Assembly: GCA_013792075.1 (NCBI GenBank)
Contig: VMSR01000105.1
Coordinates: forward strand, 1 to 64,000
Direction of reading: 5' to 3'
DNA from: Desulfobacula sp.
GTDB lineage: Bacteria > Desulfobacterota > Desulfobacteria > Desulfobacterales > Desulfobacteraceae
Length of the DNA stretch: 64,000 nucleotides
A program made the position numbers and the translations under genes. Shown here piece by piece: positions 1-64,000 of this stretch (positions are counted from its first letter, which is position 1; the number at the start of each line of letters is the position of its first letter). The notes beneath the pieces were generated by a model. It saw only the letters and a program-made list of their open reading frames with translations, made no database searches and was not told the origin of the DNA.

Positions 1-332
1 ATTTTTTTATCTTTCGTTCCAGAGCCGTCAGAAGGTTTGCCACTTCCTGCTCGCTTTCCTTGTCAGACTCTTCCAGGGCCATTTCCAGTAAAAGATCCGC
101 CTCCTCAATATCATCGGAAATGCTCTGGCAGGTTTCAAGGAGTCCGGACAGGGTTGTCCGCTCTTTTAACAGATCCGTGGCCTTGTCTGCATCGTCCCAG
201 AAATCTTGTCTGGCAATAAAATGTTCCAGCTCCCGGAAGCGTTTTTCCTTTACGGATAGGTCAAAGATACTCCTTGAGTTTGTCTGCCCGGGCATAAATG
301 GATGTAATGGTCTGTTTTAAGTCGGCACTCAT
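1..332 (-). CDS. prfB: Peptide chain release factor 2, N-terminal part (partial, programmed +1 frameshift)
   Basis: RF2 releases finished proteins at UGA and UAA codons. Reading on the minus strand from the ATG at 332, 23 codons run to an in-frame UGA at 263-261. Moving one base forward at the preceding CTT codon opens a long frame (LDLSVKEKRFRELEHF, then DFWDDADKA) that matches the helical N-terminal domain of RF2 and runs off the window edge. The slippage context (Shine-Dalgarno-like AAGGAG, TAT, CTT TGA C) is the classical RF2 autoregulatory site. The start overlaps the lnt stop as ATGA, so translation is probably coupled, and AGGAGA lies just upstream. The catalytic GGQ domain lies outside the window. 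Identification is firm because of the frameshift signature. Confidence 0.93.
261..275 (-). promoter_or_regulatory. prfB programmed +1 frameshift site
   Basis: On the minus strand this reads AAGGAG-TAT-CTT-TGA followed by C. The internal Shine-Dalgarno-like AAGGAG (275-270) lies three bases before the slippery CTT (266-264), and UGA (263-261) is the in-frame stop. This is the arrangement known from E. coli prfB: low RF2 lets the ribosome slip +1 at CUU UGA C. An annotator who ignores it would miscall the gene start. Confidence 0.93.
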
Positions 333-1903
333 TTTTGGGTTCTCCTAAAAGGGGTTTTTATCCCTTTTACCATAAACCAAAGGCAGATTGCAACTAGTGC
401 TGTTATGCCCAGAAGGTCGCCATGGCGGGAGTAAAAACAGATTTCCTCCAGGGCCGGCACGGCCTGGGTGATGGCGGCATCGGCAAAGAGATCTGTCTTT
501 TCCAGGACCCGGCCCACAGGATCGATAACCCCTGATATCCCGGTGTTGGCGGCCCGGACAACGCTCCTGCGGTTTTCAACCGCCCGGAGCACGGCAATGG
601 AAAAATGTTGTCTGGCGGCCGAGGTGTGTCCGAACCAGGCATCATTGGTGATGGTGGTCAGGATGTCGGCGCCGTTTTTTACAAATTGACGGGCAATGTT
701 GGGAAAAAGAATTTCAAAACAAATGAGGACCCCTGTTTTGTGGTTTTTGAAGGCCAGGGGGACAAAGGAGGTTTCTCCGACGCTGAAATCACCCGCCTGC
801 TCGGTGATCTTTCCCAGGAACTTTAAATATGCCTGGAAGGGAACATATTCTCCAAAGGGGACCAAATGGGTCTTGTCATAGGTGCCGGTCACAAGGGAGA
901 GGGGGTTGAGCAGATAGACCCTGTTATAAAACTTCGGGTTTTCCTTGCCCTGTTCAAAGGCGGGGCTGCCGATGAGAAAATGGGTTTTGGCCGTTCTTAC
1001 ATACCCATCCACTAGATTGGAATAGACGGTATCGTATCCATAATAAAAAGGGAGGGCTGTTTCCGGCCAGATGATCAGTTCCGGACGTTCCCCGGCAACT
1101 TTGAGGGACAAGCTTCCGTATTTTTCAATGGTGGCCTCTTTAAACGCCTTGTCCCATTTGAGATCCTGGCGGATATTGCCCTGGATAACGGAAATCTTGG
1201 GTTTGGTGGCATTCAGGATCAGGGCGTCGATTGCCCGGACCCTGAAGTTTCCATAGGCCAGGGCAGCAGCCATCAGCACCAGGGTATAAACCACAAGAAT
1301 CTGGATTTCCCGCCTGGAACCTGCCCCTGGTCCCGGACGCAGGTAGATGAAAATCTGGGCCAGACAAACATTGCAGAGTACAATTAAAAAAGAAAGACCC
1401 AAAACCCCTGTCAGGTCGGCTATCTGGACCAGTGTTTGGTTTGAATCCTGGCTGTACCCCAGAACGCCCCAGGGAAATCCGGTCAGGGCATAGGTCCTGA
1501 TATATTCAAGCCCCACCCAGAGAAAGGCGCCTGCCAGGGGCATGAGAATCGGACATGGGTCCAGTTTTTTCATTAAAAAGGCAAAGACCCCGACATAGAG
1601 AGCAAGATAGAGACACAGCAGGGTCAGGGTTGAAATGCCCAGCAGCGGATGGAGGCCCCCGTAAATGGTAATGGTAGGGACAAGCCAGTAGATAAGGGTC
1701 AGGTAATGGATAAACCCTGCCACGAACCCGGCATAAAACGCCCGTTGGGGTGTCATGGCCCGGATCAAAACCACCAGGGGAACCAGGGCCACAAAGGCAA
1801 GATAATAAGCGCCGGTATCAGGGAAAGCTGCGGTCAGCATCAGTCCGCTGACCAATGCCGGAATATAATCGACTGCAAAGGAAAGATTTTTTTTAGGATA
1901 CAT
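329..1903 (-). CDS. lnt: Apolipoprotein N-acyltransferase
   Basis: Inner-membrane enzyme that transfers a third acyl chain from phospholipid to the N-terminal cysteine of lipoproteins. The 524-residue protein has about six hydrophobic segments in the first 215 residues, then a nitrilase-type domain. The catalytic triad is visible as E281 (IIWPETALPF), K344 (TYDKTHLVPFGEY) and C395 (GVLICFEILFP). Its length is normal for Lnt. Its stop overlaps the prfB start by four bases, so the two form an operon. The hybrid kinase gene at 1997 diverges from it. Confidence 0.96.
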   Translation of the reverse strand: MYPKKNLSFAVDYIPALVSGLMLTAAFPDTGAYYLAFVALVPLVVLIRAMTPQRAFYAGFVAGFIHYLTLIYWLVPTITIYGGLHPLLGISTLTLLCLYLALYVGVFAFLMKKLDPCPILMPLAGAFLWVGLEYIRTYALTGFPWGVLGYSQDSNQTLVQIADLTGVLGLSFLIVLCNVCLAQIFIYLRPGPGAGSRREIQILVVYTLVLMAAALAYGNFRVRAIDALILNATKPKISVIQGNIRQDLKWDKAFKEATIEKYGSLSLKVAGERPELIIWPETALPFYYGYDTVYSNLVDGYVRTAKTHFLIGSPAFEQGKENPKFYNRVYLLNPLSLVTGTYDKTHLVPFGEYVPFQAYLKFLGKITEQAGDFSVGETSFVPLAFKNHKTGVLICFEILFPNIARQFVKNGADILTTITNDAWFGHTSAARQHFSIAVLRAVENRRSVVRAANTGISGVIDPVGRVLEKTDLFADAAITQAVPALEEICFYSRHGDLLGITALVAICLWFMVKGIKTPFRRTQK

Positions 1904-1996
1904 TTTTTTGGCCTTAGTATTATGAAAAAAAGTCTGGTATACTTACCAGATAAGTCTTGCCCCAGTCAATTTATGAAAATAGGAACAGGTGTTTTT

Positions 1997-3571
1997 ATGG
2001 CACAAGGGTATGATAAAAAAAATCCAGATAAAGATAGCCATGGGTCTTTTCTGCCTTTTGAACAGATGAAGGCAGTCTTGGCATCGTCTCCGGCCGGTCT
2101 TGGAATCGTCAGGCACGGGAAAATCGACTGGGCCAATGAAAGCCTCCATGCCATGCTGGGATATGAAGCCGGAACGCTTCATGAAAAAGAAGCCCGAATT
2201 TTGTATCCCACCCAAAAAGAATATGAACGCGTGGGAAAAAGTCTTGCCAGCGGCATTGAAAAATTTGGCGTGGGTGTGGTTGAAACAAGGATTTCCAGAA
2301 AAGACGGCACTGCCTTTGATTGCAGGATTCGTTCCTCCCACCTGTCCTCCGGGGACAAAAAAAAGGGCGCAGTGATGGTTGTTACCGATATCACGGAATT
2401 AAAATCCCTTCAGATTCAACTCCAGCAGGCCCAGAAAATGGAGGCCATCGGGGTTCTGGCCGGTGGGATTTCCCATGATTTCAATAATATTTTAATGGGG
2501 ATACAAGGCCACTTGTCCCTGATGCGAATTGACCTGACAGCGGTGGAGAAAATTGCTTCCCACACCCGGCAGATCGGCAAGCTGGTGGATACGGCCGCAG
2601 AGCTGACAGGCCGGCTGCTGGGGTTTGCCAGGGGGGGGAAATACCAGATTTCAGTGGTGGATGTTAACCAGGTGGTGGCAATGTCCCTGAACATATTCAA
2701 ACCGTCCAGAAAGGATATCAATGTCCATGAATCCTATGAAAACAACCTTCACATGGTGGACGGAGATCATTCCCAGCTGGAGCAAATCTGTCTTAACCTG
2801 TTGATCAATGCTTCCCAGGCAATGGTGGATGCAGGTGAGATGTTTATCACGACCCAGAATATATTTATCCCGGAAGACCATAGGTATCACTTTGAGGTGA
2901 ATCCGGGCCGGTACGTGGAAATAGCCATCCGGGATACCGGGATCGGTATGGAGTGGGAGATCCAGAAAAAAATATTTGATCCCTTTTTTTCCACCAAGGA
3001 AATCGGTGACAAAAAAGGCAGGGGCCTGGGTTTGGCAACGGTTTTCGGGATTGTAAAAAATCACGGCGGCTTTATAACGGTTGAGAGCAAAAAAGGAGAA
3101 GGGTCTGTTTTCAAGGTCTGCCTGCCGGCTTCCAGCAAGGTGCATATTAAGGACCTCAAAAAAGAGACCCCGGCCTTGGATCAAATGCAGAGGGGATCTG
3201 AAACCGTATTGATGGTGGATGATGAACAGGAAATATTAAATGTGGGGGAAAATTTTCTCGAGAAACTGGGATATAAGCCCCTTGTTGCCAGGAACGGACT
3301 GGAAGCGGTTGAAATGTTCCAATTGCATAAAGATGAGATTTCCCTGGTGGTCCTGGATTTGATTATGCCGAAAATGGATGGCCGACAGACCTTTGTCAGG
3401 ATTAAGCAAATCAAGGAACAGACCAAGTTTCTGATCACCACCGGGTATACGGTGGACGAACGGGTGGAGGAACTTATAGAAAAGGGGTGCCATGGGTTTA
3501 TCCAGAAACCGTTTTCCCTGCACGAATTTTCCAGGGTGGTCCGGACCATTCTTGATAAGAAGATCTGCTGA
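1997..3571 (+). CDS. PAS hybrid histidine kinase with C-terminal receiver domain
   Basis: Cytoplasmic signalling protein of about 524 residues. A PAS domain occupies residues 20-125 (VVTDITELK at its end). The dimerisation domain has its phospho-acceptor at H160 (GGISHDFNNI), followed by an HATPase with N box (NLLINASQAM) and G boxes (DTGIGM, GRGLGLATV). A receiver domain follows with D454 (VVLDLIMPKMDG). No DNA-binding output or membrane segment is visible, so it probably feeds a phosphorelay. In-frame ATGs lie further upstream (1922, 1973), but the one at 1997 is the first with a purine-rich stretch (AGGAACAGG) at usable spacing, so I prefer it. The partner protein is unknown. Confidence 0.87.
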   Translation: MAQGYDKKNPDKDSHGSFLPFEQMKAVLASSPAGLGIVRHGKIDWANESLHAMLGYEAGTLHEKEARILYPTQKEYERVGKSLASGIEKFGVGVVETRISRKDGTAFDCRIRSSHLSSGDKKKGAVMVVTDITELKSLQIQLQQAQKMEAIGVLAGGISHDFNNILMGIQGHLSLMRIDLTAVEKIASHTRQIGKLVDTAAELTGRLLGFARGGKYQISVVDVNQVVAMSLNIFKPSRKDINVHESYENNLHMVDGDHSQLEQICLNLLINASQAMVDAGEMFITTQNIFIPEDHRYHFEVNPGRYVEIAIRDTGIGMEWEIQKKIFDPFFSTKEIGDKKGRGLGLATVFGIVKNHGGFITVESKKGEGSVFKVCLPASSKVHIKDLKKETPALDQMQRGSETVLMVDDEQEILNVGENFLEKLGYKPLVARNGLEAVEMFQLHKDEISLVVLDLIMPKMDGRQTFVRIKQIKEQTKFLITTGYTVDERVEELIEKGCHGFIQKPFSLHEFSRVVRTILDKKIC

Positions 3572-3766
3572 TCCTGATCCGCAAATAAAAGAGGAAAAGC
3601 GCCCCTATTTCCCATAAAATTTCTTGCAGAGGAGGGGGCAGAAAATCTGGTAAATAATTCATTTTGCAGGGGGATTTTTGTGATTGCGCTTTACAATTCT
3701 GCACTCAAATGGTATTGGTTACAAATCGTCAGATGATCGATATAACAGCGTCATCAGGAGTGTTTT

Positions 3767-4219
3767 ATGGAACAGATAGAAATCCGGTTTGGAAATAACA
3801 TTGAAACCCATGCATCAGAGGACAAGTCTTTTGACCAGATGTTTCAATCGGTCAACCCCATGTTCTGTTTTTCAAAACAGATTTGGAAACCCCAGATGGA
3901 TATATTTGAAACAAGACAGATGATTATTATCCAGGCAGAGATTGCAGGGGTCAACCGGGAAGATATCATTATTGAAGTTAATAACAAGGCTGTTAAAATT
4001 TCCGGAACCAGAAAGAGCAACCACCCGGATCCCACCGCCACCTTTCGGTTGGCTGAAATTCAGTTCGGCCAGTTTGAGAGAGTCCTTTATCTGCCCAGTG
4101 TCATTGATGTTGAAAAAGTGTCTGCTTCATTTTCAAACGGGTTTTTGGAGTTGACTCTGGGGAAACTTTTTCGTAAGAACATAAAACGAAAAAGTAATGT
4201 TTCTCTAGATTTTATTTAA
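3767..4219 (+). CDS. Hsp20/alpha-crystallin family small heat shock protein
   Basis: ATP-independent holdase that binds unfolding proteins. The 150-residue protein has an alpha-crystallin domain at about 40-135: WKPQMDIFETRQMIIIQAEI, the strand GVNREDIIIEVNNKAVKISG, and a C-terminal NGFLELTLGK. The usual C-terminal I-X-I tail is not obvious. AGGAG precedes the ATG. It lies 24 bases before lon in the same direction, so chaperone and protease are probably co-transcribed. Two more Hsp20 genes sit at 32008-32876. Confidence 0.9.
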   Translation: MEQIEIRFGNNIETHASEDKSFDQMFQSVNPMFCFSKQIWKPQMDIFETRQMIIIQAEIAGVNREDIIIEVNNKAVKISGTRKSNHPDPTATFRLAEIQFGQFERVLYLPSVIDVEKVSASFSNGFLELTLGKLFRKNIKRKSNVSLDFI

Positions 4220-4243
4220 GTCACGCTTCCAAAAGGAATCAGA

Positions 4244-6598
4244 ATGGATGATCTGAGACATCCCTCAGCCACGATTACAACCGACAGCATCCCCAAAAAA
4301 ATTCCCGTCCTCCCCATTGTTGACACCAATTTGTTTCCCAAAATGGTACTGCCCCTGGTGCTGATTCAAAAGGAGGCCATTGAGCTGATTGATGAAGCCA
4401 TGGCCGGCAACAGGTTGCTGGGATTGTTATTGTCAAAGCGGTCCGACCTGGGTTCAAAGCACAGGACAAACGATCTTCACCGCATCGGTACCGTGGCCAT
4501 GATTTTAAAAATGTCCAAGATGGAAGATGAAAAGGCCCAGCTGCTGATCCAGGGACTGGACCGGTTCAAGGTGGTCCAGTTCCTCCAGGGCAAGCAGTAT
4601 ATGCAGGCGGAAATAGCCGTCCTGGAAAACAAAAATGCAGACCGGAACAAAGAAAACCGGGCACTCATGGCCAATATTGTGGAACAATATGAAAAAATTG
4701 TTGCCCTTTCTCCGGGACTACCCTCGGAGATGGGACACATGATCAAGTCCCTCCAGGAACCCAATGTGCTGGCAGACATGGTGGCATCAACCATCAACGC
4801 GCCGGTAAAGGAAAAACAGAAGGTCATTGAGCTGCTGGATGTCAATCTGAGGTTGAAAAAAGTGACCCGCCTGGTCAATGACCAGCTTGAAATTCTTGAA
4901 ATGGGATCCAGAATCCAGAGCCAGGTAAAGGAAGGCATGGACAAGCGCCAGCGGGACTATTACCTTCGCCAGCAGCTTAAGGCCATCAAGGAGGAACTGG
5001 GGGAAAGCGAGGAGGATAGGGTTGAAATCCGGGAGTACAAGGCGCTGATTGAAGAAAAAAATTTGCCGGGAGAATCCCGGAAGGAGGCGGAACGGGAATT
5101 GCAGCGACTGTCCAGGATGCATCCCTCCTCTTCTGAATATGTAGTGGCATCCACCTATCTGGACTGGCTCACCTCCCTGCCCTGGCATGAAAAATCCCGT
5201 GACCGGCTGGATATCAAAGAGGCGCGCAGGATCTTGAATCAGGATCATTACGGCCTGAAGAATCCCAAAAAACGTATTCTTGAATATCTGGCAGTCCGGA
5301 AATTAAAAAAAGATTCCAAAGGGCCCATTCTCTGTTTTTCAGGTCCCCCGGGCACGGGAAAAACCTCTCTGGGGCGGTCCATTGCCAAGGCTTTGGGCCG
5401 GGAATTTGTCCGTATCTCCCTGGGCGGAGTCCGGGACGAAGCTGAAATAAGGGGCCATCGAAGAACCTATGTGGGGGCGCTTCCAGGGCGAATTATTCAG
5501 CGATTGCGGCAGGCGGGCAAAAACAATCCCGTGTTCATGCTGGACGAGATTGACAAGGTCAGCTCCTCCTACCACGGAGACCCTTCTTCCGCCCTTCTGG
5601 AAGTTCTGGACCCGGAACAAAATTTTTCCTTTACCGACCATTACCTGGATGTACCCTTTGACCTGTCCGATGTCATGTTTCTGACCACGGCCAATGTCCT
5701 GCACACCATTCCGGCCCCCCTGCGGGACCGGATGGAAGTGCTGGAACTCAACGGGTATACGGAAGATGAAAAACTTAAGATCGCCACCCGGTATCTGATC
5801 CCCAGGCAACGGGATGCCAACGGGCTTTTAACCAACCAGATACGGTTCACCCAGGGAGCGGTAAAAAAAATTATATCCGGCTATACCCGGGAGTCGGGGT
5901 TGCGGAACCTGGAACGGCAGATTGGAGCCATCTGCCGAGGGGTTGCCAGCAGGATTGCAGAAGAAGAGGCAAGGGTTCTTGTGATTCGTAAGGAGGATAT
6001 TAAAGAATACCTGGGGCCGGTTCAGAACATGCCGGATCTGGGGTTGGGAATTAAAAGCCCCGGTGTGGTGGTGGGGCTTGCCTGGACCCCCTTTGGCGGG
6101 GAAATCCTTTTTGTTGAAGCGGTTGCCATGCGCGGAAGCAAGGGGTTGACCCTGACGGGCCAGCTGGGGGATGTGATGAAAGAATCTGCCAGTACGGCCT
6201 TAAGTTTTATCCGGGCCAATTGTGAAAAACTCAAGGTGGATGAGACCTTTTTTGAAAACCATGATATCCATATCCATGTGCCCGAGGGCTCCATTCCCAA
6301 GGATGGCCCCTCTGCCGGCGTGACCATGCTCACGGCCCTGGCTTCTTTGATTTCCGGCAAACGGGTGAAGCCCAGGCTTGCCATGACCGGTGAAATCACC
6401 CTGAGGGGGGAGGTGCTGCCCGTGGGGGGGATAAAGGAAAAGGTGATCGCCGCCCACAGGGCCGGGATAAAAACCCTTATTCTGCCTTTGTGGAATGAAA
6501 AAGACATGGAAGATGTGCCAGACCACATAAAGGACACGATGGCCTTTATGTTTACCGATAACATGGAAGATGTATTAAACAGAGCATTAGAAATATGA
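4244..6598 (+). CDS. lon: ATP-dependent Lon protease
   Basis: Cytosolic AAA+ serine protease that degrades damaged and regulatory proteins. At 784 residues it has the standard length and order: LonN substrate domain (about 20-210), coiled coil, AAA+ module with Walker A GPPGTGKTS (K373) and Walker B (FMLDEIDK), and the C-terminal protease domain. The Ser-Lys dyad is present as S690 (PKDGPSAGVT) and K733 (GGIKEKV), 43 residues apart as in E. coli Lon. The gene follows an Hsp20 gene and its stop overlaps the rlpA start as ATGA. Confidence 0.97.
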   Translation: MDDLRHPSATITTDSIPKKIPVLPIVDTNLFPKMVLPLVLIQKEAIELIDEAMAGNRLLGLLLSKRSDLGSKHRTNDLHRIGTVAMILKMSKMEDEKAQLLIQGLDRFKVVQFLQGKQYMQAEIAVLENKNADRNKENRALMANIVEQYEKIVALSPGLPSEMGHMIKSLQEPNVLADMVASTINAPVKEKQKVIELLDVNLRLKKVTRLVNDQLEILEMGSRIQSQVKEGMDKRQRDYYLRQQLKAIKEELGESEEDRVEIREYKALIEEKNLPGESRKEAERELQRLSRMHPSSSEYVVASTYLDWLTSLPWHEKSRDRLDIKEARRILNQDHYGLKNPKKRILEYLAVRKLKKDSKGPILCFSGPPGTGKTSLGRSIAKALGREFVRISLGGVRDEAEIRGHRRTYVGALPGRIIQRLRQAGKNNPVFMLDEIDKVSSSYHGDPSSALLEVLDPEQNFSFTDHYLDVPFDLSDVMFLTTANVLHTIPAPLRDRMEVLELNGYTEDEKLKIATRYLIPRQRDANGLLTNQIRFTQGAVKKIISGYTRESGLRNLERQIGAICRGVASRIAEEEARVLVIRKEDIKEYLGPVQNMPDLGLGIKSPGVVVGLAWTPFGGEILFVEAVAMRGSKGLTLTGQLGDVMKESASTALSFIRANCEKLKVDETFFENHDIHIHVPEGSIPKDGPSAGVTMLTALASLISGKRVKPRLAMTGEITLRGEVLPVGGIKEKVIAAHRAGIKTLILPLWNEKDMEDVPDHIKDTMAFMFTDNMEDVLNRALEI

Positions 6599-7406
6599 TT
6601 CAAAAACACGCTCCCCTGACCCGTATTGGATATGGAGTTCTCCTGATTGTCTTTTTGCTGGCCTTTGGCTGCGCCAAACGGGTGGATTCTCCCTATGAAT
6701 CAGGCAAAAGGCCCCCCCCCCATCTTCCGGCCAGAAGGCACCAACGGGCAAGACCCCTCCCACCCAGAGGCCCTATACCATTGCCGGCAAGCGGTATATC
6801 CCCATTCCCAGCGCCCATGGGTATGAGGAAACAGGGATTGCCTCCTGGTATGGAAAAAAATTCCACGGCAGAAAAACCTCCAACGGCGAAACCTATAATA
6901 TGTATGCCATGACCGCAGCCCACAAAACCCTTCCCATGGGAACCTGGGTGAAGGTCTACAGCCAGGATACCCGCCAGGAAGTTGTTCTGCGGGTCAATGA
7001 CAGGGGACCCTTTATTACAGGAAGGATCATTGACCTGTCCTATACCGGTGCCCAGAAAATCGGTATGGTGGGGCCGGGAACCGCCAGGGTGAAGGTTACT
7101 GCCCTTGGAGAGGCGACCTCTTTTTCAAAGGAGACCCAGGAGCCTGTGGCATTTAAACCCATTGATTATTGGCAGGGCAATTTTACGGTCCAGGTGGGGG
7201 CTTTTAAAGTAAAAGCCAATGCGGAAAGTTATCGGAAAAAATTGTCCGCAACTTATCTGAACGCCCATATCGTTCCCTATGAAGATGACAGAGGCCAGTT
7301 TTACCGGGTCAGGATCGGCAAGTTTACCAACCTGAACGATGCCGATCAATTCAGCGAACGCCTCATGACCGAAGGGTTTGCCCAGGCCTTTGCCGTTGGA
7401 GAGTAA
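6595..7406 (+). CDS. rlpA: RlpA-type septal ring lytic transglycosylase lipoprotein, interrupted by a frameshift at a C10 tract
   Basis: RlpA cleaves denuded peptidoglycan at the division site. The first frame (from ATG 6595) encodes a lipoprotein signal ending LLAFGC and stops making sense after the poly-C run at 6712-6721. One base back, the next frame continues YTIAGKRYIPIP, IASWYGKKFHGRKTSNGE, then VNDRGPF with the catalytic Asp, and a C-terminal SPOR domain (FTVQVGAFKVKANAESY) to 7406. The two halves together make one normal RlpA-SPOR protein of about 270 residues. The tract would need 11 or 8 Cs to keep frame. It could be a sequencing error, a real null allele, slippage, or phase variation. 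It overlaps lon by four bases. Confidence 0.85.
6712..6721 (+). repeat. Homopolymeric C10 tract at the rlpA frame break
   Basis: Ten consecutive Cs lie between the lipoprotein leader and the RlpA domain. The reading frame before and after the tract differs by one base, so this is where the frame changes. It is the longest G/C homopolymer I noticed in the window. Confidence 0.9.
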
Positions 7407-7409
7407 CGG

Positions 7410-7976
7410 GTGCAAATGGGATATATTGTTTTTCTAGACCGGGATGGGGTGATTAACCAGGATTCTGCTGCTTATATCAAGGACCCTTCCGAGTTTGTTT
7501 TTATCCCCAAAAGCTGTGAGGCCGTGGCCCTGCTTTCCGGCCACGGATTTGATGTCATCCTGATCACCAACCAGTCTGGTATTGGCCGGGGGTTGATGAC
7601 GCCAAAGACGCTGGATGCCATATTTGATAAATTGAAAACCGGGGTGGCTGAGGCCGGTGGACGGATCACGGATATCTATTTTTGCCCCCATACCCCGGAC
7701 GCGGGATGCGATTGCCGCAAGCCCCTTCCCGGGATGATTGCCCAGGCCCTGGCAGCTCACAACACAGATTCAAGCCAATCGCTTATGGTGGGGGATTCTG
7801 CCAAGGACATTGAGTGCGGCCTTGCCGCCGGATGTGCCAAAAATCTCCTGGTGGCCACGGGCAATGGGGAAGATGCACTGAAAGCCCTTGCCCGCAAGGG
7901 TATTGTTCCTGATTTCTACGGAAAAGACCTGTATGATGCGGCCCTGTGGATTATTCAACATGTGAAATCTGAATGA
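7410..7976 (+). CDS. gmhB: D-glycero-beta-D-manno-heptose 1,7-bisphosphate 7-phosphatase
   Basis: HAD-family phosphatase in ADP-heptose synthesis for the lipopolysaccharide core. The N-terminal FLDRDGVIN carries the two catalytic aspartates. ITNQSGIGRG is motif II, and CPHTPDAGCDCRKPLPGM supplies the Cys/His zinc loop typical of GmhB. MVGDSAKDIE is the C-terminal acidic motif. The length of 188 residues is normal. A GTG start at 7410 has GGAGAG six bases upstream; ATG 7416 is the alternative. The stop overlaps the recD2 start. Confidence 0.93.
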   Translation: MQMGYIVFLDRDGVINQDSAAYIKDPSEFVFIPKSCEAVALLSGHGFDVILITNQSGIGRGLMTPKTLDAIFDKLKTGVAEAGGRITDIYFCPHTPDAGCDCRKPLPGMIAQALAAHNTDSSQSLMVGDSAKDIECGLAAGCAKNLLVATGNGEDALKALARKGIVPDFYGKDLYDAALWIIQHVKSE

Positions 7977-10180
7977 TTACCATTAAAGGGGTTTTAACCC
8001 GTCTCACCTTTCAGAATCCGGATAATCATTATACTGTCTGCAAAATTCAGGTGCCCGGGATCCATGAGTCCATTACCGTGGTGGGGCATCTGGCCGGGGT
8101 GGTCCAGGGCGAAGGCCTGAGTCTTACCGGCAGGTGGATTTCCCATCCCAAATACGGGGACCAGTTCGAAGCCGCCACCTATCAGGTGACCTTGCCGGCG
8201 ACGATTTCCGGTATCAGAAAATATCTGGGATCGGGCATGATTTCCGGCATCAGCAAGGGGTTGGCCAACCGGATTGTGGACACGTTTAAGGAAGAGACCC
8301 TGGAGATCATTGAAAATGAACCTGCTCGACTGGAAACCATCCACGGCATCGGCAGCACCAAGCGGGACCTCATTGAAAAAGCCTGGAACAAACACCACTC
8401 TGTCCGGCGGGTCATGCAGTTCCTCCTGGAACACCAGGTGGGGGTAACCCATGCCGGTGATATTTTAAAAACCTATGGTGCCGATGCCCTGAATGTTCTT
8501 AAGACCGATCCCTATCTCGTTGCAAAGGATATTCCAGGGATAGGCTTCCAGGCCGCAGATGCCATTGCAAGGGGGATTGGCATTGAACGAGATGATGAAA
8601 AAAGGCTTGCAGCCTGTCTGATCTGCCAGCTGCTTCTGGACGAACAGGAAGGCCATGTCTATGCCCGGAAACAGGAGCTTTTTGCTGCCTGTTCTCGCAT
8701 GTCCGGCGTGGGCCCGGATTTGTTTGACCCCCCCCTTGTGAAATTGGCAAGGCTTGGGGATGTAGTGGTGGAGATGTCCAATGGGAAGGCAGACCCGGAT
8801 GAAGGAGAGGACCAAGGCCAGCAAGCAATCAAAGAAAATTTTGGTACAAAGGTTTATCTGGCCAGGCTTTTCAGGGCGGAAGCCCAGATCGCTTCCCGGA
8901 TCAAGGCCCTTTTGACCCTCAAGACGCCTGATTATAAGATTAGTGAAGACCAGATCGTGGAAGAGGTATTGACCAGCCTTGCCATCCAGTTGTCCCGGGA
9001 GCAGCTGGATGTGGTCACCCAGGTATTGCAGCAGAAAATTGCCATTATCACCGGGGGACCGGGCACCGGTAAAACCACTCTGGTCCGGGCCCTGTGCGCG
9101 GTATTCAGGCGGCTGCACCTGACCGTCGTCCTAAGCGCCCCCACGGGCCGGGCAGCCCGGCGCCTGTCCGAAGTGACAGGGAAAAAAGCCTTTACCCTGC
9201 ACAAGCTTTTGGGGTTTGACCACGAGAGCCAGAGTTTTGACAGAAATATTACCAATCCCCTGGATCTGGATGTGTTTGTGGTGGATGAGGCCTCCATGGT
9301 GGATACCCTTCTCATGTATCACCTGGTGGCAGCCATGCCGGCCATGGCCTGCCTCATTCTAGTGGGAGATACCTTTCAGTTGCCCTCGGTTGGCCCTGGC
9401 AATGTCTTGTCCGATATTATCTCCTCGGAGCGGGTGCGAATTTTTTCTTTGACCAAAATTTTCCGCCAGGCCAAGGAAAGCCCCATTGTCATGCATGCCC
9501 ACAGCATCCGCAACGGCCAGATGCCGGATTTTAAAGCAGCCACCCAGGACAAGCTGTCTGAATTTTATTTCATCGAAACCCAGTCCCCCCAGCGGGTGGT
9601 GGAAACTATCCTGGAATTGTGTTCAAAAAGAATTCCGGCAGCCTTTCCCCACATTGACGAGATCCAGGTACTCACCCCCATGCACAGGGGCGAGGCCGGG
9701 ACCATCAATCTGAACCAGCAGCTCCAGGCCGTGCTCAATGATGCCAAGGACGGCATTGAGAGCCGGGGATTCACCTTTAAGCTCGGGGACAAGGTCATGC
9801 ATTTGAAAAATAATTATGAAAAAGAGGTGTTTAACGGGGATATCGGGGTGGTCCACGAGGTGAGCCGGTCCGAAGGAAGACTTTTGGTGGATTATGACGG
9901 CCGCATTGTCGCCTATGAGCTTCTGGAGCTGGACGAGCTGACCCTGGCCTATACCATATCGGTCCATAAATCCCAGGGCTCTGAATACAGCGCTGTTATC
10001 ATTGCGTTAACCTGCGCCCATTTTCCTTTGCTCCAGCGTAACTTGCTCTATACTGCCATGACCCGGGGCAAACGTCTGGTCATCATTGTGGGTGCGAGCC
10101 GTGCCCTTGAAATCGCCTTTCAGAATAACAAAACCGCCCTGCGTCTGTCCGGCCTGCGGGAAAAACTGGTGGCCCCCTGA
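7973..10180 (+). CDS. recD2: RecD2-type ATP-dependent DNA helicase
   Basis: SF1B 5'-3' DNA helicase acting in recombination and repair outside RecBCD. The 735-residue protein has an N-terminal OB/HhH region (HGIGSTKRDLIEKAW, KDIPGIGFQAADAIARGIG), then a RecA-like core with Walker A GGPGTGKTTL (K367), DEASMVDT (motif II) and the C-terminal motifs KVMHLKNNYEKEVFNGD and TISVHKSQGSEY. The N-terminal extension separates RecD2 from RecD. ATG overlaps the gmhB stop (ATGA). It is the last gene before the accessory region. Confidence 0.95.
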   Translation: MITIKGVLTRLTFQNPDNHYTVCKIQVPGIHESITVVGHLAGVVQGEGLSLTGRWISHPKYGDQFEAATYQVTLPATISGIRKYLGSGMISGISKGLANRIVDTFKEETLEIIENEPARLETIHGIGSTKRDLIEKAWNKHHSVRRVMQFLLEHQVGVTHAGDILKTYGADALNVLKTDPYLVAKDIPGIGFQAADAIARGIGIERDDEKRLAACLICQLLLDEQEGHVYARKQELFAACSRMSGVGPDLFDPPLVKLARLGDVVVEMSNGKADPDEGEDQGQQAIKENFGTKVYLARLFRAEAQIASRIKALLTLKTPDYKISEDQIVEEVLTSLAIQLSREQLDVVTQVLQQKIAIITGGPGTGKTTLVRALCAVFRRLHLTVVLSAPTGRAARRLSEVTGKKAFTLHKLLGFDHESQSFDRNITNPLDLDVFVVDEASMVDTLLMYHLVAAMPAMACLILVGDTFQLPSVGPGNVLSDIISSERVRIFSLTKIFRQAKESPIVMHAHSIRNGQMPDFKAATQDKLSEFYFIETQSPQRVVETILELCSKRIPAAFPHIDEIQVLTPMHRGEAGTINLNQQLQAVLNDAKDGIESRGFTFKLGDKVMHLKNNYEKEVFNGDIGVVHEVSRSEGRLLVDYDGRIVAYELLELDELTLAYTISVHKSQGSEYSAVIIALTCAHFPLLQRNLLYTAMTRGKRLVIIVGASRALEIAFQNNKTALRLSGLREKLVAP

Positions 10181-10205
10181 ATCACTTGTCAGCCATAGTT
10201 CAATA

Positions 10206-10223
10206 GCCCTTGCATGGCTGCCC
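10206..10223 (+). repeat. 18-bp direct repeat, copy 1
   Basis: GCCCTTGCATGGCTGCCC, identical to 10549-10566. The two copies lie 343 bases apart in the non-coding stretch before the cassette. Similarity extends loosely two or three bases upstream. Confidence 0.85.
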
Positions 10224-10310
10224 AGAGCCAACGCATGTAACTTATAGCGGTATGGTTGTCCATGATACCTGCAACCCGGCCAGGGCCGGGCAAGGGGGAT
10301 TCCATTAAAT

Positions 10311-10338
10311 CTTTGGTCCTCGTCCTTGAGGACCAAAG
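10311..10338. other. Perfect 10-bp hairpin downstream of recD2
   Basis: CTTTGGTCCT and AGGACCAAAG flank an 8-base loop. No T-run follows on either strand, so it is not a typical intrinsic terminator. It could still end recD2 transcripts or belong to a palindromic repeat element. Confidence 0.5.
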
Positions 10339-10548
10339 AAGCGGACCTGGCCGCAGCCTTTGTCGTCCTGACGCCACGTCCAGCTACGCCATTCCACCCC
10401 CTTACCCACCCCTGGCCTAGCCCCCATGGGACACCCGATCATTTTATTCTTCCACTTGAGCACGTATGTTTTGTAATTAACTCAACTTTCGGACCCCGGC
10501 TATGGAGGAACGGGTATAAGGCTGGTTATTAAAAATCTACATGCGATT

Positions 10549-10566
10549 GCCCTTGCATGGCTGCCC
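10549..10566 (+). repeat. 18-bp direct repeat, copy 2
   Basis: Second identical copy of GCCCTTGCATGGCTGCCC. It lies about 100 bases before the left edge of the inferred gene cassette. Confidence 0.85.
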
Positions 10567-10686
10567 GGAAAATGAAATTATCCGGTTAATGGTTTATCAC
10601 CCAAAATCCGTTGTCAAATCAAATTCTATCTGGTACTGGTTGGGTGTTATTCGACAAGCGGAGTTACATTTCAATAAAAGGATTGA

Positions 10687-11394
10687 TTGATTTTTATGGA
10701 CATAGAAGAATACTTTTCAAAGTTAAATCTTGAATCACAGAAGATATTCAGTCAGACAATTTCTGAGAAAGAAAAACTCGGTACACTTCACCATTTATCA
10801 TCTTGTATCTATGAATTCGCTAAATGCCTTCCTGATCCACAAGAAAGAGTAATTCTTGTAACAGTTAGCGCGCAACTAGAGTCGGCAACCTTTAATCTGG
10901 CTTTGGGATTGTACAGACAAGCGTTTGCATCTCTAAGGTTGGCTTTTGAGATGGGACTTGCGGCAATATATTTCTCTGTCAATAAAATGGAATTGCATGA
11001 ATGGCTTGATGGACGTTCGGATATAAAATGGACAAACCTTGTAGATGAAGAAAAAGGGGTTTTATCTAAACGGTTCGCAAAGGCTTTTTTTAGTGAATGC
11101 TCTGAGCATATTGATAATTATCGGGAAAAAGCGTTAACTACTTATAGAAAACTATCCGAATACGTTCATGGAAATAACGAAACATGGGAAAAAAGTGGTC
11201 TTAAATTAAAATATAACGACACTTTATTTGAGTTGTATTTTAAATACCACAAATCCGTATCAGAAGTGATTTTGTTTGCTGCTGTATGCAGATATATAAA
11301 ACTATTCAGCGATTCAACGCGTGAGACTTTACAGTTTATCCCTGAAGAATTTAATAATATATCGACTATTAGGGAATTATTTGGTCGTACATAG
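10687..11394 (+). CDS. Uncharacterised helical protein with an RX6H (HEPN-like) motif, cassette gene 1
   Basis: I do not recognise a named family. The 235-residue protein is predominantly helical. Residues 55-100 hold a conserved-looking helix pair (SAQLESATFNLALGLYRQAF, SLRLAFEMGLAAIYF), and R154-H161 (YRKLSEYVHGN) fits the RX4-6H motif of HEPN ribonucleases. No signal peptide is seen and the hydrophobic stretches are short. The start is TTG 10687 with AGGA four bases upstream, or ATG 10696. It lies eight bases before the ATPase gene and has the same AT-rich codon use, so the pair is probably one unit. A HEPN toxin or nuclease subunit is an inference; a different helical family is possible. 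Confidence 0.7.
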   Translation: MIFMDIEEYFSKLNLESQKIFSQTISEKEKLGTLHHLSSCIYEFAKCLPDPQERVILVTVSAQLESATFNLALGLYRQAFASLRLAFEMGLAAIYFSVNKMELHEWLDGRSDIKWTNLVDEEKGVLSKRFAKAFFSECSEHIDNYREKALTTYRKLSEYVHGNNETWEKSGLKLKYNDTLFELYFKYHKSVSEVILFAAVCRYIKLFSDSTRETLQFIPEEFNNISTIRELFGRT

Positions 11395-11402
11395 GAAAAA
11401 AA

Positions 11403-13013
11403 ATGAATGAATTTTATCTTAGAACTGAAAGTATAAAACAGACAGATATTTTAGATTTATCGGTAGTAAACGAGGCAGATAGGAGCATATTAGCCGCACT
11501 TAAATCAAACGAGCCCTGTCTTTTAGAAGGATCAAGAGGGACTGGAAAATCTTTTTTGATGCGAGTAGCTGAATTGGAATTGGAAGCGGAAAATGAATCC
11601 TGTGCCACAGTATTTGTTCCATTCAATATGAGTTCTTTAATTAGCACAGAAGATAACCTTCAATTCTATCATTGGATGATGGCCAAGACGCTAAAATACT
11701 TGCTAAACAAACTAAGAAGGAAAGGAATCGTTGTCTCTTCCCTATCAGCAAACCTTTTAAGTAATGATGAAAATGAGAATGAGAATGAAGTTCAAGTTAG
11801 CTTGAAGGAAATAGTAAAGCTGTTCGAAGAGTCATATAAAGGGAGTGCCTCCGTTGATATTTCTGCACTGCCTGATATTGAAGATGTAAAAGAAGCGATT
11901 CAAATGATTTGCGAAGAAAATTCACTTGACAGGGTAATTTTCTTTTTTGATGAAGCCGCTCATGTTTTTAGGCCAGAACAGCAAAGACAATTCTTTAATC
12001 TTTTTAAAGATCTTAGATCACCCTATATTACATGTAATGCCGCTATCTATCCCGGGGTAACGCATTTTGGAGATTCATTTGAGCTAATTCACGATTGCAC
12101 ATACAAAAAATTAGAGAGAAATATTTCTGATCCTGATTATCTGCAATACTTTAAAGATATAGTCTTTAAGCAGTCTGACGAAAATTTACGTTCAGATATA
12201 GATAGGCAAAGGGCACTTTTCAATACGCTTTCCCTATCATCTGGTGGCAACCCAAGAATGTTGCTGAGAACTCTTCAAGATTTGACTAAACTTAATACAT
12301 CGAACGTAAACACAGTGATCAAGTCATTTTATCGAAATCAAATTTGGACCGAACATACTGAGTTAGGTGAAAAATATAAAGGTCACAGAGGCATAATAGA
12401 TTGGGGAAGAGATTTTCTGGAAAATTCAGTTATTCCAAAAGTCGCAGAATATAACAACGTTAGAAAGGAAAAAGGGATTGATGAGTCCACAATCTATTTT
12501 TGGATACATAAAGATTCTCCTGAGGAAGTAAAAGAAGCTTTAAGACTATTAACTTATACCGGAATAATAAGGAAGGTAGATAACTCAGTAAGAGCTACCA
12601 GGGTTGAATTGGGGTCACGATACGAGATCAAATACGGTTGCATGATTTCATTAGAAAGTAGTCCACACAACGAATCGTCTGAATTTTTTAAAAACCTCTC
12701 TATTAAAAAGTTTCCTGAGTTTGGTAAAAATCATAGCTCATATTCTGGAAGCCGCGGAATACTTCTAACTGATGACGAACAACAATATGAAGAGTCTTTA
12801 AAGTCTTTGCTTGCAAAGCCAATTGAAGTTTTAGTTCTCCTCACTCAATGGCAAAAAGAAAAATTGAAGGGAGCGGGAGTTAATACAATTGAGCAGTTGC
12901 ATAAAAGTACCGAACAGAATTTAATTGAAAAAATCTATAATGTTGGACCTGCACGAGCTAGGTTGATGAAAAATGCAGCAGCAGCTGAACTTCTTGAGTA
13001 TATATCAGGGTAA
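11403..13013 (+). CDS. P-loop ATPase with C-terminal helix-hairpin-helix region, cassette gene 2
   Basis: The 536-residue protein is an AAA/STAND-like NTPase of no family I can name. Visible parts are Walker A GSRGTGKSF (residues 43-51, K49), Walker B RVIFFFDEA (177-185), a sensor-like GGNPRMLLR (281-289), a probable winged-helix stretch (about 330-415), and a C-terminal segment (485-530) with GAGVNTIEQL and IYNVGPARARLMK that resembles helix-hairpin-helix DNA-binding motifs. The low-complexity ENENENEV at about 123-130 comes from a short GAGAAT repeat. It follows the HEPN-like gene by eight bases and ends just before attC. An ATP-driven sensor partnered with a nuclease would suit a phage-defence role, but that is inference. 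Confidence 0.75.
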   Translation: MNEFYLRTESIKQTDILDLSVVNEADRSILAALKSNEPCLLEGSRGTGKSFLMRVAELELEAENESCATVFVPFNMSSLISTEDNLQFYHWMMAKTLKYLLNKLRRKGIVVSSLSANLLSNDENENENEVQVSLKEIVKLFEESYKGSASVDISALPDIEDVKEAIQMICEENSLDRVIFFFDEAAHVFRPEQQRQFFNLFKDLRSPYITCNAAIYPGVTHFGDSFELIHDCTYKKLERNISDPDYLQYFKDIVFKQSDENLRSDIDRQRALFNTLSLSSGGNPRMLLRTLQDLTKLNTSNVNTVIKSFYRNQIWTEHTELGEKYKGHRGIIDWGRDFLENSVIPKVAEYNNVRKEKGIDESTIYFWIHKDSPEEVKEALRLLTYTGIIRKVDNSVRATRVELGSRYEIKYGCMISLESSPHNESSEFFKNLSIKKFPEFGKNHSSYSGSRGILLTDDEQQYEESLKSLLAKPIEVLVLLTQWQKEKLKGAGVNTIEQLHKSTEQNLIEKIYNVGPARARLMKNAAAAELLEYISG

Positions 13014-13014
13014 A

Positions 13015-13087
13015 ATGTAACAACTACATGCACTCAGACCGGTGCTACGCTGCCGCTCCACACCAGCTGGTGATGCTGCCGTTGGGC
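13015..13087 (+). other. attC recombination site of the gene cassette
   Basis: The site starts ATGTAAC (R'' box), overlapping the region right after the ATPase stop, and ends GTTGGGC (R' box, GTTRRRY). In between, TGCACTCAGACCGGTG and CACCAGCTGGTGATGC form the imperfectly paired L''/L' arms around a GC-rich centre. The length of 73 bases is within the normal attC range. R'' and R' pair only at AAC/GTT here, as expected when the TTRRRY half belongs to the next cassette. Confidence 0.75.
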
Positions 13088-13107
13088 GAATAGAAAGGAG
13101 AAGCATG

Positions 13108-13548
13108 ATGTCAATCAAAGCGGATAACGCAACCCAAAAGTTTTTGAGTGGATACAACTGAGCACAATCAGTGCTTTACGCTTTCCGGGAAGAAAGCGGC
13201 TTGTCAGAGGAAATGGCCCTGAAGATCGCGTGTGGTTTAGGTGCAGGCATGGCACGAAAAGAGGAGGTCTGCGGTGCAGTAACAGGAGGCATCCTTGTCT
13301 TGGGAATGCGGCATGGCAGGGGCAGCAAAGACGATAGGTCAGCCCAAGAGCGGACCTATGCTAAAACGAGAGAGCTCATGGACCGTTTTTCTGAAAAGCA
13401 TGGCACGGTTATTTGTCGTAAATTGCTAAATGGTTGTGAGTTGACGACCAAAGAAGGTCAGAAATACTTCATGGACAATGATTTGCTTAACAAATTATGT
13501 GTGCCGTGCGTTCAAAGCGTCATCATGATTCTTGAGGGCAATCTGTAG
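13108..13548 (+). CDS. C-GCAxxG-C-C family redox protein with in-frame UGA (selenocysteine)
   Basis: Predicted 146-residue selenoprotein. From ATG 13108 (AAAGGAG seven bases upstream) the frame runs through an in-frame TGA at 13159-13161 and on to TAG at 13546-13548. The context is LSGYN-U-AQSVLYAF. Family members have Cys at this place (GxNCxQxV), so UGA replaces the first conserved cysteine. Further family marks are EVCGAVTGGILVLG, VICRKLLNGC and LCVPCVQ. A stem-loop fitting a bacterial SECIS follows the UGA. The role is presumed to be a thiol/selenol redox function; the substrate is unknown. Conventional calling would start at GTG 13171 and lose the active-site region. It begins 27 bases after the cassette boundary. 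Confidence 0.88.
13162..13200 (+). promoter_or_regulatory. Candidate bacterial SECIS element
   Basis: Within the coding sequence, GCTTTC (13180-13185) and GAAAGC (13192-13197) form a perfect 6-bp stem with loop CGGGAA. The loop begins 24 bases after the UGA and has G as its second base. Both agree with the general bacterial SECIS model (loop 16-37 bases from the UGA, a G among its first two bases). A smaller stem GCAC/GTGC lies directly after the UGA. Confidence 0.7.
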
Positions 13549-13694
13549 GATAGCCCAGCCTGTCGTTTCACCTGATTCGCTTGGCTCCCCGGCGACAACC
13601 ATGTCTTTTGAGGATTCGAAAAAGAATCAAGATATTGAATTTTTTAATAATACCTGTTAAAAAGAAATTTTGACTTTTTAAGGGGTTGCCGTAT

Positions 13695-14564
13695 ATGCAC
13701 TACGAAGGAATGATCATCCGCCCGCCCAGCGAGGCAAATAGTATTTTACTGCAGGTTACCCTGGGCTGTTCCCATAACAAATGCACCTTTTGCCCCACCT
13801 TCCGGGAAAAGCGATTCACCATCAAAAAAGATGATATTATTTTTAAAGATATTGAATTTGCCAGGGACAACTGCCGCCGCCAGAACCGGTTGTTTATCTG
13901 TGACGGAGATGCCATGATTGTCCCCCAGAAACGACTGGTTCCCATCCTGGAGCGGATCCGTGACCGCCTGCCCTGGGTGGAACGGGTGGGGCTCTATGCC
14001 AATACCAAGGGCATTGGCATGAAAACCGATGAACAGCTGAAAGAACTGAAATCCCTGGGCGTGGACATTGCCTATATGGGTCTTGAGTCTGGAGACGATG
14101 TAGTGCTGAAAGCGGTTTGCAAAGGGGCCAATGCCGAAAAGATGATCCGAATGGGCAGACGGGTCAAAGCCTCAGGGATCAAATTATCGGTCACCGTCCT
14201 GGTGGGGCTGGGAGGCCGTGAAAGATCCATGGTCCATGCACAGGAAACCGGAAGGGTGTTGTCGGCCATAGATCCTGATTTTGTTGGGGCCTTAAGTCTG
14301 ATGCTGGTTCCGGGAACCGAACTTTATGACCAATACGAGCAGGGCCGGTTTGTGCTCATCAACCCGGAAGAAATGCTGGCTGAGCTGGGAGGTATGATTG
14401 CTGCCACCCATCTGACAGACGGGCTTTTCCATGCAAATCATGCATCCAATTATCTGCCCATCCGGGCCAGATTACCCAGGGATAAAGAAAAAACCCTTGA
14501 ATTGATATCACAGGCACTCAAAGGAAAGATAAAATTAAAACCCGAATCCATGAGAGCTTTGTAA
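13695..14564 (+). CDS. Radical SAM protein
   Basis: The 289-residue protein has the [4Fe-4S]-SAM motif CSHNKCTFC (CX4CX2C spacing) near residue 30, followed by a TIM-barrel with the GD(A) and GLESGDD motifs ([17 protein letters not shown]). The substrate cannot be told. CX4CX2C rather than CX3CX2C is a variant worth noting. AAGGGG lies nine bases before ATG 13695, which I prefer over TTG 13686. It sits 31 bases before transketolase in the same direction. It marks the return to typical codon use after the accessory genes. Confidence 0.88.
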
Positions 14565-14595
14565 CAATAAATTAAATTACAGGAGAAGAAAAAAA

Positions 14596-16605
14596 ATGGC
14601 AGATGCCAGAGAAATCCTTGACCAATTAACCGTCAATACCATTCGAACCCTTTGCATGGACGCTGTCCAAAAAGCCAATTCAGGCCATCCTGGCGCGCCC
14701 ATGGGGCTGGCACCGACGGCCTATGTGCTGTTCAAACTGTTTTTGAAACACAATCCCAAAAACCCTGCCTGGATTGACCGGGACCGGTTTGTCCTGTCCG
14801 GGGGCCACGCATCTTCCCTGCTGTACAGCCTTTTGTATTTATTCGGATACGGCCTGGAAATAGCGGACTTGAAAAACTTCAGACAATGGGGATCCAGAAC
14901 CCCTGGTCACCCCGAGTACGGAGACACCCCCGGGGTTGAAACCACCACAGGCCCCCTGGGTCAGGGAATTGCCAATGCCGTGGGCATGGCCATTGCCGAA
15001 CGGCATTTGGCGGCAAGATTTAACATGGAAAACGGGGAATTGATAAACCATCACACCTATGCCATGTGCGGTGACGGGGACCTCATGGAAGGGGTGGCCA
15101 TGGAAGCGGTTTCCCTTGCCGGGCACCTGGGTCTTGGCCGACTGATCTTAATTTATGATGACAACGCCATCACCATCGAAGGCGCTACCTCTATAGCGTT
15201 TACGGAAAATGTCCGGGCCAAATTTGAAGCCATGAACTGGCATGTGGTTGAAGTTTCGGACGGCAATGATCTGGAACAAATTGCCAAGGCCATCCAGGCG
15301 GGCAAGGATGCCGTGTCACGGCCCACCCTGGTCAAGGTTTCCACCCATATCGCCTATGGCAGTCCCAACAAGCAGGACACGGCAGATGCCCACGGCTCGC
15401 CCCTGGGAGACGAGGAAATCCGTTTGGTCAAGGAATTCTACGGCGTTCCTTCGGACAAGACCTTTTATGTGCCCGAAGAAGTGTTGGAAAATACCAGAAA
15501 AGCGGTGACCTATGGACAAGGGTTTGAAGACACCTGGCAGGAAATTTTCGATACCTACAAAAGGGAGTATCCCGACCAGGCCGCACAGTTTGTGGATGCC
15601 GTCTCAGGGTTTTTAACCCAGGGATGGGATGCAGATATCCCGGTTTTTAAGGTCGAGGACGGGCCCGTGGCCACCCGGGCAGCATCGGGAAAAGTGCTCA
15701 ACGCCATTGCCGACAATCTGCCCGTGCTCATGGGTGGATCTGCAGATCTTGCCCCCTCCAATAAAACCTATTTGAACAATGCCACCGTGTTCCAGAAGGA
15801 TGCATGGAAGGGCAGAAATATCAGATTTGGTGTGCGGGAGCATGCCATGGGTGCCATCATGTCCGGCATGTACCTGCATTCCGGGGTCCGGCCCTTTGGC
15901 GGGACCTTTCTGGTCTTTGCCGATTATATGCGGGGGGCCATTCGGGTGGCAAGCCTGATGAAACTGCCGATTATCTATGTGTTTACCCATGACTCGGTGG
16001 CCGTGGGGGAAGACGGCCCCACCCATCAGCCGGTTGAACACCTGGCATCCTTGCGCGCCATTCCCGGCCTTAACGTGATTCGGCCGGCAGACGCCAATGA
16101 AACAACCCTTGCCTGGAAACAGGCCCTGACCACAATGGATTCTCCAACAGCCCTGATTTTAAGTCGCCAGAAACTGCCAACCCTGGATGTGTCCCAGAGG
16201 GACGGCGAGTTCAACTATGGTGCTTACACCATCAAAGATGCAGGGGACAAAGCAGATCTTCTGCTGCTGGCAACCGGGTCTGAGGTGCATATCTGTCTTG
16301 CGGCTGCCCGGATTCTTGAAGACGACCACAAGATTCTGGCATCTGTTGTTTCCATGCCGTGCTGGGAGTCGTTTGAACGCGCCCCGGCCCCTTACAAGGA
16401 GAGAATTCTGCCGTCTGCTGTGACCAGAAGACTGGCGGTTGAAGCCGGGATTACCATGGGATGGCACAAATATGTGGGAATGAACGGCAGGATCATCGGG
16501 ATTGATCGGTTCGGTGCCTCTGCACCCGGTGGAACCGTGCTCAAAGAGTATGGGTTCTCCCCGGAAAATATTGTGAAAAACGCATTGGCTCTGGTTAAAA
16601 AATAA
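14596..16605 (+). CDS. tkt: Transketolase
   Basis: Thiamine-diphosphate enzyme of the non-oxidative pentose phosphate pathway, moving two-carbon units between sugar phosphates. At 669 residues it is a full-length single-chain enzyme: N-terminal GHPGAPMG and GPLGQG, the TPP motif GDGDLMEG with a downstream NA (DDNAITIEG), the transketolase signature near [11 protein letters not shown], and [11 protein letters not shown] with the catalytic Glu. AGGAGAAG precedes the ATG. A hairpin separates it from yjbQ. Confidence 0.96.
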
Positions 16606-16637
16606 GCGGCCAGTGCATTAATTTCAGTCATTAAAGC

Positions 16638-16683
16638 CACCATGAAGCGGCATGAAGAAACAAAAAATGTCTGCTTCATGGTG
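16638..16683 (+). terminator. Hairpin between tkt and yjbQ
   Basis: CACCATGAAGC (16638-16648) and GCTTCATGGTG (16673-16683) are perfect 11-bp inverted repeats with a 24-base spacer, followed by a pyrimidine-rich stretch (CCCTCTTTCATTTTTA). It could be a weak terminator or processing site after tkt. Confidence 0.5.
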
Positions 16684-16717
16684 AAACCCTCTTTCATTTT
16701 TATAAAAGGAGGCGGTT

Positions 16718-17113
16718 ATGCAGATTTCTGTCAAAACCCATGCCCGGACCCAGATGGTGGATATCACCTCCCAGGTGCGTCGGGTGGTTGAAGAATCCGG
16801 GATCCGAAACGGCCTGGTCCATGTCTTTTCCCTGCACACCACAGGGGCGATTACCATTAATGAGAATGCTGACCCTGCCGTTGAAACCGATATTTTAAAT
16901 ACCATCAACCGGGTGATTCCCTGGGAGGATCATTTCAAACACATGGAAGGCAATTCCGCCGCCCATATCAAGGTCAGTCTCTTTGGGCCCTCGGAATTGA
17001 TTCCCCTTGAAAACGGTTCTCTGGTCCTGGGCACCTGGCAGGGGATCTTTTTCTGCGAATTTGACGGCCCGAGAACCCGGCGGGTCAATATAAAGATTCT
17101 GGCTGATTCCTAA
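16718..17113 (+). CDS. YjbQ family protein (UPF0047, secondary thiamine-phosphate synthase type)
   Basis: Small cytosolic protein of 131 residues. It carries the family signature LHTTGAITINENADPAV and HMEGNSAAHIKVSLFGPSE (quoted in parts), ending LGTWQGIFFCEFDGPRTRR. E. coli YjbQ has weak thiamine-phosphate synthase activity; the physiological role is unclear. GGAGG precedes the ATG. Its placement next to a TPP enzyme is suggestive but may be chance. Confidence 0.9.
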   Translation: MQISVKTHARTQMVDITSQVRRVVEESGIRNGLVHVFSLHTTGAITINENADPAVETDILNTINRVIPWEDHFKHMEGNSAAHIKVSLFGPSELIPLENGSLVLGTWQGIFFCEFDGPRTRRVNIKILADS

Positions 17114-17131
17114 GGCCAAAGATGAAATGGC

Positions 17132-17830
17132 TTACAAATCCTGTTTTAAAAGGGAACTCATTTCCAAAGGGATCTGCTCCGAGGTGATGGTGATCCGTGA
17201 GGACAGGTCCGGAAATTCCAGGTAGAAGGCATGGAGACCCAGCCGATGGTAATTGCAGTTTTCCTTTAAAAACTGAATGGACCGCAGGGATCCGTATCGG
17301 CTGTCTCCTGTGACCGGGTGACCGGCCATCTTTGCATGGCGCCGTATCTGGTGTTTCCGCCCGGTTAACAATTCAATTTCCAGGAGGGTATAGTGGGGGC
17401 TTTGGGCCATAATTTTATAGTGGGTCACGGCATCCACTTTTTTGCCTTTGCCGGCAGGATCGTTTCTGCCGCCGGCCTCCTTTGACAGCGGTGTGTTCCA
17501 GACAGACGGCGGTTTTTTCTGAATATCAAAATTTCCATGGACCAGGGCCAGGTATTTTTTTGTAACCTCGCCCCGGGCAAACAGCGCAGATAGGCGGGTC
17601 AGGGCATCCGGGGCAGTTGCCAGCAGGAGCAGGCCGCTGGTCTCCTTGTCCAGGCGGTGGACGGGTTGGAGCAGGTCTTGTCCACTCTTTTTATGGGTTG
17701 GGATCTGCTCTGCCAGAAGGGACAGAATATCATGGCCCGGCTCATTGTGAACACTGATGCCGGGGGGCTTTTCAACACAGATCCATCCCGTTCCCCTGGC
17801 AGCAATAAAAATTTTGTCCGTTGGTTTCAT
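17132..17830 (-). CDS. RluA-family pseudouridine synthase
   Basis: Converts uridine to pseudouridine in rRNA or tRNA. The 232-residue protein is the catalytic domain only, without an N-terminal S4 domain. Marks are VEKPPGISVHNEPG, HRLDKETSGLLLLA with the catalytic Asp, and ELLTGRKHQIRRH. The exact RNA target cannot be told from motifs. It ends convergent with yjbQ, 18 bases apart, and follows the GNAT gene on the same strand. Confidence 0.9.
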   Translation of the reverse strand: MKPTDKIFIAARGTGWICVEKPPGISVHNEPGHDILSLLAEQIPTHKKSGQDLLQPVHRLDKETSGLLLLATAPDALTRLSALFARGEVTKKYLALVHGNFDIQKKPPSVWNTPLSKEAGGRNDPAGKGKKVDAVTHYKIMAQSPHYTLLEIELLTGRKHQIRRHAKMAGHPVTGDSRYGSLRSIQFLKENCNYHRLGLHAFYLEFPDLSSRITITSEQIPLEMSSLLKQDL

Positions 17831-17841
17831 TTGTTTTTTCC

Positions 17842-18693
17842 TTAACCCAGTTCAAAGGATGTCACCCCGAACACCCGGTCCATGGATGTGTCCGGAACGC
17901 AACCTGTGTACATTCGCGCTGTTTCAAAAACAGGGGTCATGCCATGGTGTTCGGCCAGTGCAATTGCCCCGGGATTAATTTGGGGTGTATCCAGAAAGAC
18001 AGGATCTGCATTTGATACCCCGGATTTAAGGGCCCGGAACAAGACATCGGCCTGTTCGTAATTTTCGGCAAACAAGGGACCGATTTTGTATCCCTTTCTG
18101 CATTGTCGGATCATTCCGTATCCTGAAAGGGTTCCCTTTTGAAGAAGCCCCAGGGCATAGGCCTCGGGCTGGCAGATCCAGGAAGCCATAAACCGGGTGC
18201 GATTTTCCGGGAAAAAAGACCGATCATAGGCATGAAATTCTTCCAAAGGGACCCGGGCCAGGGGCACAATTTCATGGGTATCCGGCAGGCGGCCTCCCCC
18301 TGTTCCCTGGTACCGGATATTTTGATAGGCCAGTTTGAATCCGGATTTTTTATAATTGGCCTGTTGGTCAACCACCCCGTCAAGTCCGACATTGCGGTCT
18401 TTGACCGTTTTCATGCCGTGGCGCCAGATTTTAAGTCCATATCCCTTACCCCGAAAGGCGGGGACAACCAGATAAAAGCCGAGGAAAGCAAAGGTCTTGC
18501 CATATTTGACAACAGAGATACTGGCAATGGGTTCACCCTTCAGCAGCCCCACAAGAAAGCCTGTCGGGTCTGCTTTAAAATAGCAGTCCGCATCAAATCG
18601 GCCGGGATTCCAGCCTTCGGCGTCTGCCCATTCAACAACAAGGTCCAGTTCCCCCCGGGTCATGGTCCGGATGGTAAATTCATGGGGTGACAT
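17842..18693 (-). CDS. GNAT family N-acetyltransferase with C-terminal extension domain
   Basis: The 283-residue protein has an N-terminal GNAT fold with the acetyl-CoA loop VVPAFRGKGYGLKIW near residue 80 and a second domain from about 140 to 283 like that of YitH-type two-domain GNATs (GYGMIRQCRKGYKIGPLFAE). The substrate is unknown. AGGAGGAA precedes the ATG. It lies 11 bases upstream of the pseudouridine synthase and probably shares its transcript. Confidence 0.87.
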   Translation of the reverse strand: MSPHEFTIRTMTRGELDLVVEWADAEGWNPGRFDADCYFKADPTGFLVGLLKGEPIASISVVKYGKTFAFLGFYLVVPAFRGKGYGLKIWRHGMKTVKDRNVGLDGVVDQQANYKKSGFKLAYQNIRYQGTGGGRLPDTHEIVPLARVPLEEFHAYDRSFFPENRTRFMASWICQPEAYALGLLQKGTLSGYGMIRQCRKGYKIGPLFAENYEQADVLFRALKSGVSNADPVFLDTPQINPGAIALAEHHGMTPVFETARMYTGCVPDTSMDRVFGVTSFELG

Positions 18694-18913
18694 GGCTTCC
18701 TCCTGAAATTTAGTTTACGGACAATCGGCGGCACTCTTTTGCTGCTGATAGGCCAGTGTACTTGATTCAACAAAAAGCGTCAAAGGATAACAACCAGAAC
18801 TTCTTGCTGAAAGCATCGTATTCTTGGGAACCATTCTACAGGACAATTTGATGGACCTGATTTTTTGTTGGGGACAAGATAAACTTCAAGTAAATTGTCA
18901 TCGCCTGGACAGA

Positions 18914-18942
18914 TTGACTTCAACAAAAGCACCTGTTATCGT
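18914..18942 (+). promoter_or_regulatory. Sigma-70-type promoter for the sensor kinase/regulator genes
   Basis: TTGACT, 17 bases, TATCGT. The predicted transcript start near 18949 lies 32 bases before the leader ATG at 18981 and 88 bases before the kinase ATG at 19037. Confidence 0.55.
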
Positions 18943-18980
18943 TAACCGCTTTTATACAAAATTTCATAAAGGGGGTGTCC

Positions 18981-19034
18981 ATGGACAAAGCAGTTGGTAC
19001 CGGGACTGGCTCTGCCGGCGGTATGAGCCTTTGA
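18981..19034 (+). CDS. Possible 17-residue leader peptide upstream of the kinase
   Basis: ATG 18981 has the strong AAAGGGGG sequence six bases upstream, better than that of the kinase itself. It encodes MDKAVGTGTGSAGGMSL and stops at TGA 19032-19034, two bases before kinase ATG 19037. This geometry suits translational coupling by re-initiation. It resembles no attenuator peptide I know (no run of one amino acid). It could also be chance. Confidence 0.35.
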   Translation: MDKAVGTGTGSAGGMSL

Positions 19035-19036
19035 CA

Positions 19037-20575
19037 ATGGCAGACATGAATTTTGAATGGGAAGATTTCCAGAAGCGGCATCGGGAAAAAATTGTGCTTG
19101 AGTGGGCCAAAAGGCTTAAGCATGATGTGTCAAGGCTTTATACCCGAAGATCTTTGGAAGAATTGATGCAGACCACCGGCAATGCCTGTGATTCTTTCGG
19201 GTCCATGATTGCCCGGAATGATTATACGCCGATCAATCGATTTATCAATGAAATTACCAAGATCCGCCTGGAGGAAGGGTTCCCTTTAGAGGATGTCCAA
19301 AAGGCATTTGAACTTTACCGGCAGATCGTTATTCCCATCCTTGTGAAAGAATCTCCCCAGCAGTTGCTGTGTCAAAATATTGAAGCGGTCAACCGGTGTC
19401 TTGCCTATACCATTCACCGGTTCAGCCATCATTTTCAAAAAAAGCATGAAACCTATTTAAAAAAATATGCCCAGCAGCTTGAAAGAGATGTGGCCGAAAG
19501 AACTGCTGAGTTAAAGGAGTCGGAACTTAAGTACAAAACCCTGGTTGAAGAGATCAGTGACGGGTATCTGGTGTTGGACAAAGAAAGGATCGCCTTTGTG
19601 AACCCGGCCTTTCACAGGATGCACGGATATAAGGCAAAGGATACCCTTAAAAAGTCGTTTTTGTTTTTTGTTGCCAAAGAAAGTCTTGAAAAAGTGTCCC
19701 ACATCATTACCCGGGAAATTAAAAAGGAAACAGAGTCGGAATCCTTTGAGTATCTGAGATTAACAAAGAAGGGGGACTGCCTTCCAACGGAAATTAATTT
19801 CAGGCGGTCACAATTCCAGGGTCGGGCGTATAACCTTTGCATTGTCCGGGATATCACCAAGCGGGTCCAGATGGAAAAACAAAGCCGGGAAATTGAGCGG
19901 ATGGCCTATATCGGAGAATTGACCACCTCCCTTTCCCATGAGATCCGAAATCCCTTGTCATCCATAAAAATGAACCTTCAGATTTTGGGTAAAAATATTA
20001 TGCTCAAAGGCAATGACAGACAACGGATTCAAATATCAGAACGGGAAATTAACCGGCTTGAAGGCATTTTAAAACAATTGCTTGATTTTGCCAAACCCAT
20101 GCCCTTGAAGCTTACACTGACAAATATTAATCATATTGTCTGTTCCTGTGTTGAACTTTTAGAAATTAAATTTTATAGAAAAAGTATTGATTACAAGATC
20201 CATGTAGACAGCAGCTTAAATGAAATTTTGGCAGACAAAGGAAAAATTGAGCAGATGGTCATCAATCTGCTGTTAAACGCCCTGGACTCTGTTGACGATT
20301 TCGGGAAGATCAGCATTTTAACCAAAAAGAAAAATATACAGGGAAAACTTTTTGCCGTGATCCGGGTTGAAGATGACGGGAAGGGGATTTCAAAGGAAAT
20401 GTTGCCCCATATTTTTGAGCCGTTTTATACGACAAAGGCAACCGGAACAGGGCTTGGCCTTGCCAATGTAAACCAGATTGCAACGGCCCACCAGGGCCGG
20501 GTAGCGGTAATTGATTTGAAAAATACAGGGGCAGCCTTTGAAGTCTTTTTGCCCATGGGAGAAACCAATGGCTAA
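19037..20575 (+). CDS. PAS sensor histidine kinase with RsbR-type N-terminal domain
   Basis: Cytoplasmic sensor of about 512 residues. An N-terminal helical domain like RsbRD (WEDFQKRHREKIVLEWAKRL) is followed by a coiled coil, a PAS domain (about 155-280, ending CIVRDITKRV), a dimerisation helix with H301 (TSLSHEIRNPLSSIKM), and an HATPase with N box (NLLLNALDSVDD) and TGTGLGLANV. It overlaps the NtrC-type regulator gene by eight bases, so the two form a two-component pair. It probably senses the aromatic acid or a metabolite handled by the operon at 22132-25507 (inference). Confidence 0.88.
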   Translation: MADMNFEWEDFQKRHREKIVLEWAKRLKHDVSRLYTRRSLEELMQTTGNACDSFGSMIARNDYTPINRFINEITKIRLEEGFPLEDVQKAFELYRQIVIPILVKESPQQLLCQNIEAVNRCLAYTIHRFSHHFQKKHETYLKKYAQQLERDVAERTAELKESELKYKTLVEEISDGYLVLDKERIAFVNPAFHRMHGYKAKDTLKKSFLFFVAKESLEKVSHIITREIKKETESESFEYLRLTKKGDCLPTEINFRRSQFQGRAYNLCIVRDITKRVQMEKQSREIERMAYIGELTTSLSHEIRNPLSSIKMNLQILGKNIMLKGNDRQRIQISEREINRLEGILKQLLDFAKPMPLKLTLTNINHIVCSCVELLEIKFYRKSIDYKIHVDSSLNEILADKGKIEQMVINLLLNALDSVDDFGKISILTKKKNIQGKLFAVIRVEDDGKGISKEMLPHIFEPFYTTKATGTGLGLANVNQIATAHQGRVAVIDLKNTGAAFEVFLPMGETNG

Positions 20576-21917
20576 GCTTCTGGTTGTGGATGACGAATAC
20601 CCCATACGCAAATCCATCGACATGTTCATGTCTGAAAAAGGGCATAGTGTTCACACGGCATCCACCATTAAGGACGCTGTGGCAGCATTTAAACAAGAGA
20701 TACCCGAAGTGGTCATCCTGGACATCCGGCTTCCCGACGGCAGCGGACTGGATGCCCTGCCCCTGATGCATGCCGTCAACCCTTTTTCAAAAATTATTAT
20801 GATGACAGCCTTTCAGGATATGGAAACCACCATTGAGGCCATGAAAAGAGGCGCATACGATTATATTCATAAGCCCTTGGATGCAGATGAGCTTGAAAAA
20901 ATTGTGGAGGATGCCATTGAAAGCTTTTATGAAGACACGAAAAAAACGGTAACGAGCGACACGATAGCCGACTACAATGAAAGTGAGATTGTGGGTAAAA
21001 GCCGGGCCATGAAAGAGGTGTATAAAATGATCGGCATGCTGTGCCAGAACAGGGCAACGGCACTGATCACCGGAGAAACCGGTACGGGCAAAGAGTTGGT
21101 TGCAAGACGGATTCACATGAGCGGCCCGTTCAGTCACAAGCCCTTTGTCACCTTTGATTGTTCCGCCATTGTGGACACACTTCTGGAAAGTGAATTGTTC
21201 GGTCACGAGAAAGGCGCTTTCACAGGCGCCGTTAGTTTACGGCCCGGCACCATAGAACTGGCAGGCGACGGCACCCTGTTTCTTGATGAGGTGGGGGAAT
21301 TGCCCTTAAATCTCCAGGGAAAATTGTTGGGGTTTCTCGAACGAAAACACTATATGCGGGTTGGCGGTAAACAGATGCTAAGGTCCAGGTGTCGGATCAT
21401 TGCCGCCACCAACAAAGACCTTGAAAAAATGGTCCGGGAGAAAACATTCCGGGGCGATCTTTATTACCGGCTCAAGGTGGTGACCCTGACCCTTCCGCCG
21501 TTAAGAGAGCGGTTGTCGGATATCAATGATCTGGTGACCCATTTTATCCGGAAAAGCGCCCAAGACCTCAAGATTAAACCCATGACCCTCCAGGATGGGT
21601 GTATTGAAAGACTGAAACGCCATCCCTGGACAGGAAACGTCCGTGAACTTGAAAACAGTATCCTGTCTGTCTCCATACAGTCCAGGGGAAGTGTTATTTT
21701 TCTGGATGCCCTGGAAGATCTTTTATCCTATCATCCGGTTTCCCTGGAATCCGGCCGTGGCGCCCTCTCCCTTTCACAGGTTGAAGGTCATCATGTTTAC
21801 ACCACGCTTGAGTCGGTGAACTGGAACAAAACAAAGGCTGCCAAAATACTTAAAATTTCCCTGCCCACCCTGCGAAAAAAAATTCAAAAATATCAATTGA
21901 TGCCCTCAAAATTGTGA
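20568..21917 (+). CDS. NtrC-family sigma-54-dependent response regulator
   Basis: The 449-residue activator has a receiver domain with phosphorylation site D52 (VVILDIRLPDG), an AAA+ domain with Walker A GETGTGKE (169-176), the sigma-54 contact loop GAFTGA (216-221) and GDGTLFLDEVGELP, and a Fis-type helix-turn-helix at the C-terminus (NWNKTKAAKILKISLPTLRKK). The start is ATG 20568, with GGGAGAAA upstream, inside the end of the kinase gene. Tandem palindromes right after its stop and a sigma-54 promoter further on point to the following transport/ligase operon as its target. Confidence 0.93.
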   Translation: MAKLLVVDDEYPIRKSIDMFMSEKGHSVHTASTIKDAVAAFKQEIPEVVILDIRLPDGSGLDALPLMHAVNPFSKIIMMTAFQDMETTIEAMKRGAYDYIHKPLDADELEKIVEDAIESFYEDTKKTVTSDTIADYNESEIVGKSRAMKEVYKMIGMLCQNRATALITGETGTGKELVARRIHMSGPFSHKPFVTFDCSAIVDTLLESELFGHEKGAFTGAVSLRPGTIELAGDGTLFLDEVGELPLNLQGKLLGFLERKHYMRVGGKQMLRSRCRIIAATNKDLEKMVREKTFRGDLYYRLKVVTLTLPPLRERLSDINDLVTHFIRKSAQDLKIKPMTLQDGCIERLKRHPWTGNVRELENSILSVSIQSRGSVIFLDALEDLLSYHPVSLESGRGALSLSQVEGHHVYTTLESVNWNKTKAAKILKISLPTLRKKIQKYQLMPSKL

Positions 21918-21949
21918 AAGGACCTTTCTATCCTGTGAAAGATCCTTTC
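21916..21949 (+). promoter_or_regulatory. Tandem palindromes, probable enhancer sites for the NtrC-type regulator
   Basis: GAAAGGACCTTTC (21916-21928, perfect palindrome around one central base) and GAAAGATCCTTTC (21937-21949) are near-identical. Their centres are 21 bp apart, two helical turns, and both are preceded by TGT. They lie about 90-120 bp upstream of the -24/-12 promoter, a normal place for enhancer sites. Confidence 0.65.
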
Positions 21950-22036
21950 TGATAAGGCCATCCCATTAAAGTGTTTCCGATAACCGGGAATCCTTATTCC
22001 ATAGCTGTTTGAGCGCTATGCTTCACTCTAAAAAGA

Positions 22037-22053
22037 CTGGCACAGGACTTGCT
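22037..22053 (+). promoter_or_regulatory. Sigma-54 (-24/-12) promoter
   Basis: CTGGCACAGGACTTGCT has the invariant GG and GC separated by 10 bases and matches the TGGCAC-N5-TTGC consensus. It precedes the small membrane protein gene by about 80 bases. Confidence 0.82.
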
Positions 22054-22131
22054 CTTATACGGGGCACCATTGCGTGATGGGTGGTCGTGTTTGTCTTTTT
22101 TAATTTTTTTAACTTAAGAAGGAGAAAGTGA

Positions 22132-22422
22132 ATGGCGTCTAATGTCAAAAAGAAGAAGAATGCGCTTTTTTTAATCGTGTTCCTGGTCCTCACGGTTTTG
22201 TGCTGGTGCCCCATCGGATATGGAAGTTATGGTGAGGTCGGTTTGATTATGGGGATGCCTTCCTGGGCGTTTATCCTGCTTTTAATCGGGGCGGTTCTCT
22301 TTGTTGTTGAATGGATTTATCTGTTTTGTACAGACCTGGCCCTGTATGACGAAGATCTTGAAGAGATCAAGGCTGCGCTTCATGCAACGATCACCGAAGA
22401 AACTATCCTGGAGGAAAATTGA
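22132..22422 (+). CDS. Small membrane protein accompanying the sodium:solute symporter
   Basis: The 96-residue protein has two strongly hydrophobic segments (about 12-32 and 44-66) and an acidic C-terminal tail. Small two-helix proteins encoded directly before SSS-family symporters are a recurring arrangement and are thought to be accessory subunits. AAGGAGAAA precedes the ATG. The stop is one base before the symporter ATG. It is the first gene of the sigma-54 operon. Confidence 0.75.
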   Translation: MASNVKKKKNALFLIVFLVLTVLCWCPIGYGSYGEVGLIMGMPSWAFILLLIGAVLFVVEWIYLFCTDLALYDEDLEEIKAALHATITEETILEEN

Positions 22423-22423
22423 T

Positions 22424-23917
22424 ATGGTAGCGGTCATAATTATCACGGGTATTTGTCTGGTATCGGTCTATATCAGTTATGTGGCGTTTCGCAAAGGGTT
22501 TACAAAAAATGCGGACGATTATTTTGTAGCCGGGTCAAGCCTTGGCTATTTTGTGCTTATTTTTTCCCTTCTGGCCTCCTTTTTGAGTGCTTTTTCCATG
22601 TTCGGCATGGCCAGTTTCGGATATCGGCTGGGATATGGCAGCCTCTATGTCCTGACAGCCAACCTGGTTCCCCTGGGGTTTTTATGGTATTTCATGCATA
22701 AAAAAACATTTCTTCTGGGCCGGGCCAGAAAATGGATGTCCATGGGCGCTCCCTTTGGAGAACGCTACGGAACGCCCATGAAAATTATTCTGGTCCTGGT
22801 GGTTCTTGTGGCATCCATTCCTTATGTGGTGGCCCAGATCCAGGGAATCGGCGTCATGCTGGAGGCCATGAGTGAGGGGCTTATTTCTTTCCATATGGGA
22901 TTGTTTTTTGTTCCTTTTTTCATTGCCTTATACCTGATGATGGGGGGGATGAAAGGGGCTGCCTGGGTCAATGCCATCCAGGGGGTGTTTTTTTCCGTCA
23001 TGGTCTTTGTTCTCTTCTTTTTTGTCATGATGAAAAACGGCGGTTTTATCCCCACCATGGACCTGGTCATGGCAAAACACCCCACCCTTTTCCAGCTTGG
23101 CTGGGCCGGGGGCAAGGTCTGGAGCTATCCCATGATTTTTGGTATGGCGTCTGCCATGTGCCTGGGGTGTGTCTGTTTCCCCCAGCCGTATATGCACGCC
23201 TATTCAAGCCGGTCCGCAAGGGGATTAAAAGCCATGTTTCTCTCCTTCGGCGGTATCTGCCTTGTGGTCATTACCCTTCCGACACTGGTCGGCATCGCTG
23301 GTAACATTATTGTTCCGGGGCTTAAAGGGGTTGCTGCCGATAAGATTTACGGGCTGGTCGCCTCGGCCACCATGCCGGACTGGCTGGCGGCATTTGCCGT
23401 GGCAGGCGGATTTACTGCGGCCATGTCAACGGTGAACGGTCTTGTGTTCGGAAATGCCACCAATCTTTCCGTGGATATCATCAAAACCCTGCGGCCGGAA
23501 ACAGGGTCCTCGGAACTCATTGGCCTGGCCAGAATATTTGTGGCCATAATAATGGCCATCTGTGTGGCCATCGCCTGGAATCCCAACACGCCTGTGGCAG
23601 AGCTTTCCATCATTGCCTTCGGCACGGTGGCCGTGACCTTTTTTGCCCTTTGGGGCGCTTATTATTGGAAGCGGGCAACCGCGACGGGCGCTATCTTGTC
23701 CACCCTTGTCGGTGTCTCATTAAATGTCGGTTTCTTCTTTGCAGGCGGCAAAGCCATGGTGCTGTTCCCCCAAGCCTCCTTGTTCCAGCTGAACGGATTT
23801 TTGGCAGCGTTTATCATCTCGGGCATTGTTTTTTTTGTCGGCTCTTTGCTGACAACACCCGGCAAAACCGAAACAAAAAGTCTGAAACTCTTTTTTCACC
23901 CCATTTTGACCCAATAA
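22424..23917 (+). CDS. Sodium:solute symporter family (SSS) transporter
   Basis: Integral membrane Na+-driven uptake protein of 497 residues with about 12-13 hydrophobic segments. The start is ATG 22424 with GGAGGAAAA upstream; the open frame further back is a shadow of the preceding gene. AGFTAAMSTVNGL-like AVAGGFTAAMSTVNGLVFG corresponds to the conserved core segment of SSS proteins. The substrate is not readable from sequence. The adjacent aryl-CoA ligase suggests an aromatic or other carboxylic acid (inference). Confidence 0.9.
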   Translation: MVAVIIITGICLVSVYISYVAFRKGFTKNADDYFVAGSSLGYFVLIFSLLASFLSAFSMFGMASFGYRLGYGSLYVLTANLVPLGFLWYFMHKKTFLLGRARKWMSMGAPFGERYGTPMKIILVLVVLVASIPYVVAQIQGIGVMLEAMSEGLISFHMGLFFVPFFIALYLMMGGMKGAAWVNAIQGVFFSVMVFVLFFFVMMKNGGFIPTMDLVMAKHPTLFQLGWAGGKVWSYPMIFGMASAMCLGCVCFPQPYMHAYSSRSARGLKAMFLSFGGICLVVITLPTLVGIAGNIIVPGLKGVAADKIYGLVASATMPDWLAAFAVAGGFTAAMSTVNGLVFGNATNLSVDIIKTLRPETGSSELIGLARIFVAIIMAICVAIAWNPNTPVAELSIIAFGTVAVTFFALWGAYYWKRATATGAILSTLVGVSLNVGFFFAGGKAMVLFPQASLFQLNGFLAAFIISGIVFFVGSLLTTPGKTETKSLKLFFHPILTQ

Positions 23918-23938
23918 TATAATAGGAGAAAATACAAT

Positions 23939-25507
23939 ATGAACCTTGACGTTCTTGAATCCGAGTTCTTTAATGCAGCGGATTATTTTGTTGACAGACA
24001 TATCCGGGAAGGCAGAAAAGACAAGATCGCCATTCTGTGTGAAGACCGGCAGATGACCTACGGCACCCTGGCCAAAGAGGTCAATCGGTTCGGCAATGCC
24101 CTGGTGTCGTCCGGGGTCAGAATGGAAGACCGGGTGGCCCTGCTCATGCTGGACACCCAATTGTATCCCGTGATATTTTTCGGGTCCATCAAAGTTGGGG
24201 CGGTTCCCATCTGCCTGAACACCCTGATGCGGCCAAAGGATTATCTCTACTTTTTAAATGACAGCCGGGCAAGGGTTCTGGTGATGGATGCGGCCCTTTC
24301 GGCCAATATCGAAGAAATTAAGCCCCAATTGAAATTTTTAGAGAAGATCATCATTGTCAACGGGGAGCCTCCCATGAAAGATGCCCTGGCCTATGATGCC
24401 TTTGTCTCAGGCCAGCCCGATGCCCTTGAACCGGCCCCAACCTGTCCGGATGATGCCTGTTTCTGGCTGTATAGTTCCGGGTCCACGGGAAAGCCCAAGG
24501 GCACGGTTCATTTGCAGCATGATATGCTGTTCAGCCTTGAGACATACGGAAAGCAAGTGTTACAGGTTAAGGAAACGGATGTCTGTTTTTCGGCAGCCAA
24601 ATTATTTTTTGCCTATGGGCTGGGCAATGGACTCTATTTTCCCTTTGGCGTCGGCGCCACGACCGTATTGATGCCCGAGCGCCCCACACCGGATGCCGTC
24701 TTTAATACCATTGCCCGGCATAAGCCCAGCCTGTTTTTCGGGGTGCCGACCCTTTACGGTGCCATGCTGGCCCAGGAAGGAGAGGTGAACGGGGTCAGGC
24801 TTTGTGTCTCTGCAGGCGAAGCCCTGCCGGCAGAAATCTTTCGTCGGTGGAAAAACAGGTTTCATGTGGATATCCTTGACGGCATCGGTTCAACGGAAGT
24901 GGTCCATATCTATATTTCCAACCGGGTGGAGGAGATCCGGCCGGGAAGCACCGGGAAGATTGTGCCCGGCTATGAGGCAAAGATTGTGGACGATGCATTC
25001 AATGAAGTGCCCAAAGGGGAGATCGGAACTGTTCTGGTCAAAGGCGACAGCACAGCCCCCTATTATTGGAACAAGCATGAAAAGACCAAAGCCTCCATGA
25101 TGGGGGAATGGTTTAATACCGATGACAAGTTTTTTGTGGATGAGCAGGGGTTCTTTTATTATGTGGGACGGTCCAATGACATGTTAAAGGTTGGCGGTAT
25201 CTGGGTGTCTCCCATTGAGGTGGAGGCCTGCCTGATCGGTCATCCCTGTGTGCTTGAGTCTGCGGTTGTGCCGGGAAGGGATGAACAAAACCTGGTAAAG
25301 CCCAGTGCCTATATTGTCCTTAACAAGGGATTTTCTCCCTCCATTGCCCTTGAAGATGAAATAAAAACCTATGTGAAAAAAGAACTGGCCCATTATAAAT
25401 TTCCCCGGTGGATTTATTTTGTGGAAGACCTTCCCAAAACAGCCACCGGAAAAGTCAAACGGTTTGAATTAAAACAGCAGGAAGAGCTGCGGACATTGTC
25501 TGCGTAA
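23939..25507 (+). CDS. Benzoate-CoA ligase family protein
   Basis: Adenylate-forming enzyme that activates a carboxylic acid to its CoA thioester. The 522-residue protein has the P-loop-like YSSGSTGKPKG (about residue 178), the A5 region DGIGSTEV, the hinge YVGRSNDMLKVGG, and the C-terminal catalytic Lys in PKTATGKVKRFEL. The overall pattern resembles benzoate/4-hydroxybenzoate-CoA ligases. It follows the symporter with 21 bases between, so uptake and activation are co-regulated. The actual acid is uncertain; AGGAGAAAA precedes the ATG. Confidence 0.88.
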   Translation: MNLDVLESEFFNAADYFVDRHIREGRKDKIAILCEDRQMTYGTLAKEVNRFGNALVSSGVRMEDRVALLMLDTQLYPVIFFGSIKVGAVPICLNTLMRPKDYLYFLNDSRARVLVMDAALSANIEEIKPQLKFLEKIIIVNGEPPMKDALAYDAFVSGQPDALEPAPTCPDDACFWLYSSGSTGKPKGTVHLQHDMLFSLETYGKQVLQVKETDVCFSAAKLFFAYGLGNGLYFPFGVGATTVLMPERPTPDAVFNTIARHKPSLFFGVPTLYGAMLAQEGEVNGVRLCVSAGEALPAEIFRRWKNRFHVDILDGIGSTEVVHIYISNRVEEIRPGSTGKIVPGYEAKIVDDAFNEVPKGEIGTVLVKGDSTAPYYWNKHEKTKASMMGEWFNTDDKFFVDEQGFFYYVGRSNDMLKVGGIWVSPIEVEACLIGHPCVLESAVVPGRDEQNLVKPSAYIVLNKGFSPSIALEDEIKTYVKKELAHYKFPRWIYFVEDLPKTATGKVKRFELKQQEELRTLSA

Positions 25508-25514
25508 AACCAGC

Positions 25515-25537
25515 GCCCGGCCCTTCATGGGCCGGGC
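25515..25537 (+). terminator. Terminator hairpin after the CoA ligase gene
   Basis: GCCCGGCCC (25515-25523), 5-base loop, GGGCCGGGC (25529-25537), a perfect 9-bp stem starting eight bases after the stop codon. A pyrimidine-rich but not pure T stretch follows. Confidence 0.75.
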
Positions 25538-25686
25538 TATCTATCCTTTCCTTTGTCAATCCGGAGCATTCAAAAAAATTAGCCGCTTTCAGAAGACTGC
25601 CTGTTTCAAAACGGGTATGGACATTGAAAAATATCTCAGGTAATAGTGTTCAAGGAACCTAAGAAATATTTTTTAAGGGCCGCATC

Positions 25687-26205
25687 ATGAGCATACGAAC
25701 CGCATCACCGGCAGATGCCCCCAGATTGGCAAAGATCATCCGTACCGCCAATAAGGCAATCGCCCGAAAATTGGGTCTGAATCAGGAGAATACGCCCAAG
25801 CACCCCTCTTTTTGCACACAAGACTGGATTGTGGCTGATTTTGAAAGGGGGGAACGCTATTTTGTGTGTGAAACAGACGGAGAGCTGGTGGGGTGTGTGG
25901 CCTATGAGAGCCCTGAAAAGGGTCTTGCCTTTCTCAACCGGCTGGCAGTGTTGCCCGATTTCCAGGGCCGGGGCATCGGGAAAAGACTGGTTTTCCATCT
26001 CATCACATATGCCAGGGCTGAGAAGAAACAGATTATCAGCATCGGTATCATTGCTGCAAACCATGCTTTGCGAAACTGGTATGAAATCCTGGGGTTTGTA
26101 CCCCTTGAAACAAAAACCTTTGAACACCTGTCCTTTGATGTGCTGTTCATGCAGTATTCTCTTGTTGATTCAAAAAATCAAGGTCCAGCAGGTTTCGGTG
26201 AATAG
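25687..26205 (+). CDS. GNAT family N-acetyltransferase
   Basis: The 172-residue protein is a single GNAT domain. The acetyl-CoA binding loop is NRLAVLPDFQGRGIGKRLV near residue 88, followed by AANHALRNWYEILGF typical of the C-terminal strand-helix. The N-terminal IRTASPADAPRLAKIIR is standard for the fold. The substrate is unknown. It is followed 10 bases later by the dehydrogenase gene and probably shares its transcript. Confidence 0.88.
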   Translation: MSIRTASPADAPRLAKIIRTANKAIARKLGLNQENTPKHPSFCTQDWIVADFERGERYFVCETDGELVGCVAYESPEKGLAFLNRLAVLPDFQGRGIGKRLVFHLITYARAEKKQIISIGIIAANHALRNWYEILGFVPLETKTFEHLSFDVLFMQYSLVDSKNQGPAGFGE

Positions 26206-26215
26206 GAAAATCGCC

Positions 26216-27223
26216 ATGGACACACCCAAACGCGTGCTGGTATCCCGGCAGTTTCCGGAAATCGGAATTGAATTATTGGCCCGGGCAGGGTTTGAATTGA
26301 CCCTGTGGCAAAAGGACAGGCCCATGTATCCGTCGGAACTTGCGGATCTTTCTATGAATCACCATGCCCTGTTGTGCACCTTAAGTGATATGATCACCAA
26401 ACCGTTTCTTCAACAATGCAGTCATCTTGAAATTATTTCCCAGTTTGCCGTGGGCTATGACAATATAGACGTGGATGAAGCCACCCGTCTGGGTATCCCC
26501 ATAGGATTTACACCGGATATCATGAGCGAGGCAACCGCAGATATCGCCTTCGGCCTCATGATTGCCACGGCAAGGAAGATGTTTTTTCTCCACAAAACCA
26601 TTCTTGCCGGAGAATGGGGATATTTTAAACCCAGGGGAAATCTTGGCATGGAGCTTAGGGGAAAAACCCTTGGGGTTTTCGGCCTGGGACGGATCGGCAT
26701 GAAGATGGCAAAACGCTGTAAAGATGCCTATGGCATGGAGATTATTTATCATAACCGACACCCCAACCCAAGGGCAGAAAAAGAATTGAACGCGGCCTGG
26801 GTCAGTTTTGACACGCTTTTGGCCCAAAGCGATGTCCTGTCGGTCCATTGCGTGTTGAGCGCCCAAACCCGGGGCGTTTTCAACTGGGACGTCTTTAAGC
26901 AAATGAAACCCACGGCTATTTTTATCAATACAGCCCGGGGTCCCATTCACAACGAGCCTGACCTGATTGAGGCACTTTGTTCAAAAAAAATATGGGGGGC
27001 CGGTCTGGACGTGACAGATCCTGAGCCCATGGCAAAGGACAATCCCCTTTTGTCCATGGAAACCGTGTGCGTACTTCCCCATGTAGGCTCCGGCACCCTG
27101 GAGGCCAGAAACGGAATGTCCCGTCTGGCAGCAGAGAATATCATTGAATTCTATCAAACCGGGACCCTGCCCCATGTGGTGAATCCCATGGCCCTTGGGA
27201 GAAAAAAAAATGAACTTCCATGA
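26216..27223 (+). CDS. D-2-hydroxyacid dehydrogenase (glyoxylate/hydroxypyruvate reductase type)
   Basis: NAD(P)-dependent reductase of 2-oxo acids, 335 residues. The nucleotide-binding GLGRIGMKMA sits mid-protein, flanked by the catalytic Arg in the NTARGPI region, the Glu in the VTDPEPM segment, and His in LPHVGSGT. The FAVGYDNIDVDEATRLGIP motif is shared with GyaR/GhrB-type enzymes. The start is ATG 26216 (AGGAAAA upstream); the open frame reaching back to 25829 is a shadow of the GNAT gene. Physiological substrate uncertain. Confidence 0.9.
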   Translation: MDTPKRVLVSRQFPEIGIELLARAGFELTLWQKDRPMYPSELADLSMNHHALLCTLSDMITKPFLQQCSHLEIISQFAVGYDNIDVDEATRLGIPIGFTPDIMSEATADIAFGLMIATARKMFFLHKTILAGEWGYFKPRGNLGMELRGKTLGVFGLGRIGMKMAKRCKDAYGMEIIYHNRHPNPRAEKELNAAWVSFDTLLAQSDVLSVHCVLSAQTRGVFNWDVFKQMKPTAIFINTARGPIHNEPDLIEALCSKKIWGAGLDVTDPEPMAKDNPLLSMETVCVLPHVGSGTLEARNGMSRLAAENIIEFYQTGTLPHVVNPMALGRKKNELP

Positions 27224-27407
27224 AATTATTTTGCATTCCATGGTTTTTTGATGTAGCGTAATAGAAGGTCGCCGTCTCTACTTAAGATCCAACAGGTCCG
27301 TGCCCGCAAAAATAGTTACAGGTTCATATCAAAGAGAGAGATTACAGGAGCTCTTATCGTATAATGTGGACACATCCATCTTCTCGTCAAAAGGGGAACC
27401 CCTTGCA

Positions 27408-30400
27408 ATGAAATCTATGGTTTACATATATCGCTATTGCCTGGCGCTCCTTTTGATCTGCTGCCTGATACCGGTAAGGACCGCCCATCCAGAAAATCTT
27501 CGCCTTAAAGTGGGAATTTACAACAATCCCCCCCTTGTTTTCCTGGATGAAAAAGGTATTCCCCGGGGAGTGTATGTCGACACCCTCAACGCCATTGCGA
27601 AAAAGGAACACTGGACCCTGGACTATGTGTTCGGCAAATGGGGAGGGCTTCTGGACAAGGTCAAGGCCGGCGATATTGATCTGATGACAGGTATTGCCTA
27701 TTCCCCTGATCGTGCCTCCTGGCTTGATTTTAACCAGGAAGCGTTTGCAGAGCGGTGGGGAGTGATCTATGCAAAGTCAGGTGCCTCCATCCGCGCCATG
27801 GCAGACCTTGCGGAAAAACGTATCGCCCTGTCCAGCCAAGACATCCATGGCGGTTTTTTTAAACAGGCCAAAGATGCCATGGGTCTTGAAATGACATTGG
27901 TGGAGGTGGATGGATACGAAGCGGTTTTTGAGGCAATAAAAAATGACACGGCAGACGCGGGGTTGGTTAGCAATGGATACGGCAACAGCAATGCCGAACG
28001 ATATGGTTTGGCGTCAACCGCCTTAAGCTTCAGGCCCACCCACCTGGTAGCAGCCTTTCCCAAGGGCCGGCATTCCCTGGTTGCCGAAATCCTTGACCGG
28101 AACCTGAAACAATGGAAGAAAGAACCCGGGTCAGCCTATCTTAGCTCCTGCCGGCGCTGGTTGGGTGCCGGTCGCGGGCAGGACCGTTTCGTGTCCCTGA
28201 CCCCCGAACAGCGGACCTGGCTGTCCGGGCACAAGACGATACGGGTGGCTTTTGACGGCTATTTTCCGCCCTACAGCTACCTGGACAGCCAGGGACAGAT
28301 CAAGGGCCTGGCCGTGGATCTTTTGGAAAGTCTTGCCGACCGGCTCGGGATCCGCCTGGAAATTTATCCGGTCCATGTCTGGCAGGCGTTGTTCCAGGCA
28401 GCCACCCAATTGGAAGTGGACGTTGTGGCCACCATGGTTCACAGACCCGAGCGGGAAAAATGGTTTGCTTTTACCCGGCCCTATATCTCCAAGTCGCTGG
28501 TGATCATGACCCGGGCAGACGACACTGCCATCCGGGAGCGGGAAGATATTGCCGGCAAACGGGTGGCACTGGTGACGGGCTACCAGTATGTGCCCAGCAT
28601 TATTAAAGATTTTCCCACCCTGAAACCCGCCTATGTCGACACCATGCTCCAAGGGCTGAACGCCGTGGCCACGCACAATGCCGATGCGGCCATCACCTTT
28701 TTCAGTGCCGGCCGCCATCTTCAGGTTCAATACGGAATTTCCAACCTGAAGTTTTCCGCTATCTATGACCAGAACAGTTCCCAGGAAAGCATGGCCGTGC
28801 GAAAGGACTGGCCTGAGCTTGCCGCCATACTGGACAAAGCCCTTGTTTCCCTGGGGGAGAGCGAATTGCAAACCCTTCGCCAGAAATGGAACTCAGACGA
28901 GATCCTTATTTCCGGGTTGCAGACAGACATTCTGTCTGCCGTGGGAAAAAAATGGCTCATCTCTCTGGCAGGATTGCTGGGGATGTCTCTGCTGGCCTTC
29001 ACCATTGTCCTCTTCTGGAACCGGACCCTCCGCTGGAAGGTAAAAACAAAGACCCGGACATTGGAAAACGAATTGGCAAACCGCATCAAGGCGGAAGGTG
29101 ATATTTTACGGGGAAAAAAAGAATGGGAAACCACATTTAACGCCATGTCGGATTGGGTATGCCTCATTGATTCAGAAAAACGGATTCTGCGCAGCAACGG
29201 GGCCGGTAAAAATCTTTTGGGGATTTCAACAAAGGAAATGGTCGGACAAAACTGCTGTGACCTTATCCACGGTGCCGGTTCATCAAATGTGAATTGTCCG
29301 GTGGACAGAATGTATGAATCATGCCAGCGCGAGACCTGTGAATATTATGATGCCGATTTAAAAAAATGGTTGGACATAACGGCAGAACCTGTTTTTGACG
29401 ACAAGGAAAATATCAGCCATGCGATCCATATCGTTAAGGACATCAGTGAGCGGAAGGAATTGGAAGTTCAGTTGATACAGGCCCAGAAGATGGAGGCCAT
29501 CGGTACCCTGGCCGGCGGTATCGCCCATGATTTTAACAATATCCTTGCCATTATTATCGGCAATGCGGAATTGGCCGTCACAGAGATTCCGGACGCCAAT
29601 CCGGCCAGGGAAAATCTGGAAGAGATTCAAACCGCTTCCTTGAGGGCGCGGGATGTGGTGCAGCAGATATTGAGTTTTTCCCGTAAGGCCGTCACCAATC
29701 TGCAAAAGATCAGTATAATTCCTATCCTGGAAGAAACGCTCAAGATGCTGCGATCATCCCTTCCGGCCGATGTCGAAATTAAACAGACGATTTCATGTGA
29801 ACATCAAACCATAATGGCCAATCCGACCCAGATAAGCCAGGTGCTCATGAATCTTTGCACCAATGCTGCCCATGCCATGCAAAATGACGGGGGCATTCTG
29901 GAAGTGAGCCTCGGGAATGTTGAAATCAAAGCTCAGACTCCAGAATCAGACCTTGTGCCCGGGCTTTATGTGAAATTGATGGTAAGGGATACCGGTTATG
30001 GCATTCATCCTGAAAATCTTGCTTGCATTTTTGATCCCTATTTTACGACCAAGGGACCGGGGGAAGGGACCGGGTTGGGCCTGTCCGTTGTTCAGGGGAT
30101 CGTTAAGATTCACCATGGGGCCGTCACGGTGAAAACCCGGCCCGGTGAAGGGACTGTTTTTGAAGTGCTGCTGCCGGTATACCAAGGCGAGTCGGAACCT
30201 GAAATAAAGGAATCGGCGTCCTTCCCTTCAGGCCATGAACAAATCCTTTTCATTGACGATGAAACGGCCATTTTGAAATTTGTGAAACAACGACTGGAAA
30301 TGCAGGGATATCAGGTAGAAACAAAGCAGAACCCTGTTGCTGCGTTAGAATCATTTTTATCCAACCCGGACCGGTTCAGTCTCATCATCACGGATATGAC

Positions 30401-30644
30401 CATGCCGAAGATGACGGGTCTGACGCTGGCAAAGCAGATTTTGAATGTTCGCCCCAACATGCCCATTATCGTTTGCAGCGGTTATAGCAGCAGAATGAAT
30501 GATGAAAAAGCCAAGGCCCTTGGTATCCGTAAATATATTCTAAAGCCCCTGGTCATGTCCGATTTTCTGGTTGCCGTTCGAAACGTGTTGGATGAGGCCA
30601 AAAATCAGATCCAGGATGGCATATTCCCTAAAAAAGAAGAGTGA
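27408..30644 (+). CDS. Hybrid histidine kinase with two periplasmic solute-binding domains
   Basis: The 1078-residue receptor kinase begins with a signal peptide (YCLALLLICCLIPVRTA), then two tandem family-3 solute-binding domains (first LKVGIYNNPPLVFLDEKGIP, second IRVAFDGYFPPYSYLDSQ), a membrane segment (LAGLLGMSLLAFTIVLFW), a PAS domain, a kinase core (GGIAHDFNNILAIIIG, N box NLCTNAAHAM, GTGLGLSVVQGIV), and a receiver with LIITDMTMPKMTG. This BvgS/EvgS-like build fits direct sensing of a small ligand such as an amino acid. ATG 27408 is chosen because it gives a proper signal peptide. No response regulator gene is adjacent. Confidence 0.9.
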   Translation: MKSMVYIYRYCLALLLICCLIPVRTAHPENLRLKVGIYNNPPLVFLDEKGIPRGVYVDTLNAIAKKEHWTLDYVFGKWGGLLDKVKAGDIDLMTGIAYSPDRASWLDFNQEAFAERWGVIYAKSGASIRAMADLAEKRIALSSQDIHGGFFKQAKDAMGLEMTLVEVDGYEAVFEAIKNDTADAGLVSNGYGNSNAERYGLASTALSFRPTHLVAAFPKGRHSLVAEILDRNLKQWKKEPGSAYLSSCRRWLGAGRGQDRFVSLTPEQRTWLSGHKTIRVAFDGYFPPYSYLDSQGQIKGLAVDLLESLADRLGIRLEIYPVHVWQALFQAATQLEVDVVATMVHRPEREKWFAFTRPYISKSLVIMTRADDTAIREREDIAGKRVALVTGYQYVPSIIKDFPTLKPAYVDTMLQGLNAVATHNADAAITFFSAGRHLQVQYGISNLKFSAIYDQNSSQESMAVRKDWPELAAILDKALVSLGESELQTLRQKWNSDEILISGLQTDILSAVGKKWLISLAGLLGMSLLAFTIVLFWNRTLRWKVKTKTRTLENELANRIKAEGDILRGKKEWETTFNAMSDWVCLIDSEKRILRSNGAGKNLLGISTKEMVGQNCCDLIHGAGSSNVNCPVDRMYESCQRETCEYYDADLKKWLDITAEPVFDDKENISHAIHIVKDISERKELEVQLIQAQKMEAIGTLAGGIAHDFNNILAIIIGNAELAVTEIPDANPARENLEEIQTASLRARDVVQQILSFSRKAVTNLQKISIIPILEETLKMLRSSLPADVEIKQTISCEHQTIMANPTQISQVLMNLCTNAAHAMQNDGGILEVSLGNVEIKAQTPESDLVPGLYVKLMVRDTGYGIHPENLACIFDPYFTTKGPGEGTGLGLSVVQGIVKIHHGAVTVKTRPGEGTVFEVLLPVYQGESEPEIKESASFPSGHEQILFIDDETAILKFVKQRLEMQGYQVETKQNPVAALESFLSNPDRFSLIITDMTMPKMTGLTLAKQILNVRPNMPIIVCSGYSSRMNDEKAKALGIRKYILKPLVMSDFLVAVRNVLDEAKNQIQDGIFPKKEE

Positions 30645-30703
30645 ACGCATAAGGCAATTGCTGCCGGGTAAGAAAAATCAGATTATTTCCCCGGTTAGCG
30701 TCT

Positions 30704-31696
30704 TTACCCAACAACACCGCTTTTAAGGCATGGCTGGGCCATGGCCTCTTGCAGCTCATGGCCGGAGGCGTTTGCCCCGCTCATCTGGAGGACAACTTTT
30801 TTGCCATGCAAACGGTCTGAAATTTTCAGTGCTGCCCGCAAACATGCGCCACCTGCCCCTTCGGTAAGATTTCTGGTATGATGTGCGCTAAGGGCTATTC
30901 CCTGGTATAGTTCTTCTTCGGTAAGCAGCACAAAATCGGCAAGCCCATCTTTATACAAGGAGAAGGGCACCTCATAGGCGGTTCCGGTTGCCACCCCGCC
31001 GGCAAAACTTGTATTTGGCGCAGAAACTATTTTTTTCCGGGTCCAGGAAAGGTAGGCGGCGTTGGAGACTTCAGCCTGTACGCCAATGATTTCAATTTTA
31101 GGGCTGATCTGCTTGAGCACGGTTATGGCAGCCGCGGCTTCGCTGCCGGCACCAATGGGAATGATCATGGTGTCCATATCCGGAACCATTTCAAGAATTT
31201 CAAAAAATTCTGTGGCAACACCGTTTATAATGTGGGCTTCGTTTGCAGGGTGAACAAAATAAAGACCGCGCTCTTCCACAAGCTGGGCAGTTTTTCTGCC
31301 GGCCGCTTCAAAATCCTTTCCAGATTCAATCAGCTCTGCGCCTGCATCTTTTATGCTCTGAATTTTAATCGGGTTTGATTTTTCCGGGACCACCACAACG
31401 GCTGTCAACCCGAACATTTTAGCACTGGTCGCAACAGAAGTCCCGTGATTGCCCGTTGAATACGTAATGACCCCTTTTATGCCCATTTTTCTGAGATGGT
31501 GCATGAGATTGATGCCCCCCCGTATTTTAAATGTACCGGTGGGATTGTGGTTTTCATGTTTAACAAAAACCTGGGCACCCATAAGGCGGTCCAGACTCGG
31601 GTATTGTCGCAGGGGTGTGGGCGCAAGAAATTTTTTTAATATTTCTCTGGCGCCAAGGGCGTTAGATAAGGATATCTGCCCATGGGCTTTGTTCAT
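30704..31696 (-). CDS. Threonine/serine dehydratase-like PLP enzyme
   Basis: Fold-type II PLP enzyme of 330 residues, probably a threonine or serine deaminase. The Schiff-base Lys is in NPTGTFKIRGG, the Asn/Ser loop in TYSTGNHGTSVA, and the phosphate-binding glycine loop in PIGAGSEAAAA. It lacks the C-terminal ACT regulatory domain of IlvA, so it resembles the catabolic TdcB class. The start is ATG 31696, which has AAGGAG six bases upstream; an upstream in-frame ATG (31738) does not. Confidence 0.85.
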   Translation of the reverse strand: MNKAHGQISLSNALGAREILKKFLAPTPLRQYPSLDRLMGAQVFVKHENHNPTGTFKIRGGINLMHHLRKMGIKGVITYSTGNHGTSVATSAKMFGLTAVVVVPEKSNPIKIQSIKDAGAELIESGKDFEAAGRKTAQLVEERGLYFVHPANEAHIINGVATEFFEILEMVPDMDTMIIPIGAGSEAAAAITVLKQISPKIEIIGVQAEVSNAAYLSWTRKKIVSAPNTSFAGGVATGTAYEVPFSLYKDGLADFVLLTEEELYQGIALSAHHTRNLTEGAGGACLRAALKISDRLHGKKVVLQMSGANASGHELQEAMAQPCLKSGVVG

Positions 31697-32007
31697 TTTT
31701 TTCTCCTTTTTGTCGGTTGCCTGAATATCGTGTTTCACGTCACAACATACGTCAGTTCCATTTGAGATAACAGGTACACCTATTCAAAAAAATAATGATA
31801 ACAGATACACAATTCCAAGGGCATGGGAGACAAATTTTTATCTTTGCCCAGGCAGACGAAATCGTGTTTGAAACATGCATTTTGGGGGGGATTGTAAGTA
31901 TTATTGGCGTTCAAAGCGGCTTAACAGAAGGGGAACCCGGATGGTTCCCCTTCTGTTAGCGCGGGAGGCTCAGGTCCCAGAAATCAAGTGCAACACCCAA
32001 AAAGGAC
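31697..32007. other. Intergenic stretch with one strong hairpin
   Basis: About 310 bases without a gene. The only clear structure is the 16-bp perfect hairpin at 31922-31958. The rest is AT-rich sequence that may hold the promoter for the dehydratase-like gene; I could not choose a convincing one. Confidence 0.5.
31922..31958 (-). terminator. Perfect 16-bp hairpin downstream of the Hsp20 operon
   Basis: TAACAGAAGGGGAACC and its exact complement flank the loop CGGAT. It lies 50 bases past the end of the Hsp20 gene at 32008. No T-run follows on either strand, so it could act as a terminator or as a 3' stabilising stem. Confidence 0.6.
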
Positions 32008-32394
32008 TTAAGCTGTTTTGATCTCTATCTGTCTGGGTTTGGCTGCTTCAGATTTTGGCAGGCGAAGCTTTAGAACGCCATCCATAAGTTCTGCCTCAAC
32101 CCGTTCAACATCAATGGTCTGGGGCACGGAAAAGCTTCTGATAAATTCAACATTGCCAAATTCTTCCCACTTCGGATCTCCCTTGTTCTCAAGGGTTCTC
32201 ACACCGGATAACGACAGGGTGCCGTTATCAACGTTCACTGAAACAGCCTCTTTTACAACGCCCGGCATATCTGCATGGAGGATGATTTCATCCTCATTTT
32301 CGTATATATCAACTGCCGGAATGGCTGTTTTTAAATTGCCTGTTCTTTTAATGCCGTTCTCTTCGGTTTTGGCAATCTCGTTTCTTTGGTTCAT
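32008..32394 (-). CDS. Hsp20/alpha-crystallin family small heat shock protein
   Basis: Holdase chaperone of 128 residues. The alpha-crystallin domain runs from about 27 (PAVDIYENEDEIILHADMPG) to the A-X-X-X-n-GVL motif (ELMDGVLKLRLPKSE). A short charged tail follows. It lies 35 bases after a second Hsp20 gene on the same strand, with AGGAGG before its ATG. The two are only moderately similar. Confidence 0.92.
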   Translation of the reverse strand: MNQRNEIAKTEENGIKRTGNLKTAIPAVDIYENEDEIILHADMPGVVKEAVSVNVDNGTLSLSGVRTLENKGDPKWEEFGNVEFIRSFSVPQTIDVERVEAELMDGVLKLRLPKSEAAKPRQIEIKTA

Positions 32395-32429
32395 GGCATA
32401 CCTCCTGATAGTATTTTTTTAAAATTCAC

Positions 32430-32876
32430 TTAACCAATGGCGATCTGTTTGGGTTTGGCCACTTCTGATTTGGGAAGTTTCAGATACAAAATACCATCTC
32501 TCAAGGCCGCCTCTACTTTTTCAGCATCAATGCCATCGGGAAGTGTAAAATTTCTTGAGAAAGAACGTGTGCCCCGTTCAGACCGGTGAACCTTATACCC
32601 TTCAGGCGCATCAATTGTCCGGGATCCCATGATTTCAAGGTAATTGCCCTGAATGTTTACCTTCAGATCTTCTTTTGCAATTCCAGGAACTTCAACTCTG
32701 ATTTCAAAGGCATCTTTTTCTTCATAAAGAGTGGTCCTGGGACCGCCGGCTGTGAAACTTAATCCAGATCCGTAGTCAAAGGATTTGTCAAACCCATCAA
32801 GAAATCGATCCATTTTGTTTCGGAGCAGATCCATGGCTCCGAACACGTTGTCCATATCACCCATTCTGATAAACAT
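32430..32876 (-). CDS. Hsp20/alpha-crystallin family small heat shock protein
   Basis: Holdase chaperone of 148 residues. The alpha-crystallin domain begins near residue 48 (TTLYEEKDAFEIRVEVPGIA) and ends with ALRDGILYLKLPKSE. The N-terminal arm is about 45 residues and includes a Phe/Gly-rich stretch. AAAGGAGA precedes the ATG. It is first in a two-gene Hsp20 operon. I found no clean sigma-32 promoter upstream. Confidence 0.92.
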   Translation of the reverse strand: MFIRMGDMDNVFGAMDLLRNKMDRFLDGFDKSFDYGSGLSFTAGGPRTTLYEEKDAFEIRVEVPGIAKEDLKVNIQGNYLEIMGSRTIDAPEGYKVHRSERGTRSFSRNFTLPDGIDAEKVEAALRDGILYLKLPKSEVAKPKQIAIG

Positions 32877-33177
32877 AGTCCATCTCCTTTCTGTTCTGGT
32901 TTTTAATTCGGAACGGTTGCCACCCTATGGGATTGGGTCGGTATATCAATACCAGGAAGGCTTCAGTTACCGTTCTTCGCTCTTGAAATGGAAAATAAAC
33001 ATAAAAAGATTCATGTCAATATAATTTTCATTACTTAAAAAATATTTATCAATATGATAATGGGCCTGGATAAGGTTGTTCCTGAAAACTTATATGGAAG
33101 ACGAAACAAGAATCGATTTTTTCCGTGAATACTGATATGGACAAGGGCATTCGTATAACACTACAAGGAGATGCCCT
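32877..33177. other. Divergent intergenic region between Hsp20 and proline-racemase-like genes
   Basis: About 300 AT-rich bases. On the minus strand TTGACA (33019-33014) could be a -35 element for the Hsp20 operon, but no good -10 follows. On the plus strand AAGGAG lies seven bases before the GTG start at 33178. Nothing else stands out. Confidence 0.45.
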
Positions 33178-34209
33178 GTGCAGACATCAAAAATAATTCA
33201 TACGGTCAGTTGCCATGCAGAAGGGGAAGTCGGAGACGTCATTGTGGGCGGGGTGGCATCACCGCCGGGAAAGACCCTGTGGGAACAGTCCCGGTGGATT
33301 GCAAAGGATAAAACCCTTAGAAATTTCATGCTCAATGAACCCCGGGGCGGCGTTTTTCGCCATGTGAACCTTCTGGTGCCTGCCAAAAATCCCAGTGCCC
33401 AGATGGGGTGGATCATCATGGAACCCGAAGACACACCGCCCATGTCCGGCTCCAATAGTATCTGCGTGGCCACGGTGCTCCTTGAAACCGGTATCCTTCC
33501 CATGGTAGAGCCTGAAACCCGGTTGACCCTTGAGGCCCCGGGAGGGCTGATCCGGGCCGTTGCCCATTGCAAAAACGGCCATGTGGAACACATGACCATC
33601 CACAATGTCCCCTCCTTTGCCCACCGGCTTTCGGCTCCCCTGGAGGTAGCAGGGTTCGGAACCCTCATGGTGGATACCGCCTATGGGGGAGATTCTTTTG
33701 TGATTACGGATGCCAGGGCACTGGGGTTTGAGGTGAGGCCGGATGAAGCCCGGGACCTGGTGAAAGCCGGCATTAAAATCACCAAAGCCGCCAACCAGCA
33801 GCTGGGGTTTGTCCATCCGGAGAACCCGGACTGGAACCATATCTCCTTTTGCCAGATAGCAGCCCCATTAACCGAAGAAAACAAGGTTTTGGTCGGGAAA
33901 AATACCGTGACCATTCAGCCGGGCAAGCTGGACCGGTCTCCAACGGGTACCGGATGTTCTGCCCGGATGGCTGTCCTGGAACGAAGGGGAATACTCAAAC
34001 CCGGGGATCGGTATATCGGCGAATCTATCATTGGTTCACGGTTTCATTGCAAAATTGAAAAAAGAACCCGGGTGGGAAATCTGCCGGCCACTATTTCTTC
34101 AATAACCGGGCGGGCCTGGATCACCGGGACCCACCAGCACATGCTGGACCCGACAGATCCCTGGCCCCAAGGTTACAGGGTGGCAGACACCTGGCCTGTA
34201 ACAGATTGA
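33178..34209 (+). CDS. Proline racemase family protein lacking both catalytic cysteines
   Basis: Cytosolic protein of 343 residues with the diaminopimelate-epimerase-like fold of proline racemases. In racemases the catalytic cysteines lie in MCGH and SPCGTG. Here the matching places are MSGS (S90) and SPTGTG (T256), so neither Cys is present. Family members with Cys/Thr are trans-3-hydroxy-L-proline dehydratases, and Ser/Cys members are 4-hydroxyproline epimerases; a Ser/Thr pair does not predict racemisation. The start is GTG 33178 with AAGGAG upstream. No hydroxyproline genes are nearby, so the substrate is open. Confidence 0.88.
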
Positions 34210-34242
34210 TTTTTTTTGGGCTTAAAAAAAGGGGCTTCATCC

Positions 34243-34680
34243 CTAATTCAGATCTTCATTCTCTTTTTTGATAAAGGGGATTTTAACGACGGGAACGCCT
34301 TCCTTGGTGAGCACTTTTTCCTCTTCTTTGGTAGTGGTGCCCCGGATGTTACGGTGTTCTGTGGCGCCATAATGCATTCTCAGGGCCTCTTTTGTAAAGG
34401 AAGGCCCCACATCTTCATAGTTTTTTTCCACATATTCGGTTATTTTTTCCGTAAATTCGGCCAGCACTTCCTGGTTTGCCCGAAGGGATTGCTGGGCCTG
34501 GTTGGATGGGGCACAAGAAGTCCGGATACAGATCCGGGAAAGTTTTTGTTCGACTGAAGCGGTTTCACAGACCGGACATTGCAAAAGCCCCAGCGCCTGC
34601 TGGTTTTCAAGATCTTTTTTATCATCGAACCATCCTTCAAATGTGTGTCCGTTCAGACATTCAAGATCAAATACGATCAT
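34243..34680 (-). CDS. DUF1178 family protein
   Basis: Uncharacterised 145-residue protein. The N-terminal MIVFDLECLNGHTFEGWF and a CPVC pair (residues 35-38) suggest a small zinc-binding domain; the C-terminal half is helical and ends in a conserved-looking EGVPVVKIPF. No function is known for the family. It starts one base from the end of the phosphate transporter gene on the same strand and is probably co-transcribed. Confidence 0.85.
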   Translation of the reverse strand: MIVFDLECLNGHTFEGWFDDKKDLENQQALGLLQCPVCETASVEQKLSRICIRTSCAPSNQAQQSLRANQEVLAEFTEKITEYVEKNYEDVGPSFTKEALRMHYGATEHRNIRGTTTKEEEKVLTKEGVPVVKIPFIKKENEDLN

Positions 34681-34681
34681 A

Positions 34682-36355
34682 TTAAATAATCCTGTCTACC
34701 CCTGTGGCGATATTATAGCAGTAATCTCCCATCTTTTCATAGTTGGATACCATGGTGATAAACAAAACCCCCGCATCCACCGAGCATTCATTGGCCCGCA
34801 ATCGTTCGATGTGTTTATATCTCATATTCTCCCGCATCTGGTCAATCAAATCTTCATGGGCCAGGGCCTTTTGATAAAACCCTTCTGATTTCTCACTCAT
34901 TTCCTTGATCACCAGCTCAAAGAACTGATCCACCTGGCGGGAGATGTCGATGAGATCTTTTTTGGCATCTGCGCTGAATTCAATTTTATTGTCATAGATC
35001 CGTTCGAGCATTTTGGAAACATTTTCCATGGAATCGCCCAATCGTTCTATGTTGTTGACAATTCGCATCATTTCGGAAATTTCCGTTGCCTCAGGGGCAT
35101 TGATCTCCCCCTGGGAGATGGTGGTCAGGTATTTGATGATGACCTTTTGGGAAGAATCCAGATGCTCTTCCACGGCCTCCCTTTCCCCGAGAATATCATC
35201 GTCCTGCTGGTTGAGGCAGGTAGAGGTTTTTTTCAGGTTCATATGGGCAAATTTGGACATTCGAATGATCTCCCCCTTGACCTTGGCAAGGGCGCCGATG
35301 GGAGAATCAATAAAGGTTTCATCAAATTGGGGCAGCCGGTATCGCTCGGTTGATTCCTTTGTCTTTGGGGAGATGAGAAGGGTCAACTGGATGAGCTTTG
35401 GCAGAAAAATCAGAAAAACCACGGCATTGATCACATTGAACAGGGTATGTCCGTTGGCAATATACCGGGCTGAATTGATAAATTCGCCGTTCATCACCTC
35501 ATCCACGGACCCTGCACCCATTTTCAGGGTGACGGTCTGTACAATGGTCACAAAAAAAGGAAAAATGGCCAGGATAATGCCCACCCCGGCAACATTAAAG
35601 ACCGTATGGGCATTGGCGGTTCTGTGGGCATCGGCGTTGTTGGACCCAAGGGTTGCCAGCTGGGCTGTAATGGTGGTACCGATGTTTTCACCCAGCACCA
35701 GGGCAAGGGCCGTCGGGAAGCTTAAGAGTCCAGACGTCGCCAGGGTCATTGTCAGGCCGACTGTGGCCGAGGAGGATTGAACCGCAACGGTCAAAACAGC
35801 ACCCATGAGCACACACAGCAAAATTCCCCCCATGGTGTCGGTGCTGAATCGTGTAAAAAAAGAAATAAACTGGGGGTCGGAATTTATGGGGGAAAGTCCG
35901 TGTTTCATAACGTCCATTCCGTAAAACAGCAGGCCAAATCCCAGAATGATATCCCCGATATGTCTGTAATTGCGTTTTTTGGAAAAATATTTAAGGCATA
36001 CCCCCAGGGCAATGGCCGGCAATGCCACCTTTGTCAGTTTAAAGGCAATCAGCTGGCCTGTGATGGTGGTGCCCACATTGGCACCGATAACCACGCCCAC
36101 GGCCTGTTCAAGGCCCATGATCCCGGCACTCACAAATCCGATGAGCATTACGGTTGTGGCAGAGGAACTCTGGACAATGGCGGTAACACCGGCTCCGGTG
36201 AGGGCGCCAAGAATCCGGTTTGAGGAGATTGCTTCAAGGATACTTCTTATCTTTTGGCCGGCAGTTGCCTGGAGTCCTTCGGTCATCATCTTCATGCCAA
36301 GGATAAACAGTCCCAACCCGCCCAGTGTCTGGACAATAATATTGAATAAACTCAC
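34682..36355 (-). CDS. Na/Pi cotransporter family protein with PhoU-like C-terminal domain
   Basis: Membrane protein of 557 residues that probably moves phosphate with sodium. The two inverted transport repeats each carry the QSSSA motif (QSSSATTVMLIGFVSAGIM, QSSSATVGLTMTLATSGLL), with about eight hydrophobic segments up to residue 320. The C-terminal 200 residues are helical and PhoU-like (IVNNIERLGDSMENVSKML). No Pho box was recognised upstream. DUF1178 follows directly. Confidence 0.92.
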   Translation of the reverse strand: MSLFNIIVQTLGGLGLFILGMKMMTEGLQATAGQKIRSILEAISSNRILGALTGAGVTAIVQSSSATTVMLIGFVSAGIMGLEQAVGVVIGANVGTTITGQLIAFKLTKVALPAIALGVCLKYFSKKRNYRHIGDIILGFGLLFYGMDVMKHGLSPINSDPQFISFFTRFSTDTMGGILLCVLMGAVLTVAVQSSSATVGLTMTLATSGLLSFPTALALVLGENIGTTITAQLATLGSNNADAHRTANAHTVFNVAGVGIILAIFPFFVTIVQTVTLKMGAGSVDEVMNGEFINSARYIANGHTLFNVINAVVFLIFLPKLIQLTLLISPKTKESTERYRLPQFDETFIDSPIGALAKVKGEIIRMSKFAHMNLKKTSTCLNQQDDDILGEREAVEEHLDSSQKVIIKYLTTISQGEINAPEATEISEMMRIVNNIERLGDSMENVSKMLERIYDNKIEFSADAKKDLIDISRQVDQFFELVIKEMSEKSEGFYQKALAHEDLIDQMRENMRYKHIERLRANECSVDAGVLFITMVSNYEKMGDYCYNIATGVDRII

Positions 36356-36438
36356 CTGACCCCGCTTTTTTTTTTGCCTGTTAATAATATTAGAACAAAA
36401 CCTTCATAAAATTCTAACAAAGCTGAGAGGGGTATACC

Positions 36439-37788
36439 CTAATTTTTCATTTTTTTCAATTGGGAAATGCGATTGCGATCTGTGTCGGATTTTACACAGG
36501 GAAACAGGGTATTATTTGTAAAAACAGGGTGTTTTGTGATGTCAAACAGGGCATGTTTAACGGCATCCTCCCACATGGGCGTATGGGGGATGGGGGTGTA
36601 ATAGGCAAGCACGGGCAAAATTCCTGTTTTTTTTACAAGCGCCATGGAGGCTGCAACTTGTTCAAGATCCTGGCCGGGCAGGCCGCAGAGAAGATAGGCC
36701 CCCAGCTGTCCGGCTTTGAACCCGGCAGACTTCAGGTTTTCCACTGCCGTAAAAAATTCATCTTTTTTGACCTTGATATCGTGGTGTCTGTCCGGTGAAA
36801 AATTTGTGGTCTCCAGCCCCAGGCGAATGGTGGCAAAACCGGCCCGGAACATGAGGTCTGCGGCTTTGGGTGTGATTTCCCTTATATGAATGGCATTGGG
36901 GGTATGGAAATTCACCTTTATGTTTGAATCAATGAGGTGCTCAAACAAAGGAAAGGCGTGGGACTTGGCGTTCACCAGAAGGGCATCATCATAAAATGCA
37001 AAATTTTTAACCTTGTATTCCCTGTGCCAGTGCAAAATTTCTTTGAACACATGGTCCGGCGACCGCCGGCGATGGAAGGGTTCTAAAAATGAAGCGGCAC
37101 AATACTCACAGGAGAAGGGGCATCCCCGCGAGGTGAGGATGGGGGCATAGGCCAGGTGGCGGCAAAGGTCCAGGGCCGGGTAGGGATAGGTGTCCAGGTC
37201 ACCGGGGTCGGGGACAAACTCAAGATCAAATCCGGTGAATTCTTTGACCAGGTCGCAAAGGCGTTCTTCACCCGGTCCTGTGACCACCCGGTCAGCCAGA
37301 GAATAGGCGGTTGCATGGTCCTGGCAGAGCCCTGCATAAATGCCGCCCAGGAGAACAGGCACATCCGGAAAGACTTTCTTTATGGTTTCTATGGTTTCCC
37401 TGACCCCGGTGGCCCAATAGGTCATCAGCGAGGTCACAAAGATGAGATCGGGTTTGGGCAAATTTGAAAGGTCCTGGTAAAACCAATCCGGTTCAATGCC
37501 ATACCGGGAGAACGGCTGGCCCATATCCGGCAGCAGATGCTTGAGATCTTTGGGAAAGGGAATGGTTTTTTTTCGAAAAGGCCCCCTGCCGTCCCACAGC
37601 GTTTTTACCGGCCGGACAGCTTTGGGGTGAAACCGATCCATGCAGTCCAGGTAGCTTATCCGTATGCTGTTTTTCCGCAGGATGGCGGCAATGGACAAAA
37701 GCCCCAGGGGTTTCGCCCAGAAGTCAAAGGCCGCAAAATCATGGATCCAGGGGTTTACACAGAGGATATGGGGCGGATCAGTCTTCAA
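36439..37788 (-). CDS. B12-binding-type radical SAM protein
   Basis: The 449-residue protein has an N-terminal cobalamin-binding-like domain (residues 1-180, PVLLGGIYAGLCQDHA) and a radical SAM domain with CPFSCEYC (CX3CX2C) near residue 225. It resembles the large family of B12-radical SAM enzymes of unknown substrate. Its start overlaps the end of the Lrp-type siroheme decarboxylase-like gene by 11 bases, so the two are coupled. It is not an AhbC or AhbD by layout. Confidence 0.86.
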   Translation of the reverse strand: MKTDPPHILCVNPWIHDFAAFDFWAKPLGLLSIAAILRKNSIRISYLDCMDRFHPKAVRPVKTLWDGRGPFRKKTIPFPKDLKHLLPDMGQPFSRYGIEPDWFYQDLSNLPKPDLIFVTSLMTYWATGVRETIETIKKVFPDVPVLLGGIYAGLCQDHATAYSLADRVVTGPGEERLCDLVKEFTGFDLEFVPDPGDLDTYPYPALDLCRHLAYAPILTSRGCPFSCEYCAASFLEPFHRRRSPDHVFKEILHWHREYKVKNFAFYDDALLVNAKSHAFPLFEHLIDSNIKVNFHTPNAIHIREITPKAADLMFRAGFATIRLGLETTNFSPDRHHDIKVKKDEFFTAVENLKSAGFKAGQLGAYLLCGLPGQDLEQVAASMALVKKTGILPVLAYYTPIPHTPMWEDAVKHALFDITKHPVFTNNTLFPCVKSDTDRNRISQLKKMKN

Positions 37789-38254
37789 AATATTTCATGG
37801 ATGTTTTTTTCAATTCCTGGCGGGAGAAAAGCAGGGTGTAGTTTGTTTCTCCCACGGCTTTGGATATTTGTTTAACAATGGCATAACAGGCATCTTCATC
37901 TGACGCATGGACCATGGTGTATAGATTGTATTCCCATCCCGGAGCCGGATCCCTTCTGTAGCAATGGGTGATTTCATCAAAGGTGGACATGATGTTCCCG
38001 GTTTTTTCCACCTTATCTTCATCCACGCGCCAGGCGACCATGGCATTGGCTTTAAACCCTGATTTCTGGTGTTTGATGGTGGCACCGAACCTGCGTATTA
38101 TTCCCTGGTCATTGAGATCACCAAGAACTTTTAGAAACAGCGCTTCGGAAATTCCGATTTTTTCGGCCATTTCCAGAAAAGGCCGTTTAACAACCGGAAT
38201 ATCGGTTTGAAGCAGGGCGATTATTTTTTTTTCCAGATCTGTCAACATATGCAT
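37778..38254 (-). CDS. Lrp/AsnC-type siroheme decarboxylase-like protein (AhbA/AhbB family)
   Basis: The 158-residue protein has an N-terminal winged helix (LTDLEKKIIALLQTD, PFLEMAEKIGISEALFL) and a C-terminal ligand domain with FDEITHCYRRDPAPGWEYNL (quoted to 20). The HCYxRxP and YNLY features mark the siroheme decarboxylase branch, which makes 12,18-didecarboxysiroheme in the alternative heme pathway of sulfate reducers. Such enzymes usually work as an AhbA-AhbB pair; the partner is not in this window. A plain Lrp regulator is the alternative. It is coupled to the B12-radical SAM gene. Start ATG 38254 lacks a clear ribosome binding site; 38248 is possible. Confidence 0.78.
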   Translation of the reverse strand: MHMLTDLEKKIIALLQTDIPVVKRPFLEMAEKIGISEALFLKVLGDLNDQGIIRRFGATIKHQKSGFKANAMVAWRVDEDKVEKTGNIMSTFDEITHCYRRDPAPGWEYNLYTMVHASDEDACYAIVKQISKAVGETNYTLLFSRQELKKTSMKYFED

Positions 38255-38353
38255 ATGGTTATATTTTTTTTATCTATTATTTTTGGTTTAGGCAATTTTC
38301 ATTCCGTTTCTATCAATTTGACCTATTTTTTGATATCTTGTCAATATCTTGTT

Positions 38354-39253
38354 TTATTGGATTTTTGGCCAGGGGCAAAAATTTTTTGTTTTCCACCGGT
38401 TATGGACCCAGAAATACTGGTCCGGATGCTGACGAACCATGGATTCAATGACAGACGTAAACTTTTGGGTATTGTTTTCAATATCCTTTATCCGGTCCCC
38501 GGTATCTTCAAGGGGGATTTCCGGTAAAAATTCAATCCGATACTTTCGTTTGTGCCGAATGGTATAAAGGGCGATCACCGGGGCCTTGGTCCGCATTGCA
38601 AGAACCGCCAGGCCTTTATTGGTACAGGCCGGCCGGCCGAAAAAATCCACGAATACCCCCTTGTACCAGTCCACATTCTGATCCAGCAAAGTGCCCATGA
38701 CAGCGCCGCCCCGTAACAATGCATCTATTTTTTTTGAGGCCCCCCGCATGGGAACCATGGTCACCCCAAACCGCTGGCGGGCTTCTCTCATCAACCGTTC
38801 CAGAGGCTGGAAATCAAGTTTCCGGTAAATGGCATATCCCTTGTAGCCGGTCTCGTCAATGGCCGGAATCAGCATTTCAAAATTGCCCATGTGGCAGGAG
38901 ACCACAATGACACCCCTCCCCTTGGCATGGGCCTTTTTAAGGTGTTCCAGGCCGTTGACGGTAAAATGGGCGAGAAAACCTTCTTTATCAAATTTTTGGG
39001 ACCAGGCCACCTCAAAAAGGATGCTGGCAATGTTTTTGAAAATCTGCTTGCCCATCAACTCGATCCTGGCAGGGGTCATCTCCCGGCCAAAGGCATGGGT
39101 CAGGTTGCTCAGGGTGACGACCCTGCGGCGTCTGTCTATCCGAAACCACAGCAGACCCAGCAAATTGGCCAGAAAATCAGCCGCCGCCACGGGCAAACGG
39201 CCCAGAAGCCTTATCAGAAGCTTTAATAGGGTATATAGTGTCCTGTCATTCAT
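38354..39253 (-). CDS. Lipid A biosynthesis acyltransferase (LpxL/HtrB family)
   Basis: Inner-membrane enzyme adding a secondary acyl chain to lipid A. The 299-residue protein has a hydrophobic N-terminal anchor (LGRLPVAAADFLANLLGLLW), the catalytic HX4E motif (SCHMGNFEML), and LLDQNVDWYKGVFVDFFG as the second conserved block. ATG 39253 lies four bases after the mtnA stop; a TTG start at 39271 overlapping mtnA is possible. Which acyl position it modifies cannot be told. Confidence 0.9.
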   Translation of the reverse strand: MNDRTLYTLLKLLIRLLGRLPVAAADFLANLLGLLWFRIDRRRRVVTLSNLTHAFGREMTPARIELMGKQIFKNIASILFEVAWSQKFDKEGFLAHFTVNGLEHLKKAHAKGRGVIVVSCHMGNFEMLIPAIDETGYKGYAIYRKLDFQPLERLMREARQRFGVTMVPMRGASKKIDALLRGGAVMGTLLDQNVDWYKGVFVDFFGRPACTNKGLAVLAMRTKAPVIALYTIRHKRKYRIEFLPEIPLEDTGDRIKDIENNTQKFTSVIESMVRQHPDQYFWVHNRWKTKNFCPWPKIQ

Positions 39254-39257
39254 TCTT

Positions 39258-40379
39258 TCAACGGCTTGCAATACCTTTGTCCGGGAACAGGGCCATGATA
39301 TCTGCTTCTGTTGCCTTGCAAATGCCGCGTTCCGTTATGAATCCGGTCACCAGGCGGGCAGGGGTCACGTCAAAGGCATGGTTGGCAGCAGGGCTGTTCT
39401 CCGGCGGCACCAGCACGGACACAATTTTTCCATTTAAAAGCCCCTGAACATACCGGATTTCATCGGGGTTCCGCTCTTCAATGGGAATATCTTTTATCCC
39501 GTCCGTGATCGCCCAGTCAAAGGTGGAGGAGGGCAGGGCCACATAAAAAGGAATCCCGTTGTCCCTGGCGGCCAGGGCCTTTAAATAGGTTCCGATTTTG
39601 TTGGCCACATCCCCGGCCCGGGTTGTCCGGTCGGTTCCCACAATTACCAGGTCCACCAGACCGTGCTGCATGAGGTGGCCCCCGGCATTGTCCGTTATCA
39701 CGGTGTGACGGATTCCGTGCTTGCCGAGTTCCCAGGCCGTGAGGCGGGCCCCCTGGTTCAAGGGCCGGGTTTCATCCACCCAGACATGGAGGTCTATATG
39801 CTTGTCAAAGGCGGTGTAGATGGGGGCTGTTGCCGTGCCATATTCCACACAGGCAAGCCATCCGGCATTGCAATGGGTAAGGATATTGACGGTGTTGCCC
39901 TTTTTTTGCCGGCTGATCTCTTGAAGGATGGAAAGGCCGTGTTCGCCAATTTTTTGACAATTCACAGCTTCTTCTTCCACCACCGCCAGGGCTTCGGCCA
40001 AAGCTGCTCTTACCCGTGCCCCATGGGAGGTCTCCTTCAGGACCGCATCCCGGACCCGGTCCACTCCCCAGAACAGATTCATGGCCGTGGGTCTGGCATC
40101 CTTGATCCGGGCACATTCGGCCTCAAAATAGGCAGTGTCTGAATCCTTATGGTTGGCCTGGACCAGGCTGACATAGACCCCCAGGGCACCGGTGGCACCG
40201 ATGAGGGGGGCGCCCCTGACGTACATGTCCTTGATGGCACGGATAACATCATCCACTGTGTTTAGATCTTCGATGACCAGTTCATGGGGAAGAAGCCGCT
40301 GGTCAATGATCTGAACGGTTTTTGATTCCATGTCAAACCAGATGGGCCTCATCTGTTTTCCATCCACTTGCATATTCAA
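39258..40379 (-). CDS. mtnA: S-methyl-5-thioribose-1-phosphate isomerase
   Basis: Converts methylthioribose-1-phosphate to methylthioribulose-1-phosphate in methionine salvage. The 373-residue protein shows the eIF2B-like fold with MYVRGAPLIGATGA, the catalytic Cys in THCNAGWLACVEYG, and the catalytic Asp in IVGTDRTTRAGDVANKIGT. The length is normal. Other mtn genes are absent from the neighbourhood; only an acyltransferase gene follows. It could serve salvage or a shunt to DHAP and an aldehyde. Confidence 0.95.
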   Translation of the reverse strand: MNMQVDGKQMRPIWFDMESKTVQIIDQRLLPHELVIEDLNTVDDVIRAIKDMYVRGAPLIGATGALGVYVSLVQANHKDSDTAYFEAECARIKDARPTAMNLFWGVDRVRDAVLKETSHGARVRAALAEALAVVEEEAVNCQKIGEHGLSILQEISRQKKGNTVNILTHCNAGWLACVEYGTATAPIYTAFDKHIDLHVWVDETRPLNQGARLTAWELGKHGIRHTVITDNAGGHLMQHGLVDLVIVGTDRTTRAGDVANKIGTYLKALAARDNGIPFYVALPSSTFDWAITDGIKDIPIEERNPDEIRYVQGLLNGKIVSVLVPPENSPAANHAFDVTPARLVTGFITERGICKATEADIMALFPDKGIASR

Positions 40380-40425
40380 TTCTCCAATAGGGGTATTAAA
40401 AGGGGCATTAAAACAGTAGGGTAAA

Positions 40426-41082
40426 TTAAAAATTTTTTATAAAATTGTCTGCTTCCCGGATAGAAAGGGTCATATTCTCGATCAGGGCTGCCACCTCTTG
40501 TTCAATGGAGACTACCTCGTTTCCCATGGACCCAACAGCCTTTGCATTGAGGTTGTGCTTCAGGTAGAGGGTATGGTCATTGAGTTTTGCCAGTACCGGA
40601 TACATGCCCTGGGTTGCCTTGTTCATGGCAATATCCAATTGCTTGTATCGTTTTTTGGCATCTGTCAGGGTTTGCAGGCTTGATGCTTTAAGTCCGGCAT
40701 CATTGATCTGTTTGATCTCGCCTTCCCATTCGGTAAATAGATCCAATGCCACCTGTTTTACGATGTTGACCCGTTTTTCAACCTGGATCGCCCGGGCATC
40801 GCAGTCTTCATAGCTGGCCTTGAGTCTTTTATAATAGATTTCCAAATCCTTGCCGTTAAAGGCATAGAGTTCCCTGATCCGGGAGAGGGCATCCTTGAAC
40901 TCGTCCTGGGCCTTTGTCTGACTTTCTTTAACCTCTTGCACATCGGCCACAAGAATATGCCGCTTTTCCTTGCCTATTTTTTCCATGGCAGAATAATAGG
41001 CCTTGTTGCACCCGGATAAAAACATCACTCCCCAGACCGCAAATATCAAAATGGGAATGGATTTAAAGCAGGTTGGTTTCAT
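40426..41082 (-). CDS. DUF2959 family lipoprotein
   Basis: The 218-residue protein starts with a type II signal (VWGVMFLSGC, lipobox LSGC), so it is a lipoprotein. The mature part is almost all helical, with long charged stretches that could form coiled coils (VQEVKESQTKAQDEFKDALS). The family has no known function. It lies alone between mtnA and the cytochrome gene, all on the minus strand. Confidence 0.85.
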   Translation of the reverse strand: MKPTCFKSIPILIFAVWGVMFLSGCNKAYYSAMEKIGKEKRHILVADVQEVKESQTKAQDEFKDALSRIRELYAFNGKDLEIYYKRLKASYEDCDARAIQVEKRVNIVKQVALDLFTEWEGEIKQINDAGLKASSLQTLTDAKKRYKQLDIAMNKATQGMYPVLAKLNDHTLYLKHNLNAKAVGSMGNEVVSIEQEVAALIENMTLSIREADNFIKNF

Positions 41083-41147
41083 TCAGTTAGACTCCCTCTG
41101 TTATTGTTTATGTCTCTTTTAAATTCCCTCGATTCTTATACCAGATC

Positions 41148-42029
41148 TTAATTTTCAAAATGGCATTCGACACAGGCAACGGGTCCGTATTCCGGCAGGA
41201 TATTGTCGTCAAGAACCCCTGATTTTTCAAGGCGGTCTCTTTGTTTGAGAAGGCTGCGGTGGCATTGAATACAGGCCTTATGATAGGCTGCCAAAAAGTA
41301 TTTGCTGTTTTTTGGATCATTGATGTTTCTGGTTTTTTCAGCAGATTCCAATTGGTCATGACAGCCGGATACCGTGCAGTTTTGAACAGGGCTTTTGCCG
41401 TCCCATTCATGGTGACAGGTTTGACAGGTATAGTCAAAATGGCCGGAGTGGGGGAAGGTAACCGAAGGCCTTTTGGGCTCGACGCCTTCGGGCGCTGTAA
41501 GGGTCAATGTCCCAAGGGGTATGGGAAGCGTGTCAAGGGAATTTACGATTGCTGCATGGGTTTCAGGGTGGCACGCTTCACAGGTCACAGGTCCTGATCC
41601 CTCGGACATGGTTGCCGTTCCGGCAGTTTTCTGTTTGTTCTTGGTTTTTTGTTCTTTCAATTGACTTCGGTGACAGTCCCGGCAGGCTTTGTGATAGGCG
41701 CCGGTAAGTGATTTGATTTTTCTTTCCCCCGAGGGTTTATCTTCGGGAGGGGAGGCCCATAATTTTTCATGGCAGCCAGAGGAAGCACACCCTTTCACCG
41801 GGCTCTCGAGATCCCATTCGTGATGACAGCTTTTGCAGGAGAACTTAAGATGCAGTGAATGTGGAAAAACAACCGGCGACATTTTTGTTTGTGAATGTTC
41901 GGGTGCGGTGAGCGTCATTGTTCCCGTCGGCAAAGAGAGTTCATCCTGCTTTTCAATGGCAGAAACAAGGGCGCTGCCTGTCATCAAGATGATTGCAAAC
42001 GAACATACAAAAATGAAGAGTTGCTTCAT
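41148..42029 (-). CDS. Octaheme c-type cytochrome made of two tetraheme c3-like units
   Basis: Periplasmic electron carrier of 293 residues with a Sec signal peptide (IFVCSFAIILMTGSALVSA). Eight heme motifs occur: CKSCH (65), the CX4CH CASSGCH (81), CRDCH (116), CEACH (150), CQTCH (202), CTVSGCH (218), CIQCH (253) and CVECH (286). The order CX2CH, CX4CH, CX2CH, CX2CH is repeated, and TAPE, FPHS and CHHEWD recur in both halves, so the gene arose by internal duplication. Each unit resembles class III cytochrome c3 of sulfate reducers. The start is ATG 42029 with GAGGAGAAAG upstream. The partner redox complex is not in the window. Confidence 0.93.
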   Translation of the reverse strand: MKQLFIFVCSFAIILMTGSALVSAIEKQDELSLPTGTMTLTAPEHSQTKMSPVVFPHSLHLKFSCKSCHHEWDLESPVKGCASSGCHEKLWASPPEDKPSGERKIKSLTGAYHKACRDCHRSQLKEQKTKNKQKTAGTATMSEGSGPVTCEACHPETHAAIVNSLDTLPIPLGTLTLTAPEGVEPKRPSVTFPHSGHFDYTCQTCHHEWDGKSPVQNCTVSGCHDQLESAEKTRNINDPKNSKYFLAAYHKACIQCHRSLLKQRDRLEKSGVLDDNILPEYGPVACVECHFEN

Positions 42030-42362
42030 GGTCTTTCTCCTCTGTAATGGATTGAGCTTCAATTTTAATCCCACTCCTATGGATATGGAAAATTTTAAGG
42101 CTGTCATAATTATTTACACTTCCTGGATACAAAAAATAATGGCAGGAAAATCATATGTAGGAAATTAAAATAAAACAAGGAAAAATGTGTGTTTGTATCG
42201 TTTTTTAGTTTATTCAAAAGAAAGGGGTAAAAAGACCCGGAACACAAGGATGGGGTCCTGTTTTTTTGCACCCGCCGCAACTGGTCGGAGGCTATTGATG
42301 AGATCTTTCTTTTGGGATATACTCAAGATGGAAAATGATTTTTAAGAAAAAGGAGAAAGACC
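42030..42362. other. Divergent intergenic stretch
   Basis: About 330 AT-rich bases between the cytochrome gene and the small protein gene at 42363. A weak 5-bp stem GACCC/GGGTC (42234-42257) followed by seven Ts (42261-42267) resembles a terminator, but no transcript leading into it could be recognised. AAGGAGAAAG precedes ATG 42363. Confidence 0.45.
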
Positions 42363-42704
42363 ATGACCATTACGCATCTGCTGGATGGAAAGGGAAAATT
42401 TGAGGTCCAGGCCTATGCAAGACCCAAAAATATGGACAGGGATACCCATATCCCTTTTTCAGGCTCTCCCAGAAAACACCCCCTTGAAAAGAACAAGATC
42501 ATTTTAATTGTAGATCCGTTTACAACCAATACCTTTTACTATGAATTCAACATCGAGGATATTGGATTTGCAGAAGAGTTGGCCAACCTGACCAATATAG
42601 ACGGGGATGCCATTCCCATGGCCCGGATCTGGGTAAAAAAACAGTCGGTGGGTGTCCGGTGTACCCCCTTTATTGTGGATACCATTGCCCCCCGGAGAAA
42701 CTGA
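42363..42704 (+). CDS. Conserved small protein of unknown function
   Basis: The 113-residue protein has no signal peptide or membrane segment. It begins MTITHLLDGKGKFEVQAY and contains the distinctive FSGSPRKHPLEKNKIILIVD and IWVKKQSVGVRCTPFIVD. I believe similar proteins are widespread in Desulfobacterota and are sometimes labelled inorganic pyrophosphatase, but I see no pyrophosphatase aspartate cluster here, so I leave it unnamed. It sits between divergent and convergent neighbours, apparently on its own. Confidence 0.8.
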   Translation: MTITHLLDGKGKFEVQAYARPKNMDRDTHIPFSGSPRKHPLEKNKIILIVDPFTTNTFYYEFNIEDIGFAEELANLTNIDGDAIPMARIWVKKQSVGVRCTPFIVDTIAPRRN

Positions 42705-42719
42705 TTTTTTTTAGAACCG

Positions 42720-43793
42720 CTAGAGCCGGATTTTTTCTTTTGCCTCGGTTTGGAGGGGGGAACAGATCTTTATCAGGCCGGGCATGACGGTGTTTCGGCC
42801 ATTGAGCTTTGCCTTATACAACATGGTATCTGCATCCTGGATGATCTTGTTCATATCACAATTGGGGGTGAGTTCAGATACGCCGAAACTGGCGGTTACG
42901 CGGATGCAGGTCCCGTTGTGGATGATCCTGAGGGCGGCTATTTTAGACCTGAGACGGTCGGCAAGTTCCATTGCCTTGGCCTTGTCCGTTTCCGGAAGGA
43001 TGGCGACAAACTCTTCCCCTCCGTAACGGGCCAGGATGTCTCCTTGTCTCATATTGTCTTTGACCAGAAGGGATATTTCCTTGAGCACGCGGTCTCCGCC
43101 AAGGTGTCCATGGGTGTCGTTTATCCGTTTGAAATAATCCAGGTCAAACATGAAAAGGGATAATGGGTTTCTATGGCGGGCGGCTGTGGCAATATGCCGG
43201 TTGATCTGGGTTTCAAATTCCCTGCGGTTGTAGCATCCTGTCAAGGGATCGACAACGGCAGCATCCGTGAGGTTTTCCATTTTTATTTGTTTTGAAAGGG
43301 CCGTTGCGCATCCCTGGAGAATCAGGCTGACCACTTCATCGTGAAAGGGTGTGACCTGTTTTTGGGGCAGCATATACAGACGGGAATAGCAATTCTCTTC
43401 GTTTAGTTCGTAATACACCAGATGTTTCATGGAAAATTCTTCCTCAAGCTCACCCGCTTCAAAGGTCTGGTTCAGGTAATTGAGGTCTTCCGGCCGGATA
43501 TTGAAATCTTTTGAAATAATATCTTCAAGGGATTTTTTATACATTCTCGGATCCAGCCAGACATCCACCCCGGAGGTTTTTTTGACAACAAAGGCAAATA
43601 GCCGATACCCCAGAATATCCTTGAGACAGACAGCGACCTCGTTAATGATTTCCCGGGAGGAGCTCTTTTTATTAAGGGCGACAATATGGTGGGTCAGTTT
43701 GTTCTGTGCAGCAGCATGGTTTGCTGCGGAACTGAAAACCATGGAAAAAAAATCAGAAAGCGTGCTGGTTATTTTTTGTAAAGCCTGTTTCAT
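42720..43793 (-). CDS. Diguanylate cyclase (GGDEF domain)
   Basis: Makes cyclic di-GMP. In the 357-residue protein the N-terminal 170 residues form an unrecognised sensory region without obvious membrane segments, and the GGDEF domain follows. The active site is GGEEF (258-262), and RQGD (249-252) sits five residues before it, the standard inhibitory I-site. So the enzyme should be active and product-inhibited. LDYFKRINDTHGHLGGD gives the metal-binding Asp. No partner gene is adjacent. Confidence 0.93.
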   Translation of the reverse strand: MKQALQKITSTLSDFFSMVFSSAANHAAAQNKLTHHIVALNKKSSSREIINEVAVCLKDILGYRLFAFVVKKTSGVDVWLDPRMYKKSLEDIISKDFNIRPEDLNYLNQTFEAGELEEEFSMKHLVYYELNEENCYSRLYMLPQKQVTPFHDEVVSLILQGCATALSKQIKMENLTDAAVVDPLTGCYNRREFETQINRHIATAARHRNPLSLFMFDLDYFKRINDTHGHLGGDRVLKEISLLVKDNMRQGDILARYGGEEFVAILPETDKAKAMELADRLRSKIAALRIIHNGTCIRVTASFGVSELTPNCDMNKIIQDADTMLYKAKLNGRNTVMPGLIKICSPLQTEAKEKIRL

Positions 43794-44014
43794 TTGTTTT
43801 CCTTAAATTGAAGTCCGTATTGCGCTGATGGATATTAAAGCAATAGGTGTGCCAAAATATGGAATAAGATTGTATCGGCTTTTGTTTCAGGTGGTTGCGT
43901 GTTTTTAACCATTGCAGATCTCCGGGCTGACCCGGAAAAAACTGCAGGGGATTTGGCGGACGGGTCGTCAATGCCTTGACAGGTATCGGCAATGTCTGTT
44001 CTTTTTGGAGTTTT

Positions 44015-44593
44015 CTAGAGGCTGCCTTTTAAACCGATCTCTTCTGCTACCGGTTGCATGCCCAGAATCGTTTGGGTGATCAGTTCATCAAGCGCCATGT
44101 CCAGAAACAAAGCTCCCTTTTGAATCACTTGCCTGTCCACACCCGCGGCAAAACTTTTGTCTTTGAATTTCTTTTTAACGGATTTGGCTGTGATGTCCAG
44201 GATGCTTTTAGAAGGCCTTACCAGGGCTGCGCTGGCAACAAGCCCCGTGAGCTCATCAATGGCATACAATGTTTTTTCCAGAAAGGTTTCCGGTTTCACA
44301 TCGTTACAGATCCCCCATCCGTGGCTGATCACCGCCCGGATATATTCCTGGGGCCAGTTGTGGGCCTCAAACAATTCAATACATTTGATACAATGCTGGT
44401 CCGGGTACATCTCATAATCCAGATCATGGACCAGGCCAATGACCTTCCATTTTTGTGCATCCTCTCCAAATCGTGCACTGAAATGTCCCATCACGGATTC
44501 AACGGCCAGGGCATGCCGGATCAAGGCGTCTTTTCGATTGTATTTTTTTAACAATGCCATGGCATCTTCACGGGTGGGAATATAAGGGTTCAT
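44015..44593 (-). CDS. HD domain-containing protein
   Basis: Probable phosphohydrolase of 192 residues. The metal ligands are seen as H27 (IRHALAVE), the HD pair in GLVHDLDYE, and a later His (AVISHGWG), the usual H...HD...H order. The C-terminal third is helical. The substrate cannot be told; HDIG-type single-domain proteins are diverse. It lies 222 bases past the diguanylate cyclase start and is transcribed separately or at most loosely linked. Confidence 0.88.
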   Translation of the reverse strand: MNPYIPTREDAMALLKKYNRKDALIRHALAVESVMGHFSARFGEDAQKWKVIGLVHDLDYEMYPDQHCIKCIELFEAHNWPQEYIRAVISHGWGICNDVKPETFLEKTLYAIDELTGLVASAALVRPSKSILDITAKSVKKKFKDKSFAAGVDRQVIQKGALFLDMALDELITQTILGMQPVAEEIGLKGSL

Positions 44594-44677
44594 GGTAATT
44601 CCTTTAAATTTATTGCATTATCAGCTAAGTATTGTACACTCTTCACTTATCTTTTAATAAATGGGAAGTCAACGGAT

Positions 44678-46777
44678 ATGACAGCCAATCATATGGCCAT
44701 TGGATACGATCAAACCGGCAATCAAACCCTTCTCCTTTACTGGCAGAAGAAGATTTTTCACTGGTTTTTCTCCCTGTTGCTGGCAGTCTGGTTTTTGCCT
44801 TTTTTGTTGGGGTGTCGGTCTGCCCTGCACACGGGCCAATGGACACAGATTTTTTTTTATTCAGGGATGTATCTCTGGGCCCTTGGGGTTCTTTTTCTTA
44901 GAAAATATTCTTTTGCCAAAAGGGGGTGGGCGGGCCTTTTCTGGTTTTATGCCATGGGCCTTCTGGCCCTTGGCACGGAAGGGTTGCCGGGCAGCTGGCT
45001 GATTTATTTTTTTTGCTTTTCAGTATTGGGGGCCGTCTTTTTTGGGGTGAGAGGCGGAACGATTACGTTTTTGACAACCGTGACGACTCTGGGCCTGGCC
45101 GGCTGGCTGAATTTCCAATGGATACCCTTACCCGGTTTTATTCCGGAAATTGTTTCTCCAATGGCCTTTGGTGCCGTTATGGGGCCTGTTTTCTTTTTAA
45201 GTTTTGCCCTTACTTTTTCTGTGGCTATCCTGATCAACGGCCTTGAGGTGTCTGGAAGAAAATTTTTGCTGCTGGCAAACCAAACCCCTGATGTATTATG
45301 GATACTGGACAGGCAATTGAATATCTCCTATATAACGGACGCTGTTTCTTTGGTTTTAGGGGTTTTGCCCCGGGAAGTGATTGGCAAACCATTTATAACG
45401 GTTTTACCCCATGGGAAGCGGCAGGAGCTTGAACGTCTGATCAAAGCAGGCAAGCCTTTTTCACTGGAAACCGGGTTTCACCATGCAAAAGGAATGGTGA
45501 TGACCATAGAGATCAGCGGTAAACGTACCCAAGAAACCCTGGGCCGCAAAAATGCTTACCAGGGAAGTATCCGGGATATCACCCGGCAGCGGTACCAGGA
45601 AAAAGAGCAGAAATTGCTTGAACAAAAACTGGTTCAGTCGGAGAAGCTCAAGAGCCTGGGGGTTCTGGCCGGCTGTGTGGCCCATGACCTGAACAATATT
45701 TTGTCCGGGATTGCCACCTATCCGGAGGTTCTGTTGATGGATGAGACCCTTAACCCCCAAATCCGCCAGGGGTTGAACATGATCAAGGATTCCGGCCGGA
45801 AGGCCTCTGACGTGGTCAGTGATCTTCTGACCATTTCCAGGGGAACCGGTGCGGAAATGGAAGTTCTCAATATCAATACCATTATGGAACGCTATTTGAG
45901 GGCAGCGGATTTTCACAAGATAAAAGCCACCTATCAGCAGGTACAAATAGAGGTGGTCATGGAACCGGAATTGCTCAATATTAAGGGATCTTATATTCAT
46001 ATTGAAAAAGCCATCATGAATTTGGTGCTCAACGGGGTTGAAGAAACCGCCACAAAACAGGCCGGGTGTGTGACCATTTCAACGGCAAACCGGTATGTTG
46101 ATTCCCCCCCGGAAGGGGAGACAGGTATTGCTTCCGGGGAATATGTGATGCTGAGTGTTGCAGATAACGGATCCGGAATACCAGAGGAATACCGCCAGAA
46201 AATATTTGATCCTTTTTTTACCGCAAAGGAACTGGGAAGAAGTGGAACCGGCCTGGGACTTACCGTTGTATGGAATACGGTGCGGGATCATCAGGGGGAT
46301 GTCCGTGTTTTTTCCAATGAAAATGGCACCCGGTTTGAACTTCTTTTTCCGGCCATTCGCCAGGAACTTCCCCAAAAGGAAAAAAGCAATTCCCTGGAAG
46401 AAATCAGGGGACAGGGTCAGCGGGTTCTGATTGTGGACGATCTGGCGGATCAGCGGAAAATTGCCGGAACCATTCTGAAAAATTTGGGCTACCAGGTCTT
46501 TACTGCGGCTGACGGTGTAGATGCGGTCGCATTTGTCACCCAAAACCCAGTGGACCTTGTGATTCTGGACATGATTATGGAACCTTCCATCAGCGGGCTT
46601 GAGACCTATCGACGGATCAAAAAAATTTACCCCAACCAGAAAGCCATTATTGCCAGTGGACATTCAGCGTCAGAAGAGGTATTAATGGCCCAGGATCTGG
46701 GGGCGGGAAATTTTGTAAAAAAACCCTACACCATAATGGACATGGGGATTGCCGTGAAAGAGGAACTTGAAAAATAG
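44678..46777 (+). CDS. Membrane-bound PAS hybrid histidine kinase
   Basis: The 699-residue protein has about six membrane segments in the first 190 residues ([17 protein letters not shown] onward), a PAS domain (about 195-305, ending GSIRDITRQ), a kinase core with [17 protein letters not shown] and N box [24 protein letters not shown], and a receiver ([11 protein letters not shown]). It shares the [12 protein letters not shown] phrase with the kinase at 62919, so they are paralogous. GGGAAG precedes the ATG. panC overlaps its stop, which is an unexpected coupling with vitamin synthesis. Confidence 0.9.
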
Positions 46778-47628
46778 TGGAAATTTTAAAGACAAAAAAT
46801 CTGATGCAGCAATGGTCCAAGGCCAGGAAAAAAAAAGACAAAACCATTTGTTTTGTTCCCACCATGGGATACCTTCACCAGGGTCATATTTCTCTTCTGG
46901 AAAAGGGAAAGCCCTTGTGCGATGAACTGGTCTTGAGTATTTTTATAAATCCCACTCAATTCGGCCCCAACGAAGATCTGGCTGCCTATCCCGTTGACAT
47001 TGAAAAGGATCTTTTCCTGGCCGAGGCCGCTGGGGTGACCGCTGTTTTTCTTCCCCAAAAAGAAGATATCTACCCCCATAATTTTCAGACAAAAATTTTT
47101 CTTGATCGTCTGCCCAGCTACCTGTGCGGCCATTCCAGGCCCATCCATTTCGGGGGGGTGGCAACCGTGGTTACCAAGTTGTTTCACATTGTCATGCCCG
47201 ATGTGGCGATTTTTGGGAAAAAAGATTATCAGCAGCTCCAGATTATCCGCCAGATGGTCTGTGACCTGGATTTTGATATAAAAATTCTGGGCGGAGAGAT
47301 TGTCCGGGAATCTGACGGTCTTGCCATGAGTTCCAGAAACGCATACCTGACAGCCGACCAGCGGGAATCGGCCTTAAGTCTTTCCCGATCGATCCAGATG
47401 GCTGCAGCGGCCATTGCCAATGGGGAAAAAAAGTCCGGCGTCATTCAAAATCAAATGGAATCTTTTATTAAAGGATATCCCCACACCCGGATCGATTATA
47501 TCTCTTTTTGCGATCCCCACACTCTGGAATCTGTTGATATCATTGACAGGCAAATTCTTCTGGCCCTTGCGGTCCATGTGGGGAAAACCCGTCTGATTGA
47601 CAATTGTCTTATTGCCCCTTCACAATAA
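46777..47628 (+). CDS. panC: Pantothenate synthetase
   Basis: Ligates pantoate and beta-alanine using ATP to make pantothenate for CoA. The 283-residue protein carries the adenylation HIGH-type motif PTMGYLHQGH, the pantoate/beta-alanine region FGGVATVVTKLF, GKKDYQQL, and DGLAMSSRNAYL. Length is normal. Start is GTG 46777, sharing a base with the preceding kinase stop. No panB or panD gene is in the window. It converges with the next gene, overlapping by 20 bases. Confidence 0.95.
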   Translation: MEILKTKNLMQQWSKARKKKDKTICFVPTMGYLHQGHISLLEKGKPLCDELVLSIFINPTQFGPNEDLAAYPVDIEKDLFLAEAAGVTAVFLPQKEDIYPHNFQTKIFLDRLPSYLCGHSRPIHFGGVATVVTKLFHIVMPDVAIFGKKDYQQLQIIRQMVCDLDFDIKILGGEIVRESDGLAMSSRNAYLTADQRESALSLSRSIQMAAAAIANGEKKSGVIQNQMESFIKGYPHTRIDYISFCDPHTLESVDIIDRQILLALAVHVGKTRLIDNCLIAPSQ

Positions 47629-48508
47629 TTACCCGGCATTCTTTTAAAAAAAGGTGCCGCTCTGTGGCTTTTTCAATCAGCTTTGTATCTGCCATGCTGA
47701 TGACAATGGATGCGTTTTCATTCCCGGATTTCCGAAGGCCCTTGAATACCAGGGGGTGGCTGCCGATCCGTTCACCCCGCAATGCTGCATCCATGCTGCA
47801 TACATAGGTGCAGACCCCGTATTGTACTGCAAATTCCCGGCTGATGAAAAGGGACGAATAAATATCATTGCCCTGTTCGCTGACAATGGTGGGGTAAAGG
47901 ATCGGCTCAAGTTCAAGTCCCCGGGCATCAATTATCAGGCCGGTGTAAGGAATTTCACCCATTTGCTTTTTTGGGTCATGGGCTGTGGCGGCGGTAGTAT
48001 CCGTGTTTATTTTGGATATCTGCCGAATATCGTCCGGCAGGACCAATTGAAGAAACCCTCCATAAATGCTGGTTTTTATGCGAATCTCCACATCCAGGGC
48101 AGAAGAATAATATTGTTCGGTGATGACCGCATCTCTGGCGGTTTTTTCAATGCCTGCCAGAATGATATCGTTTCGGGAGGCATATTGGTCCACGGTCACT
48201 GTGTTTTTTATTTTTATCTGCCTTAGGATATCAATGATATTCCGGCTGGCATCTGCCCGGGCAGAGCCTGGAACCGAGTCATTGGCGCCTTCCTTGTTCC
48301 CCTTTGGACTTGCCTTGCCAACGGCGCTTACCTGGCCTGTGCTCCAGTTGAGTTTCCCATTGTTAAAAATAGTGATGCAATCATCTTTTTTGGAAGCTTC
48401 CTGGGCAGCAACACCCCCATTGGGACTCCATAATAGCAAACAGATGAAGAAGATCCCCCAAAGCTTAGGCCGGGTTCTGGTTGTCATGGGATTAGAATAA
48501 ATAGCCAC
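47609..48508 (-). CDS. Exported protein of unknown function (LPP20-like)
   Basis: The 299-residue protein has a signal peptide (LWGIFFICLLLWSPNGGVAA) and no further membrane segments. The middle part (ARADASRNIIDILRQIKIKN) resembles the helix-strand pattern of LPP20/FlgT-type domains. The C-terminal half is not recognised. GTG 48508 has AAGG at good spacing; ATG 48487 is an alternative. It lies nine bases after mobB on the same strand and overlaps panC tail to tail. Function unknown. Confidence 0.72.
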   Translation of the reverse strand: MAIYSNPMTTRTRPKLWGIFFICLLLWSPNGGVAAQEASKKDDCITIFNNGKLNWSTGQVSAVGKASPKGNKEGANDSVPGSARADASRNIIDILRQIKIKNTVTVDQYASRNDIILAGIEKTARDAVITEQYYSSALDVEIRIKTSIYGGFLQLVLPDDIRQISKINTDTTAATAHDPKKQMGEIPYTGLIIDARGLELEPILYPTIVSEQGNDIYSSLFISREFAVQYGVCTYVCSMDAALRGERIGSHPLVFKGLRKSGNENASIVISMADTKLIEKATERHLFLKECRVIIVKGQ

Positions 48509-48517
48509 CTGCCTTTT

Positions 48518-49012
48518 CTATGGGGTTAAATAGTTTTTTTCAATAAAAGAGGCGATCTCTTGTACATCATTCAGCCCGAATACAGGCACCTGGGGCCGAA
48601 ACTCTGAATCAGTTACAAAGGCGATCAGATTGGGATCTTCCAGGCACATGGGTTCTTTGTGGTCACTGTCAATTCTGAATATTTCAATTTTCTTCAAGGG
48701 CTGTTTTTTAAATCCTTCGACCAGAATCAGGTCCGTATCCCCCAGAAAGGTTTCCATTTTTTCCAGATGGGATCGGGTATCTTCCTTAACCAGGGCGATC
48801 TTTGTATCTGTTATCACAAGACTTGCCACAGCCCCTGCCTTTTTATGGCGCCAGCTGTCCTTTCCTTTTTTATCAAAATCAAATCCGTCATGGGTGTGTT
48901 TGACAGATCCAATTTTATATCCCCGGTTTTTTAATTCAAAAATCAGTTTTTCGAGGAGAGTGGTCTTACCGGAATTTGATTTTCCGGCTATGGAGATAAT
49001 TTTTGTTCTCAT
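48518..49012 (-). CDS. mobB: Molybdopterin-guanine dinucleotide biosynthesis protein B
   Basis: GTP-binding accessory protein for attaching GMP to molybdopterin (or handing over the cofactor). The 164-residue protein has Walker A AGKSNSGKTTLLEKL near the N-terminus, KHTHDGFDFDKKGKDSWRHK, and LILVEGFKKQPLKKIE typical of MobB. Length is normal. Molybdenum/tungsten enzymes such as formate dehydrogenase are likely users. No other moa or mob gene is nearby. Confidence 0.93.
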   Translation of the reverse strand: MRTKIISIAGKSNSGKTTLLEKLIFELKNRGYKIGSVKHTHDGFDFDKKGKDSWRHKKAGAVASLVITDTKIALVKEDTRSHLEKMETFLGDTDLILVEGFKKQPLKKIEIFRIDSDHKEPMCLEDPNLIAFVTDSEFRPQVPVFGLNDVQEIASFIEKNYLTP

Positions 49013-49230
49013 GGTCCTTTGTTTGCCGTTCTTTTAATCAAGTTAAAATCAGGTTTATAGCAACGTCAATTGTGGTTACTAAAATAGTGTCCCGGGAGGA
49101 TAAAGTCAAGCCGGGGAACGGTCCGGGATAATGCCAAAATCTGGCAAGTTAAATATTCGTTAAATACAGAGCAAGTTCGTATAAACAACTAAAAACTATT
49201 AAAATCAAGTTTTTATAGCATAAAAACCTA

Positions 49231-49260
49231 TTGACAACGGGTTATTAAACATTTTACAAT
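49231..49260 (+). promoter_or_regulatory. Sigma-70-type promoter for the Lrp-family gene
   Basis: TTGACA, 18 bases, TACAAT (5 of 6 to TATAAT). The predicted transcript start near 49267 lies about 28 bases before ATG 49295. Confidence 0.65.
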
Positions 49261-49294
49261 TAGAAATTGTGATGCGTAAAATAGAGGAGAACCG

Positions 49295-49753
49295 ATGGAT
49301 GCCGTGGACAAAAAAATTATAGCCATCCTGCAAGCAAGGGCGAGGATAAAAAAAAGTGAAATGGCCAGGGAATTGAAGATTCCTGCCACCACTCTTCAGG
49401 AACGGATCCGCCGGCTGGAGGAGACGGGTGTTATCAAGGGGTATCAGGCCGTGATCGACCCTGAAAAAATAGGCTTGATGGTCCAGGCATTTGTTGCCGT
49501 TACCCTGGATTGCCATGAGCCTACTGAAATCAGGCGTTTTGAAAAAAGCATTAAAACCATACACAACATCAAGGCCTGTTATCACCTGAGCGGCCGGTTC
49601 GATTACCTGCTCCACGTGGTGGCAATGGATCTTAAGGAACTCGGTGATCTGGTCAAGGTTGGTATCTCATCCCTTCCGGATTTTGGCCGTTGCGAAACAC
49701 ATCTGCTTTTTTCAAAGATTGAGTCGTCACAGGTATGGCCCTTGCCCGAGTGA
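49295..49753 (+). CDS. Lrp/AsnC family transcriptional regulator
   Basis: DNA-binding regulator of 152 residues responding to amino acids. The N-terminal helix-turn-helix is ARIKKSEMARELKIPATTLQ with IRRLEETGVIKGYQAV, and the RAM ligand domain follows (FDYLLHVVAMDLKELGDLV). GAGGAGAA precedes the ATG. It lies 107 bases before a Cys/Met-metabolism PLP enzyme gene in the same direction, which is the most likely target. Confidence 0.92.
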   Translation: MDAVDKKIIAILQARARIKKSEMARELKIPATTLQERIRRLEETGVIKGYQAVIDPEKIGLMVQAFVAVTLDCHEPTEIRRFEKSIKTIHNIKACYHLSGRFDYLLHVVAMDLKELGDLVKVGISSLPDFGRCETHLLFSKIESSQVWPLPE

Positions 49754-49860
49754 AGAACTTATACGAATCTGGCACAGATGAACCAGGAAGTTTGGCGTTT
49801 AAATCCGAGCATCTCAAAGGTTTATCTGGGGCTTATAACAAAAAAATGAGGAGGTACTAA

Positions 49861-51102
49861 ATGCAATCCTATAACCCGGAACAAGCGCTATTGAAAGCCC
49901 GAAGAGAATTTGGCGAGCATGGTGGCGTCGTTCCCTCCATTGAACGGTCGTCCACCTTTACGGTAATGCACCCGGACACCATGCCGGAAATTTTTACGGG
50001 CATCAAAGGCCCGGAACAGGGAGGCTGTTTCCTTTACAGCCGACATTTCAATCCAACGGTTGATGTATTGTCCCGCTATCTTGCAGCCATGGAGGGGACC
50101 CAGGCGGCGGTCTGTACGGCCAGCGGTATGTCCGCTATTTCCTGTGCCGTTTTGCAGCTGTGCAGCAGCGGTGATCATATTGTGGCCAGTAAAACGATTT
50201 ATGGCGGAACCCATGCGCTGTTTGAATCCCTGCTGCCCCAAATGAAAATCAATACCACCTTTGTGAACATTGCGGACCTGGATGCTGTCAAGGCGGCCAT
50301 TACCCCTGAGACCCGGGTCATATTTACAGAGACCATGGGCAACCCCACGCTGAATATTGCCGATCTCCCGGCGCTTTCCGCCATCGCCCGCAGCAGAAAC
50401 ATCAAGCTTATGGTGGACAATACGTTTTCCCCAATGATTTTTACCCCCCATTCCCTGGGAGCGGACGTGGTGATATATTCATTAACCAAGTATATCAACG
50501 GCGCCAGTGATCTGGTTGCCGGTGCCATTTGCGGGGACAAACAATTTGTTTCTGAGTTGATGGGCCTGCATACAGGCCGGGTTATGCTGTTGGGACCCAC
50601 CATGGATCCCCGGGTCGCCTTTGATATTATCCAGCGCCTGCCCCATCTGGCAATCCGGATGCGGGAGCACAGCCGCCGGGGACTGGCAATCGCCGGTATG
50701 CTGAAGGGCATGGGGGTTCGTGTGAGTTATCCCGGGCTTTTGGATCATCCCCAGCATGCTTTGGCTGCACAAATGTGCAACCAAGGGTTCGGGTTTGGCG
50801 GTATCCTTGCCATGGACTGCGGAGACCGAAGCACAGCGGAAAAGATGATGGAAATTTTGCAGAACGAAGAAAAATTCGGTCTGATTGCGGTCTCTTTGGG
50901 GTATTTTGATACATTGATCTCCTGTTCCGGGTCTTCCACTTCCTCTGAAATCACTGCCGAAGATCAGCAGGAAATGGGACTTTCCCCCGGTTTGCTTCGG
51001 ATTGCCCTGGGGTATACCGGCAGCCTTGATGATCGTATGGGACAGATCAAAAGAGCCGTTGAAAAGGTATTGGGGAAGGACCTAACCCCGCCAAAGGAGT
51101 AA
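49861..51102 (+). CDS. Cys/Met metabolism PLP-dependent enzyme (methionine gamma-lyase type)
   Basis: Trans-sulfuration family enzyme of 413 residues. The PLP Lys is in IYSLTKYINGASDLVAG, with CTASGMSAISC as the cofactor phosphate loop and ETMGNPTLNIADLPAL as the conserved mid-region. The overall pattern suggests a methionine gamma-lyase or related cystathionine enzyme; the family cannot be split by eye. AGGAGG precedes the ATG. With the Lrp regulator upstream and a LysE exporter nearby, amino acid breakdown is plausible. Confidence 0.87.
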   Translation: MQSYNPEQALLKARREFGEHGGVVPSIERSSTFTVMHPDTMPEIFTGIKGPEQGGCFLYSRHFNPTVDVLSRYLAAMEGTQAAVCTASGMSAISCAVLQLCSSGDHIVASKTIYGGTHALFESLLPQMKINTTFVNIADLDAVKAAITPETRVIFTETMGNPTLNIADLPALSAIARSRNIKLMVDNTFSPMIFTPHSLGADVVIYSLTKYINGASDLVAGAICGDKQFVSELMGLHTGRVMLLGPTMDPRVAFDIIQRLPHLAIRMREHSRRGLAIAGMLKGMGVRVSYPGLLDHPQHALAAQMCNQGFGFGGILAMDCGDRSTAEKMMEILQNEEKFGLIAVSLGYFDTLISCSGSSTSSEITAEDQQEMGLSPGLLRIALGYTGSLDDRMGQIKRAVEKVLGKDLTPPKE

Positions 51103-51108
51103 CGCACC

Positions 51109-51573
51109 ATGCCCCATGTTATTGTGAAGCTGTATAAGGGAAGATCCGACCAGCAGAAAAAGGCACTTGCCGATAAAATCGCTGAAGATGTTATTGCCGT
51201 TACCCAATGCAAAGAGACCGCTGTTTCCATCGTTTTTGAGGAATTTGACCCTGGGGACTGGGCTGAAAAGGTATACCGTCCGGATATCCTTGAGGGAAAA
51301 GGAGAACTTATAAAAAAACCGGGATATGATCCCTTTGCCAAGACAGAACCGACAAAGGAACGTCCGGAAGAGGGATTAATGGCATATGTGCGGGAAGCGA
51401 CTGAGACAGCGGCCCAAGAAGATACCACCGGCAATTTCAATCCCATGTCCTGGCTGGATCTTGAACTGGAAGACAACCCCAACGCCTTTGATCTGTTTTT
51501 TGATACCCCCTGGGATGAATTATCAGACGCAGAAAAGGGAAGCCGCATGATGGCGGTCAGACGCTTGTTGTAG
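51109..51573 (+). CDS. Tautomerase-like protein with C-terminal extension
   Basis: The first 65 of 154 residues look like a 4-oxalocrotonate tautomerase: M-P start, so Pro would be N-terminal after Met removal, then HVIVKLYKGRSDQQKKALAD and VSIVFEEFDPGDWAEKVY. The remaining 90 residues (with WLDLELEDNPNAFDLFFDTP) match nothing I know. AAAGGAG precedes the ATG, and the gene follows the PLP enzyme by six bases, so the two form an operon. The substrate is unknown. Confidence 0.75.
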   Translation: MPHVIVKLYKGRSDQQKKALADKIAEDVIAVTQCKETAVSIVFEEFDPGDWAEKVYRPDILEGKGELIKKPGYDPFAKTEPTKERPEEGLMAYVREATETAAQEDTTGNFNPMSWLDLELEDNPNAFDLFFDTPWDELSDAEKGSRMMAVRRLL

Positions 51574-51589
51574 AGGGACGTATCCTTTA

Positions 51590-52204
51590 TCAGGCCGAAA
51601 GGCTTGTCTTTAGAACGGAAAAGGCAATTGCCCACATGACCATTCCCACCAGGGTGTCCAGAATCCGCCAGGAGTGTTCTTTCCTGAAAAGGGGCGCCAG
51701 AAGTCTGCTGGCAAGACTTAAAGTGAAGAACCAGATAAAGGATGCCGTGGCAGCGCCGGCGCCAAAGACCAAATGGCCGGGAGCCTGGAACTGGCCGGCA
51801 ATGCTGCCCAGGAGCAATATGGTGTCAATGTAGACATGGGGATTGAGAAGGGTTACCGCCAGGGTTGTGAGAACGGCTGCCTTAAGCGAGGTCTCTGTCT
51901 TTTGGTTGGCCTCCAGGTGGGCCCCTTTGATTGCAGACCGGAAAGAGCTCACCCCGTAGCAGAACAAAAAGGCAGCCCCGCCCATGCCGGCCACCTGGGA
52001 CAGCAGCTTGCTTGAGGCAATGAAGGTGCCGACTCCGGCAACGCCGATGGCCACCAGAATAGCGTCACACACGGCACAGATCAGGGGGATCAGGATATAA
52101 TGGTTTTTCCGGACGCCCTGGCTCAACACAAACGCATTCTGCGCACCAATGGCGATGATCAATCCCCCGCCGGTTCCCATGCCTGTTAAAAATGTCAGCA
52201 GCAT
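51590..52204 (-). CDS. LysE/ArgO family amino acid exporter
   Basis: Inner-membrane exporter of 204 residues with six hydrophobic segments. The LysE family marks are GTGGGLIIAIGAQNAFVLSQ and LNPHVYIDTILLLGSIAG. ArgO/LysE proteins export basic amino acids; the substrate here is unproven. It converges with the tautomerase gene and is divergent from the thiamine operon. Confidence 0.92.
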   Translation of the reverse strand: MLLTFLTGMGTGGGLIIAIGAQNAFVLSQGVRKNHYILIPLICAVCDAILVAIGVAGVGTFIASSKLLSQVAGMGGAAFLFCYGVSSFRSAIKGAHLEANQKTETSLKAAVLTTLAVTLLNPHVYIDTILLLGSIAGQFQAPGHLVFGAGAATASFIWFFTLSLASRLLAPLFRKEHSWRILDTLVGMVMWAIAFSVLKTSLSA

Positions 52205-52419
52205 TCCCTATCCTTGATTTAGAAGTTTCAGTGCTCAAACCTGTGTTCAAGATACCCAAAAGATTCAAACAAGTAAAATTAATAGATTTTATGGAATAGT
52301 AACAATACTAATACAAAGCTTTTTGTTTTGAATTAGCCGGATAGGCACACCCTTTTGTATCCACGGACACGGATGGAAAGAATCAGGTTTGTGTCCTGGT
52401 CCCAGACGGATATATCCGC

Positions 52420-52448
52420 TTGACTGCCGGGGGCAACTAGTTTATCCT
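52420..52448 (+). promoter_or_regulatory. Sigma-70-type promoter of the thiamine operon
   Basis: TTGACT, 17 bases, TATCCT. The transcript should start near 52455, just before the riboswitch. Confidence 0.65.
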
Positions 52449-52458
52449 CGGGCTTTAG

Positions 52459-52548
52459 TTCACTGGGGGTGCTTTTATCGGCTGAGAGAAGTGTTGCACT
52501 TCAACCCTTAGAACCTGATACGGTTAGTACCGGCGTAGGGAAAGTGCT
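52459..52548 (+). promoter_or_regulatory. TPP riboswitch (thi box)
   Basis: Contains the conserved TPP-aptamer elements in order: GGGGGTGC, GGCTGAGA, ACCCTTAGAACCTGAT, GGTTAGTACCGGCGTAGGGA. CACT (52461-52464) pairs with AGTG (52543-52546) to close P1. It should lower thiS-C expression when thiamine pyrophosphate is plentiful. Confidence 0.96.
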
Positions 52549-52647
52549 GTCAGTTTGAAAGTCTTTTTTCGGTTTCTTTTTTTCCCCGGTACATACATTT
52601 TTTTCCCGTTCAGGACAAAACCAGTTGTGTTTTTTTATGGAGGAGCT

Positions 52648-52845
52648 ATGCGCATAAACCTGAACGGAAGCCCTGTGGAGACAACCAGCCGTTCTTTGTC
52701 GGATCTTGTGGCAGAACAGGGCTTAAATCCCCTGTCCCTGATTGTTGAATATAATTATGAGGTCGTAAAACAGGCGTCCTGGGGAGAAATTCATATCAAA
52801 GACAATGATACCATAGAGCTGTTGAACTTTGTGGGAGGAGGATGA
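52648..52845 (+). CDS. thiS: Sulfur carrier protein ThiS
   Basis: Ubiquitin-like carrier of 65 residues whose C-terminal glycine receives sulfur as a thiocarboxylate for thiazole synthesis. It ends NFVGGG, giving the required Gly-Gly terminus. MRINLNGSPVETTSRSL opens the fold. The start is ATG 52648 with GGAGGAG just upstream. The stop overlaps the thiG start. Confidence 0.95.
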   Translation: MRINLNGSPVETTSRSLSDLVAEQGLNPLSLIVEYNYEVVKQASWGEIHIKDNDTIELLNFVGGG

Positions 52846-53621
52846 AGATGGCAGAAGATGTATTGATCCTTGGCAATAAACGTTTTTCAAGCCGGCTGTT
52901 TACAGGTACGGGGAAATTTGCATCCAAAACCCTGATTGCACCCATGCTGGCTGCCAGCGGATCCCAGATGATCACAGTGGCCCTCAGACGGGTGGATCCC
53001 ACGGCTGACCAGGGAAATATCCTGGCCCACATTCCGGAGACCGTTACCCTGCTACCCAATACCTCGGGAGCCAGAACTGCCGACGAGGCGGTGAGGATCG
53101 CCAGAATCGCAAGGGCGGCAGGATGCGGCGACTTTATCAAGATTGAAGTGATCACGGACATGCAATACCTGATGCCGGACAACCATGAGACCCTCAAGGC
53201 CTGTCGGATTCTGGCCAAAGAAGGATTTGTGGTGCTTCCCTATGTGATGCCTGACATTACCGTGACCCAGCAATTGTACGATGCGGGTGCTGCGGCGGTC
53301 ATGCCCCTGGGGTCTCCCATCGGGTCCAACCGGGGCCTTGAGATGCGAGCTATGATACAACGAATTATCGAGGTCAGCAAGCTGCCGGTGGTGGTGGATG
53401 CGGGCATTGGAAGGCCCTCCCAGGCTGCCGAAGCCATGGAAATGGGGGCTGATGCCGTTCTGGTCAATACGGCCATTGCCACCAGCGAAGATCCCTGTCT
53501 TGCGGGCAAAGCCTTTTCCCTGGCCGTGATGGCCGGTCGGATGGCGTTTCTGGCCAGCCTGGCCGGGACGAGAAAAGGGGCGACGGCTTCCTCTCCTTTA
53601 ACCGGTTTTTTAAGGGAGTAG
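52842..53621 (+). CDS. thiG: Thiazole synthase
   Basis: TIM-barrel enzyme that joins deoxyxylulose phosphate, dehydroglycine and ThiS-bound sulfur into thiazole phosphate. The 259-residue protein has the opening SSRLFTGTGKFAS and the conserved PLGSPIGSNRGL and VVDAGIGRPSQAAEAMEMGA segments. Length is normal. GGAGGATGAAG lies at the start; ATG 52848 is a possible alternative. It uses dehydroglycine made by ThiH, encoded next. Confidence 0.96.
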   Translation: MKMAEDVLILGNKRFSSRLFTGTGKFASKTLIAPMLAASGSQMITVALRRVDPTADQGNILAHIPETVTLLPNTSGARTADEAVRIARIARAAGCGDFIKIEVITDMQYLMPDNHETLKACRILAKEGFVVLPYVMPDITVTQQLYDAGAAAVMPLGSPIGSNRGLEMRAMIQRIIEVSKLPVVVDAGIGRPSQAAEAMEMGADAVLVNTAIATSEDPCLAGKAFSLAVMAGRMAFLASLAGTRKGATASSPLTGFLRE

Positions 53622-53623
53622 CC

Positions 53624-54742
53624 ATGCCGTTTACAGACCTGGTAAAAGAATTTGAAACCTTTGCGTTTAAAGACTATTTTGAGGCTGTCCGGCCGGGGGA
53701 TGTCCAAAAAACCCTGGACCGGGTTGACGCCCGGACCCCTTTGGGTCGACAGGATTTGCTGACGCTTTTGTCGCCGGCGGCAAAAAATTTTATGGAAGTC
53801 ATGGCCCAAAAAGCCCAGCAGATCACCCGCCAGTATTTTGGGCGGACCATCGGACTTTATGCACCCCTGTATATTTCGGATTTTTGTTCCAATCACTGCA
53901 CCTATTGCGGGTTCAATACCAGCACGGGCTTTAAGCGGACCCAGTTGTCCCTGGAAGAAATAGAAAGGGAAGCGTCTGCCATCTTCGCCATGGGGATCCG
54001 CCATATTCTGGTCCTCACCGGGGAGGCACCGGACAAAACGCCTCTGTCCTATCTGACGGCTGCCATGAAAATTCTGAAAAAATATTTTCCCTCCATTGGC
54101 CTGGAAATGTTTCCCATGGATGAGGATGCCTATGCGGCCCTGACAGCTGCTGGTGCAGATTCTTTAACGGTTTACCAGGAAGTCTATGACCGAAAGATCT
54201 ATGGAGAGGTCCACCCAAGGGGGAGAAAGGCGGATTATGAATATCGGCTTTTGACCCCGGAGCGGGGTGCCAGGGCCGGGTTTCGGGCGGTGAATATCGG
54301 CACCCTCTTCGGCCTGGGAGACCCCATGGGGGAAGCCTTTATAGCCGGGGTCCATGCCAAATACCTGGAGCAGGCCTTTCCCCATGTGGAGGTTTCCTTG
54401 TCCCTGCCCCGGATGACAAAGGCTGCAGGCGGGATTGCGCCGAAAAATTTGTTGTCGGACAAGGGATTCGTCCAGTGTATGCTGGCCTGGCGCCTGTTTA
54501 TGCCCCGGCTTGGCATTACCATTTCCACACGGGAGTCCGCCCCTTTTCGGGATCGGCTTGTTCATCTGGGGGCCACCCGCTTTTCGGCCGGGTCCAGAAC
54601 CGATGTGGGCGGGTATGTTGTCCACACCCAGGACACCACGGTCCAGTTTGAAGTGACCGATACCCGCAGTGTGGAAGCGGTGACCCGGATGATCCAGGAG
54701 AGCGGGTATCAGCCGGTATTTAAAGACTGGGAGATGTTTTAG
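53624..54742 (+). CDS. thiH: 2-iminoacetate synthase (radical SAM)
   Basis: Oxygen-sensitive radical SAM enzyme that splits tyrosine to give dehydroglycine for ThiG and p-cresol. The 372-residue protein has CSNHCTYC (CX3CX2C) near residue 87 and the ThiH-typical LTGEAPDKTP, YQEVYDRKIYGEVHPRG and AGSRTDVGGY. Use of ThiH rather than the oxygen-dependent ThiO suits an anaerobe. It starts two bases after thiG. Confidence 0.95.
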   Translation: MPFTDLVKEFETFAFKDYFEAVRPGDVQKTLDRVDARTPLGRQDLLTLLSPAAKNFMEVMAQKAQQITRQYFGRTIGLYAPLYISDFCSNHCTYCGFNTSTGFKRTQLSLEEIEREASAIFAMGIRHILVLTGEAPDKTPLSYLTAAMKILKKYFPSIGLEMFPMDEDAYAALTAAGADSLTVYQEVYDRKIYGEVHPRGRKADYEYRLLTPERGARAGFRAVNIGTLFGLGDPMGEAFIAGVHAKYLEQAFPHVEVSLSLPRMTKAAGGIAPKNLLSDKGFVQCMLAWRLFMPRLGITISTRESAPFRDRLVHLGATRFSAGSRTDVGGYVVHTQDTTVQFEVTDTRSVEAVTRMIQESGYQPVFKDWEMF

Positions 54743-54743
54743 G

Positions 54744-55283
54744 ATGAAAGTCGGCATAGCCGGCATCGGCGGCATAGGGTCCAATGTGGCCCGGCACCTG
54801 GCCCAGGCAAACCTTCCCTTTCTTAGGATTGTGGATTTTGACCGGGTGGAGGCCTCCAACCTGAACCGCCAGTTTTATTCCCTTGACCAGACGGGCCGGC
54901 TTAAAACCCATTGCCTGAAACAAAATCTATTGAATATTTTCCCAACCATGGTCATAGAGGCTGTTTCCTGGCGTATGGGGCCGGGAGATGCTTCCCGGTT
55001 GTTTGCAGACTGCCATATTGTTGTGGAAGGGTTTGACGATGCGGCATCCAAAAAGATGCTCATTGAAGAGATGGCAGGTTCCGGCAAGCAGGTGGTTTGC
55101 GCCTCGGGCATTGCGGGAGAAAATATGGACGTGGGGGTTAAAAGATTTGGTAATTGTAAGATAGTGGGAGATTTTGTTTCAGACATGGGGGATCTGGCAC
55201 TGTTTGCACCCAAAATTGCCCTGGTGGCTGCCCTGATGGCCGATATCATATTGAAACAGGTGAAGGAGTCAGAAAATGGATAA
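54744..55283 (+). CDS. thiF: ThiS adenylyltransferase, short form
   Basis: Activates ThiS by adenylation of its C-terminus. The 179-residue protein has the nucleotide loop GIGGIGSNVARHLA at the N-terminus, IVDFDRVEASNLNRQFY with the conserved Asp and Arg, and CASGIAGENMD. It is shorter than E. coli ThiF and lacks the C-terminal zinc region, matching the short ThiF variant that accompanies ThiH-type clusters. It starts one base after thiH and overlaps thiE by eight bases. Confidence 0.92.
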   Translation: MKVGIAGIGGIGSNVARHLAQANLPFLRIVDFDRVEASNLNRQFYSLDQTGRLKTHCLKQNLLNIFPTMVIEAVSWRMGPGDASRLFADCHIVVEGFDDAASKKMLIEEMAGSGKQVVCASGIAGENMDVGVKRFGNCKIVGDFVSDMGDLALFAPKIALVAALMADIILKQVKESENG

Positions 55284-55950
55284 TCAAATACGAGGGTCCC
55301 AGGAAAAAGCCAACCGCATTTTTCCCCAAGGTGTTTACGGGATTTTGGGAGAAAAATTTTCCCTTGGCCGCTCCAATGTGGAGACCGCCCGGCTCATGGT
55401 GGAGGGTGGAATCGATATCCTTCAATACAGGGAAAAATCAGATCAGAAGAGCCGGAAAATAATGCTGGAAGAATGCCGGCAGATCCGAAAAATTACCGCA
55501 GATGCCGGGGTTCCCTTTATTGTGAATGATTTTTTGGACATTGCCCTGGCTGTAGGGGCCGACGGCATCCACCAGGGCCAGGATGATCTGCCGGTTCCTG
55601 TGGTGAAAGAACTGGCCGGGGGCATGCTGGTGGGGTGTTCCACCCATACGCCCGCCCAGGCCCGGCGCGCCATGGCAGACGGGGCCGATTATATCGGGGT
55701 GGGACCCATTTTTGCCACCCAGACCAAGGCGGATGTCTGTGATGCCGTGGGGTTTGACTACCTTGAATATGTTGTAAAAAATCATACCATCCCCTTTGTG
55801 GCCATCGGCGGGATCAAGCGCCACAACCTTCGGGAGGTGGTGGCACGGGGGGCTAAAACAATCTGCCTTGTGACCGAAATCATTGGGGCACAAGACATTA
55901 AACAAAGAATAGACGAGATCAAAGCCCTTTTAGGAGAAGCCCATGCATAA
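55276..55950 (+). CDS. thiE: Thiamine-phosphate synthase
   Basis: Couples the pyrimidine (HMP-PP) and thiazole phosphates into thiamine phosphate. The 224-residue TIM-barrel shows [36 protein letters not shown] (quoted to 20), [13 protein letters not shown] and [12 protein letters not shown]. The length is normal. It overlaps thiF and thiC by eight bases each, so the operon is tightly coupled. Confidence 0.96.
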
Positions 55951-57226
55951 CCCCTATACAACACAGATGGATGCTGCCGGAAAAGGCATCTTTACCTCCC
56001 AGATGGAGCAGGTGCTTGAAAATGAATCCATTTCGAGACAAGCGCTCTTGGACGGGGTTGCCAGTGGCCGTATTGCCATTCCGGCCAATAAAAATCATGT
56101 GGGTCTCAGGGCCGCAGGGGTGGGCGCAGGCCTTAAAACCAAGATCAATGTGAATCTGGGAGTATCAAAGGATGTCTGTTCCTTTGACAGCGAAATGAGC
56201 AAGGCCATGCTGGCACTGGAATACAAGGCAGATGCCATCATGGACCTGAGTGTGTCCGGGGATACCCAGGGTTTTCGAAAACGTCTGGTCAGGGAAGTGC
56301 CGGTGATGATCGGCAGTGTGCCCATTTATGACACCCTGACACGCACGGGCAAACCTACCGAAGAGATCACCCTTGACGATTGGTTTGAGACCGTTGAAAT
56401 CCATGCGGAAAACGGGATTGATTTTGTTACCATCCATGCCGGCCTGACCCGAAAATGCGTGGAAAGCATACGGACCAACCCCAGGCTTTGCGGCATTGTC
56501 AGCCGGGGAGGTGCCATCTTGTTTGAGTGGATGGAAAAAACCGGGAATGAAAATCCCTTTTATGAGTATTTTGACCGGCTCCTTGGTATCTGCCAGCGGC
56601 ATGATGTGTGTATCAGCCTTGGGGACGGCCTGCGTCCGGGTTCCATCATGGATTCAACCGATGCCCCCCAGATCCAGGAGCTGATCACTCTGGGCGAGCT
56701 GACAAAGCGCGCCTGGGCAAAGAAAGTCCAGGTGATGATCGAAGGACCGGGACATGTTCCCCTCCACGAGGTGGAGATGAACATGAAACTCCAGAAAAAG
56801 CTCTGCCACAACGCCCCCTTTTATGTGCTGGGCCCCCTGGATACGGACATTGCACCGGGATACGACCATATTACTTCTGCCATCGGCGGGGCTCTGGCCG
56901 CCATGCATGGGGCGGATTTTCTCTGTTATGTCACCCCGGCCGAGCATTTGCGGCTGCCCAGTATAGAAGATGTCAAGGAAGGCATCATGGCCTCAAAGAT
57001 TGCGGCCCATGCAGGAGACCTTGCCAAGGGCATAGGGGGCGCTGCGGAACTGGATTTTAAAATGAGCCGGGCCAGGGTGGCCCTGGACTGGGAAGGCCAG
57101 TTTGCGGCGGCCATTGATCCGGCCAAGGCCCTTGCCTACCGGGAATCCTCCCAGCCCTCTGAAAAAGGGGTCTGCACCATGTGCGGTGATTTTTGTGCCA
57201 TGAAACGGGTAAAAGACCTTTTATAA
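55943..57226 (+). CDS. thiC: Phosphomethylpyrimidine synthase
   Basis: Radical SAM enzyme rearranging aminoimidazole ribotide to hydroxymethylpyrimidine phosphate. The 427-residue protein is the short form without the N-terminal extension. The C-terminal cluster motif reads CTMCGDFC, with three residues between the second and third Cys instead of the usual four of CX2CX4[15 protein letters not shown] and [16 protein letters not shown] are standard. It is last in the operon. Confidence 0.95.
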
Positions 57227-57258
57227 TTTTTTTTGGCCGGGGAAGGGGCCCTGACTGT

Positions 57259-58611
57259 CTATTCCCCGGCTGTTACCTTGCCTGTTGCCAGGTCAATCAC
57301 AAGATTATTGTCCCGCGGCGCTAGGTCGGTCCACCAGCCGTCTATCAAATCTTCCTGGATCCAGGCTACGAACCTGAGCCAGTATCCAAACCCGGTTGTG
57401 TCAATGGCGGTATCTGGTTTTGTCTCATCTCCTTTAAGATGGGCGGAATAGGCAGAGGCCACCTGGGAGTTGATAAGGGCCTGTTGTTCTTTTGAAACCT
57501 TGTATTTGCCAAGGGCGGTGTTGGCCATTTTTTTGGTTCCTTCAAATACATAGGTGGCTGCATAATCGGCAAACCCCTCCCCAAGGGAGGGAATGGCGGT
57601 GATAAACCGGCTGGAAATGACGGCGCTGGTGTTGCCGCCGGTATTCTTGCCAAGCGCAACCACCCTGTAGGGACAGGGGGCCGTGACCATGGAGCCGGTT
57701 TCAATGTCAAAGATGTCTCCATCCTCTGTTCTTTCCCGGGTCACATCCTGGGCATGGAAATGGCCGGTAAAGACAAGCGTCACCTTGTATCTTGCAAACA
57801 GGGATGCGACCTTTTCACGGTCTGCAACCAGGTAGTCCTCATAGAATTTTTCATTGGCAGGATAGTGCTCCATGATGCCGTGGTGCATGAGGACAATAAC
57901 GGCCTTGTTTTCTTTTTGGGCGGCAATGAGCTGGGTTTGGATCCATTCCAGGGTCTGGTCTGAAAAAGCACCGCCGATAATGGGATGGTGGTTGGGCTGG
58001 TTTTCTTTGTACCGGTTGGAATCAAGGGCCAGCAAGCGCAAGCCTTTTACGGGTTCTGCCACATAACTCAAGGAATCGGGGTCCCGGGCAATGGCGGCCC
58101 CGTACCCCAGGTCCTGGTAGATCTGTTCAAAGGCAGCCGGACCGATGCTGGGCACAGGTTCGGTGATGTCGCCTGCAAACCGGACACTATCGGGGTTGTT
58201 GATATCATGGTTGCCCGGCACCACAAAAATTTGTTTGCCCGATTTTCTAAGGGCCTGGAGGTGGCGGGCCACGCCCTGGTGGCAGATTTTTTCCCCGTCC
58301 TTGGTCAGGTCGCCGGCCACAAGAACAAAATCAGCCGGATCCAGGGCAATTTTTTTTATGGCCGTGCCAATGATTTCATCGCTTAAGACCAGCAGTTTGC
58401 GGTCCTGGTCCAGGTATTTCTGGAAGGCCTTCCCCTTGGCCCCCAGGTCGGTGTCATAGAAATGAAGATCCGAAATTACAATGAACCGGGTGTCAGGATA
58501 GACCGGGCCGGCTGCTGTCTCTGCCAGGGGGGCAATGGGTTTGCTGGTGCTGCATGCCATCAGAACCGTGCAAATGAGCAAGCGCCATGTCCAAGAGAGT
58601 TGTTGTTTCAT
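57259..58611 (-). CDS. Metallophosphoesterase lipoprotein
   Basis: Calcineurin-like phosphoesterase of 450 residues anchored by a lipobox (LMAC at about 17-20). Metal ligands are in order: DLHFYD, GDLTKDGE, GNHD, HHG (LMHHGIMEH) and GHFH. The substrate is unknown. It lies convergent with thiC. Confidence 0.88.
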   Translation of the reverse strand: MKQQLSWTWRLLICTVLMACSTSKPIAPLAETAAGPVYPDTRFIVISDLHFYDTDLGAKGKAFQKYLDQDRKLLVLSDEIIGTAIKKIALDPADFVLVAGDLTKDGEKICHQGVARHLQALRKSGKQIFVVPGNHDINNPDSVRFAGDITEPVPSIGPAAFEQIYQDLGYGAAIARDPDSLSYVAEPVKGLRLLALDSNRYKENQPNHHPIIGGAFSDQTLEWIQTQLIAAQKENKAVIVLMHHGIMEHYPANEKFYEDYLVADREKVASLFARYKVTLVFTGHFHAQDVTRERTEDGDIFDIETGSMVTAPCPYRVVALGKNTGGNTSAVISSRFITAIPSLGEGFADYAATYVFEGTKKMANTALGKYKVSKEQQALINSQVASAYSAHLKGDETKPDTAIDTTGFGYWLRFVAWIQEDLIDGWWTDLAPRDNNLVIDLATGKVTAGE

Positions 58612-58771
58612 CTGATGCCTCCATTTGAAGTTGGCAGTATAACCGATAAACGCAGATCAAAAATTCATTCATAGGAAATAACGGCCGCCAGATCAATAGC
58701 AGATTTATATTTTCCTGCGATCTTCCACAATCCACCCTGATTTCCGGACCATTCTTGTTTAAAGGGAAGGA

Positions 58772-59611
58772 TCAATAGGTCAGAACGGATCCACCGTCAA
58801 AAAGAAGGTCCCCGCCGATGAGGTAGGTGGCATGGCGTGAAAGTCCGAAGAGGATTATATTGGCTACTTCAATGGGGGTCATCATCTCTTTGATTCTGGA
58901 TTTTCCCAGCATGACATTTTCAATGACTTCATCCCGGTTGATCCCTCGCAGCTTTGCCTGGTCTGAGATCTGGTTCAGGGCGAGCCGGGTTTTTACAAAA
59001 CCCGTGCTCACGGTAAAAGACCGGATGCTGCCGTTTCCTTCGGCAGAGATAGACTGGCTCAACCCCCGGAGTCCGAATTTTGTCAGGTTATAGACCGCTT
59101 TGTGTTTGGTACAGATATGGCCGTGGATGGAGGACATGTTGGCAATGACACCGATCTTGTCATCGCTGTTTTCCATATGGGGAATCACCAGTTTGGACAA
59201 CAGGAAGGGTGCTCTGAGCATGAGATTCTGCATGAGATCATAGGTCTCCATGGGAAAGTTTTCGATGCTGTCAATGTGCTGAATCCCTGCAATATTGGCC
59301 AGATATTTTATCTGGCCTAAGGTTGCGGCCTGTGCCACTGCGGCTGCCACAGCATCATCGTCACAGAGGTCTGTTCGGATAAAGGTCATCTTCCCTCCGT
59401 GGGATTCAACCGCCCTGCAGGTTTTTTGCCCCTCTTGTTCATTGATGTCAAGGCCTGCAACCCGGAGCCCGTTTTTGGCGGCTGCAATGGCGGTTGCCCG
59501 TCCAATGCCGCTCCCGGCTCCCGTAACAATGCAGACGTTCTCCGGATTGAAATTCTTGTCTTTAAGGGTCAGAATTTCGTAGGCTAAAATTTCAGGCTCC
59601 TGGATATTCAT
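58772..59611 (-). CDS. Short-chain dehydrogenase/reductase, sigma-54 controlled
   Basis: NAD(P)-dependent oxidoreductase of 279 residues. The Rossmann motif is TGAGSGIGRATA, NIAGIQHIDS corresponds to the NNAG motif with N-I-A-G, and the catalytic Tyr-Lys is in YNLTKFG. The C-terminal GGDLLFDGGSVLTY is typical. The pattern resembles 3-hydroxybutyrate-dehydrogenase-like SDRs, but the substrate is not certain. ATG 59611 has AAGGAGAGG upstream. A -24/-12 promoter lies about 100 bases upstream, and a sigma-54 activator gene diverges from it. Confidence 0.85.
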   Translation of the reverse strand: MNIQEPEILAYEILTLKDKNFNPENVCIVTGAGSGIGRATAIAAAKNGLRVAGLDINEQEGQKTCRAVESHGGKMTFIRTDLCDDDAVAAAVAQAATLGQIKYLANIAGIQHIDSIENFPMETYDLMQNLMLRAPFLLSKLVIPHMENSDDKIGVIANMSSIHGHICTKHKAVYNLTKFGLRGLSQSISAEGNGSIRSFTVSTGFVKTRLALNQISDQAKLRGINRDEVIENVMLGKSRIKEMMTPIEVANIILFGLSRHATYLIGGDLLFDGGSVLTY

Positions 59612-59710
59612 GTCCTCTCCTTTTGGGGTTGCCCCTGTTGTCAGTCGGTTCTTTCTTGTTTTTTTTACGGTCCAGCTTTGGGTCCGAAAGCCGAGCCTGT
59701 TTATAAAAAG

Positions 59711-59726
59711 AGCAACTTTCAGACCA
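59711..59726 (-). promoter_or_regulatory. Sigma-54 (-24/-12) promoter for the SDR gene
   Basis: Read on the minus strand: TGGTCTGAAAGTTGCT, with GG and GC 10 bases apart. It lies about 100 bases before the SDR ATG, next to a divergent sigma-54 activator gene. Confidence 0.6.
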
Positions 59727-59838
59727 TAAACGGGATTTAGAAAATATTTTTCCATAACCCGCTATAATTTAAAGAAAACATCTTTTTTGTCGACTTTGGA
59801 CGAGAAACAAAATATAGGGAATAAGGCGTAGCATAAAA

Positions 59839-59850
59839 TCTACATGTAGA
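59839..59850. promoter_or_regulatory. 12-bp palindrome, candidate activator-binding site
   Basis: TCTACATGTAGA is a perfect palindrome 37 bases before the activator ATG and about 115 bp upstream of the SDR -24/-12 promoter, a usual distance for an enhancer site. Confidence 0.45.
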
Positions 59851-59886
59851 CAGTTTGATACACCAAAGATTTTGGAGGCCATTACA

Positions 59887-61293
59887 ATGACAACAGATCC
59901 AAAGGAGCGGTCGGTACAGGAACTCTTAAAAGAGCTGGAAATGTATCAATTGATTTTTAACAGCATCAACCATGGGGCCACGGTCATAGATCCCCAGGGC
60001 AGGATCACCCATTTGAACGAACCCTATGGCCGGTTCCTGGGAATTGATCCTGAAAAACAGATTGGCAAGCATTGTACCGAAGTTTTTGAAAATACCCGGA
60101 TGCACGTGGTGGCCCGCACGGGAAAAGCGGAGATCAACCAATCCCAGCACATCAACCGCACTGAAATGGTGGTCCAGCGAATTCCCATTAAAAAAGAGGG
60201 ACGCGTGATTGCCGTTTATGGCCAGGTAGTTTTCAGGGATATTTCCGAAGTCCGGGAATTGGCCGGAAAATTGTCCCTGCTGGAATCAAAGGTCAAAGCC
60301 TATGAAAAGGAATTGTTTGATTTAAGATCCACCCGGTACACCTGTGACAGCATTATCGGAAAAAGCCGGGAAATCCGATATCTGAAACAGCAGGCCGGCC
60401 AGGCGGCGGCAAATGATTCCACGGTCATGGTTACCGGAGAGAGCGGCACGGGCAAGGAACTTTTTGCCCAGGCCATCCACCACGGCAGCCGGAGAAGTCT
60501 TTATCCTTTTATCCGGATCAATTGCGCGGCCATTCCAAAGGATTTGCTGGAATCGGAATTGTTCGGGTATGAGGAGGGGGCGTTTACCGGGGCAAAGGCC
60601 AAGGGAAAGCCCGGGAAATTCGAACTGGCAGACAAGGGAACTATTTTTCTGGATGAACTGGGAGACCTGCCCCTGGAGATGCAGCCCAAATTGCTCCGGG
60701 TCCTGGAGGAAAAAGAATTTGAAAGAATCGGGGGTACCCGGGTCATCCGGTCTGATTTCAGAGTGATTTGTGCCACCAACCAGGATCTTGAGGCCCTGAT
60801 CCGGGAAAAAAAATTTCGCAAAGACCTGTTTTATCGCCTCAATGTCATTCCCATTGAAATTCCTCCCTTGCGGGAACGGAGGGAAGACATTCTTCCCATT
60901 GCCAGGCACCTGCTCGAAAAAATGACCCGGGAAGCCGATCTTTTGGAAATAAAGATTGAGCGGTCAGCGGAGCAGGAGTTGCTCAACCATGACTGGCCGG
61001 GGAATGTCAGGGAATTGTCCAATGTGCTGGAGCGGGCCATGTATGCGTCGGAAGACCGGATGATTTACAAGGGAGACCTGCCGTTTTCCATGGCCTTTTC
61101 AGACAAAAAAGTGTTGGAGCCCACCCGGGCAAGCCTTAAAAATGCCCGGACCCAGGCCCAGGTCAAGGCAATCTATCAGGCCCTTGCGAAAACCGGGTAT
61201 AATAAGGTCAAGGCAGCCGGCCTTTTGGGGATTCATCGAACCCTGCTGTATAAAAAAATGAAAGAATATAATATCGGATTAAAACCCAAATGA
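59887..61293 (+). CDS. PAS-domain sigma-54-dependent transcriptional activator
   Basis: The 468-residue regulator has an N-terminal PAS domain (about 15-120) in place of a receiver, so it should sense a ligand directly. The AAA+ domain has Walker A GESGTGKE (184-191), GAFTGA (231-236) and KGTIFLDELGDLP. The C-terminal Fis-type helix-turn-helix is GYNKVKAAGLLGIHRTLLYK. ATG 59887 has GGAGG eight bases upstream. It diverges from the SDR gene, its likely target. The ligand is unknown. Confidence 0.93.
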   Translation: MTTDPKERSVQELLKELEMYQLIFNSINHGATVIDPQGRITHLNEPYGRFLGIDPEKQIGKHCTEVFENTRMHVVARTGKAEINQSQHINRTEMVVQRIPIKKEGRVIAVYGQVVFRDISEVRELAGKLSLLESKVKAYEKELFDLRSTRYTCDSIIGKSREIRYLKQQAGQAAANDSTVMVTGESGTGKELFAQAIHHGSRRSLYPFIRINCAAIPKDLLESELFGYEEGAFTGAKAKGKPGKFELADKGTIFLDELGDLPLEMQPKLLRVLEEKEFERIGGTRVIRSDFRVICATNQDLEALIREKKFRKDLFYRLNVIPIEIPPLRERREDILPIARHLLEKMTREADLLEIKIERSAEQELLNHDWPGNVRELSNVLERAMYASEDRMIYKGDLPFSMAFSDKKVLEPTRASLKNARTQAQVKAIYQALAKTGYNKVKAAGLLGIHRTLLYKKMKEYNIGLKPK

Positions 61294-61297
61294 CGAT

Positions 61298-61329
61298 TTC
61301 CCTGCCAGGAAATGATGCCTGGCAGGGAA
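61298..61329. terminator. Bidirectional terminator hairpin
   Basis: TTCCCTGCCAGG and its exact complement flank an 8-base loop between two convergent genes, six bases past the activator stop. No strong T run follows. Confidence 0.7.
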
Positions 61330-61336
61330 GGGATGG

Positions 61337-61519
61337 TTATCCCGCATCATAGGTGCAGGAGGTAAAATCAATTTCTTCCCCGCATTTGCTGCATTTGTGT
61401 TTTTTTTCAAATTCATCGGAGAAAATTTCCTTTGGCGTATCACATTTGGGGCATTTGCAGGTAAAGGACTTCAGGTTCTTAAAATTTTCAAAACCCGGAC
61501 AATGTTTGGGTGTACTCAT
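61337..61519 (-). CDS. Small zinc-ribbon protein
   Basis: The 60-residue protein has two CXXC pairs: CKCPKC (with an extra Cys) and CSKC, about 17 residues apart, which suits a zinc ribbon or rubredoxin-like knuckle. A further pair of Cys is in the first and last residues (KHCPGF, TSCTY). No function is known. The start is ATG 61519, with AAGGAGA upstream. It converges with the sigma-54 activator. Confidence 0.78.
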   Translation of the reverse strand: MSTPKHCPGFENFKNLKSFTCKCPKCDTPKEIFSDEFEKKHKCSKCGEEIDFTSCTYDAG

Positions 61520-61734
61520 GGGGTATCTCCTTATGCTTGTCGGTTGATATGCACGGACACAGGACCGCAATGGCCGATTAATAACGATTGCGCACCTGGT
61601 GACAAATGGGAATAATCAGTGAATTTTTCCCATATCCATGTCTATCAAATCCAGGGGGATTGTCAATACCCGGTTTTTTATGTGCAGACCACAGGTTCCA
61701 TAAGCGACACAAAGACAATGGGTTCCCCCGAATC

Positions 61735-62727
61735 TCACCCCATGTCCACCAGGGTTCTCCCCCGCAGCTGTCCCTTGAGAATTTTCTCGATGCCGGGGCT
61801 TAAATCATCCAGACCAATCCGAGAGCACAGGTTTTCCAGCTGGTCGGGTTTCCAGGCGGCGGAAAGATTTTTCCAGAGGGTTTGCCGCAACGGCATGGGG
61901 CAATGCTGGGAGTCAATACCGATCAAAGAGACCCCCCTTAAAATAAAGGGAAAGACATTGATGGGCAGGTCCGGGGAGGCGACATTGCCGCAGCAGGTGA
62001 CGATTCCCCAGGACCCGGTGGATTTGATGGCCGTGGCCAGGATCTCGCCGCCCACCGTATCAACAACACCTGCCCATCTGGGTTTCAGAACAGGGGGAGC
62101 GGTTTTTTCAAGAAAAATTTTTCGGGAAATGATTTCTTTTACCCCCAGGCTTTTCAGGAATCCGTCATCCGGCTTTCCGGATACCGCATCCACGCTATAT
62201 CCCAGCTTGACCAGGATGGCGCAGGCAAGGGAGCCCACCCCGCCGGTGGCGCCGGTCACGAGAATCGGCCCCTGGTCCGGGGTAACGCCTGAAATCAATC
62301 GTTCAACGGACATGGCGGCCGTAAACCCGGCCGTGCCAAGGATCATGCTCTGTTCCAGGCTTAGATTTTGGGGCAGGGGAACCACCCAGTCGCCGGGGAC
62401 GCGGATATACTGGCCAAAACCGCCCGGGGTATTCATGCCCAGGTCATAGGAGGTCACAATAACAGGATCTCCAGGTTTAAATTCTTTTGCCCGGCTGTGT
62501 TCCACAATGCCGGCTGCATCAATGCCCGGTGTGTGGGGATATTGCCGTGTAACCCCCCGATTGCCCGAGGCAGACAAGGCATCCTTGTAGTTCAGGGAAG
62601 AATAGCGCACCCGGACAAGGACATCTCCCTGGGGCAGATCGTCGGTACAGGCTTCCCCCACGGTATGGACAAAGGTTTTTTCATGGGTTTCTTCTACAAT
62701 AAAGGCCTTGTATTTTAGGTTTTCCAT
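61735..62727 (-). CDS. YhdH/YhfP (AcuI-type) quinone oxidoreductase family protein
   Basis: Zinc-free medium-chain NADPH-dependent reductase of 330 residues. The N-terminal SSLNYKDALSASGNRGVTRQ is characteristic of the AcuI/YhdH group, and LVTGATGGVGSLACAILVKL is the cofactor loop. AcuI reduces acryloyl-CoA; whether this one does is unknown. ATG 62727 has GGAGGG upstream. It lies next to a sensor kinase gene that runs the other way. Confidence 0.9.
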   Translation of the reverse strand: MENLKYKAFIVEETHEKTFVHTVGEACTDDLPQGDVLVRVRYSSLNYKDALSASGNRGVTRQYPHTPGIDAAGIVEHSRAKEFKPGDPVIVTSYDLGMNTPGGFGQYIRVPGDWVVPLPQNLSLEQSMILGTAGFTAAMSVERLISGVTPDQGPILVTGATGGVGSLACAILVKLGYSVDAVSGKPDDGFLKSLGVKEIISRKIFLEKTAPPVLKPRWAGVVDTVGGEILATAIKSTGSWGIVTCCGNVASPDLPINVFPFILRGVSLIGIDSQHCPMPLRQTLWKNLSAAWKPDQLENLCSRIGLDDLSPGIEKILKGQLRGRTLVDMG

Positions 62728-62918
62728 GGGACCCTCCAAAAAATCGTAAATTTATGATACCCATCCATAGTATGGGAGGCAGGAGAAGTCAATACGGACA
62801 ACCGGGAGGAGAGGGACATCACAAGTATATTGGGTCCCGGGCAAATCCCTTCTTTTAAAACCCTGAATTATCTGTTAAAGGAGATAAACTTGAGAAAAAT
62901 CCAATAAAAGACCCTGAC

Positions 62919-64000
62919 ATGGAAGCTTTCCAAAACAAATTGTCCATACGCCCTATTGAGAAACAGATCCTGGATCATCCCTGGGCCTTGAATGCCTTTC
63001 TCTACGCCCTTGTTCCCACTTCTTTCGGCTTTAATATCTATTGTTTGCTCACGGGCCGCTATTTTGCCAGTGCCAATTTAACGGTTCAGCTGTTGTGTTT
63101 TCTTGTGCTGCTGATCAGTATTCGAAATGTCTTGCCGGATCTTGTCAAAATTCGCATATTCCGGTCTGTCATCCGCTGCCAGTTCATAATTTTCGGCCTT
63201 TATCTGGTATATGGGATAGGCGTTTTACACCAGCTGGATATTTCTCCCTGGTCCTTCTTGTTTGTTTTTCTCCTTTTTGCCTGGATGCCGAACCGGGAAG
63301 GCGGATGGATTGCGTTTGCCTTTATCCTGCTGTTGTGCCTTTTGCTCTGGCAGGATAAAGCCTTCCTTTCGGAGCATTCCGATTATCTTATCCGGTTTCT
63401 TTCCTCTTTGACCTTGTTTTCTTTCTTATCCTTTTTTGCGGTAATGGTTCGCAAAGAGTATCTGAAAAATCTGACGGAGACCCGGGCGGATTTAGAGAGA
63501 TCCGAGGGGGAATACAGGAGCTTAAGCCAGCGCCTCCAGGCAGAAATAGCCCACCGTGACCGAATTGAAAAAAAACTTCACCATGCCATTAAAATGGAGA
63601 CAGTGGGCAGGGTGGCTACAGGGGTTGCCCATGACCTGAACAATATTCTGTCCGGGATTGTGACCTATCCAGATTTGATCCTCCTGGACATGGAGAAAGA
63701 CGACCCTTTAAGGCCCCCACTTGAGACGGTGAGGGAAGCGGGCATCAAAGCCGCTGCCATTGTGGATGATCTGCTGACCCTCTCCCGGCGGGGCGTGCCG
63801 GTGTCCATGACCATGGATCTCCGGCAGATAACAGAGGCATATCTTCACAGTCCCGAGTACGGGCAACTTGCGGTCAACCATGGCCTGGTAACCACAACCA
63901 CCCGGTATGATGCCGCACCGCTGATCATCAAGGGGTCCCCGGTCCATGTGTCCAGAACCCTCATGAATCTTGTGTCCAATGCAGCAGAGGCCATGCCCGG
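62919..64000 (+). CDS. Membrane-bound sensor histidine kinase (partial, cut by window end)
   Basis: The open frame runs from ATG 62919 to the window edge without a stop, about 360 residues. Six membrane segments lie in the first 180 residues (LNAFLYALVPTSFGFNIYCL to SSLTLFSFLSFFAVMV), then a coiled coil, then a kinase core with [20 protein letters not shown] and N box TLMNLVSNAAEAM. ATP-binding G boxes and any receiver lie beyond the edge. It resembles the kinase at 44678. The ribosome binding site is weak. Confidence 0.85.
   Translation, partial: MEAFQNKLSIRPIEKQILDHPWALNAFLYALVPTSFGFNIYCLLTGRYFASANLTVQLLCFLVLLISIRNVLPDLVKIRIFRSVIRCQFIIFGLYLVYGIGVLHQLDISPWSFLFVFLLFAWMPNREGGWIAFAFILLLCLLLWQDKAFLSEHSDYLIRFLSSLTLFSFLSFFAVMVRKEYLKNLTETRADLERSEGEYRSLSQRLQAEIAHRDRIEKKLHHAIKMETVGRVATGVAHDLNNILSGIVTYPDLILLDMEKDDPLRPPLETVREAGIKAAAIVDDLLTLSRRGVPVSMTMDLRQITEAYLHSPEYGQLAVNHGLVTTTTRYDAAPLIIKGSPVHVSRTLMNLVSNAAEAMP

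Follow-up and report, generated by a model that had tools for sequence, protein, structure and literature searches.

A predicted selenoprotein gene of the C_GCAxxG_C_C family with integron cassette-like flanks in Desulfobacula sp.

The window, i.e. the whole stretch of 64,000 nucleotides analysed here from contig VMSR01000105.1 of Desulfobacula sp., contains a gene of the C_GCAxxG_C_C family that is interrupted by an in-frame TGA codon and flanked on both sides by sequences resembling the recombination sites of integrons. The features of the locus are as follows.

10687-13013, forward strand: two upstream genes (235 aa and a 536 aa ATPase), tentatively a possible neighbouring cassette
13015-13087, forward strand: attC-like site (ATGTAAC ... 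GTTGGGC), found by pattern scan, starting immediately 3' of the stop codon of the upstream gene
13081-13087, forward strand: GTTGGGC core, the proposed 5' cassette boundary, where homology to the other Sec genes ends
13096-13100, forward strand: Shine-Dalgarno-like AGGAG, 7 nt 5' of the ATG at 13108, in a leader common to the homolog L053
13108-13548, forward strand: predicted gene for a selenoprotein of 146 aa, with its stop codon; C_GCAxxG_C_C family (PF09719/TIGR01909)
13159-13161, forward strand: UGA, predicted Sec codon for residue 18, aligned with the family's first conserved Cys
13179-13198, forward strand: bacterial SECIS-like stem-loop of 7 bp with the loop CGGGAA (13186-13191)
13553-13600, forward strand: decayed attC-like site 3' of the gene (GCCCAGC ...), where several homologs have an intact GCCCAAC

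The UGA codon and the downstream hairpin

The frame that begins with the ATG at 13108, ahead of which there is a second in-frame ATG at 13105, contains the internal TGA at 13159-13161 and is then open as far as the TAG at 13546-13548. ORF calling with translation table 11 yields only GTG 13171-13548 (125 aa), which is the trimming to 13171 that the sequence-only reading had foreseen. In profile searches with the protein translated through the TGA, both PF09719 (E 3.9e-32, 111.3 bits; curated cut-off 27) and TIGR01909 (E 1.8e-25, 89.3 bits; curated cut-off 47.4) scored above their cut-offs. The match extends over residues 16-143, which confirms the claim of homology on either side of the TGA. 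The Cys positions of the family, including the CGAxxG motif, align with Sec18, C55-G56-A57, C103 and C132/135, and the alignment with family members places the UGA exactly in the column where the homologs have a cysteine, as had been proposed.

A TGA at the same codon is present in eight further genes from seven other genomes (L053, L054, L080, L055, L056, L096, L097 and L098), with 71-88% identity. Two of these, L054 and L080, are Sec copies at different sites of one Desulfosudis MAG (G087/G183). The codon is TGC or TGT in 33 of the 34 other relatives compared. The remaining gene, L065 (2108-2536), has TAT and thus a tyrosine at the Sec/Cys column. One Cys relative, L061 (4078-4515), is intact except for a single in-frame stop near residue 117, where the others have a glutamine.

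The hairpin downstream of the UGA was judged by its distance from the codon, its pairing, the loop G and its conservation across genes. Its arms occupy positions 13179-13185 and 13192-13198. The stem starts 17 nt, and the loop 24 nt, downstream of the UGA, with G at loop positions 2-4. All nine TGA genes form seven of seven stem pairs and have an invariant CGGGAA loop, while the 34 genes without the TGA form at most five pairs at the same place. Among the first six TGA genes, the identity of synonymous codons is 0.949 in the stem-loop versus 0.593 in the remaining gene, and the peak of synonymous identity along the gene coincides with the stem-loop. One of the stem pairs varies between U-A, U-G and C-G, and a second is either C-G or U-G. 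No stem pair shows a two-sided change relative to its commonest type, and formal covariation is therefore weak. As a single sequence, the hairpin folds mildly better than shuffled sequences (z -1.64), which is unremarkable on its own; it is more than a chance structure because it is kept across the TGA genes and not in the genes that lack the codon. The suggestion of a stem-loop with the right spacing and a loop G is in this way confirmed, with conservation confined to the TGA genes.

The sequence-only reading had also named missing sel genes as evidence that would speak against selenocysteine. In the window genome (5.3 Mb in 308 contigs, 98.9% complete), selA (614 bits), selB (347 bits), selD (369 bits, with a single in-frame TGA of its own) and a tRNA-Sec gene (selC; score 76.9, over the Rfam gathering score) were all found. 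Furthermore, a full selB is present in each of the four further TGA genomes checked, and of the 22 genomes in which the gene has Cys or Tyr, eight lack a selB over the cut-off, a distribution that agrees weakly with the Sec reading.

Could the UGA be a true stop, with translation starting at the GTG at 13171 and yielding a protein without the first Cys? Such a product would equal the standard ORF call, but the protein sequence of residues 1-17 is conserved in both the TGA and the Cys genes, an AGGAG precedes the ATG at 13108 while none is seen before the GTG, and the UGA and the hairpin are retained together in nine genes, all of which makes a true stop highly improbable. Even less credible is that the TGA came into a Cys gene by nonsense mutation or through a base-call error; the codon is one substitution from TGC or TGT, but the same TGA is found in seven other, separately assembled genomes, the frame is protein-like throughout and the hairpin is under extra constraint. 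The recurrence of the codon in independent assemblies excludes the base-call error that had been raised as a possible refutation.

Judging from these comparisons, we have very little doubt that the gene encodes a selenoprotein, and the UGA at 13159-13161 is almost certainly read as selenocysteine, as in known relatives of the family. SelB bound to the hairpin directly 3' of the UGA would bring Sec-tRNA to the codon, and residue 18 would be Sec where relatives carry Cys. Forms 1 and 2 of the C-GCAxxG-C-C family are already listed as selenoproteins in two reviews (PMC9312934, PMC13188914), with WP_012158890.1 and MGD8741185.1 as examples. These belong to the same Pfam family, PF09719, as the window gene, a likeness at the level of the family, and the NCBIfam entry TIGR01909, "C-GCAxxG-C-C family (seleno)protein", is the family assignment of the window gene without any difference. 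Since selenoproteins have been recognised in this family before, the gene is a new member of a known selenoprotein family and not a new selenoprotein family.

Predicted structure and evolution of the Sec clade

The AlphaFold2 model of the protein is confident (pLDDT 95.9) and almost entirely helical, with Sec18 where a helix begins. Among solved structures, the closest fold is that of split-Soret cytochrome c, PDB 1H21 ("novel iron centre"; Foldseek probability 0.99, E 0.076, TM 0.53); with 11% identity and no sequence match, the likeness is one of fold and serves as a lead only. A search by sequence for relatives of solved structure gave none that were convincing, and no conserved gene neighbourhood hinting at a function was seen in the 16 loci compared. 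The protein is small and probably cytoplasmic, and we infer a metal- or thiol-based redox role. It would most likely act in thiol/selenol redox chemistry, with Sec18 at the helix N-terminus as the attacking residue, while Cys55, Cys103 and Cys132/135 may be resolving or metal-binding partners.

In the phylogeny, all nine Sec genes fall within one clade (support 99/97), the hosts of which belong to several families and include a Smithella and Desulfobacteria-type genomes. The sole Cys gene in this clade, L077 (5001-5429), retains the CGGGAA loop but has a broken stem. The simplest reading is that L077 is a probable Sec-to-Cys reversion, although the topology within the clade is poorly resolved. 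Two distant paralogs, L035 (G041) and L043 (G037), also have a TGA in the same Cys column and are likely to represent independent Sec substitutions. These two genes suggest that the C_GCAxxG_C_C family underwent more than one change from Cys to Sec. L043 is situated within an open frame of 352 aa. Copies on plasmids are distant relatives alone, with less than 41% identity.

Cassette-like boundaries of the Sec genes

The aligned Sec genes have a leader of about 20 nt in common, which starts at a GTTRRRY core. The core is GTTGGGC in the window, L053, L080 and the Cys gene L058, and GTTAGGC in L096, while a consensus 5' core is lacking in L054, L055, L056, L097 and L098. The identity among the Sec genes is 0.63 in the 20 nt from the core on and falls to 0.27, the level of shuffled sequences, upstream of the core. 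The window gene thus has a 5' boundary at which homology breaks at a GTTRRRY core, as is characteristic of an integron gene cassette. The sequence-only reading had overlooked the attC-like boundaries that flank the gene. Pattern scanning of about 170 kb in ten loci identified four attC-like sites, of which three abut a family gene, including the one at 13015-13087 in the window. This upstream site was missed by a strict attC pattern that demands R'/R'' complementarity, probably since the two halves of a site in an array stem from different cassettes. The two-gene unit at 10687-13013 ends 1 nt before the attC-like site. The 235 aa protein has no family that could be found, and the 536 aa protein is an ORC-CDC6-like P-loop ATPase with weak similarity to the Sll1717 family and to antiphage proteins; the unit is possibly a defence-type cassette.

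At the 3' end, a GCCCAAC motif is located directly past the stop codon in five of the nine flanks compared (L053, L054, L055, L058 and L096). The corresponding site in the window reads GCCCAGC and is without an attC fold (z +0.67). L096 is followed by a complete attC, GCCCAAC ... GTTGGGT (L111, 3851-3917), with a bottom-strand fold (z -3.2), which has a GNAT gene on one side and a YoeB gene on the other. By L096 there is also a decayed recombinase of the IntI/XerD type (L111, 2.1-2.6 kb), for which the fit to XerD equals that to IntI. L058 is preceded by a GNAT gene, a methyltransferase and the remnant of an integrase, and GNAT, YoeB and ParE genes are neighbours in the homologous loci.

An intI gene is present in the window genome (G000:C171:2737-3675, L086; 369 bits), not adjacent to the selenoprotein gene, and none is encoded on the window contig. 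Scans of unestablished sensitivity detected no attC-like site near this intI, nor any attC beside the intact intI genes of four genomes. An intI over the cut-off was found in seven of the eight genomes considered versus 48% of the class, a weak enrichment. The presence of intI was rejected as proof of a cassette, since it is weak when the class frequency already amounts to 48%.

Integron gene cassettes resemble the window gene and its homologs in that a single gene is placed between a GTTRRRY core and an RYYYAAC ... attC-like site, and in that GNAT and toxin genes are neighbours in the homologous loci. The window gene differs from them by its recoded UGA with a SECIS and by its decayed 3' site. 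The homology break at the GTTRRRY core, the GCCCAAC after the stop codons and the attC of L096 together make spread as cassettes probable. We hold with reasonable confidence that the locus encodes a C_GCAxxG_C_C selenoprotein whose Sec clade moved as an integron cassette, and, taken by itself, it is probable that the Sec clade travels, or has travelled, in this form. Somewhat more guardedly, we favor the fuller account that the selenoprotein gene with its SECIS is an integron cassette, in which a recoded gene would pass from host to host and benefit only those with the Sec machinery, L077 looking like a Sec-to-Cys reversion. The cassette would consist of the gene with its SECIS, begin directly after the GTTRRRY core and end in an attC, and integrase-mediated movement would have carried it between bacterial lineages. 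The window cassette would be stranded by the decay of its 3' attC.

The main alternative is that the gene is a selenoprotein gene only, transferred horizontally as an ordinary chromosomal gene, and that its attC-like flanks arose by chance or are the remains of another element. The lack of such flanks in most Cys relatives, the decayed 3' site in the window and the absence of an integrase gene from the contig are in its favor, but several genes break exactly at GTTRRRY with unrelated DNA upstream, a complete attC follows L096, five of nine flanks have GCCCAAC past the stop codon and the neighbours are typical cassette genes. We therefore regard this alternative as unlikely, though it deserves to be taken seriously.

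Implications of a probable cassette-borne selenoprotein

No earlier report of a selenoprotein borne on a cassette was found in the literature searched, and what linked integrons to selenoproteins were passing matches, among them a Vibrio cassette for a selenocysteine lyase. The available text of PMC9312934 and PMC13188914 makes no mention of cassette-like flanks of C-GCAxxG-C-C selenoproteins. The window protein is a well-supported and easily mis-annotated addition to a selenoprotein family that was known before. If the Sec clade did move as integron cassettes, integrons would also carry genes whose translation depends on special machinery, integron annotation would truncate such cassettes at the UGA, and the patchy spread of the Sec clade over families and classes would be explained.
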